This document shows, piece by piece, positions 1 to 32,676 of a stretch of DNA of 32,676 nucleotides. The position numbers and the translations under genes are program-made. The notes beneath the pieces are model-generated. The model searched no databases and had not been told where the DNA came from. It saw only the letters and a program-made list of their open reading frames with translations. Each line of letters begins with the position of its first letter. The stretch's first letter is position 1. The stretch is from contig JAFEBR010000991.1 in assembly GCA_018242565.1 (NCBI GenBank), positions 1 to 32,676 on the forward strand, written 5' to 3'. This DNA is from Planctomycetota bacterium. GTDB taxonomy: Bacteria > Planctomycetota > Planctomycetia > Planctomycetales > Planctomycetaceae.

Positions 1-248
1 CCCGGGTGGGCCTCCAGAGCCTCGGGCAGCGACATGTCGGCGGCCAGCAACTGTGCCAGGCCCAGCAACTTGCGACGCCACCCCCCCGATGCATCCGCGG
101 CGATCGCCTGCAGGTACAACTCCAGCGAAAACTGCCGTTCCAGTCCGATCGCCAGCGACCACAGCAATGTGGCCTCGCGCGCGGCCTGATTTCGAGCCGC
201 CGCCGCTGACCAGAGCGGAATCAACAGTAAACTGAACAACCTTTGCAT
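1..248 (-). CDS. GspF-type type II secretion membrane protein, N-terminal part (runs off window)
   Basis: This open frame starts at ATG 248 and continues past the left edge, leaving 82 visible codons. The protein begins with a short hydrophobic stretch (MQRLFSLLLIPLW), then an amphipathic helical region with LERQFSLELYLQAIA, followed by LAQLLAADMSLPEALEAHP. That last pattern (helix, then G/A-x-S-L-x-E-A-L) is the signature of the first cytoplasmic T2SF domain of GspF/PilC proteins, and it also occurs in the two genes just upstream. It lacks the usual GspF N-terminal segment. It lies 51 bp after the preceding GspF gene, so it is probably the next gene of the same operon. Only about a quarter of a GspF protein is visible, so the family call rests on this domain and the context. 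Confidence 0.6.
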   Translation of the reverse strand, partial: MQRLFSLLLIPLWSAAAARNQAAREATLLWSLAIGLERQFSLELYLQAIAADASGGWRRKLLGLAQLLAADMSLPEALEAHP

Positions 249-299
249 AAAACTCTCAACACACAGTCAGTGCCCGCACAGACTGCAATCGGGCACAAT

Positions 300-1505
300 T
301 CACGACAACTTTTGCATCAATTCCAACAGCGGGAAAAACAGCAGGACGACGACAATTCCGATCGTAGCTGCCACGAACACCAGTAGAACGGGTGGCAAGA
401 TCGCCGCCAGCAGCATCAAGAGGGCCCGCACCCGGCCGGCATATAGATCAGCCATCGAGCGCAACAGGTCAGGCAGATTCTCTCGCTGTTCTTGCCAGGT
501 CAGTGCCTGACAGAAACTCTTGGGCAGTCGGCGACACAACCCGATTGACTCCTGCAGGGAACGCCCCGCGTTCAATTCCGCGGCCAGTTCGCGACATTCC
601 TCGGCGAGTTCTGCGTCTCCGGAACCATCCCCCGCCAACAACAGCGCCTCGGGCAGCGGAATCCGCGCTTCGATCAACGCCGACAACAATGGCGAAAATC
701 GGGCGAACGCCGACCAGCGGAAAACCCGTCCCAGGAATGGCAAATTGCAGACCAGACGTCGTCGCATGATGCGATCCAGCACAGCAAACAACACAAACGC
801 CGTGGTAGCGCTGAACAACGTAACGGCGATACCAATCCACAGACTCTGCAGTCGCAGAAAGGCACCAAATTTCAATAACGCCGACGTGAATAGATTCAAC
901 TGCATTCCAAAACCGGCGAACAGCTCTTCGAACTGCGGCATCACCCGGAACACCAGCACAAAAAACAACGGTCCCAGCGCCGCCAGCAGCAGCAGTGGAT
1001 ATGCCATTGCCATCCACCAGGTCTGCCGTAACTCGGCGGTTGCCTGCGACCCGGCGATGAAGTTGTCCAGGATTTCGGGAGTGCGGCCCGAGCGTTGCCC
1101 GGCGCGAATCAACGCCGGAAGATAGGCACCCGTGCGGCAGTCGCGCAAAACGGTCTCCAGGTCTTGACCTGATTCGAGTCGGGCGACGATGTCTCTCAGG
1201 GCGTCACTCACATTCGACGCAGGAAACTCCTCCGCGATCGCCGCCAACCCCGTTTCGAGGGGTGCTCCAGCCGAGATGATCTCGGAAATGTGCCCACTGA
1301 TTTCCCGTGTGTCGGCGGCACTCAAACTGTGTCGACCGAGCGCCCCCTCGTCGAATGCCCGAATCGCCGGTAACTCGCGGACCGCTTCAATGCGCAGTCC
1401 GCGAGCCGTCAATTGCGCCACGACGGCGTCCGGGTCGGTGGCTTCAATTTCGCCACTGACGCGGCGTCCCTGGGCATCCAGAGCCTGATAACTGTAGGTG
1501 CGCAT
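300..1505 (-). CDS. GspF/PilC-family inner-membrane platform protein (401 aa)
   Basis: Predicted polytopic inner-membrane protein that would form the platform of a type II secretion or pseudopilus machine and contact the GspE ATPase. Residues 1-45 carry the classic N-terminal GspF segment (YSYQALDAQGRRVSGEI). T2SF domain 1 spans about 66-160 and is followed by a membrane helix at about 164-188; a second helix is at 222-243. T2SF domain 2 spans about 265-360 and a last helix 362-391. Length is normal for GspF (about 400 aa). The start ATG at 1505 overlaps the stop of the upstream gene by one base (TAATG), implying translational coupling; the open frame extends upstream but only inside that neighbour. 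It is the only one of the three F-type proteins here that keeps the canonical N-terminus. Confidence 0.85.
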   Translation of the reverse strand: MRTYSYQALDAQGRRVSGEIEATDPDAVVAQLTARGLRIEAVRELPAIRAFDEGALGRHSLSAADTREISGHISEIISAGAPLETGLAAIAEEFPASNVSDALRDIVARLESGQDLETVLRDCRTGAYLPALIRAGQRSGRTPEILDNFIAGSQATAELRQTWWMAMAYPLLLLAALGPLFFVLVFRVMPQFEELFAGFGMQLNLFTSALLKFGAFLRLQSLWIGIAVTLFSATTAFVLFAVLDRIMRRRLVCNLPFLGRVFRWSAFARFSPLLSALIEARIPLPEALLLAGDGSGDAELAEECRELAAELNAGRSLQESIGLCRRLPKSFCQALTWQEQRENLPDLLRSMADLYAGRVRALLMLLAAILPPVLLVFVAATIGIVVVLLFFPLLELMQKLS

Positions 1506-2548
1506 TACGGAGTCCCCAGATCCATCCAGAACTGGGCCAACGAGCCGAACAGAGTAAACGCATAAACCACCGTCACGGTTCCGCCAATGGCGATCGCCGC
1601 CACAATGGGAAAGATCGTCCGAAACCAACGGCTTAACGTGAGCGCCTGTCGGCGATAAATCGCCGCCGCGTGTCGCAGCAATCGCGGCAGTTCCGATTGG
1701 CGTTGTCCGGCGGCGAGCACCCAGAACAGAAAGGGCGGCCACCCCGCCTTGCGTCCCCAGTAGGCATCAAGGAGCTGTCCCCGCTCGAGCGCATCAGCCA
1801 ATTCCAGGCTGGCCCCTTCCAGTCGCGGATCGGCACTCGCCCCTCCCACCAGTCGCAAACCTTCAGGCAGCGGTACCTGGTGCTCGACCAGCAGCGCCAG
1901 CAGATCAGAAAAATTCGCGTGCCGAAAATACAAACTGATCGTACCGACATAAGGAAACCAGGCCAAAGGCTGCGTCAACCCGCGGAACGCCAACACCTGG
2001 GCGCCACCCGAGGCCACCCACCAGACGATCAATCCCAGAAACAGCAGTGGACACACCCACCACCAGTTGGACAGCCCCTGGGCCACGTCCGCTGTCAACT
2101 GCAGCATCCAGGGTACGGGAATCCGAAAGATCTCGTACGTTTCACGAAAGCGTTCGACGACGTGTGCAACAAAGCAGACGAAGAGCACGTACGCCAGCAG
2201 CGTGACGATCAGCGGATACATCATGGCCAGCACCACCTGCCGGCGCAATTCAATCATCTCGCGGGCATAGCCCGATACTGCTTCGAGTGCCGCGGGCAGT
2301 CGACCAGCCCGGAGTCCCGCCGAAACCACCTGCCGATACACGACGGGCAACTTCTCGGCTTCGAGCGCTTCGGCCAGCGAGGCCCCCTGTTGTAACCGCC
2401 CCGCCAGTGCCCCGGTGATTTCCTGCAGCGCGCCGGCAGAATCGTGCTGCATTTCACGCAGCCCGAGTTCCAGGGGCATGCCCCCTTTGACGAGCGCGGC
2501 AATCTCGTCATTCAGCGCGGCCAGTTGTTCGATGGAAATCGTAGACAT
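1505..2548 (-). CDS. GspF-family membrane protein lacking the N-terminal segment (347 aa)
   Basis: Second F-type platform protein of the operon. It begins directly in T2SF domain 1 (residues about 5-105, with GGMPLELGLREM and QQGASLAEALEA). A membrane helix follows at about 108-130, another at about 160-180, then a second T2SF domain at about 208-310 (HQVPLPEGLRLVGG) and a C-terminal helix at about 312-335. Known GspF proteins start with an extra 50-60-residue cytosolic segment, absent here. The start at ATG 2548 has only a weak upstream ribosome site. It lies 123 bp after the GspE-like gene and is coupled to the next F-type gene through TAATG. Two different F proteins in one operon suggest a heteromeric platform rather than the usual single F; that is inference. 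Confidence 0.8.
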   Translation of the reverse strand: MSTISIEQLAALNDEIAALVKGGMPLELGLREMQHDSAGALQEITGALAGRLQQGASLAEALEAEKLPVVYRQVVSAGLRAGRLPAALEAVSGYAREMIELRRQVVLAMMYPLIVTLLAYVLFVCFVAHVVERFRETYEIFRIPVPWMLQLTADVAQGLSNWWWVCPLLFLGLIVWWVASGGAQVLAFRGLTQPLAWFPYVGTISLYFRHANFSDLLALLVEHQVPLPEGLRLVGGASADPRLEGASLELADALERGQLLDAYWGRKAGWPPFLFWVLAAGQRQSELPRLLRHAAAIYRRQALTLSRWFRTIFPIVAAIAIGGTVTVVYAFTLFGSLAQFWMDLGTP

Positions 2549-2671
2549 GTGCAGACAACAGACTCTAGGAAATCACAACTCAAATGGGAATTGCCACAGC
2601 CAGGTGTCCGGCTCCGTTCACCTGAAACAGCAGAGTTCATGCATTCATTCCGGTTGGGATCAGCCGGGCCG

Positions 2672-3880
2672 TCACGACGGAATGCCCAGCACGCGGCGGA
2701 CTTCCGCCGGGCTGGTCCAGCCTGCCGCCACGGCATCGCAGGCGCGCTGCTGCTGGGTGATCATCCCGGCCTCGACGGCCAGCCGTTCCAGCTCCCGCGC
2801 TTCGGTGCGCGAAAGAATGGCACGCCCGACATCACCCGGTTGCGGCAACAGCATTTCCGTTAACACAAATCGCCCCCGGTAACCGGTTCCACCACATTCT
2901 TCACACCCCACGGGGACGCGCACCACACCGACCGGCAATCCCATCCGAGATTCATCATCAGCCGCCGTCCGGGCACAGCCGCACAACCGTCGCAACAACC
3001 GCTGACACAGAATCGCCCGCACGCTCGAACGCAACAGGTAAGGTTCAATGCCCATATCCGACAGGCGATTCACCGCCTGGGTGGCACTGCCGGCGTGAAA
3101 CGTCGTCAGAACCAGGTGTCCCGTCAGGCTGGCTTGAAACACCGTTTCCGCTGTGTGACGGTCGCGGATTTCTCCCACCATGATCACCTCGGGATCCTGC
3201 CGCAGCAGCGACCGCAAACCACTCGCCATGTCAAACCCCGCTGCCGGGTTCACCTGCGATTGCGAAACCCCGGGTACAACCACTTCAATGGGGTCCTCCA
3301 GAGAAACCAGACTGCGGCCTCCCAGATTTTTGTCTGCTAAATCGCGCAGCGCGGCATAAATCGTCGTCGTTTTCCCTCCCCCGGCCGGTCCGGTGACGAG
3401 AATCACCCCACCGGTTTCCTCGAGCTGCCCCTGCAGCACCTCCAGAATATCGGGTGGCAGGCCCAGTTCCGACAAACGGCGGTATTTTCCCGCCCCGGCA
3501 AACAGGCGGATCACCACTTTTTCGCCAAACAGGGTGGGAAACGTCGTGACCCGGACTTCTTCGGTGCTGTCCGACGCCGACCCGTGCAACCGCCCTTCCT
3601 GCGGCACATCGCTGCGGTACGTCAGCAACTGCGACAAGACTTTCAAACGCGCAACAATTCGCGGTGCGATGTTCCCCGGGAACTCGGCGATCCGCACCAG
3701 CACTCCGTCAATGCGCCAGCGCATCTCCATCTGGTCGGCGCCGGGAATGAGATGCACGTCGGTGGCGCGGGCATTTCGGGCGGCAGCCAGAATGCCCGAG
3801 ACGAGCTGCGGCACGTAGTTCTGGTCGTTGGCGTTAAGACGAGGGAGTTCGCGCTGAAACTGCTCCGACAATAACTCCAT
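2672..3880 (-). CDS. gspE: GspE/PulE/PilB-type secretion ATPase, short form (402 aa)
   Basis: Cytoplasmic hexameric motor ATPase of type II secretion or type IV pilus-like systems. Visible motifs are Walker A (GPAGGGKT, residues 164-171), an Asp box (SLEDPIE, 193-199), Walker B (EVIMVGEIRD, 231-240) and a His box (GHLVLTTFHAG, 254-264). The zinc-site region near the C-terminus reads LCGC at 299-302 and CEECGGTGYRGR at 326-337; the first pair is C-x-C rather than the usual C-x2-C. The protein starts directly at the N2 domain, so the roughly 150-residue N1 domain that binds the membrane partner GspL is missing. The start at 3880 is chosen because GGAG lies 6 bases upstream and the frame further up overlaps the preceding gene. 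It lies 26 bp after the putative anti-sigma gene. Confidence 0.9.
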   Translation of the reverse strand: MELLSEQFQRELPRLNANDQNYVPQLVSGILAAARNARATDVHLIPGADQMEMRWRIDGVLVRIAEFPGNIAPRIVARLKVLSQLLTYRSDVPQEGRLHGSASDSTEEVRVTTFPTLFGEKVVIRLFAGAGKYRRLSELGLPPDILEVLQGQLEETGGVILVTGPAGGGKTTTIYAALRDLADKNLGGRSLVSLEDPIEVVVPGVSQSQVNPAAGFDMASGLRSLLRQDPEVIMVGEIRDRHTAETVFQASLTGHLVLTTFHAGSATQAVNRLSDMGIEPYLLRSSVRAILCQRLLRRLCGCARTAADDESRMGLPVGVVRVPVGCEECGGTGYRGRFVLTEMLLPQPGDVGRAILSRTEARELERLAVEAGMITQQQRACDAVAAGWTSPAEVRRVLGIPS

Positions 3881-3906
3881 CCCGGGCTCCGTCGAGAATG
3901 ACGCGA

Positions 3907-4290
3907 CTACATCGGCTTGTGGCGGGAGAATAGATCCTGCCGCGAACGCAACAGCCGTTCGACGCCCGTCACCTCGTCCTCCACATTCTGGCTGGCCCAG
4001 CGGTAGAGATTGCCTTGCCCCCCGGTCAGTGGAGAAACGGGAACATCCAGGCCCGTGGCGACCGTAGCCACTCGCGTACGCGCCGGGCCGGCCCCCGGGT
4101 TCCGCCAGGAAATCCACGACAGCAGGGCGAACACGCTCAACGAACCGGCCACCAGACGCCGACTGTTCCGCCGCGACTCTTGCGCTTCGACCACCGCCGT
4201 CAGCACACGCGAGCGCAAACCCGCCGAGAGCACAGGCAATGGCGCGACCTGCGACAGGATCTCTTCAGAATGGGCCGCTTCATCACGCAT
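3907..4290 (-). CDS. Small single-pass membrane protein, putative anti-sigma factor
   Basis: A 127-residue protein with a polar N-terminal part (1-45), one membrane helix at about 47-63 (VAGSLSVFALLSWISW), and a soluble C-terminal part of about 60 residues. It has no zinc-binding HxxxCxxC motif, so it is not a ZAS-type anti-sigma factor. The anti-sigma suggestion comes from context: it directly follows an ECF sigma gene and overlaps it by 8 bp (4283-4290), and the size and topology fit a cytoplasmic sigma-binding segment, a membrane helix and an outside sensor. The next gene (GspE-like) starts 26 bp later, so the pair probably belongs to the secretion operon. It could instead be a structural component such as a minor GspL/M-like protein. 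Confidence 0.55.
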   Translation of the reverse strand: MRDEAAHSEEILSQVAPLPVLSAGLRSRVLTAVVEAQESRRNSRRLVAGSLSVFALLSWISWRNPGAGPARTRVATVATGLDVPVSPLTGGQGNLYRWASQNVEDEVTGVERLLRSRQDLFSRHKPM

Positions 4291-4789
4291 AACGTCCCTC
4301 GACCGCTAACGGCTGCAGGTACTGCGTCAATTTCTGCAACGCGTACCGATATCGGCTCGCCGCCGTGTTGGGCGACTCCCCCAGCACGTCAGCAATCTCC
4401 GCAAATGTCATCCCTTCCCACACTTTGAGCACAACCACTTCCGACTGCGACGGCGGCAACTTTTCCAGCGCCAGCCGCACCAGTTGAACCGCTTCAAAAT
4501 CAGGGATCGCCTCTTCACGCCAAGTTTCTGCGACCATCTCGAGCCAGTCTTCGGCTCGTTTCTTCTGAGCAATCTTGATCGCTTCGTTGCGGACGATTCG
4601 CAATAAATACGCCCAGGGATGCTGGGCTTCAACCAACCCCCGCGGGTAAAGTGCCAGTCGCACGAAGGCCGCCTGCAACGCATCTTCGGCGTCGTGCTGA
4701 TTCCGGGTGAGGGCCTGGGCGAAACGGACCGACCGCGGGGCGACCAGATCGAACAGGTCAGCCAGCGCAGCCACACCCCGCTGCGCCAT
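4283..4789 (-). CDS. ECF-family RNA polymerase sigma factor
   Basis: Alternative sigma factor with region 2 near the N-terminus (VRFAQALTRNQHDAEDALQAAFVRL, shown here only as a label; the key part is NQHDAEDALQ) and a region-4 helix-turn-helix near the C-terminus (LEKLPPSQSEVVVLK, then TFAEIADVLGES and AASRYRYAL). The start is uncertain. ATG 4789 is used, giving 168 aa, but the frame stays open upstream with GTG at 4810 and TTG at 4846 and 4864, which would add up to 25 residues. It is the first gene of the secretion operon and overlaps the putative anti-sigma gene by 8 bp. This suggests that expression of the GspE/GspF genes is under its autoregulated control. Confidence 0.85.
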   Translation of the reverse strand: MAQRGVAALADLFDLVAPRSVRFAQALTRNQHDAEDALQAAFVRLALYPRGLVEAQHPWAYLLRIVRNEAIKIAQKKRAEDWLEMVAETWREEAIPDFEAVQLVRLALEKLPPSQSEVVVLKVWEGMTFAEIADVLGESPNTAASRYRYALQKLTQYLQPLAVEGRYA

Positions 4790-5147
4790 TTCTACGGCGC
4801 ATTGCTTCACCCGGGCGGGAAAGGGCACGTCAGCGAAGTTAGGCAAGAGAGCTCTCGCAGGCAAATGTCCAGGAACACATTACAAGATGCCCGTCCCGAC
4901 GGTTTTTGTCTACAGGGAGTCTCGAATTTTACGGATTTTGTCTAAGTTCTTCGGCGGCCCTGCCCAACAGTACGCCGAACCAACCGCTTCGCACCACGCG
5001 AATCGCCATTAACTTCGACAGAGATTGAGTTTACGACATGGCATGCAAACCCTGACGATTCACCGGCAGCCGGCAAAAAAGCGACCCATCTCAAGCGCAG
5101 GCCCAGATTCGCCACAGATTTGGCCCCGACGCACGATCAGCCCGGGG
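4790..5147. other. Intergenic region upstream of the sigma factor
   Basis: The part nearest the sigma gene may encode its extra N-terminus if a start upstream of 4789 is used. The rest has no convincing coding pattern in either direction. It must contain the promoter of the minus-strand sigma/secretion operon, but I could not identify a clear -35/-10 pair; an ECF-type promoter would not look like the housekeeping consensus. The right side ends at the poly-A stretch of the terminator of the neighbouring operon. Confidence 0.5.
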
Positions 5148-5184
5148 AAAAAAAGTCGGCCGTCCCCCGGTCTAAGGACGGCCG
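5148..5184 (-). terminator. Intrinsic terminator of the ricT-type operon
   Basis: A perfect 9-bp GC-rich stem (CGGCCGTCC at 5157-5165 with GGACGGCCG at 5176-5184) encloses a 10-base loop. In the minus direction it is followed two bases later by seven T residues (plus-strand A run 5148-5154). The stop codon of the preceding gene (5172-5174) lies inside the loop, so termination begins within the last codons of that gene. Confidence 0.85.
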
Positions 5185-5690
5185 CCGGGCACCGCTTCGG
5201 CCGCGGCGTCTCGTAAAATGATTTTTGTCTGTTCGATCGTCGCGGACGTCGCCGGATAAAAAGGCAGAGGCAGGTCGGTACGAGGAAGATCCATGCGCAC
5301 AAACTCAAAGTCGCTTTGGTGGTGTTTCAACGCGAAGACATAGGCCGTTTCAGGCTTCAGATCTTGCGCGTCAGCCAGATCAATCACTCGCAGCGTGTCC
5401 CCGGCGGCGACTTCTCCCTTAAAGACCCGGTCGACCTGAATGCGGTTGGACTGGCCATCAACCCGACGCCCCACCACCACCACGTCCGCCTTCTGGATCG
5501 GTGCCGGCCCCACGACCGAACGGCCCGCCGTAAACAGGTCGAGCAGCAACAACAGGACAGACCACCCAACTGCCAGGAGGACTGCCAACCACAATAACCG
5601 ACGGCTTGCCGGTTGGGTGGCCACTGACACCGCAGGGACCGGGGGCTCTGCTCCCCGTCGCCCGTTAGCGTGTGAAGGCACGGCTGACAT
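5172..5690 (-). CDS. Hypothetical membrane-anchored protein (172 aa)
   Basis: I do not recognise a named family. The first 30 residues are polar and Pro/Ala-rich. A strong membrane helix follows at about 32-52 (LLWLAVLLAVGWSVLLLLLD). The rest is a soluble domain rich in predicted beta strands (ADVVVVGRRVDG, IQVDRVFKGEVAAGDTLRV, TAYVFAL), which resembles small OB- or TIMP-like extracytoplasmic domains by strand pattern only. It is the last gene of a three-gene minus operon: its start at 5690 overlaps the Minf_1886 gene by 26 bp, and its stop codon sits inside an intrinsic terminator loop. An envelope location is inferred from the single N-terminal helix. Confidence 0.7.
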   Translation of the reverse strand: MSAVPSHANGRRGAEPPVPAVSVATQPASRRLLWLAVLLAVGWSVLLLLLDLFTAGRSVVGPAPIQKADVVVVGRRVDGQSNRIQVDRVFKGEVAAGDTLRVIDLADAQDLKPETAYVFALKHHQSDFEFVRMDLPRTDLPLPFYPATSATIEQTKIILRDAAAEAVPGGRP

Positions 5691-6075
5691 CGATTTCGTA
5701 CTGGTCTTCCAGTGCGGTTTTGAAATCGTATACGTCGAAGAAATCCGAAAGCTGATCCCGATCGGTCTTGCTCATGGCACCCCGCTTGATCAGGTCAAAC
5801 ACAACCCGCCCGACATCATCAGTCGAATGAATCGACCAGCAGCGGAATACGGTGCGAGCCAGGTATCCAAATCGTTCGAGCGCCAGCTCACGCAAGCTTT
5901 CCAGCAGTTCCGGCCCCGAAATGTGAGCCGTCGACTCGCCATATTCTTCACTCGTATCGCGCTCCAGCCGGGTTTGCGCGCGATTCAACGCTTCCATCAG
6001 AAACGGCACCACACTGCGGTGATACCGGACCGGGGCTGGGGATTTTTGCTGCTGAGTTTTCTGCGACGTACTCAT
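5665..6075 (-). CDS. Minf_1886 family protein
   Basis: This 136-residue protein matches the Minf_1886 family, small conserved proteins of unknown function in Planctomycetes and Verrucomicrobia. The evidence is the run of family-typical patterns: RYHRSVVPFLMEALN near residue 17, AHISGPELLESLRELAL near 50, RFGYLARTVFRCW near 68, TDDVGRVVFDLIK near 84 and MSKTDRDQLSDFFDVYDF near 100. It appears to be soluble, with no signal or membrane helix. It sits 102 bp after the RicT-like gene and overlaps the next gene by 26 bp, so it is probably cotranscribed with both. No biochemical role can be given. Confidence 0.85.
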   Translation of the reverse strand: MSTSQKTQQQKSPAPVRYHRSVVPFLMEALNRAQTRLERDTSEEYGESTAHISGPELLESLRELALERFGYLARTVFRCWSIHSTDDVGRVVFDLIKRGAMSKTDRDQLSDFFDVYDFKTALEDQYEIDVSRAFTR

Positions 6076-6177
6076 GGCTTTTCAAATCGTCTCGAGGCGA
6101 CGGTAGTTCTCGTCAGTGTCTTCAATTCCATTCGTACCCGATGCGGGGCGGTTTCGCAAGACGCGCCGCGTTTCCGT

Positions 6178-7011
6178 TCAATCGTTCGATTTCTTCCCTT
6201 TACTGACAACCGTCAGCACATCGGCCAGGTCGGCCATCATCTGCCGATTGTCCTCGTACTGCACCAGCAGTTTTCTCGCGAGGATCTCTTGCCCGACCAC
6301 CTTGCCCTGCCCGACCCGGGTGACCACGACCGCACCGACATTCGGCAACTCACGCCGGTATTCTTCGTACGTATCGTACTCATACCGCAGGCAGCATTTC
6401 AGACGCCCGCACCTCCCGGAGATTTTCGTCGGGTCGAGCGTCGCCTTCTGCAGCTTGGCCATTTTCATCGAGACGGGAGGCATTTCACGCAAATGCGTGT
6501 TACAGCAGACCGGCTGACCGCAATCGCCATAATCCGCCAGCAGTTTCGCCTCGTCGCGGACCCCGATCTGCCGCATTTCAATCCGCATGCGGAATCGCGC
6601 CGCCAGCGCTTTGACCAGTTCGCGAAAATCGACCCGGTTTTCCGACAGGTAATAAAACAGTAATCGCTCACCGCCAAACAGATGCTCAACATCGACCAGT
6701 TGCATCGGCAGTTTGTGCTCGGCGATCAATTCCTGGCACCCCAGAAACTCCTCGCGTTCTTTGACCCGTAATTCGTCAAGTTTCTGCCGATCCTGCTCGG
6801 TGGTCTCGCGCAGAATCGTCCCTTTCGACTCGGTTGACCCCAGATAGTCCCGGGTCCGATCGCTGGCCACCGTCAGAACTTCGCCGACTTCCACACCCCG
6901 GTCCGTGCGCAACACGACCTGCGAGTTCCGCGAGTAACTGTCGCGCCCCTTGCAACCGAATTCGCCGACAAAACGCGTCGCTCCGTAACGAACGACGAAC
7001 CTGGATTCCAT
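6178..7011 (-). CDS. ricT: PSP1-domain protein, RicT (YaaT) homologue
   Basis: Predicted cytoplasmic protein of the PSP1/RicT family. In Bacillus, RicT works with RicA and RicF, binds an iron-sulfur cluster, and assists RNase Y-dependent mRNA maturation. Length (277 aa) is typical. The conserved cysteine blocks are present: GDCGQPVCC at residues 162-170 and GRCGRLKCC at 199-207, linked by PVSMKMAKLQKATLDPTKIS. The N-terminal part has the usual beta-strand pattern (VVLRTDRGVEVGEVL). The start at 7011 is preceded by a GAG-containing weak ribosome site. It is the first gene of a minus operon with the Minf_1886 and hypothetical membrane genes. Whether the Bacillus role holds in planctomycetes, where RicA/RicF are not seen here, is unknown. 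Confidence 0.88.
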   Translation of the reverse strand: MESRFVVRYGATRFVGEFGCKGRDSYSRNSQVVLRTDRGVEVGEVLTVASDRTRDYLGSTESKGTILRETTEQDRQKLDELRVKEREEFLGCQELIAEHKLPMQLVDVEHLFGGERLLFYYLSENRVDFRELVKALAARFRMRIEMRQIGVRDEAKLLADYGDCGQPVCCNTHLREMPPVSMKMAKLQKATLDPTKISGRCGRLKCCLRYEYDTYEEYRRELPNVGAVVVTRVGQGKVVGQEILARKLLVQYEDNRQMMADLADVLTVVSKGKKSND

Positions 7012-7152
7012 AGTCTCAGCCCCGCCTGAAAGCTGTGCTGCCTGAACGGTCGATGGTCACGTGTCACCCCGAAAGCATCTGCCCACTGCCTCCCGTCGAT
7101 GCACGGGACACACAGCGCCCTCGGTCAGTCTGGGCCCAGCCTCCACGACGAC

Positions 7153-7183
7153 TTGCACCGGGAGCGGGCCGTTTTATTATAAC
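7153..7183 (+). promoter_or_regulatory. Candidate promoter of the metallopeptidase gene
   Basis: A -35-like TTGCAC (7153-7158) and a -10-like TATAAC (7178-7183; TTATAA one base earlier) are separated by 18-19 bases. They lie about 55 bp upstream of the ATG at 7239, in the only AT-rich patch of this intergenic region. The -10 is flanked by a short inverted repeat (CCGTT/AACGG). Confidence 0.4.
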
Positions 7184-7238
7184 GGGCACGCTGCACTAAG
7201 CGTTACTCACTCGCCAGATTCGTCCCTCGGAAACTGTC

Positions 7239-7667
7239 ATGAAACCGCACCGCCGGATGTCCTGGCATGAGTTCTGCGATGCGGTCGAAGAAGCGGTCTC
7301 CTCGCTTCCTCCCCCTTTTCAACCCTACCTCGAAAACGTCGCCGTCGATGTCGCCGATGAACCCTCTGCCCAGGATTACGCCGTTCTGTCTGAACGCGGC
7401 GTGGCCGCCGAGGGACTTCTGCTGGGATTGTTCATTGGCGTCCCCCTGACCAAACAGTCCTGGGGAGACCGGAGTCCCAACCTCATCAAGATTTTTCGTC
7501 GGCCCCTCGAACAGGTCTGCCACACCCGGCGACAACTCTTACGGCAGATCCGCGCTACGGTCATTCACGAATTCGCGCACCATTTCGGTTTCAGCGAAGA
7601 ACAACTCGAGGCCTTTGAAGCCGCCCAGCGAGATCTCGATAAGCGCGAACACGGCGGGGAAGAGTGA
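7239..7667 (+). CDS. Zincin-like metallopeptidase family protein (PF06262 type)
   Basis: A 142-residue soluble protein with the zinc-peptidase motif HEFAHHFG (H110, E111, H114) followed by S/E-rich residues. Upstream comes the family pattern: LPPPFQPYLENVAVDV near residue 23, GLLLGLFIGVPL at 59-70 and IKIFRRPLEQ at 83-92. Length matches these small proteins (about 120-150 aa). They are known as possible zinc metallopeptidases, with substrates unknown. The start ATG 7239 has a weak GGA upstream. The gene stands alone between the ricT operon (divergent) and the tRNA pair (convergent). No signal peptide is visible, so it is probably cytoplasmic. Confidence 0.88.
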   Translation: MKPHRRMSWHEFCDAVEEAVSSLPPPFQPYLENVAVDVADEPSAQDYAVLSERGVAAEGLLLGLFIGVPLTKQSWGDRSPNLIKIFRRPLEQVCHTRRQLLRQIRATVIHEFAHHFGFSEEQLEAFEAAQRDLDKREHGGEE

Positions 7668-7793
7668 CCGCCGATTGGCCAAACCTGCCACGCGGAATCT
7701 GCCTTGTCTGCCGAATCCTGGGTCGCGACTTTCGAAAACCGACGGCCAATTGGCGCAGAGCAACCGCGCAATTTGCCAGCAGTGGTGAGCCCG

Positions 7794-7805
7794 AAAAAAA
7801 AGAAA
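7794..7805 (-). terminator. T-tract downstream of tRNA-Ala
   Basis: In the minus direction the tRNA-Ala 3' end is followed within a few bases by TTTC and then eight T residues (plus-strand A run 7794-7801). This could end transcription of the tRNA pair with the tRNA itself as the upstream structure. No separate GC hairpin is visible. Confidence 0.5.
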
Positions 7806-7806
7806 G

Positions 7807-7879
7807 TGGAGACGACCGGGATCGAACCGGCGACCTCCGCGTTGCAAACGCGGCGCTCTCCCAATTGAGCTACGTCCCC
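7807..7879 (-). tRNA. tRNA-Ala(TGC)
   Basis: Minus-strand 73-base cloverleaf. The acceptor 5' strand GGGGACG pairs with CGTCTCC with one G-T pair. The D arm is AGCTCAATTGGGAGAGC. The anticodon stem CCGCG/CGCGG holds loop TTTGCAA (anticodon TGC). The T arm contains the invariant GGTTCGATCC. The discriminator base is A and CCA is not encoded. It lies 62 bases after tRNA-Ile, in the order Ile-Ala usually seen inside rRNA spacers, but no rRNA is present. Confidence 0.95.
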
Positions 7880-7941
7880 AGAATGCGTGTTCGATGTGCC
7901 ACGGGGCCGGTCGGTCGTCGTGGGCATTGTCGAAGTTTGAA

Positions 7942-8016
7942 TGGGCGCACATGGATTCGAACCATGGACCTCAGCCTTATCAGGGCTGCGCTCTGAACCA
8001 ACTGAGCTATGCGCCC
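7942..8016 (-). tRNA. tRNA-Ile(GAT)
   Basis: Minus-strand 75-base cloverleaf. The acceptor GGGCGCA pairs with TGCGCCC. The D arm is AGCTCAGTTGGTTCAGAGC. The anticodon stem CAGCC/GGCTG holds loop CTGATAA (anticodon GAT). The T arm is GGTTCGAATCC. CCA is not encoded. It is the first gene of the two-tRNA unit and lies about 70 bases after a candidate promoter. Confidence 0.95.
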
Positions 8017-8086
8017 GGTAACGCCTCACTCCAAACCACTGGAGCCAGAGACGAACGCGGGGAGGTGGTCCCCTTCAGGGCTTGCT

Positions 8087-8115
8087 ATTGTGGCGACTTT
8101 TTCCGGGATTGTCCA
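8087..8115 (-). promoter_or_regulatory. Candidate promoter of the tRNA-Ile/tRNA-Ala unit
   Basis: Read on the minus strand, TGGACA (8115-8110) and CACAAT (8092-8087) are separated by exactly 17 bases. That is close to the housekeeping consensus (5/6 and 4/6 matches). It lies about 70 bases upstream of the tRNA-Ile 5' end, within the otherwise empty 8017-8271 gap. Confidence 0.4.
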
Positions 8116-8271
8116 GCGTCTACTTCCCTGGAAAATCAAAGCCTGGCGGAATTACGGCCACCCCCGCCCTCACCACCAGTCCTCTCGCCACAAACACATA
8201 TTAAAAAGAGACTTACGACACACCCCTCTCGTTTTTTCCAGTCGCTATCGCCAACTCATTCGCCAGACGTG

Positions 8272-9696
8272 TTAAAAGAGAGCCTGTAGCGGTCTACCCC
8301 CCACCACCCGTTGCCGACGGCCGGCAAGATCCACCACCTCAGTGTCGCTGTCGTAACCCAGCGCATGATAAATCGTGGCCACAAAGTCGCTCACATGCAC
8401 CGGACTGTCTTTGGGATCCCCCGCGAGATTGTCGCTCTTGCCATACACCTGGCCTCCCCGCACCCCTCCCCCTGCCAGTACGGTGGAATACACGCGGCCC
8501 CAATGATCGCGCCCGGAAGGATTGTTGCCATTCATTAAGGGAGTCCGGCCAAATTCCCCCGTCCACGCTACCAACGTCGAATCGAGCAGGCCCCGATCCG
8601 CCAGGTCATCGAGTAAGGCCGCAAACGCCCGATTGAGGGGCGGCAGCAACCAGTCGCGCGTGTGTTCCAAGTGGCTGGAATGCGTGTCCCAACCGCCGAA
8701 AATCACCGTGACCAGAGTGACCCCGGCTTCCACCAGTCGACGGGCGGTCAAACAACTGCGTCCCAGGCGATCGTCGCCATACCGGGCCCGCAACGAAGCC
8801 GGTTCGTCATCGATCGAGAACGCCTTCCAGGTCGAACGGGTCCCCAGCACATCCAAAGCCTGCGTCCGATAACGACCCCAGTCGCGCGCCAGCCGGGTTC
8901 CGTCTCCAAACGCCGGTTGCTCCAGCCGCGACTGCAGATCCAGCCGCTTCCCCAATCGCTCGCGGCTGATCTCTTCTCGCAACTGGAAACTCGATGGCAG
9001 AGTTCCCGGCAGGCTGGCTTCCCCCTGGGCCGGCAGGTTGTTGAAGTCCACATTGAGCTTCAAGTACCCATAGTCCATCACCAGCGGGTCATATACCTTG
9101 CCCAGAAAACCGGCGTGTTGGCCGGCCCATTCCCGCCCGGGACCATCCTGGGTGATCCACATCGGCATCTGCACTGACACCGGTAGACCGCCCCGCCCTT
9201 CGCGCAACTGGTTGAGCACCGCCCCGATCGCCGGATGATCCCGCCGATCCATGAACGGTTCCCCTTCGCGCGGAAAGTTGGCCCAGCCCGTCAGGTTGTA
9301 ATGCACCCCGGCACCGTGAAATAACGCGTTCCCCCCATGGTGGACCGAACGAATGATCGAAAACCGATCGGCCTGCCGGGCCAGCTCAGGCAGCAGTTCG
9401 CAGATTTCGATCCCGGGCACATTGGTGGCAATCGGCTTAAACAGGCTGCGGGCCGTCCCGGGCGCCTCGGGCTTCATGTCGAACGTTTCCTGCTGCGGGG
9501 CGCCACCCAGCATATACAGCAGAATGCACGACTTGGCCGCACCGAAGCCACCGGCCGGATCCCGGGCCGGGGCCGCCTCTGCCGCGCGGCTGGCCAGCAT
9601 ATCGGGCAACGTCAACCCCAGCCCCGCCAGCGCTCCCGACTGGAGAAACGTCCGCCGGGCGAGCGGCGTGGCCGCATGCAGAGGAGAGAGATTCAT
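8272..9696 (-). CDS. DUF1501 domain-containing protein with Tat signal
   Basis: A 474-residue member of DUF1501, a family greatly expanded in planctomycetes and related to sulfatase/alkaline-phosphatase-fold proteins; the function is not established. The N-terminus has a twin-arginine signal (RRTFLQSG at residues 14-21, then a hydrophobic stretch), so export in folded form is likely. Family patterns seen are CILLYMLGGAPQQETFDMKP, HHGGNALFHGAG, TLVTVIFGGWDTH near 320, GEFGRTPLMN near 377 and GRDHWGRVYS near 391. DUF1501 genes usually pair with a DUF1549/DUF1553 cytochrome gene, but none is adjacent. Instead it lies 18 bp after the last Uma2 gene. The start ATG 9696 has only a weak ribosome site. 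Confidence 0.9.
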   Translation of the reverse strand: MNLSPLHAATPLARRTFLQSGALAGLGLTLPDMLASRAAEAAPARDPAGGFGAAKSCILLYMLGGAPQQETFDMKPEAPGTARSLFKPIATNVPGIEICELLPELARQADRFSIIRSVHHGGNALFHGAGVHYNLTGWANFPREGEPFMDRRDHPAIGAVLNQLREGRGGLPVSVQMPMWITQDGPGREWAGQHAGFLGKVYDPLVMDYGYLKLNVDFNNLPAQGEASLPGTLPSSFQLREEISRERLGKRLDLQSRLEQPAFGDGTRLARDWGRYRTQALDVLGTRSTWKAFSIDDEPASLRARYGDDRLGRSCLTARRLVEAGVTLVTVIFGGWDTHSSHLEHTRDWLLPPLNRAFAALLDDLADRGLLDSTLVAWTGEFGRTPLMNGNNPSGRDHWGRVYSTVLAGGGVRGGQVYGKSDNLAGDPKDSPVHVSDFVATIYHALGYDSDTEVVDLAGRRQRVVGGRPLQALF

Positions 9697-9714
9697 GTCA
9701 CGCTCACTGCCCAG

Positions 9715-10284
9715 TTATGGTTTCAGGGGAAATAACGTCGCCACCGCCAGCGAAATTTCGGGAAACGCCAGCGGTTGGATTTCGTCACCCGCCTTGAACA
9801 CCTGATGCTCGCGGTACTTTCCCTGTTCGGGTTGTCTAAAGACTTCGACGCATTTGTCGGGAATATTCACAACCCAATAATCGACGACTCCCCCGGACGC
9901 GTACAGGCTCGCTTTTTCGCCGCAGTCGTATTCCAGGCTGCTGTCGGCGATTTCGACGATCAGGAAGACGTCGGCCGATGTCGGGCGAACGGTGAGATAG
10001 TCTTTTTTTACAAGCCACAAGACATCCGGCTCGGGCACACTTTCCAGTCCGCTAATCTCCAGTGCTGCCTGAAAGCGGGTTGTTGCTCGATGGATTGACG
10101 CATTCCGATAACTCCAGTCGGTCAGGGCTTCCATCAGCCAATCATGCACCGGTCCGATCGGGGTCATGGGACGCAATTCTCCATGAATGAACTCGCTTCG
10201 CGGCGATTCACCGGTGGAATCGAAGTGGCCTGACGCGATCAGTCGATCGTAATCGGCAATCGTCATTCGTGTGATCGTGGACAT
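9715..10284 (-). CDS. Uma2 family endonuclease-like protein (copy 1)
   Basis: A 189-residue member of the Uma2 family (PF05685), which has a PD-(D/E)xK nuclease fold and mostly unknown function. Putative active-site elements are EPDVLWL, then FLIVEIADSS, then CGEKASLYASGGVVDYWVV. The start is ATG 10284 (MSTITRMTIADYDRL) because all four copies begin this way and GAGG lies 8 bases upstream; the open frame continues upstream only into the neighbour. It is the last Uma2 gene of the array, 16 bp after copy 2 and 18 bp before DUF1501. Its last third is nearly identical to copy 2 at DNA level (9759-9940 versus 10342-10523) while the middle is diverged, suggesting gene conversion. Confidence 0.88.
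   Translation of the reverse strand: MSTITRMTIADYDRLIASGHFDSTGESPRSEFIHGELRPMTPIGPVHDWLMEALTDWSYRNASIHRATTRFQAALEISGLESVPEPDVLWLVKKDYLTVRPTSADVFLIVEIADSSLEYDCGEKASLYASGGVVDYWVVNIPDKCVEVFRQPEQGKYREHQVFKAGDEIQPLAFPEISLAVATLFPLKP
9759..9940 (-). repeat. Near-identical repeat A, copy in Uma2-1
   Basis: This 182-bp segment aligns without gaps to 10342-10523 at an offset of exactly 583 bp, with about nine mismatches by hand count. Identity drops sharply on both sides. Confidence 0.85.
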
Positions 10285-10368
10285 CTTCAGGGCCTCGTTT
10301 TCATTTCGCCGGAAACAACAAGGCAACCGGACAATTGACGGCGGGAAACGCCAGCGGCCGGATTTCGT
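10226..10368 (-). repeat. Near-identical repeat B, Uma2-1/Uma2-2 junction
   Basis: About 143 bp covering the start of copy 1, the 16-bp spacer and the end of copy 2. It aligns without gaps to 10809-10951 at an offset of 583 bp, with about nine mismatches. Confidence 0.85.
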
Positions 10369-10867
10369 CACCCGCCTTGAACACCTGATGCTCGCGGTAC
10401 TTTCCCTGTTCGGGTTGTCTGAAGACTTCGACGCATTTGTCGGGAATATTCACAACCCAATAATCGGCGACTCCCCCGGACGCGTACAGGTTCGCTTTTT
10501 CGCCACAGTCGCAGGCCAGGCTGAAATCGGCGACTTCAATGATCAGTAAAACATCTTGAGACGCCGGACGTTGGTTTCGAAAATCCCCTTGTCTGATCCA
10601 AATGACATCCGGTTCAGGAACTGATCCCGATTCGTGAAACGCCACGCATCCCTGAATTCGGATGGCAACCAGGTCCTCCGAAGTCGTCCGGCAACTCCAG
10701 CGGTTGAGTCGTTCCACCAGCCAGTCGTGAATCGGTCCGATCGGGCTCATGGGGCGCAATTCTCCTTCGATGAGCTCGGTCCGTTCGATTCCCGTCGGCG
10801 TATCGAAATGGCCTGACGCGATCAGTCGATCGTATTCGGCAATCGTCATTCGTGTGATCGTGGACAA
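10301..10867 (-). CDS. Uma2 family endonuclease-like protein (copy 2, TTG start)
   Basis: A 188-residue Uma2 protein with the same layout as copy 1: EPDVIWI, LLIIEVADFS and CGEKANLYASGGVADYWVV. The start is taken as TTG 10867, which aligns exactly with the ATG of the paralogs (LSTITRMTIAEYDRL) and has the same GAGG ribosome site in a 16-bp spacer. The ATG-to-TTG change may lower its expression. The open frame continues upstream, but only as overlap with copy 3. One motif residue differs from the paralogs: ADFS instead of ADSS after the putative catalytic Glu. Confidence 0.85.
   Translation of the reverse strand: MSTITRMTIAEYDRLIASGHFDTPTGIERTELIEGELRPMSPIGPIHDWLVERLNRWSCRTTSEDLVAIRIQGCVAFHESGSVPEPDVIWIRQGDFRNQRPASQDVLLIIEVADFSLACDCGEKANLYASGGVADYWVVNIPDKCVEVFRQPEQGKYREHQVFKAGDEIRPLAFPAVNCPVALLFPAK
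10342..10523 (-). repeat. Near-identical repeat A, copy in Uma2-2
   Basis: Partner of 9759-9940 (same orientation, 583 bp away). It encodes the stretch from the K-A-x-L-Y-A motif to near the C-terminus. Confidence 0.85.
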
Positions 10868-10951
10868 CTTCAGGACCTCGTTTTCATTTCGCCAGAAACA
10901 ACGGGGCAACCGGAAAATTGACGGCGGGAAACGCCAGCGGTTGGATTTCGT
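10809..10951 (-). repeat. Near-identical repeat B, Uma2-2/Uma2-3 junction
   Basis: Partner of 10226-10368. It covers the start of copy 2 (including the TTG), the 16-bp spacer and the end of copy 3. Confidence 0.85.
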
Positions 10952-11450
10952 CGCCGGGCTTAAAACACTCGTGGCTCCGGTATTCACCGTCGCGGGGTTG
11001 TCTGAAGACCTCAACGCAACGGTCGGGAATATTCACGACCCAGTAATCCACGATGCCGCCCGTGGCAAACAGGCGAGCTTTGGTGCCACGATCGTAATCG
11101 AGGCTGGAGTCGGCGACTTCAATAATGCCCAACACGGCCGCGGGTTGTGGTCGACCACTGCTGTAGTCGTCACGTTTCACCCAGGCAATGTCTGGCTGCG
11201 GAGCGCTGTCCAGCGATGGAATCCCGATGGAATTCTGAATGCGAACGCGAACGAGATCGCGTGGAAGATTCGTAAGGCTCCATTCGGTAAGCAGATCGAC
11301 CAGATTCTCGTGTGACGGCCCGATCGGACTCATGGTCAGAATTTCCCCCTCGATCAATTCCAATCGCGGGCGCACCGACTCACCTTCGAAGTCGCCTTTG
11401 GCAATCATGCGATCGTAATCAGCGATTGTAATGCGCGTCATCGTGGACAT
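10884..11450 (-). CDS. Uma2 family endonuclease-like protein (copy 3)
   Basis: A 188-residue Uma2 protein starting at ATG 11450 (MSTMTRITIADYDRM), with the GAGG ribosome site in the 16-bp spacer. Putative active-site elements are QPDIAWV, LGIIEVADSS and RGTKARLFATGGIVDYWVV. The Cys of the other copies before the catalytic-type Lys region is replaced (DRGTKA instead of DCGEKA). Its start lies exactly 583 bp from that of copy 2. It is more diverged from copies 1 and 2 in the central region than near its ends. Confidence 0.88.
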   Translation of the reverse strand: MSTMTRITIADYDRMIAKGDFEGESVRPRLELIEGEILTMSPIGPSHENLVDLLTEWSLTNLPRDLVRVRIQNSIGIPSLDSAPQPDIAWVKRDDYSSGRPQPAAVLGIIEVADSSLDYDRGTKARLFATGGIVDYWVVNIPDRCVEVFRQPRDGEYRSHECFKPGDEIQPLAFPAVNFPVAPLFLAK

Positions 11451-11466
11451 AACTTGATCCTCGAAC

Positions 11467-12030
11467 TCAAATCGCGGGAAACAGCAATTTCACCGGCAGT
11501 GAAATCTCTGAATCAAGGAGCGGATGAACTTCTGCGCCCGTTTTGAACACCTGACGGCTGTGATACGTCCCATTGACCGGTTCGCGAAAAACCTCGACGC
11601 ACTTGTCCGGGATGTTCACCACCCAATAGTCGGCAATACCGGCACTGGCGTAGAGGTTCGCTTTCTCGCCGCAGTCGTAGGCCAGGCTGGAGTCGGCGAC
11701 TTCGATCAGCAGCAGGACGTCTTGCGGCGACGGTTGCTCCGACCCATAGTCCTTTCGGACGAGCCAGGCGACGTCCGGCTGAGGGGCACTTTCGAGTTGA
11801 CGAATCCAGAACGAGCTTTGGATCCACACATGCGGCTTCTCCGCCGGTCGATTTTCGAAGCTCCATTCGGTGAGCAGTGTCACCAGCATCTGGTGCGGAG
11901 GCTTAGTCGGACTCATCTCGCGAACTTCTCCGTCAATCAGTTCCACGCGCCGCCTGAGTCCCTGTTCAAACGCACCTGCCGCAGTCAATCGACCGTAGTC
12001 GTCCAGCGTCATTTGCGTTGCGATGCTCAT
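11467..12030 (-). CDS. Uma2 family endonuclease-like protein (copy 4, first in array)
   Basis: A 187-residue Uma2 protein with QPDVAWL, LLLIEVADSS and CGEKANLYASAGIADYWVV. The start ATG 12030 (MSIATQMTLDDYGRL) is preferred because it aligns with the paralog starts; ATG 12039 would add three residues and has AGGA just upstream. The TatD-hydrolase gene stops at 12046, so the ribosome site lies in the last bases before or within that stop and the two are probably cotranscribed. It is the most diverged of the four copies, with a period of 580 rather than 583 bp. Confidence 0.87.
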   Translation of the reverse strand: MSIATQMTLDDYGRLTAAGAFEQGLRRRVELIDGEVREMSPTKPPHQMLVTLLTEWSFENRPAEKPHVWIQSSFWIRQLESAPQPDVAWLVRKDYGSEQPSPQDVLLLIEVADSSLAYDCGEKANLYASAGIADYWVVNIPDKCVEVFREPVNGTYHSRQVFKTGAEVHPLLDSEISLPVKLLFPAI

Positions 12031-12045
12031 GTCCCCCATCCCTTC

Positions 12046-12891
12046 CTACTTGGAGTGTATCGCCTCTTCATCCCGCACCGTATCTGGCGCCGTAAACTTA
12101 AAGTTCCGCGACTGTCGGAAGAATTCGAGCGGGTTGTCGTACACGATCTTTTTGATCTTCGAATCGGGATGACCCCGGCGACGCATCTCCATCACGAAAT
12201 CGGGCACAGCCAACGGGTTCGACGGACCCCAGTCTCCCGCCGAGTTCACCATGATCCGCTCGTCGCCATACATCTCGATGATGTCCGCCGCGCGGGCCGG
12301 CGTACACTTCGTCAGCGGATACAGCGTCATCGCGCACCAGAAGCCGTGATCCTTCGCGACACGCACCGTGTGTTCTTCGACGTGGTCGATCAGCACCCGT
12401 TCGGGCTCGACCCGCTTATCTTCCAACAGCATGTCCACGATCATTTTCGTCCCCTTGAACTTGTCCTTCAGGTGGGGCGTGTGGATCAGGATCAGTTCCC
12501 GGGTCTTCATCGCCAGATCCACCTGCTCGCGGAAGATCGTCGATTCGTTCATGGTGTTTTTGTTCAGGCCGATTTCGCCGATGCCCAGCACGTTGGGCTT
12601 ATCGAGAAACTCGGGAATCAGCGAAATCACTTCCCGCGACAGGGGAATGTTCTCGGCTTCCTTGGCGTTGATGCACAGCCACGTGTAGTGCTGAATGCCG
12701 CACGCCGCGGCCCGCGTGGGTTCGAACTCTGTGAGTTGCCGAAAATAATCGCGGAAGCTCTCGGCACTGCCGCGATCGAACCCGGCCCAGAAGGCGGGCT
12801 CGCTGATCGCTACGCAGCCCATCCGGGCCATCCGCTCGTAGTCGTCGGTGACGCGAGAAATCATGTGGACATGAGGGTCAATGTAGTACAT
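12046..12891 (-). CDS. TatD-family metal-dependent hydrolase, EboB-like
   Basis: A 281-residue predicted TIM-barrel amidohydrolase of the TatD type. Metal-ligand candidates are DPHVHM (residues 5-10), GIGEIGLN near 143, ILIHTPH near 174, LIDHVEEHT near 205 and SAGDWG near 255. The sequence ([13 protein letters not shown] near 30, FEPTRAA near 57) resembles EboB, the TatD-like member of the eboA-F cluster in algal-plastid relatives and bacteria. That is my recollection of the family; no other ebo gene is next to it. The start ATG 12891 has GAGG 7 bases upstream. It lies 16 bp after the 264-aa unknown gene and directly before the Uma2 array. Confidence 0.85.
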
Positions 12892-12907
12892 GGTGCATCC
12901 TCAGCTT

Positions 12908-13702
12908 CTAATTCAATCCTGGCCGTATTCCCGCACTCGCCATATTGTCATCGCGAACGATTAAGGCCTCCAGTGCGGTGAAATCGGCGGGTTCGTAAAT
13001 CGGGTTACCTGTTGTCGAGAGGACGACTGTCTCCCAGGTTTGGGTGCTTGCGTTGTAAAAAGTATTCCAACCTTCTGGACGGTACACAAACAGCAAATCC
13101 CAGGACTTCTGGGACGTAGAGCCTTCCGGCCCCATGAGCAGGAGCGTTTCCGGGGCTTTGCCTTCGAATTCGTGGGCATTCACTTTTCCGGTCAGCAGTC
13201 GAATTGTTTCGAGCGCTTCAGCGGCTCGGGAGCCACCCGGAATCTTGACGGCGAAAACCGCTGCTGACGGAAACCGCCGCTTAATCTCCGCGAAAGGATG
13301 CAGACTAGGTCCCGGATAAACATAGACTTCTTCCATTGGAGTCCCGCCCAGAGAGGCGCGACGTGAACGGGTGGCAGTCCGACCGGGGTAACGCAGCAGT
13401 AACTCCTGCAGTCCTTTGGTGAACGGATGATTCGCGCCGATCAACTTGATTTCGGAATCGCTGATCCAGAATCCTTCAATCGATCGGCGTGCTCGATTGA
13501 CTTCTCGATATGCTGCCGCTGGCCCGCCTTCATCGACTAGTGGACTGGCAATGTAGAGCGTCCACGGCGACTCTTCGTCATCGCTTTCGGGTTTTACCCA
13601 GGCCGCGACGAGAACGGGAAAATGAGAGTCAGGTTGAGCAAGACGGTCCAACAGTCGCTGACCATCGTCAATCTGGTTTTCTACCAATGTGATCGTATCC
13701 AT
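12908..13702 (-). CDS. Hypothetical protein (264 aa)
   Basis: I do not recognise a family. The protein appears soluble, with no signal or membrane helix. The N-terminus (DGQRLLDRLAQPDSHFPVLV) is followed by a mixed alpha/beta region (AAWVKPESDDEESPWTLYIAS, YREVNRARRSI). Near residue 100-130 there is a basic Arg-rich patch (RYPGRTATRSRRAS), then a second alpha/beta half ending with NTFYNASTQTWETVV. It lies 71 bp after the HEPN gene and 16 bp before the TatD gene, so all may be one transcript. The ribosome site is a weak GGA upstream of ATG 13702. It has no MNT-type nucleotidyltransferase motif, so it is not the usual HEPN partner. Confidence 0.75.
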   Translation of the reverse strand: MDTITLVENQIDDGQRLLDRLAQPDSHFPVLVAAWVKPESDDEESPWTLYIASPLVDEGGPAAAYREVNRARRSIEGFWISDSEIKLIGANHPFTKGLQELLLRYPGRTATRSRRASLGGTPMEEVYVYPGPSLHPFAEIKRRFPSAAVFAVKIPGGSRAAEALETIRLLTGKVNAHEFEGKAPETLLLMGPEGSTSQKSWDLLFVYRPEGWNTFYNASTQTWETVVLSTTGNPIYEPADFTALEALIVRDDNMASAGIRPGLN

Positions 13703-13773
13703 CGTAGCATTCCATCGGGATTATGAGTCACAGCGTCATACAGCGCTCGTGCTTCAGCTTCCGTCTTTTCTTC

Positions 13774-14109
13774 CTAACGGGCCGCTTCAAACCAGTCCTT
13801 GATCACACTCCAAAAATTCTGCAATGCCGGATTCGCTCCGCGTGCAACGCCAAATTCAGCCTTCAGTCCTGCAAGGTCGACAAGTTTATCGAGATCGTGC
13901 GTCCAGCAGTCTGCCAACCTCTTGAGATATCCCGCCTCGCCAAAGATTGCCGCCGATTCACCTAAATGCCGCAGCAGACACGCCTTGAGGCCGCATTCAA
14001 TTGTGTAACCGCAAAAATAATACGCCCCAGACCAGCGCTCTTGTACCAGCAGAGATTTCGCATCGCGGAGCCGGGAGAAGGCGATTTTTTTCAGTTGCGT
14101 GCGATCCAC
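13774..14109 (-). CDS. HEPN domain-containing protein
   Basis: A 111-residue all-helical protein with the HEPN signature AYYFCGYTIECGLKACLLRH at about residues 29-48. An R-x6-H arrangement (RLADCWTH) follows at about residues 64-71, within the R-x4-6-H spacing associated with HEPN ribonucleases. HEPN proteins are often toxins paired with MNT antitoxins, or parts of other defence systems; here no MNT gene is adjacent. The start is GTG 14109 with AGGAG 9 bases upstream. The next gene downstream is the 264-aa unknown protein. Whether it is an active nuclease cannot be told from sequence alone. Confidence 0.8.
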   Translation of the reverse strand: MDRTQLKKIAFSRLRDAKSLLVQERWSGAYYFCGYTIECGLKACLLRHLGESAAIFGEAGYLKRLADCWTHDLDKLVDLAGLKAEFGVARGANPALQNFWSVIKDWFEAAR

Positions 14110-14223
14110 AACGCCGATCTCCTGGACGCAATCGCCGTCAATTTCCCTCTCAGCGTATCACATCCGAGAAGTGTCAGCGACATGAGTTGATTCGAGACGA
14201 TCTCCCCCCGCCAGAGTCGGGAA

Positions 14224-14478
14224 TCAGTTTTTGCGACTCCAGTTGGGAACATACGCATCGCTGAACAGCATTTGAATCTGCTCAGCCCGGTCGGTTCCCC
14301 CCTGCCCCAGGATTTCGAGGCCCCGCAGCAGTTGCGCCATGCGCGGGTCGGCCTCGGCAGTCCCCGCCCCTTCCGACCGGCTGATGCGATCGAGCGAGGC
14401 GGCGATATCGAGCAGCTTGCAACGAACTTCCAGGTAAACGCGATCCAAAACGGCGGGAGCGGTCAGCGGTGCAGACAT
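14224..14478 (-). CDS. Small hypothetical protein (84 aa)
   Basis: A short helical protein beginning MSAPLTAPAVLDRVYLEVRC, followed by LLDIAASLDRISRS, MAQLLRGLEIL and a C-terminal QIQMLFSDAYVPNW. I do not recognise a named family. ATG 14478 is preferred; a TTG at 14493 would add five residues. There is no signal or membrane helix. It lies 114 bp upstream of the HEPN gene on the same strand and is divergent from the sugar dehydrogenase gene, so it probably has its own promoter in 14494-14731. Confidence 0.65.
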   Translation of the reverse strand: MSAPLTAPAVLDRVYLEVRCKLLDIAASLDRISRSEGAGTAEADPRMAQLLRGLEILGQGGTDRAEQIQMLFSDAYVPNWSRKN

Positions 14479-14685
14479 GGCAGGATTTCTCAATCGGAAA
14501 GTCGACGTACCAGGCGGGTGACCGATCCAACAATCGCCAGCGTCTCGGAGGCTCGCTCAGCCTGGTCGGAACCAGTAATGGTCCCGGCACCCGCCTGCGC
14601 CTGCACAGATCAGTCATGTCTGTTCAGTTTCCCGGGTCCAGCAGGGGAAATCAAGCAGAACTCGAACTTGGCCCCCGTTTCCTCT

Positions 14686-14716
14686 ATCCTCATTTTCCGG
14701 TCAGTGAGGATTTTTT
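14686..14716 (+). terminator. Terminator-like hairpin in the leader of the sugar dehydrogenase gene
   Basis: A perfect 7-bp stem (ATCCTCA at 14686-14692, TGAGGAT at 14705-14711) encloses a 12-base loop and runs into six T residues (14711-14716). It lies only 15 bases before the ATG at 14732, and there is no plus-strand gene before it. It could be an attenuator or stop incoming antisense transcripts of the divergent region. Confidence 0.55.
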
Positions 14717-14731
14717 CCGCGGGAGCAGGTT

Positions 14732-16993
14732 ATGCAGAACCGAAGTTCAAATCGGATTGTACTCGTCCTGGGGATCTGCCTGGGTTTTCTACCCACCCGC
14801 CCGGCCTGTTCGCAGAATGCGACGGCACAACCCGTGGCGTCGGGCATCGACCAGCGCGTTCCCTGGACCACCTCGCGTGTCGTCGGGACGCCTGATCCGC
14901 CATTGCCACTCCGGGCCGTCCGGGCGTTCCCCAAGCTGACATTCGATCATCCGCTGTACATTCTGGCGGAACCGGGCCCGGGAAAAAGCCAGACCGCTTC
15001 CCGCCCCGAACGCCTGTTCGTTGTCGAACAGCATGGAATCATCCGCAGCTTTCTGAACGACCCGGCGGTTGAGACCTCCGACGTCTTTTTGAAGCTCAGA
15101 GATTACGATACGTACGGCATGACGTTCCATCCCCGGTACGCTGAGAATCGTTACGTCTACGTGTTCGCCAACGGACCGAATTCCAACGCCAAACAGAAAT
15201 GGAACCGGATTTCGCGATTCACGGTCGCCACGACGGCTCCCTGGGCCTGCGACCCAGCCAGTGAAAAAATCATCATCGAATGGGAATCGAACGGCCACAA
15301 CGGGGGCGACCTGGCCTTCGGGCCCGACGGCATGCTGTATCTCTCAGCCGGCGATGGCACGACCGATTCCGACACCCACCTCACCGGCCAGAAAATCAAC
15401 GATCTCGTATCGGGCATGATTCGCATCGATGTCGATCACCCGGCCGCCGGGCAAGGCTATGCCGTGCCCCCTGATAATCCCTTCCGAGACATTCCCGACG
15501 CCCGCCCCGAATTGTGGGCCTACGGTTTCCGCAACCCCTGGCGAATTCATTTCGACCCCCAGGGACACCTGTGGTGTGGCGACATCGGCCAGGACCAGTG
15601 GGAGATGATTGAAATTGTCCGCCGGGGCGACAACTACGGCTGGAGCATCGTCGAAGGCGGACATCCGTTCTATCTGGAGCGCCAACGCGGGCCGCACCCC
15701 ATCGTCAAGCCGGCGATTGTCCACCCACACAGCGAGGCGCGGTCAATCACCGGCGGGGTCACCTATCTGGGCCAGAAATTCCCCGAGTATCACGGCGCCT
15801 ACATCTACGGCGATTACGGCACCGGAAAAATCTGGGCCGCCCGATACGACGGCCAGAAGATCACGTCCCTTCAGGAAATCGCCGATACGCCCTACCAGAT
15901 TCTGGGATTCGGCATCGACGCCGTCGGCGAGATGTACATCGTCGATTTTGGCGGCCCGCTCTACACGCTCGAACGTTCGCCTCGCGACGGCAATCCGCCC
16001 CGCTTTCCCCGAAAACTCAGCGAGACAGGCCTCTATCAAGCAGTTGCCAGCCATACTGTCGAACCGGCTCTCATTCCGTACTCCGTCAATGCGCCCCTCT
16101 GGTCAGATAATGCTCGCAAAGAACGGTTCATCGCCCTGCCTGGCTACTCGCAAATGGAATTCGCCGAGGAAGGTGCTTGGAAATATCCGGAAGGGACCGT
16201 CCTCGTCAAAACCTTTTCGCTCGAACAGGAAACGGGCCGCCCCGCCTCTGAGTTGCGTGTCGAAACGCGGATCATGGTTATTCAGCAAAATGAATGGGTG
16301 GGCTACAGCTACGCCTGGACCGCTGACCAGACCGATGCGCTACTGGTCGAAGCCGCGGGGGCAGATCGCACTTACAAAATTCGCGACGCGCACGGCGAAC
16401 GAGAACAGGTCTGGCATTACCCGAGCCGGGCCGAGTGCATGGTCTGCCACAGTCGAGCCGCCGGCTTCGTCCTGGGATTGTCCACCCGGCAATTGAACAA
16501 GATCCACGACTACAACGGCCTTCGTGCCCAGCAGTTGACGACTCTGGAGCATCTGGCAGCCCTCGGTGCCAAGGCCACCCTGCTGACGGCAGACGAAAAG
16601 CCCGCCTCGAACTGGAAGCTCCCCAAACCGGTCGCCGAGTTGCCTACACTGGCCGACCCGGCCGATCCCGCCGCCCCGCTCGAAGACCGGGTTCGCGCGT
16701 ATCTGCACGCCAACTGTGCCCAGTGTCACGTGGAAGCCGGGGGAGGCAACTCGGCCATGGAACTGGGAATCAAAACCCCGCGGGATAAGGCCCGCGTCAT
16801 TGATGTCGTGCCACTCCACGACAAATTCGGCATTACCGAGGCGCGCCTGATCGCCCCCGGTGCTCCCGACCGTTCGGTCCTGCTGCATCGCCTGTCGACC
16901 CGCGGCCGAGGCCAGATGCCTCCGCTGGGCACGGCCCTTGCCGATCCAGCCGGCGTGAAGTTGCTGCGCGAATGGATTGAACAACTGCGTTAA
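14732..16993 (+). CDS. GSDH-type sugar dehydrogenase fused to diheme cytochrome c
   Basis: A 753-residue exported oxidoreductase. A signal peptide covers about residues 1-28 (LVLGICLGFLPTRPACSQ). Residues about 50-425 form a six-bladed beta-propeller of the glucose/sorbosone dehydrogenase type, with LFVVEQHGIIRSFL, GHNGGDLAFGPDGMLYLSAG, ELWAYGFRNPWRIHFD and YIYGDYGTGKIWA. The C-terminal third carries two c-type heme motifs: CMVCH (569-573) and CAQCH (662-666), and a later GQMPPLG that may supply a Met ligand. The likely role is periplasmic PQQ-dependent sugar oxidation with internal electron transfer to heme. The ribosome site is GGGAG about 7 bases before the ATG, just after a terminator-like hairpin. 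Confidence 0.9.
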   Translation: MQNRSSNRIVLVLGICLGFLPTRPACSQNATAQPVASGIDQRVPWTTSRVVGTPDPPLPLRAVRAFPKLTFDHPLYILAEPGPGKSQTASRPERLFVVEQHGIIRSFLNDPAVETSDVFLKLRDYDTYGMTFHPRYAENRYVYVFANGPNSNAKQKWNRISRFTVATTAPWACDPASEKIIIEWESNGHNGGDLAFGPDGMLYLSAGDGTTDSDTHLTGQKINDLVSGMIRIDVDHPAAGQGYAVPPDNPFRDIPDARPELWAYGFRNPWRIHFDPQGHLWCGDIGQDQWEMIEIVRRGDNYGWSIVEGGHPFYLERQRGPHPIVKPAIVHPHSEARSITGGVTYLGQKFPEYHGAYIYGDYGTGKIWAARYDGQKITSLQEIADTPYQILGFGIDAVGEMYIVDFGGPLYTLERSPRDGNPPRFPRKLSETGLYQAVASHTVEPALIPYSVNAPLWSDNARKERFIALPGYSQMEFAEEGAWKYPEGTVLVKTFSLEQETGRPASELRVETRIMVIQQNEWVGYSYAWTADQTDALLVEAAGADRTYKIRDAHGEREQVWHYPSRAECMVCHSRAAGFVLGLSTRQLNKIHDYNGLRAQQLTTLEHLAALGAKATLLTADEKPASNWKLPKPVAELPTLADPADPAAPLEDRVRAYLHANCAQCHVEAGGGNSAMELGIKTPRDKARVIDVVPLHDKFGITEARLIAPGAPDRSVLLHRLSTRGRGQMPPLGTALADPAGVKLLREWIEQLR

Positions 16994-17472
16994 CCCATTT
17001 GATGCCAACTGGCGTCGCCCCAGAACCTCCCGCAACACAGCTGTCGAGGTCAGGAATGGACTTTCCAGCACGCGTTGCGGGTCACGCAGCACTGCCAGCC
17101 CATCGGCATTTTGGACATCGATTCCCTGATCTCTTGGAGGATGCCAGCCACCGCCCAATACGTTTAACCCTGACCGCATCACAAAGTTCCCGGCAATCCC
17201 TCGAATTCCCCCGCGGGGTGAACCGGCGAGGGTCTTTTCACGTTATGCAGTTATGAACCGCCCCAATCACCGTCTTTCACCCGCATGCTCGCGACCCCGA
17301 GGCGCCACCGTACGGGGCCCGCATTCCAAGTGTGAAAGCACGACAGGATTGGCCCGATTTCTGTGTAGATCGCGGGTTCCAGGGGAATCCCCTTCCTGCG
17401 CGACTCTCGAGCAACAGATTCTCTCTGCATGCGACACGCCTGGCCGCGCCGGCCCGCGCCGGTCGGAAGAAT
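16994..17472. other. Intergenic region between the dehydrogenase and NfeD genes
   Basis: No convincing gene was seen in these 479 bases on either strand; the short open frames are Arg/Pro-rich and match no family I know. A 6-bp hairpin (GATGCC/GGCGTC, loop AACT) lies at 17001-17016, eight bases after the dehydrogenase stop. It has no T-tract and is at best a weak 3'-end structure. Confidence 0.5.
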
Positions 17473-17502
17473 TTGACTGGCGAATTGACTTCCACGTAAA
17501 AT
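17473..17502 (+). promoter_or_regulatory. Candidate promoter of the NfeD-type gene
   Basis: TTGACT (17473-17478) and TAAAAT (17497-17502) are separated by 18 bases, both 5/6 matches to the housekeeping consensus. They lie about 95 bases upstream of the ATG at 17598 in an AT-rich patch. Confidence 0.5.
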
Positions 17503-17597
17503 ATCGGCGTTACGAAATCCTTTCGAATCTGCCACGGCGAGTCTGGCTCAAGTCACGCCGTCAGGGAGCCGGGAACAGGTCTCCCGGATAAATCATC

Positions 17598-19892
17598 ATG
17601 CAGGGCACACTTCCGTTCCGAGTTTTCGAATCGCTACGGACGCGATTTTCGATCGGCGGTCTCGTCGTCTGGGCGCTGTCGTTGACAGCCAGCGTAACGA
17701 GCCTGGCACAAGATGCCGCACCGCAGGCGAATCCTGCGGCAGCCCCCCCCGGGCCCATCGGTCAGTTTGTGACGATTACGGGAACGGTGGATGATGTCGT
17801 GTTTGGCCAGGTCAGCCGCACGGGCCTGGCTCTGCAGGCCAGGGCGCAGCAGGAAAAACGGCGTGGCGTACTCGTCCTGGAAATTCAGCCGGGGTCGAGC
17901 CCCTTTCATCAGATCCTCGGATTGGCCCGATTTATTTCCAACGAACTCCCCTCACTGACCACCGTCGCCTATGTCCCCCAGCGTCTGACGGGAAACCATG
18001 TGGTCCTGGCACTGGCCTGCCAGGAAATCGTCATGCGCCCCGAAGCCGAACTGGGCGACATCAGCCTGGGGACACCCCTCGACGCCGACGAGCGGTCGTT
18101 CGTGGTCAGTCTGGTCAACCGTCGGCACAACCGCAAGGTGAACGAAGCCCTGGTGCTGGGCATGCTTGACCGCCAGAAGGAAGTCCTCTGGGTCCAGATC
18201 CAAACGGGCAAGAAACCCAATGAGATCCGGGAAACACGTTTGGTGACCCGCAGCGGTTATGAAGATCTGGCCAAAACAGGCGTCGAAATTCTGGACGTCA
18301 AAACCATCAAGGAAATTGGCAGCCCGGGGGTCTTTTCGGGAGAGCGGGCCCGCGGCTACGACATTCTCGCCATGCACACGGCTCATTCCCGTGAAGAAGT
18401 CGCCGCCCTGTACAGCCTGCCCCGCGAGTCGATGCGCGAAAGTGTCGTGATGGCCGAGGCCCCACGGGCCATTATCATCAAAATTGAAGATGTCATCGAT
18501 GCGATGCTCGACCAGTTCATCGGGCGGCAGATCGACCGGGCCGTCGCTGCCGGCAAAAACCTGATCATCTTCGAGATCGACTCTCCAGGGGGTGAAATGT
18601 TCGCCAGCATTCACATTTCGGAAACCATCGCCGACCTGTCGAAACGCAAGGTCCGCACGGTGGCCTATGTACCCAAGCGTGCCTACAGCGGCGCGGCGAT
18701 CATCACCTGTGGTTGCGACGAAATTTACATGCACCCCGACGCCGTCTGGGGAGATGCGGGAGTCATCACTGAAACTCAACAGGGAGGACAATTCGAATTT
18801 GCCCCCCAGAAGCTGATGGAACCGCTCGAACGCCATCTCGAAAACATGGCGGAGAAAAAACACCGTCCGCAGGCCCTGCTGGTGGCGATGATGAATAAAG
18901 ACCTGATGGTCTATACCGTCACCAATAAAGACACCGGTGCCGTGTCGTACATGTCCGATGATGAAATCGAGCTGGCGAATGGCCAGTGGATCAAAGGGGC
19001 CGCCGTTCCCGAAGCGGGTCGAAACCAGTTACTGACGCTGAACGGCCGGCGCGCGCATGATCTGCACCTGGCAGAAGTCCCCGTGCAGGATTTCGACGGA
19101 CTGCAGGCCCGGCTGGGAATTCCTACGACGGAAAAAATTCCGCTCGCCACCCGCACCTGGGTCGATTCACTCGTCTATCACCTCAATTCCGGATGGGCCA
19201 TGGCGCTGCTGTGGGCGATTGGCCTGCTGTGCATCTACCTGGAAGTCCATTTCCCCAGCGGATTTTTCGGGATCATTTCGTGCGTCTGCTTCGGCCTGTT
19301 TTTCTGGTCGCACTTCCTGGGTGGGACCGCCGGCTGGCTGGAAGTGGTGCTGTTCCTGATGGGAGTGGGTTGTATTGCCCTGGAGATCTTTGTCATTCCC
19401 GGCTTTGGCGTGTTTGGTGTGTCTGGCGCGATCCTGTGTGCCTTTTCGCTGATCCTGGCGACTCAGACCTTCGTGATTCCGCACTCGATGGATGATGTGC
19501 AGCAACTCACGCGCACACTGGGCACACTTTGCGGATCGGTGATCGGCATGGTGGTCGTCGCCGCCCTGACCAGCCGTTATCTGCCCGCCATTCCTCTGTT
19601 CAAGGACATGATCCTCACGCCGCCTGGTGCGGCGGGAGCGAATCCCAGCGAACCCCGCCTGCGCCCCGATCTCGCCGGCGACAAGGCCGTCGTCAATACG
19701 GTCCTTGAGCGCGACCAGAATCTGCTGGGCCGACGTGGAATCTCGATGACCGTGCTGCGCCCGGCCGGCAAGGCCCAGATCGGCGACGACTACGTGGATG
19801 TCGTCAGCAACGGCCCCTTCATTTCCGTGGGCCGGGCCATCGAGGTCGTCGAGGTCACCGGAAACCGTGTCATGGTTCGCGAAGTCGTCTGA
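17598..19892 (+). CDS. NfeD-type membrane serine protease with duplicated ClpP-like domain (764 aa)
   Basis: Long-form NfeD protein: signal peptide about 1-38, two ClpP/SppA-like domains, a multi-helix membrane region (about 532-660) and a C-terminal OB-fold NfeD domain (about 705-764, LLGRRGISMTVLRPAGKAQ). Long NfeD proteins are periplasmic membrane-bound serine proteases linked to stomatin/SPFH partners. The two ClpP-like domains are clear repeats: TVAYVPQRL..CQEIVMRPEAELGD (about 122-154) and TVAYVPKRAYSGAA..CDEIYMHPDAVWGD (354-386). Only the second keeps a Ser in the catalytic context (S364 in YSGAA); the first has LTGNH and looks inactive. No stomatin gene is adjacent. A convergent esterase gene starts 28 bp after the stop. 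Confidence 0.88.
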   Translation: MQGTLPFRVFESLRTRFSIGGLVVWALSLTASVTSLAQDAAPQANPAAAPPGPIGQFVTITGTVDDVVFGQVSRTGLALQARAQQEKRRGVLVLEIQPGSSPFHQILGLARFISNELPSLTTVAYVPQRLTGNHVVLALACQEIVMRPEAELGDISLGTPLDADERSFVVSLVNRRHNRKVNEALVLGMLDRQKEVLWVQIQTGKKPNEIRETRLVTRSGYEDLAKTGVEILDVKTIKEIGSPGVFSGERARGYDILAMHTAHSREEVAALYSLPRESMRESVVMAEAPRAIIIKIEDVIDAMLDQFIGRQIDRAVAAGKNLIIFEIDSPGGEMFASIHISETIADLSKRKVRTVAYVPKRAYSGAAIITCGCDEIYMHPDAVWGDAGVITETQQGGQFEFAPQKLMEPLERHLENMAEKKHRPQALLVAMMNKDLMVYTVTNKDTGAVSYMSDDEIELANGQWIKGAAVPEAGRNQLLTLNGRRAHDLHLAEVPVQDFDGLQARLGIPTTEKIPLATRTWVDSLVYHLNSGWAMALLWAIGLLCIYLEVHFPSGFFGIISCVCFGLFFWSHFLGGTAGWLEVVLFLMGVGCIALEIFVIPGFGVFGVSGAILCAFSLILATQTFVIPHSMDDVQQLTRTLGTLCGSVIGMVVVAALTSRYLPAIPLFKDMILTPPGAAGANPSEPRLRPDLAGDKAVVNTVLERDQNLLGRRGISMTVLRPAGKAQIGDDYVDVVSNGPFISVGRAIEVVEVTGNRVMVREVV

Positions 19893-19920
19893 CACACCGG
19901 CAAGGCAACAATCAGCCGAT

Positions 19921-20859
19921 TCACGGCTTGGGATGTTTTTGAAAAAACTCCCAAAGCAGGTCGTTGGCGGCGACATTGCGGACGGACTTGCCGATGAAAT
20001 CGACCGGCGGCACCTGGCCGGGCCAGGTGTGTCCCCCCTCTTCAATCGCGATCAGCACCACTTCTGACCCTTCTTTCCCCTGCCCGTACGTCTGCCGAGT
20101 AACTCGCAGATCGTTATCTTTCTCAGACAGCGTTTCCGTTCGAGGTTCGGTTTCACAACCATTCAGCTTCACCCAGGTCGTAATCGATTCGTCCACATCT
20201 TTCAGGCTGATGAATGGCGGCTTTCGGCCAACTCGGCGGGTGAACGGCACCATGGTGTCTTTGGTTCCGTGGAAGTGGATCACGGGGACCGGGCGTGTCG
20301 GACGACTCTCGTCGATCGCGATTGTCCCCGCCACGGGGGCGATCGCCGCGATGCGATCCGACAACTCGGCGGCCAGCCGGTAAGACATCATGCCCCCGTT
20401 ACTCATCCCGCAGGCATACACCCGTTTCGGATCGACGCGGAATTCGCCCCCCAGTTCATCCAGGAGCTGACGGATGAACGCCACATCATCGGGTCGGCCT
20501 TCCGCCATTTTTCCGGTGAATCCCCCGGCATTCCAGGTGCGAAACGGCCCCAGGCCGGTCCCGCTCGGATACACCACCAGAAATCCCGCTTCTTCCGATT
20601 TCTGATTGAGTCCGGAAAACCAGATCATCATCGAACCGTCCATCCCTGCCCCGTGCAGCGCCAACACGACGGGCACGGGCTTCTCCGGATCGTACTTCTT
20701 GGGGACATGGACGATATACGACCGCTCCTTCCCCCCGCTGGTCAGAGTCCGCGTATGATTGCCCGGCCCCGGCACGGCCTTGGGCGCCGGAACATCCTCC
20801 GCGAATGTCAGCGTCGCGAACCCGGCGAGAATCAGCCCTGCATAGACAAATCGCTTCAT
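19921..20859 (-). CDS. Secreted PHB-depolymerase/feruloyl-esterase-like alpha/beta hydrolase
   Basis: A 312-residue exported hydrolase of the LpqC/PHB depolymerase family. A signal peptide covers about residues 1-20 (ending TLTFA-ED). The oxyanion region is VLALHGAGMDG (66-75). The catalytic triad is visible: Ser153 in GMSNGG, Asp201 in HFHGTKDTMVP and His277 in GGHTWPG. It probably cleaves esters of polyhydroxyalkanoates, acetylated polysaccharides or feruloyl-sugars; the substrate cannot be fixed from sequence. Length is typical. It is convergent with the NfeD gene and lies 148 bp downstream of the SnoaL-like gene start-side operon, so it may be transcribed alone. Confidence 0.88.
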   Translation of the reverse strand: MKRFVYAGLILAGFATLTFAEDVPAPKAVPGPGNHTRTLTSGGKERSYIVHVPKKYDPEKPVPVVLALHGAGMDGSMMIWFSGLNQKSEEAGFLVVYPSGTGLGPFRTWNAGGFTGKMAEGRPDDVAFIRQLLDELGGEFRVDPKRVYACGMSNGGMMSYRLAAELSDRIAAIAPVAGTIAIDESRPTRPVPVIHFHGTKDTMVPFTRRVGRKPPFISLKDVDESITTWVKLNGCETEPRTETLSEKDNDLRVTRQTYGQGKEGSEVVLIAIEEGGHTWPGQVPPVDFIGKSVRNVAANDLLWEFFQKHPKP

Positions 20860-21007
20860 CAGTCCCTCGCGGTTTCTTCGAAACGGTGCCAGTTCGTCAA
20901 ATCCATCACACAGATCCGCAGCCTGCCTCAGGCCACCCGGCCCAACCCCAATTGTGGTGCAGGATCCAACTCACTTCCCAAAATATCACCAGAGACACGC
21001 CACGCCT

Positions 21008-21535
21008 TCAAGGGATCAGCGTATTCGACGGAAGTTCGGGATTTTCAAACTTCCGAGCCTGTTCCAACCCCGTCACGGGGAGTGTCGATCGGTCGAGCAA
21101 CCCGATCTGCACCAGTACGCCGGCCTGATCCCAGTAAATTCGTTCGCCGGCGATTTTGTCCCCCTCGAACTGTACCACGACCACCATCGGAATCTCGACC
21201 CGGCGATTCGTTGGCGGAATGCCCGGCAGCATCCAGTCCATCACCACGTCATGCGTGAACGCAAACACAAACTCATCCACCAGCCGATTCTGCCCCACCG
21301 TTCGAGCCAGCAGTCGCAACGTGGCATCGGCCGGCATCGGTGGAATGAAGTGCTGGCCGTAGAACTTCAGCATCTCAGCGGTCCCGCGCCCCCCCGTCAT
21401 GACCGGAACATGATTGACGGCGTTCGTGGCCGTCATCGTGGCGACGGTGGCCGCGGCGTCCCGGGTCGCAAAATCGAGTTCCGTGTGCCGTTCCCACAAG
21501 CGGATCATTTCGGCTTCCGTCAGCGTCGTCACCAT
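21008..21535 (-). CDS. SnoaL-like (NTF2-fold) polyketide-cyclase family protein
   Basis: A 175-residue protein with the NTF2-like layout: N-terminal helices (EAEMIRLWERHTELDFATRD), AVNHVPVMTGGRGTAEMLKFY, then strands VDEFVFAFTHDVVMDWMLPGI, IPMVVVVQFEGDKIAGERIYWDQ and a C-terminal strand. This matches the SnoaL/ester-cyclase group, which includes cyclases, isomerases and proteins of unknown role. The start ATG 21535 is chosen for its AGGA seven bases upstream; a longer frame would overlap the DUF2256 gene. It is the last gene of the zinc-ribbon operon, 26 bp after DUF2256. No catalytic assignment is possible. Confidence 0.82.
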   Translation of the reverse strand: MVTTLTEAEMIRLWERHTELDFATRDAAATVATMTATNAVNHVPVMTGGRGTAEMLKFYGQHFIPPMPADATLRLLARTVGQNRLVDEFVFAFTHDVVMDWMLPGIPPTNRRVEIPMVVVVQFEGDKIAGERIYWDQAGVLVQIGLLDRSTLPVTGLEQARKFENPELPSNTLIP

Positions 21536-21561
21536 CGGACGTCCTGGAAAGAGATTGGGGT

Positions 21562-21717
21562 TTATCCCCTGGTTTTCAAGTTCTTCGCGGCACGCTGGCA
21601 GGCATCGGAACAATACCGCACCTGCTCCCAACAGCGTTCCCATTTCTTTCGCCAGAGAAACGGCCGGGCACAGACGGAGCAGATCTTCGAGGGCAGATTC
21701 AATTTGCGATGAGGCAT
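21562..21717 (-). CDS. DUF2256 small zinc-finger-like protein (51 aa)
   Basis: A 51-residue protein starting at ATG 21717. Its sequence matches the DUF2256 family: [20 protein letters not shown], then [19 protein letters not shown] and a basic tail. Four of its five cysteines form two CxxC/CxxxC-like pairs (C13, C16, C36, C40) suited to bind one zinc. DUF2256 proteins are small, widespread and of unknown function. The gene lies inside a longer open frame whose upstream part is only the shadow of the hydrolase gene. It sits 10 bp after that hydrolase gene and 26 bp before the SnoaL-like gene, so it is cotranscribed. Confidence 0.88.
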
Positions 21718-21727
21718 GGACGACCGA

Positions 21728-22432
21728 TCAGACCCGGTCCTGTTCGGGCTCCGCCCAAACCACGATTTCCGACTGGGGGTCAATTTCCACATGAATCTTA
21801 TTCGCCCGGCAACACACCGGACAATCCTCGACGAAAGTCTGCGACGCTCCTTCCGACAAATCCAACGGCACGACAATCTCTTCGCCACAGGCATCGCACA
21901 CGTACCCGATCTCCTGCAGCGCCGATGGTGTGGCTGACTCCGCCTCGTCGTCATCGTCCAGGTCAGGCAGGGTTTGCCCTGTGGCCAGCATTTCGCAGGC
22001 CCAGGCAATGACCGCTCCCGCCGGGGAATCCGCCTGACGGTGATCAGCCCCCATGTCGATGAGCCGTGCTCCCGACAGTCGGGCCAGTTCCCGCGATTCG
22101 CTCCAGGCCACAATCGGATCAGCGCGATCGTGCAGGATGAGCGCTTCTGGCGGTGCATGTCGCACCGTTCCCGCGGTCTTCCACTCGGGGCAGACCAGCA
22201 CGAGAGCGGCGGCCCCCGTCTTGAGGTGCAAAGCGACGGCTCCGCCCAGGGCGATGCCCACGATCACATTCGGGACGTCACTCTCCACAGCCGCTTGCGC
22301 CTGGGCAACCGCCACGTCGAAATTGTCGGTGGGCAAATCCAAACGCTGCACAGAGTGCCCCTGGTTTCGCAGGCACTCCACTGCGGCGTCGAGTGCCCGC
22401 AATGGCGCGTCCTGCAGCCAGACGATCCGCAT
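21728..22432 (-). CDS. Alpha/beta-hydrolase-like protein fused to a CPXCG cysteine-rich domain
   Basis: A 234-residue fusion. Residues 1-150 look like a small alpha/beta hydrolase (dienelactone-hydrolase-like): [15 protein letters not shown] (57-70), [12 protein letters not shown] (97-108) and ADHRQ (129-133). The nucleophile elbow reads G-I-A-L-G-G, so the usual Ser is Ala61; Asp and His of a triad are present. An acidic linker (DLDDDDEAE) leads to a CPXCG-type zinc ribbon: [10 protein letters not shown] (C179, C182) and EDCPVCC (C204, C207, C208). The start ATG 22432 is favoured by GGGGAG six bases upstream; ATG 22468 is possible. It lies between two other zinc-ribbon genes. Loss of the Ser suggests a binding rather than catalytic role, unless another residue serves. 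Confidence 0.8.
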
Positions 22433-22527
22433 CACACGCTCCCCGGGCCGCGCTGCGGCGTCATCCAATTCTCAACCAGCCTTGAAGACGTCGGTCGAAC
22501 GGTGGGCAAACTCGGCATTCGCCCGGC

Positions 22528-22683
22528 CTAACCCCGACTGCCCTCGCAACACGTTTCACAGATCGTATGACATTGCGAACAATGCCATTTCGCGCGGATT
22601 TCGAATAAGTGGCCGCCACACACCGGACAGACCGGGCGTGCGTCACAGGCGGCGGGTTCCATGGAATTCTGCGTTTCGTCCAT
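22528..22683 (-). CDS. Small cysteine-rich zinc-ribbon protein (51 aa)
   Basis: A 51-residue open frame from ATG 22683 to TAG 22528. The core is CPVCGGHLFEIRAKWHCSQC, followed by HTICETCCEG. Two CxxC pairs (C19/C22 and C35/C38) make a zinc ribbon, and a further CETCC follows. I recall similar ribbon-plus-ETCCEG miniproteins in planctomycete genomes, without a known function. It lies 95 bp upstream of the hydrolase/CPXCG gene on the same strand and is probably the first gene of that unit. The upstream side borders the REP-like repeats. The ribosome site is weak (GAG about 7 bases upstream). Confidence 0.75.
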   Translation of the reverse strand: MDETQNSMEPAACDARPVCPVCGGHLFEIRAKWHCSQCHTICETCCEGSRG

Positions 22684-22786
22684 GCTGCACTCGTGTTTTC
22701 AAGTCATCGAAAGGGGCTAGGATCACGATCGATCCCGCGCCACGTGCTCGACACTACCTTCCCACCCCCGCCACCTGCAAGCACTA

Positions 22787-22830
22787 TTTGGAGTGCGGTC
22801 GCGCAGCTACCGCTTTGCGTATTTCCGAAT
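22787..22830 (+). repeat. REP-like hairpin element, copy 1
   Basis: The core GGAGTGCGGTCGCGCAGCTA continues to CCGCTTT. The inner part can fold with GCGGT pairing to ACCGC and GC to GC around a 3-base loop with one mismatch. It is followed by GCGTATTTCCGAAT, shared with copy 2. Confidence 0.75.
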
Positions 22831-22944
22831 ACCGGCTCTCCTCGCGCCACAAACTTCCCGCCGATACCGTTTTCGACAGGAAGTGTGCCGACGAAATGCC
22901 GCAGCCGCACAAGTCTCAACCCTCCGACGTCACTGAAACCCCAC

Positions 22945-22990
22945 TTTGGAGTGCGGCTGCGCAACCGCCGCTTTTCGTATTTCCGAATTC
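22945..22990 (+). repeat. REP-like hairpin element, copy 2
   Basis: Direct copy of 22787-22830, 158 bp away: TTTGGAGTGCGGC, an imperfect hairpin to GCCGCTTTT, then CGTATTTCCGAATTC. Several changes in the loop side weaken the stem. Confidence 0.75.
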
Positions 22991-23110
22991 GGCTGTCCCT
23001 GCACAATAAAACTCCCGTCGGCACCTTGTTTTGGCCCCCACGCTCACAGGGGCACGCTGTCATCCCAAAAAAAGCACCGACTCACGACGTTGCTGACCGC
23101 CGTCAGCCAA

Positions 23111-23154
23111 ATCCGGAACAACACAAAGCGGTAGCTTCGCGACCGCACTCCAAA
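23111..23154 (-). repeat. REP-like hairpin element, copy 3 (inverted)
   Basis: Inverted copy. On the minus strand it reads TTTGGAGTGCGGTCGCG, then AAGCTACCGCTTTGTG. The hairpin GCGGTAGC/GCGACCGC has a TTC loop and one A-G mismatch, the best stem of the three. Confidence 0.75.
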
Positions 23155-23262
23155 TTGGCGGCATGGTTCGACACCAGGCCTGTCGAGGCGTTGGTGGCAA
23201 TCAAGAAACGCACCGACACCAGATTTTTTTCCACCGTCAGTGAAATCGGGAATTACGCAAAC

Positions 23263-23279
23263 CGATCGCTACGCGACCG
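23263..23279 (-). terminator. Stem-loop across the stop codon of the PEP-CTERM gene
   Basis: CGATCGC (23263-23269), loop TAC and GCGACCG (23273-23279) form a 7-bp stem (one G-T pair) around the TAG stop. No T-tract follows in the minus direction, so it may be a 3'-end-stabilising or REP-derived structure rather than an intrinsic terminator. Confidence 0.4.
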
Positions 23280-24006
23280 CCCCCTTCAAGCGGCGAATGC
23301 CCCAGGCCATCGCAGCAGCCGTCAGGCCCGCGATCAGGAAGAACACCAGGCTTCCCGGTTCGGGCACCGGATAGATCAGCGATGTGACCGGCAGGTGGAA
23401 CTCAAACACCTGACCGGCACGCATTGGTTTAATCAGAAATGATCCCGATTGCACCAGTTTCGTCAACACGTCGGAAGTGTCAAATTTCTTACTATTCACG
23501 CCACTGAAGGGACTTGTTCCCGCTGGGAGCAAATTCGTGGTCGAGGCCGTGCTGGTCAAGTTGCCGTCGACCGATGTGGAAAACGTCATTCCATTTGGTT
23601 GTATGTCAACACCAGCGCCAAAGAGAACGTCGGCGTCGATCACAGTGACATACGTGCCCGCGGTCATGGTAATCGTCCGGGTAACAGAGTACGAGACTTT
23701 GACGAGATTATTCGAAGCGGCGTCATTTCCTTTACTGTCGGAAGTGTAGATAATCGTTACCTCACTAACCGTAAATCCGTCGGATAAGTCACTGGGTTCG
23801 AATTCGGGAATGGAAGTCGTCTCTCCGCACCCGTCATCGGTCAAGTAAGTGACACTCGCCGAGCCAAAGAATGTCACTGTCCCAGCGGTAACGGACATGA
23901 CATTCAAACCACACAAGGCGACTGTGGCCAAGGCCATCCTCCAGAACTGCAAACGACACCAGGACGACAACCAACACGTCACGCCGCGGCTCACGATACG
24001 TTTCAT
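23269..24006 (-). CDS. PEP-CTERM sorting-domain protein
   Basis: A 245-residue exported protein. The long N-terminal signal ends near residue 42 (MALATVALCGLNVMSVTA). The mature part is Thr/Ser-rich and beta-strand-like (VTFFGSASVTYLTDDG, YSVTRTITMTAGTYVTVIDA). It ends with a PEP-CTERM tail: VPEPGSLVFFLIAGL, a transmembrane stretch and the basic RRLKG. Such tails are recognised by exosortase (EpsH-type) systems linked to extracellular polysaccharide; the exosortase is not in this window. The start ATG 24006 has AGGAG seven bases upstream. It lies 101 bp after the giant kinase gene and may be cotranscribed with it. Confidence 0.88.
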   Translation of the reverse strand: MKRIVSRGVTCWLSSWCRLQFWRMALATVALCGLNVMSVTAGTVTFFGSASVTYLTDDGCGETTSIPEFEPSDLSDGFTVSEVTIIYTSDSKGNDAASNNLVKVSYSVTRTITMTAGTYVTVIDADVLFGAGVDIQPNGMTFSTSVDGNLTSTASTTNLLPAGTSPFSGVNSKKFDTSDVLTKLVQSGSFLIKPMRAGQVFEFHLPVTSLIYPVPEPGSLVFFLIAGLTAAAMAWGIRRLKGAVA

Positions 24007-24107
24007 TTCAAGCTCCTGTAAATCAAGTGGCAAACGGAATCTAAACAAAGGGATTACTGCCCGAGCGCATTCAAACTGGAAGTGAACACATTGTCACCGT
24101 CTCATTT

Positions 24108-27100
24108 CTAATCTGGCTTCCGTGTGTGATCTGGCAGCGTCCGGACGGGACGGAACCCCGCGTGCATATTACGTAAAGTGCTGTGGATATTTTGGATGGC
24201 CCCGACATGACAAAAGCCTGGCGGCGAGCTATATCCTCCCCCCAAGTTGCCACGCGGTGCCGCCGGGTCGTCAGAATTGGGATTCTCGGGAACCGGTTGC
24301 CCGGCAATCGAAGACAGGTCATTACACCATTCGAAAGCATTTCCCAGCATGTCGAACAAGCCAAAATCGTTTGGTTTCCGCCTTCCCACAAAATCGACGA
24401 CATCCCCTTCGCTGTTGTTGTCGCCCCCCAAATAAAAGGCGTAGTGAGGCAATAACGAGGTTGATTCACCGTAGTACCGACTGGTATTCGTGCCGGCGCG
24501 ACAGGCAAACTCCCATTCTTCGGTCGTGGGGAGCCGAAATCCAGGTCGTTCCAGATAATTGTCGGCCAACGTCATATAGCCCCCGTGATCCACATAACAC
24601 CAATCATCCATGTTTTTGAAACCGTACTCCGCGCTGAGCCAGTTGCAAAAGCGGGCCGCCTCATGCCAGGAGATTCCCACCAATGCTGAATCTCCGCCCC
24701 TCCGCATGCAATTCGCCTGGTCCTCGGGAAATTGAAATTCAGCTTTGCCGCGACTTTCCTGACCGTTTTCAGAATGAATCACCACTTCTGGTTGATTTTT
24801 ATTGACCTTATCCTTCCACTGCTTATACCGCTTTCGGGTGATCTCGGTTGTCGCGATCGCGAACAGCCGATTAGGGCCGGCAGGCTTTGTTTCCAAATCG
24901 AGAATGACATACGTTTGCCCGAAGTTGTTAACGAACCAGTTGCGCGGGCTGTTTTTTTGGTATCTATCAAAATCAACTTTTTTCTCCTTTAGCCCGTATT
25001 TGATTTCCGCAAGGCGATTTTTCCACTGTATTTGCCAGGCGAGTGGGAGCTTTGACGATGTGTCGCCCTTGAACCATTTATTCCATAACCATTCGGCAGA
25101 AGAATGAATGCTTGCGTCGGAATTGGTTTGGAATTCCTCCAGAACTTTTTTAAGAAAGTCTTCCGTTTTGCTGGATTGAGCTGTGTACAGTTCGTCCAGT
25201 GGATATTCACCCAGCGCCTGCAATAACGCCGCCTTGATCGAGTTGTCGTCTGTCTTGTCGTAACCCTCGATCAACTGGAAAGGATCAACCTTCAGGGGGT
25301 GGACCAGGTGAATCAATTGACTGCGGACTTCGTTGTTGGGCCGTTTGGCGAAGACCGGCCAAGCCTTCTGGGGGCGTCCGAGTTTCAGCAGTGCCACGGC
25401 GACATTGGCCCACTGTTCCCACACGATCTCAGACTCGTCGGCCTGTTCGGCCCATTCGACAAATTGATCGGGATCTGTCCGCTTGATCTGGTCAAAAATC
25501 AAATGAAACTGAACCGGTTTTGAGTCAGCGAGCAACCGAGCCAAGTCTTGCACCCGATTTTTCAACAAGACCACGAGTGACTTCGTCGCTTCGAGGTTTC
25601 TGCCATCCTTTTGGGCTTCGGGATCCCTGAAAACCTCTTGGAGCCGCTTCAAAAGCGATTCCGAAACGGGCTCCAGTGAAGCCAGCCAGGTTTCGCGGCT
25701 CTTCGCTTTCACGAGAACATCAGCGACCTCGCCACCGATCGATTTCCAGATCTCAGCGTGTGGGGCATAGGTCGCCAGCGCACACGCGGCCCGAAACGAC
25801 TCAGAGTCTTCGCCTTCCATTTTCGTTTGAGCCAGTTCTTTCAACGGCCCAAGAATTGTTTCGGCATGCGGCAACAGGGCGTCGCGGACGATCGAAAACT
25901 GCGTCGCGTCCACACGCGTCAATTGCTCTCCCAGGTATTTGACCACTTTCTTGGCATACTCTTCCACTTCCATCAGGGCCAGCGCGGCGTGCAGTTTCGT
26001 CTGCAATTCGTCACTTTCAGAACCATCTGGCCTCACAAATTTGTTCCACAGCATCGGTTCGACTTGCGGACGATGCACATCCATTCTGGCGAGCAGATTG
26101 GGCACCTTCGTGGTCGGGGCCAGAAGCAGTTTGTCGACAAACGCTGCAGCAGCAGCGTTTGCCCGTGCCTGCGCTTCCTCGGCGGCGGCGTTCGCCCGCG
26201 CCTTCGCATCCTCGGCAGCGCGCGCGGCCAGTTGATCACGATACGACACCCCCGCCGCAGCCGTCGCCGAGAACAGCGACAATCCCGCCGCCGCGCGGAG
26301 AAAATGTCGTCGTCCCGCCTGTTGCATCAGGCCGCGCTCTGCCGTATTCCAGCGCCGTGGTTCCGTACACCAACGAAAATTCAGATATTCCAGCAGCGTC
26401 GGCAGAAAGCGGATGTTTTTCCGCCATTGCCAAAGGCGTGACCGCTCGGCAAGCTGCAGTTCGGCACGACCTTGGCGAGTTTCCTGCTGCTTGCGGGTGA
26501 GCCAATTCCGCAAAGGCTGGACCAGGTAGTCGTGAGTAAGCTGGTACCCGCGCTGCGGAGCCAACTCTTCCCCCGTCGGGGCGGTGTCCGCAGCCACGAG
26601 AGATTCCGTCGGGGTGATCAGCCGCACTTCACCATCCAGCAACTGAATCACATCTTCAAAATCAGCGGCTGACACCTTGGGACCAACCGCCTGCCGCAAC
26701 TCATCGAGCGTGCGCATGTGGCCACGAATGTCGGTCACTTCATCGGGTAGCAACGCACCGAGCACCGCCCGGGCCGTCGCCTGATGGAATCGGTGCCGAG
26801 GATTCGCCGTCGGTGGCGCAAATGTCATTTCCAAAAACGTCTCACCCACACCGCTGGTACCGCCGGCCTGTTTCAGCGAAGCGGGAGTCCAAGGCCGCGA
26901 TTTCATCATTTCGGCGAACAGGGCCAGGTGTGCTCCGACAACTTTGCCATCCGCGGCAAGGCCCGCCACCGCTCCATCCAGGAAGTCGTGTTGTTCACGC
27001 GTCATCGCCCCGATCTGATCGGGCAGTTGACCAAAAGCCCGGCCGAATGCGGCCAGAATTCGACGTGAATGACTGACGTCGAACAAATCGACGACCATGG

Positions 27101-28901
27101 CATTGTGCCCCTGGACGAGGTTGACCTCGAGCTCTTGAAAGAAGCGGGTCACTCCCAACCAGAAATCATCGCGCACCAGACATACCCCCTGGACGTGAAC
27201 CCCGTCGCATTGCCGCAGGGCTTCGACCAATTCGTGGTCAGCCGAGTCGCCTCGGGCATGCAGCCATTGCTCGATCTGATCAATCACGATCAAGACTTTT
27301 CGCCCGCTCGGATCCCCCCCATTGAGCCGCAACGCCGCGACCGCACTGGGGAGATTCTGGTAGCCCGCGCCTTGTAGCGCGCCGCTGCGCTCCAATCCGC
27401 TCAACAACCGCGATTCGGTATCCGCCGGGGTGGCGGCGACGTACACGCAGAGAATGTCGCGCGACAGACGAGGAAACAACCCGGCCCGGACCAGCGATGA
27501 CTTGCCAGAACCCGAAGGACCGTAAATGAGTCCGACCGGAAACGTTCGCGACGGATCACGGTCTTCGATTCGCGATTTCCAGAACCGCAGGCTATCGGGC
27601 AGGCCATGCCGATCGCGCGGCCCCGGCAGCAATTCCAGAAAAAAATCGGCATCGTGCTCGTCGAACGCACGCAACCCCTTCGGCACCAAACGGAGCTTCG
27701 CTTCGCGGGTACCGTCACTCGCACCTGGGGTTGCCGGGTTCGTTGGCACTTGCCCCGCGGGTACCTGATCGCGAGGACTGGCAACCGCATCGGCCAGATA
27801 CCCCCGCAAATCGTGAGCCATTTCAAACGCGCTGGCATACCGGTCGGCTCGACGTTTGGCGAGCGCCCGCAGACAAATCTGTTCCAGTGCCAGCGGAATC
27901 CGATCGTCGATCTGACGCGGCGGCACCGGATCGGCCGTGAGAATTCGTGCTCGCAATTGCGCGGGGTCCTGTGCGACAAACGGACGCCTTCCCACCAGCA
28001 TTTCATAGAACATGACCCCCAGACTGAACAGGTCGCTCCGATTGTCGAGCAGGTGCCCTTCGCCGCGCACTTGTTCCGGGCTCATATACGCGGGAGTTCC
28101 CGCACGGCTGAAGAACTCGTCGGGACGATGTTCCCGCATGGCCAGTCCGAAATCGGCCAAATACGGTTCGCCGTCACGGTCCAGCAGGATATTCGCGGGC
28201 TTAACATCTCGGTGAATAATTCGCTGCCCATGCGCGAACTCGAGCGCCTCGGCGATCGCCGCCAGCAACTGAGCTGTTTCTCGATGCGACGGTCTCCAGC
28301 GTTCGAGCTTTTCCGACAGCGAATTCCCGTCGATGAACTTGGACACGACATAACAGGGAAACTCAGAGGAACTGCCCACGTCATATACAGGCACAATGTG
28401 CGGATGCGACAAGTTGGCCGCCAATCGCGCTTCGCTCAGGTAAGCACTCACTTCGTCCGCACAGGCCACCCGGTCCGCATGAGGAATCTTGATCGCGACT
28501 TCGCGCTGCAACTGCTCGTCGTGCGCCAGGTATACCAGACCAAAGCTGCCCTGGCCCAGCAACCGCTCGACGCGATACCGCCCAATCGCTGCCGGCGTCT
28601 TGGGAAGCGCGGCGCGCACCCGTGCCGGGACCGGCCGGAATTCCGTGCGGACTTTCAGCCGACAAATCTCCACTTCGAGTTCGGGAAATCGCCCGACGAA
28701 ATCCTGGATCGCGGCGGCACGGGGTTCGCCTCGATCTTCGCGCAACAGAATCTCCCCTTCGATGAGCGCCAGCAACAGTTCCTGATCGGCGCCGGTCACA
28801 CCATGCTGCTGCAGCAGCACTTCGACCGGTAGGCGTTGCTCAGATTGCCAGGCCGTGGCCTGCGCACTCAACAGGGTTTCCAGTAGTAGCTCAGCATTCA
28901 T
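24108..28901 (-). CDS. Giant Ser/Thr protein kinase - nSTAND ATPase - FGE-sulfatase-domain protein (1597 aa)
   Basis: Signal-transduction protein. The kinase domain spans about residues 109-370: glycine loop GQGSFGLVYLA, VAIK (K138), HRDVKPANILL (230-239), DFGLA (250-254) and the MSPEQ activation-loop end. An nSTAND-type ATPase follows: Walker A GPSGSGKSS (461-469), Walker B KVLIVIDQIEQW (535-546), QLTHDYLVQPLRNW further on. A hydrophobic segment with an Ala-rich coiled coil (RAAAGLSLFSATAAAG) and a long helical region lead to an FGE/SUMF1-like domain at about 1346-1597 (FRLPTTEEWEFACRAG, FGLFDMLGNAFEW, HAGFRPVR). The usual RVxRGGSW strand reads PRGNLGGGYS. ATG 28901 is used; TTG 28907 has a better-placed AGGAGG. 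An ECF sigma gene lies upstream. Confidence 0.92.
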   Translation of the reverse strand: MNAELLLETLLSAQATAWQSEQRLPVEVLLQQHGVTGADQELLLALIEGEILLREDRGEPRAAAIQDFVGRFPELEVEICRLKVRTEFRPVPARVRAALPKTPAAIGRYRVERLLGQGSFGLVYLAHDEQLQREVAIKIPHADRVACADEVSAYLSEARLAANLSHPHIVPVYDVGSSSEFPCYVVSKFIDGNSLSEKLERWRPSHRETAQLLAAIAEALEFAHGQRIIHRDVKPANILLDRDGEPYLADFGLAMREHRPDEFFSRAGTPAYMSPEQVRGEGHLLDNRSDLFSLGVMFYEMLVGRRPFVAQDPAQLRARILTADPVPPRQIDDRIPLALEQICLRALAKRRADRYASAFEMAHDLRGYLADAVASPRDQVPAGQVPTNPATPGASDGTREAKLRLVPKGLRAFDEHDADFFLELLPGPRDRHGLPDSLRFWKSRIEDRDPSRTFPVGLIYGPSGSGKSSLVRAGLFPRLSRDILCVYVAATPADTESRLLSGLERSGALQGAGYQNLPSAVAALRLNGGDPSGRKVLIVIDQIEQWLHARGDSADHELVEALRQCDGVHVQGVCLVRDDFWLGVTRFFQELEVNLVQGHNAMVVDLFDVSHSRRILAAFGRAFGQLPDQIGAMTREQHDFLDGAVAGLAADGKVVGAHLALFAEMMKSRPWTPASLKQAGGTSGVGETFLEMTFAPPTANPRHRFHQATARAVLGALLPDEVTDIRGHMRTLDELRQAVGPKVSAADFEDVIQLLDGEVRLITPTESLVAADTAPTGEELAPQRGYQLTHDYLVQPLRNWLTRKQQETRQGRAELQLAERSRLWQWRKNIRFLPTLLEYLNFRWCTEPRRWNTAERGLMQQAGRRHFLRAAAGLSLFSATAAAGVSYRDQLAARAAEDAKARANAAAEEAQARANAAAAAFVDKLLLAPTTKVPNLLARMDVHRPQVEPMLWNKFVRPDGSESDELQTKLHAALALMEVEEYAKKVVKYLGEQLTRVDATQFSIVRDALLPHAETILGPLKELAQTKMEGEDSESFRAACALATYAPHAEIWKSIGGEVADVLVKAKSRETWLASLEPVSESLLKRLQEVFRDPEAQKDGRNLEATKSLVVLLKNRVQDLARLLADSKPVQFHLIFDQIKRTDPDQFVEWAEQADESEIVWEQWANVAVALLKLGRPQKAWPVFAKRPNNEVRSQLIHLVHPLKVDPFQLIEGYDKTDDNSIKAALLQALGEYPLDELYTAQSSKTEDFLKKVLEEFQTNSDASIHSSAEWLWNKWFKGDTSSKLPLAWQIQWKNRLAEIKYGLKEKKVDFDRYQKNSPRNWFVNNFGQTYVILDLETKPAGPNRLFAIATTEITRKRYKQWKDKVNKNQPEVVIHSENGQESRGKAEFQFPEDQANCMRRGGDSALVGISWHEAARFCNWLSAEYGFKNMDDWCYVDHGGYMTLADNYLERPGFRLPTTEEWEFACRAGTNTSRYYGESTSLLPHYAFYLGGDNNSEGDVVDFVGRRKPNDFGLFDMLGNAFEWCNDLSSIAGQPVPENPNSDDPAAPRGNLGGGYSSPPGFCHVGAIQNIHSTLRNMHAGFRPVRTLPDHTRKPD

Positions 28902-29043
28902 GGCCAATGTACATCCTCCTGGCAATTCAAACTGGCACCGTTGGATATGCAGTGTCTAAGGCCGAGAAACGGTCGACAAGAACATTTTCGTACGTCCACT
29001 GCGATGACCATTTGATCTAATCTGTCCCTCCCCTCACGACTGG

Positions 29044-29658
29044 TTACGAGTCAGAGAGCAAGTCTGGATTAACGTCTTGCCGGTATTTATCACGAGCCCG
29101 ATTGAAACGTACCCGCAGAGCATGCGACGAGCGCCCCAATGCGGCCCCAATCTCCTCCCAACTCAATCCCTGCAGGTACAAATCGAGTACCGCCACCAGA
29201 TCGGGTGCCAATTGCTGCCGGAAACCGGCGATAATCTCCCGGTTTCCGACCCGATGACTGGGAGTGCTTGAAGAATCCTCCAAGCCCGACTCAGCAACAG
29301 CTTTTGAACCGGAAATTTCTCCATGTTTCAGCCGAACCAATTTGCCTCCGCCACGAGCCTGATGCCGCCTCCAGGCCTCATCCACTTTATTCAGCGCCAT
29401 GCAGACCAGGTAGGCGACCAGATTCTCAAGCGACTCGAATTTCCCCTCACCCTTTTGCAGAAACCGCAGGAAGTGCGGCAGAACGTCCTGACAGATATCC
29501 GAGGCATCGCAAACCCGCTGGACGTCAGATTTTGCCAATTTACCCGCCACGATCTGACTGACAATCGGCCGGTACTTCTCTACGAATTGGCGGACCGTCT
29601 CGGGATCGTTGACCCGCAAATTTCTCAGAAATGCAGAAAAATCCTGTTCATTGCGCAT
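29044..29658 (-). CDS. ECF-family RNA polymerase sigma factor (planctomycete kinase-associated type)
   Basis: A 204-residue sigma factor. Region 2 is near the N-terminus (DASDICQDVLPHFLRFL near residue 50, LVAYLVCMALNKVDEAWRRH near 83). Region 4 is C-terminal (LAPDLVAVLDLYLQGLSWEE, then ALGRSSHALRVRFNRARDKYR). Middle residues form a charged linker. The start ATG 29658 is used; GTG 29670 would add four residues. The gene lies 142 bp upstream of the giant kinase on the same strand. Such sigma-kinase pairs are common in planctomycetes, where the kinase may act on its sigma factor instead of an anti-sigma; none is visible here. Confidence 0.88.
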   Translation of the reverse strand: MRNEQDFSAFLRNLRVNDPETVRQFVEKYRPIVSQIVAGKLAKSDVQRVCDASDICQDVLPHFLRFLQKGEGKFESLENLVAYLVCMALNKVDEAWRRHQARGGGKLVRLKHGEISGSKAVAESGLEDSSSTPSHRVGNREIIAGFRQQLAPDLVAVLDLYLQGLSWEEIGAALGRSSHALRVRFNRARDKYRQDVNPDLLSDS

Positions 29659-29731
29659 GCGCGAACCCACATCCCCTGCATTAAGAACGGTAGAGGTTTT
29701 TCACTCGACAACCATTCGCGGCCCGCGAGAT

Positions 29732-29744
29732 GTGTCGCCGACAC
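29732..29744. promoter_or_regulatory. 13-bp palindrome upstream of the sigma gene
   Basis: GTGTCG-C-CGACAC is a perfect dyad about 74 bases before the sigma start codon. Such a site could be an operator, but no regulator is known and one dyad of this size can occur by chance. Confidence 0.3.
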
Positions 29745-30054
29745 TTAGTTGATCCCGGAACATTACTTTTAGTGCGCCACCCGACGCGAAACAATGGCTG
29801 AACTGAAACATTAACACAAATTGTTGAACCATGCCCGAATGGTTGTCCCGGCGGACGGTTGATGGTGTCGTTGCGCACTCACGGCCACCCAGGCGAGACA
29901 AAGCCTGCCGATTACACCTCCCGTGTGCCCATTCCGTTGTCGCAATCGAACCGACACACAGAAGCGGCCCAAGATTCATAGCTCAGTACGAAGACAACGT
30001 TGAAACACGCATTCAAAGCCTAGAAGACACCTTGTGTGTGTTGGGCCGGGGGCG

Positions 30055-30084
30055 AGGCCAGTGATTGTCACAGGTCACTGGCTT
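30055..30084 (-). terminator. Stem-loop downstream of the HupE cassette
   Basis: AGGCCAGTGA (30055-30064) and TCACTGGCTT (30075-30084) form a 10-bp stem with one G-T pair and a 10-base loop. It lies about 190 bases after the stop of the last HupE gene and has no T-tract on the minus strand, so its role is uncertain. Confidence 0.35.
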
Positions 30085-30276
30085 CAGCTCTGCTGGCAGC
30101 ACACCACAAGCTGACGTACCACAACCGATACTGACGATTTCGCAGCGAAAATCACCGCGACATCCCCTGATCACCTCGTCGTCGTTTCAGTCGGCAGCCC
30201 ACTCAGATTGATCGACGGCGAGGTGATACGGTTGGGCTTGCGATGGCGCAGGCACGCCACCCGTTCAACATCGTCT

Positions 30277-30894
30277 TCAACCGGCAAGCCGTTGCCGGAG
30301 TTCCCAGCCCAGCACAAGCAGATTGATGGCCACCAGCCAACTGGCCGCCACGCGGACCACGATCTGCTGCCACCCGTGCGAACACTTGACCGCCAGCGAG
30401 GTCACCCAGGCGGTCACCATGAACACGCACGCCACGTTGCCGGCCAGCACCAACGGCCCATCCGTGAGCGCACGAAATTCGCCCCCATTGGTCAGGCCCC
30501 ATCCCAGGCCTATGACTGACGAGAACACTCCGATGATCGCTGGCGAACAGCGAAGCCGGGCGGCGACCAGCACGGCGACCAGCAACGTGGCCCCCGCCGC
30601 GACAGACACGGGGACCGTAAACGGCCGGCTCCATTCCATCTGGCCCAGCAGCATTCCGACCAGCCAACTGGCGGTGAGCGACAGCAAAGCCGTACGGCCC
30701 GCTGCCGGCCCCGCGGCTCCTGCCAGCAGCGACAGCGCCAACACCATCATCAAGTCGGTCGGCGTCACAAATGGGTGACAAAGTCCATCATAGAACGGCC
30801 CAAATTGGGTATTCACCAGGTGAGCCTGCGCCACCGCCGGGTACAGCAGCACCAGGCCACTGCAGAGTCCCGAAATCATCCGACTGCGGTTCAT
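30277..30894 (-). CDS. HupE/UreJ-like membrane protein, third and divergent (205 aa)
   Basis: Polytopic membrane protein. A signal-like segment (MISGLCSGLVLLYPAVAQA) ends before AHLVNTQFGPFYDGLCHPFV, and about six hydrophobic helices follow. The pattern FYDGLCHPFVTPTDLMMVLAL aligns with the HupE/UreJ motif G-F-x-HP-x-G-x-DH-x-LAM, but the metal-associated HxxGxDH is reduced to HPFVTPTDL, with the second His missing. HupE/UreJ proteins are nickel/cobalt permeases in hydrogenase or urease clusters; this copy may have lost metal transport or have a structural role. ATG 30894 overlaps the stop of the previous gene (ATGA), indicating coupled translation. Confidence 0.78.
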   Translation of the reverse strand: MNRSRMISGLCSGLVLLYPAVAQAHLVNTQFGPFYDGLCHPFVTPTDLMMVLALSLLAGAAGPAAGRTALLSLTASWLVGMLLGQMEWSRPFTVPVSVAAGATLLVAVLVAARLRCSPAIIGVFSSVIGLGWGLTNGGEFRALTDGPLVLAGNVACVFMVTAWVTSLAVKCSHGWQQIVVRVAASWLVAINLLVLGWELRQRLAG

Positions 30895-31487
30895 GCGACG
30901 GCCCGATACAGAAAAAACAAACCGCCGGCCGCAATCAGCAACCCAGCCCACTGGATGACTTTCGCCCCCCACGTCCAGCGGTCGATCAGCCCCAGCAGAA
31001 TCCCGGCAGCGTGGAGCAATCCCGTCCCGATGACAAACCCTATGGAATATAAAACTCCGCTGTCGCCAGCCGGCAACTCCGTGCCGTGTGCGTGTCCATG
31101 AAAGATCGCAAACACTCCGACGATGGTCAGGGCCACGGGCAGCGGCGGTCGGACCTGTCGAAAAACCAGCCCTCCCAGAATCAGCGCCGACAGCGCGATT
31201 CCAAACTCAATCCCCGGCAAGGGCACTCCGATCAATCCCAGAAATCCGCCACAGGCCATGACCATGGGAAAAGCAACTGGCAGCAGCCAGATCGCCGGAG
31301 CCCCCAGTTGCGCCCCCCACAAACCCACTGCCACCATGGCCAGGACATGATCGGGCCCAAACATCGGATGGGTGAATCCATTGAGGAAGCCCCCCGTCGG
31401 ATCCCCGGCATGGGCCAGCACAACGCGTGGCAGGGTCAGGCACAAGACCGCAGCCCCGATCAGCACAGACAGCTTGCGTGTTTTCAT
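30891..31487 (-). CDS. HupE/UreJ family metal permease (198 aa)
   Basis: Canonical-length HupE/UreJ protein. A signal-like helix covers about residues 1-25 (LSVLIGAAVLCLTLPRVVLA), then AHAGDPTGGFLNGFTHPMFG and PDHVLAMVAVGLWGAQLG (the HPxxGxDH motif, about 39-47). About six further helices include GVFAIFHGHAHGTELP with several His residues. HupE and UreJ import nickel for hydrogenase or urease; no such enzyme genes are visible here, so the metal and purpose are open. The start overlaps the stop of the longer upstream protein by 4 bp, and the stop overlaps the next start by 4 bp. Confidence 0.9.
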   Translation of the reverse strand: MKTRKLSVLIGAAVLCLTLPRVVLAHAGDPTGGFLNGFTHPMFGPDHVLAMVAVGLWGAQLGAPAIWLLPVAFPMVMACGGFLGLIGVPLPGIEFGIALSALILGGLVFRQVRPPLPVALTIVGVFAIFHGHAHGTELPAGDSGVLYSIGFVIGTGLLHAAGILLGLIDRWTWGAKVIQWAGLLIAAGGLFFLYRAVA

Positions 31488-32485
31488 GTCACCAGCCCCA
31501 TAGCCAAGGCCACGCGCTGCAGCGTCCAGAACGCCCCCAGCGTCCCCACCGCGTAACCGGGCAGATACTCAGCCCAGCGCGGCCAGCGGATTTCCAGCGT
31601 CCGAAATGCATCCAACAGTGCCAGAATGATCAGCACAAAGCCGATTTGCCCGATTTCGACCCCCACATTGAACATCAACAGGCCGAACACCAGTTCCGAT
31701 CCGGAAATCCCCAGTTCCGACAGACCGCTGGCAAAACCGAACCCGTGCAGCAGTCCGAACAAAAACGCGACCACCCACGGATGGCGGATCGTAAAACTCG
31801 TTTCCCCGCGCCACACCCGCACGATCTCGGGCCCCAGAAAGAGAATCGACAAGGCGATGGCCGCATTGAGCGGCGGCACCGGAACCCGGGCGTAACCCAA
31901 AGTCGCGAGCGCCAACGTCAGACTATGGGCCACAGTAAACGCCGTGATCGTTTTCAGCAGTCGCAGCCGACCCGACACAATCAATAACAAACCCAGCACG
32001 AACAGCAGGTGGTCCACCCCCAGCAGGATATGTTCGATCCCAATCTTCAGGAACGACACAGCGACCTGCCATTGGCTGGGCGAAGCCGCCACGACAAACG
32101 ACGGGGCGCTGGGTGACAACCGGGTCGTCTGGGTCTTACCATCGCGGCGTACGACACGCACCAGAACATCAATCGTGGTCGCCGAGAGTCCGTCGATGGC
32201 AATGGTTTTGTCGGTCAGACTGCCCGGGCACCGGATACTCCAGCGTTCGAGCGACACCGCATCGACAATGCCCCCGCGCGTGCCAGAGATCGCCTGGCAT
32301 TCCGACGGCAGACGGACATAAATCCCCAGTCGCAGATCGCCCCGTGCCGGCACCCGCCAGAACACGTCGTACGTGTCTTCCCCCGTCTGGGTCAGTTCCA
32401 GATAGGCCGAACGTGTTTCATGAGCCTGCGCCGGCAGGACGCTGGCCCACACGATCATACCGGCGAGAACCCAGCTGCGCTTCAC
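31484..32485 (-). CDS. HupE/UreJ-type membrane protein with N-terminal extracytoplasmic domain (333 aa)
   Basis: Two-part membrane protein. A signal peptide covers about 1-21 (WVLAGMIVWASVLPAQA-HE). Residues 22-140 form a beta-rich extracytoplasmic domain (YLELTQTGEDTYDVFWRVPA). From about 145 a HupE/UreJ_2-type membrane domain begins with FLKIGIEHILLGVDHLLFVL and several helices, including FTVAHSLTLALATLG and LFGLLHGFGFASGLSELG. Metal-binding His/Asp patterns are present (IEH, GVDH, AHS, LHGFGFA). GTG 32485 is the start; it overlaps the stop of the upstream isomerase-like gene by 4 bp. It is the first of three HupE-like genes. A role in metal uptake is inferred. Confidence 0.85.
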   Translation of the reverse strand: MKRSWVLAGMIVWASVLPAQAHETRSAYLELTQTGEDTYDVFWRVPARGDLRLGIYVRLPSECQAISGTRGGIVDAVSLERWSIRCPGSLTDKTIAIDGLSATTIDVLVRVVRRDGKTQTTRLSPSAPSFVVAASPSQWQVAVSFLKIGIEHILLGVDHLLFVLGLLLIVSGRLRLLKTITAFTVAHSLTLALATLGYARVPVPPLNAAIALSILFLGPEIVRVWRGETSFTIRHPWVVAFLFGLLHGFGFASGLSELGISGSELVFGLLMFNVGVEIGQIGFVLIILALLDAFRTLEIRWPRWAEYLPGYAVGTLGAFWTLQRVALAMGLVT

Positions 32486-32676
32486 GGCGAGGGCCCTTTC
32501 CGGCCCGCGCCGTCCTGGGGCATATCGACACGAATCTCATATTTCTCGCGGAGTTTTTCGTAGAAATCGCGTTTGGCGGCCGCACGGCGACGGGCAAACC
32601 ATTCGAGTTCAACCTGCGCGTGAATGTCATCAAGCGCATGCAGTCAGCATTCTTCCACCGCCAAGATCTACACCAG
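32482..32676 (-). CDS. C-terminus of a parvulin-like peptidyl-prolyl isomerase, apparently frameshifted
   Basis: Read on the minus strand, the frame ending at TGA 32482 encodes LDDIHAQVELEWFARRRAAA, then KRDFYEKLREKYEIRVDMP. This matches the C-terminal tail that follows parvulin domains in SurA-like isomerases (V-x2-EW-x2-RR, FYxKLRxxYxV). Upstream in this frame there is a stop (32644-32646) and no start codon. The preceding residues of such tails (GVDLGGGRMLT) continue in another frame between about 32640 and 32676, so a single-base change near 32635-32640 would join the parts. This is either a real frameshift or a sequence error at the edge. It overlaps the first HupE-like gene by 4 bp, and a similar PPIase-HupE order occurs elsewhere. 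Confidence 0.55.

Follow-up and report, generated by a model that had tools for sequence, protein, structure and literature searches.

Neighboring genes in a tandem array of Uma2 genes from a planctomycete are nearly identical at their ends and junctions but strongly diverged in their centers (residues ~48 to 108). Short-tract gene conversion and unequal exchange probably homogenize the ends and junctions of this array of PD-(D/E)XK nuclease-like genes, while the centers persist as old, diverged types. Two tracts of ~150 to 170 bp in three of the genes (U1 to U3) show low synonymous divergence beside near-saturated centers, and mosaics of the same kind occur in other tandem Uma2 arrays.

A tandem array of four Uma2 genes

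The window, that is, the whole stretch of DNA analyzed, comprises 32,676 nt (positions 1 to 32,676 of contig JAFEBR010000991.1, Planctomycetota bacterium, GCA_018242565.1) and comes from an assembly of 9.3 Mb that carries nine Uma2 genes. Four of these (U1 to U4) form a head-to-tail array on the minus strand with a period of 583/580 bp, flanked by genes for a TatD-like and a DUF1501 protein (Table 1). A recount reproduced exactly the spacing on which the original prediction was built: the genes start at 10284, 10867, 11450, and 12030, in steps of 583, 583, and 580 bp, and each of the three intergenic spacers is 16 bp long and contains GAGG. U2 starts with TTG and the other three genes with ATG. 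Other features of the window include a short HEPN-domain protein (13774-14109, minus strand) upstream of the TatD-like gene, with a score of 22 bits that is exactly the Pfam cutoff and a weak match to PADLOC PDC-M28A; adjacent tRNA-Ala(tgc) and tRNA-Ile(gat) genes (7806-8016, minus strand), a pair often located in rRNA spacers; and three similar membrane ORFs in a row (30277-32485, minus strand), the first of which is HupE/UreJ and the others alike by eye.

Table 1. Coordinates of the Uma2 array, its neighbors, and its shared and diverged segments in the window
Feature	Coordinates	Strand	Remarks
U1, Uma2 gene	9715..10284	-	ATG, TAA; PF05685, 107 bits; E31/H47/D87/E111/K124 equivalents kept
U2, Uma2 gene	10301..10867	-	TTG start, TGA; PF05685, 105 bits; active-site residues kept
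U3, Uma2 gene	10884..11450	-	PF05685; active-site residues kept; AlphaFold model, pLDDT 94.7
U4, Uma2 gene	11467..12030	-	PF05685; active-site residues kept; first of array, 15 bp after TatD-like gene
16-bp spacer U2-U1	10285..10300	-	Contains GAGG
16-bp spacer U3-U2	10868..10883	-	Contains GAGG
16-bp spacer U4-U3	11451..11466	-	Contains GAGG
TatD-like hydrolase, upstream neighbor	12046..12891	-	PF01026, 28.9 bits; 93% identical in congener G001
DUF1501 protein, downstream neighbor	8272..9696	-	Pfam; 78% identical in G001
Tract A copy 1 (U2 3' end, spacer, U1 5' end)	10219..10369	-	10/151 mismatches to 10802-10952
Tract A copy 2 (U3 3' end, spacer, U2 5' end)	10802..10952	-	Match to copy 1
Tract B copy 1, in U1	9759..9928	-	6/170 mismatches to U2
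Tract B copy 2, in U2	10342..10511	-	Match to copy 1
Diverged center of U1 (residues ~48-108)	9961..10143	-	Segment identity, dS, codon comparison
Diverged center of U2	10544..10726	-	Segment identity, dS, codon comparison
Diverged center of U3	11127..11309	-	Segment identity, dS
Diverged center of U4	11710..11892	-	Segment identity, dS

The Uma2 family is hugely expanded, and its function is unknown. All four genes exceed the cutoff of the Pfam Uma2 model (PF05685/COG4636; 105 to 114 bits against 27) and keep H47, D87, E111, and K124, the PD-EXX-K site and conserved His delineated for Uma2 by Feder and Bujnicki in 2005 (PMC551604). The nuclease fold that had been proposed from the sequence was borne out by the AlphaFold model of U3, for which the best PDB matches (6okh, 9y1l, 1wdj, and 3ot2; E ≤ 3e-7) are solved Uma2 structures. 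On this model, the diverged center covers the end of the helix at residues 45 to 61, the strand at 67 to 71, the loop preceding D87, and the loop at 93 to 105, with D87 itself constant. Uma2 has been described as a likely solo toxin encoded mostly in cassettes of paralogs (PMC2701414), and tandem runs, including a run of four in Crocosphaera watsonii, were reported in 2005 (PMC551604).

Shared ends, diverged centers

When the region was compared with itself, a shift of 583 gave 65% identity, against 29% for the runner-up among 270 shifts. The mismatch counts given in the original prediction were reproduced for both of its near-identical blocks (9/182 for 9759-9940 versus 10342-10523 and 9/143 for 10226-10368 versus 10809-10951), and its diverged gene centers are equally evident, with 109 differences in 285 positions between 9941-10225 and the segment 583 bp further on; the pattern is thus one of near-identical end blocks against diverged centers, not of uniform divergence. 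With the units aligned in register, U1 and U2 have two stretches in common: codons 1 to 22, with 2 mismatches over 65 bp, and codons ~119 to 175, a block of 170 bp with 6 mismatches. The longest run of matching polymorphic sites between them, 34, is significant by permutation (P = 0.0005). U2 and U3 have in common the last ~23 codons and the spacer, which make up the final 85 bp of the unit (7 mismatches). Physically, tract A runs from the 3' end of one gene across the spacer into the 5' start of the next. No comparable near-identical block links U4 to the other array genes. A single exact 583-bp duplication was rejected as the origin of the pattern, given that the near-identity of the U3-U2 and U2-U1 junctions covers only ~151 bp of the period.

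The contrast extends to synonymous sites. Among codons for the same residue in U1 and U2, 1 of 19 differ at the N end and 3 of 49 at the C end, compared with 12 of 22 in the center (Fisher P = 2.6e-6); correspondingly, dS is 0.06 for codons 1 to 20, 1.08 for codons 51 to 110, and 0.13 for codons 111 to 165. For U2 and U3, dS falls to 0.21 at codons 166 to 190 and is about 0.8 or more elsewhere. Because synonymous sites are near-identical in the ends and near-saturated in the center, the mosaic reflects recombination and not protein constraint alone.

The original interpretation was that gene conversion or unequal crossing-over maintains the array while the central regions actively diversify. 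Its first half agrees with the synonymous-site contrast, with the variation in copy number among relatives, and with the recurrence of the pattern in independent arrays, the last two described below. Its second half found no support: dN/dS in the central region, computed as had been proposed, is below 1. Positive selection in the center was rejected with values of 0.25 to 0.48 over codons 51 to 110 of the four genes where computable, the remaining pairs being saturated; the value for U1/U2 is 0.47, at distances near saturation. Values above 1 appeared in a few pairs only at a 7- to 8-codon segment (codons 21 to 30), too short to count. Furthermore, the centers of tandem copies differ at synonymous sites about as much as those of dispersed paralogs (0.52 versus 0.59) and so look like old segments that escaped conversion, not like newly diversified ones.

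Recurrence of the mosaic in other tandem pairs

Under one uniform test, for a significant long block of high identity, 11 of 27 adjacent tandem pairs showed the mosaic, with the N and/or C end near-identical and residues ~48 to 108 diverged; the remaining 16 showed no significant mosaic, so that homogenization is not universal. The center was the segment of lowest identity in all 11 mosaic pairs, and the best block lay wholly within a gene end in 10 of them, starting at residue 93 in the other (L170). Examples come from Planctomycetota (L066, L069, L072, and L170) and from a Methylomonas MAG (L036), and two more pairs that fall outside the spacing filter (L070 and L150) have C ends of high identity. 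The sole cyanobacterial pair tested, on a Pseudanabaena plasmid (L177), is old and not mosaic. A tandem pair that is 90% identical throughout (L071; G046:C65) represents a young duplicate without a mosaic.

In a within-genome all-against-all comparison of 108 genes, the mosaic was absent from full-length dispersed pairs, none of which had a 60-bp bin above 0.87; the sole dispersed match to an array that reached 0.90, in one 60-bp bin, was a truncated copy (L111). The synonymous difference in center and ends was 0.52 and 0.27 in mosaic tandem pairs, 0.59 and 0.50 in dispersed paralogs, and 0.33 and 0.30 in orthologs, which puts the age of tandem centers close to that of dispersed paralogs and makes tandem ends younger. 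The corresponding center-versus-ends odds ratios were 3.15, 1.44, and 1.18, the first of which is inflated because the mosaic pairs were pooled by the presence of a block, a selection that was not applied to the dispersed and ortholog controls. The recurrence of the pattern in tandem arrays of other bacteria suggests that Uma2 genes vary in their middle parts within a common frame.

Copy number at orthologous loci

The comparison of copy number among relatives that the original prediction had proposed yielded four genes here, none in the congener G001, and one after the TatD-like gene in G049 and G037. In G001, the one other genome searched in the same genus, the TatD-like and DUF1501 neighbors are separated by a 27-bp gap with no Uma2, and the TatD-like gene before the single copy of G049 and of G037 is the ortholog of the one here; the array was therefore gained, amplified, or lost within one genus. 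Of the array genes, U3 comes nearest to the one Uma2 of G049 (61% identity). In G037, Uma2 genes lie on both sides of the TatD-like gene (L054, 4648-5715 and 6550-7188). All 61 sampled genomes of the same family carry Uma2, with 1 to 38 copies each, among which tandem pairs and triples are frequent.

Conversion of ends or replacement of centers

By itself, the U1-U4 array fits both conversion of the ends and replacement of the centers. A locus in another genus (g68), at which aligned stretches are ~76 to 92% identical between genomes, bears on the choice. One relevant Uma2 copy is present in G085 and in G070, and two (a and b) in G091. The C ends of a and b are identical at 135 of 135 positions and match the single-copy relatives at 122 to 124 of 135 (0 differences between a and b versus 11 against G085; P = 0.0008). 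In the center, a is nearest to G085 (142/180) and b to G070 and G074 (137/180), and the two match each other at only 116 of 180 positions; bootstrap values at this locus are moderate (70 to 93). Thus, center types are common to different species and C ends are homogenized inside one genome; the ends look recently converted and the centers old. Segment-wise protein trees with distant relatives were short and weakly supported and were left out of the argument.

At a single-copy syntenic locus of Methylomonas, identity between M. fluvii and LW13 falls to 0.65 to 0.80 in the Uma2 center, with flanks at ~0.9, so that the center is variable or fast-evolving even without an array. Two of six species pairs have a raised synonymous difference in the center (15/37 versus 22/122, P = 0.007; 24/44 versus 28/121, P = 0.00025). 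A second sharp dip in identity (0.45 to 0.77) lies ~1 kb after Uma2 in the same conserved syntenic region (L033 ~7420-7780 versus L034).

These observations bear on an alternative in which recent tandem duplicates took up imported or shuffled segments in place of their centers (cassette exchange) and the ends were not converted. Such replacement would yield the same mosaic, and the synonymous excess in the single-copy Methylomonas center speaks for it; we nevertheless regard it as unlikely. No donor was seen: the genome's five other Uma2 copies were rejected as a source, since blastn links the array genes to none of them. At g68, the centers sort by species-shared type and the two C ends of one genome do not differ, as conversion of the ends predicts, and end identity in the array differs by pair (the C end in U1/U2, the tail in U2/U3), so that several end events would be needed anyway. 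That catalytic or structural constraint holds the ends without any recombination, while a tolerant center drifts or is positively selected, is highly improbable. Many dispersed pairs, and the Uma2 family as a whole, do show lower protein conservation in the center, but constraint would not make the ends near-identical at synonymous sites beside a center near saturation, a contrast that refutes this account for U1/U2; most of the contrast is missing in dispersed pairs and orthologs, and the spacer, too, is common to the U3/U2 and U2/U1 junctions.

Selfish proliferation, in which Uma2 nicks or cuts near its own copies and repair from neighbors gives rise to tandem duplication and conversion of ends, strikes us as distinctly unlikely. 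A homing-like spread of Uma2 was proposed by Feder and Bujnicki in 2005 (PMC551604), and tandem multiplication in several genomes, changes in copy number, and recombination footprints confined to neighbors would all fit; however, neither a cleavage site nor an activity is known, and ordinary homologous exchange between near-identical tracts of ~150 bp would suffice. Under the favored reading, conversion and unequal exchange at the ends, centers too different to pair would be shut out of conversion, and the conserved ends and near-identical junction would go on recombining, which could move whole centers and alter copy number. U1 to U4 are putative active nucleases with a shared frame and catalytic residues, and their centers might make differing substrate or partner contacts, as in a solo toxin or a single-gene defense nuclease; if so, the center may set the choice of substrate or partner.

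Implications and comparison with known systems

The mosaic marks residues ~48 to 108 as the part kept different between neighbors, which provides a testable hypothesis on the segment that sets the target, with the tandem mosaics serving as natural chimeras for testing it. Furthermore, whole-protein gene trees of Uma2 in tandem arrays can mislead.

U1 to U4 agree with Uma2/DUF820/COG4636 (PF05685) in profile score, fold, PD-EXX-K site, conserved His, and occurrence as tandem paralog cassettes. Such cassettes are already known, with most published counts from cyanobacteria, and the genes described here add homogenized ends with old center types, a mosaic of which no report was found in the open-access papers searched (subscription literature lay mostly outside the search). 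All four genes also match PADLOC PDC-S03 models (best E of 1e-11 to 7e-16), and PDC-S03, read as a candidate model for single-gene phage defense, is itself only a candidate. With respect to diversity-generating retroelements, a Pfam scan of proteins from part of the window's ORFs revealed no RT domain, and the variation in the array is central, with many synonymous changes.

The closest parallel is with Type I restriction specificity genes (hsdS), in which TRDs move between repeats (DOMO; PMC3077401). In both cases, a variable module lies between conserved or repeated flanks, and recombination at the flanks alters the number of copies and reshuffles the modules. The array thus displays a trait of movable TRDs in Type I/IIG systems, a variable module with homogenized flanks, as an analogy and not as membership: its neighbors are the TatD-like and DUF1501 genes instead of a Type I/IIG specificity-subunit context, and each Uma2 gene encodes one small nuclease-like protein that stands alone, with a single center and no methylase or translocase. 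A role in specificity is only putative for the Uma2 center. It is conceivable, although we hold this only tentatively, that tandem Uma2 arrays serve in general to diversify modules: conserved ends and junctions would be the arms at which recombination duplicates, deletes, and shuffles centers around the catalytic Asp, and a genome would thereby maintain a changing repertoire of single-gene nucleases that differ in target, the solo-nuclease counterpart of TRD shuffling.
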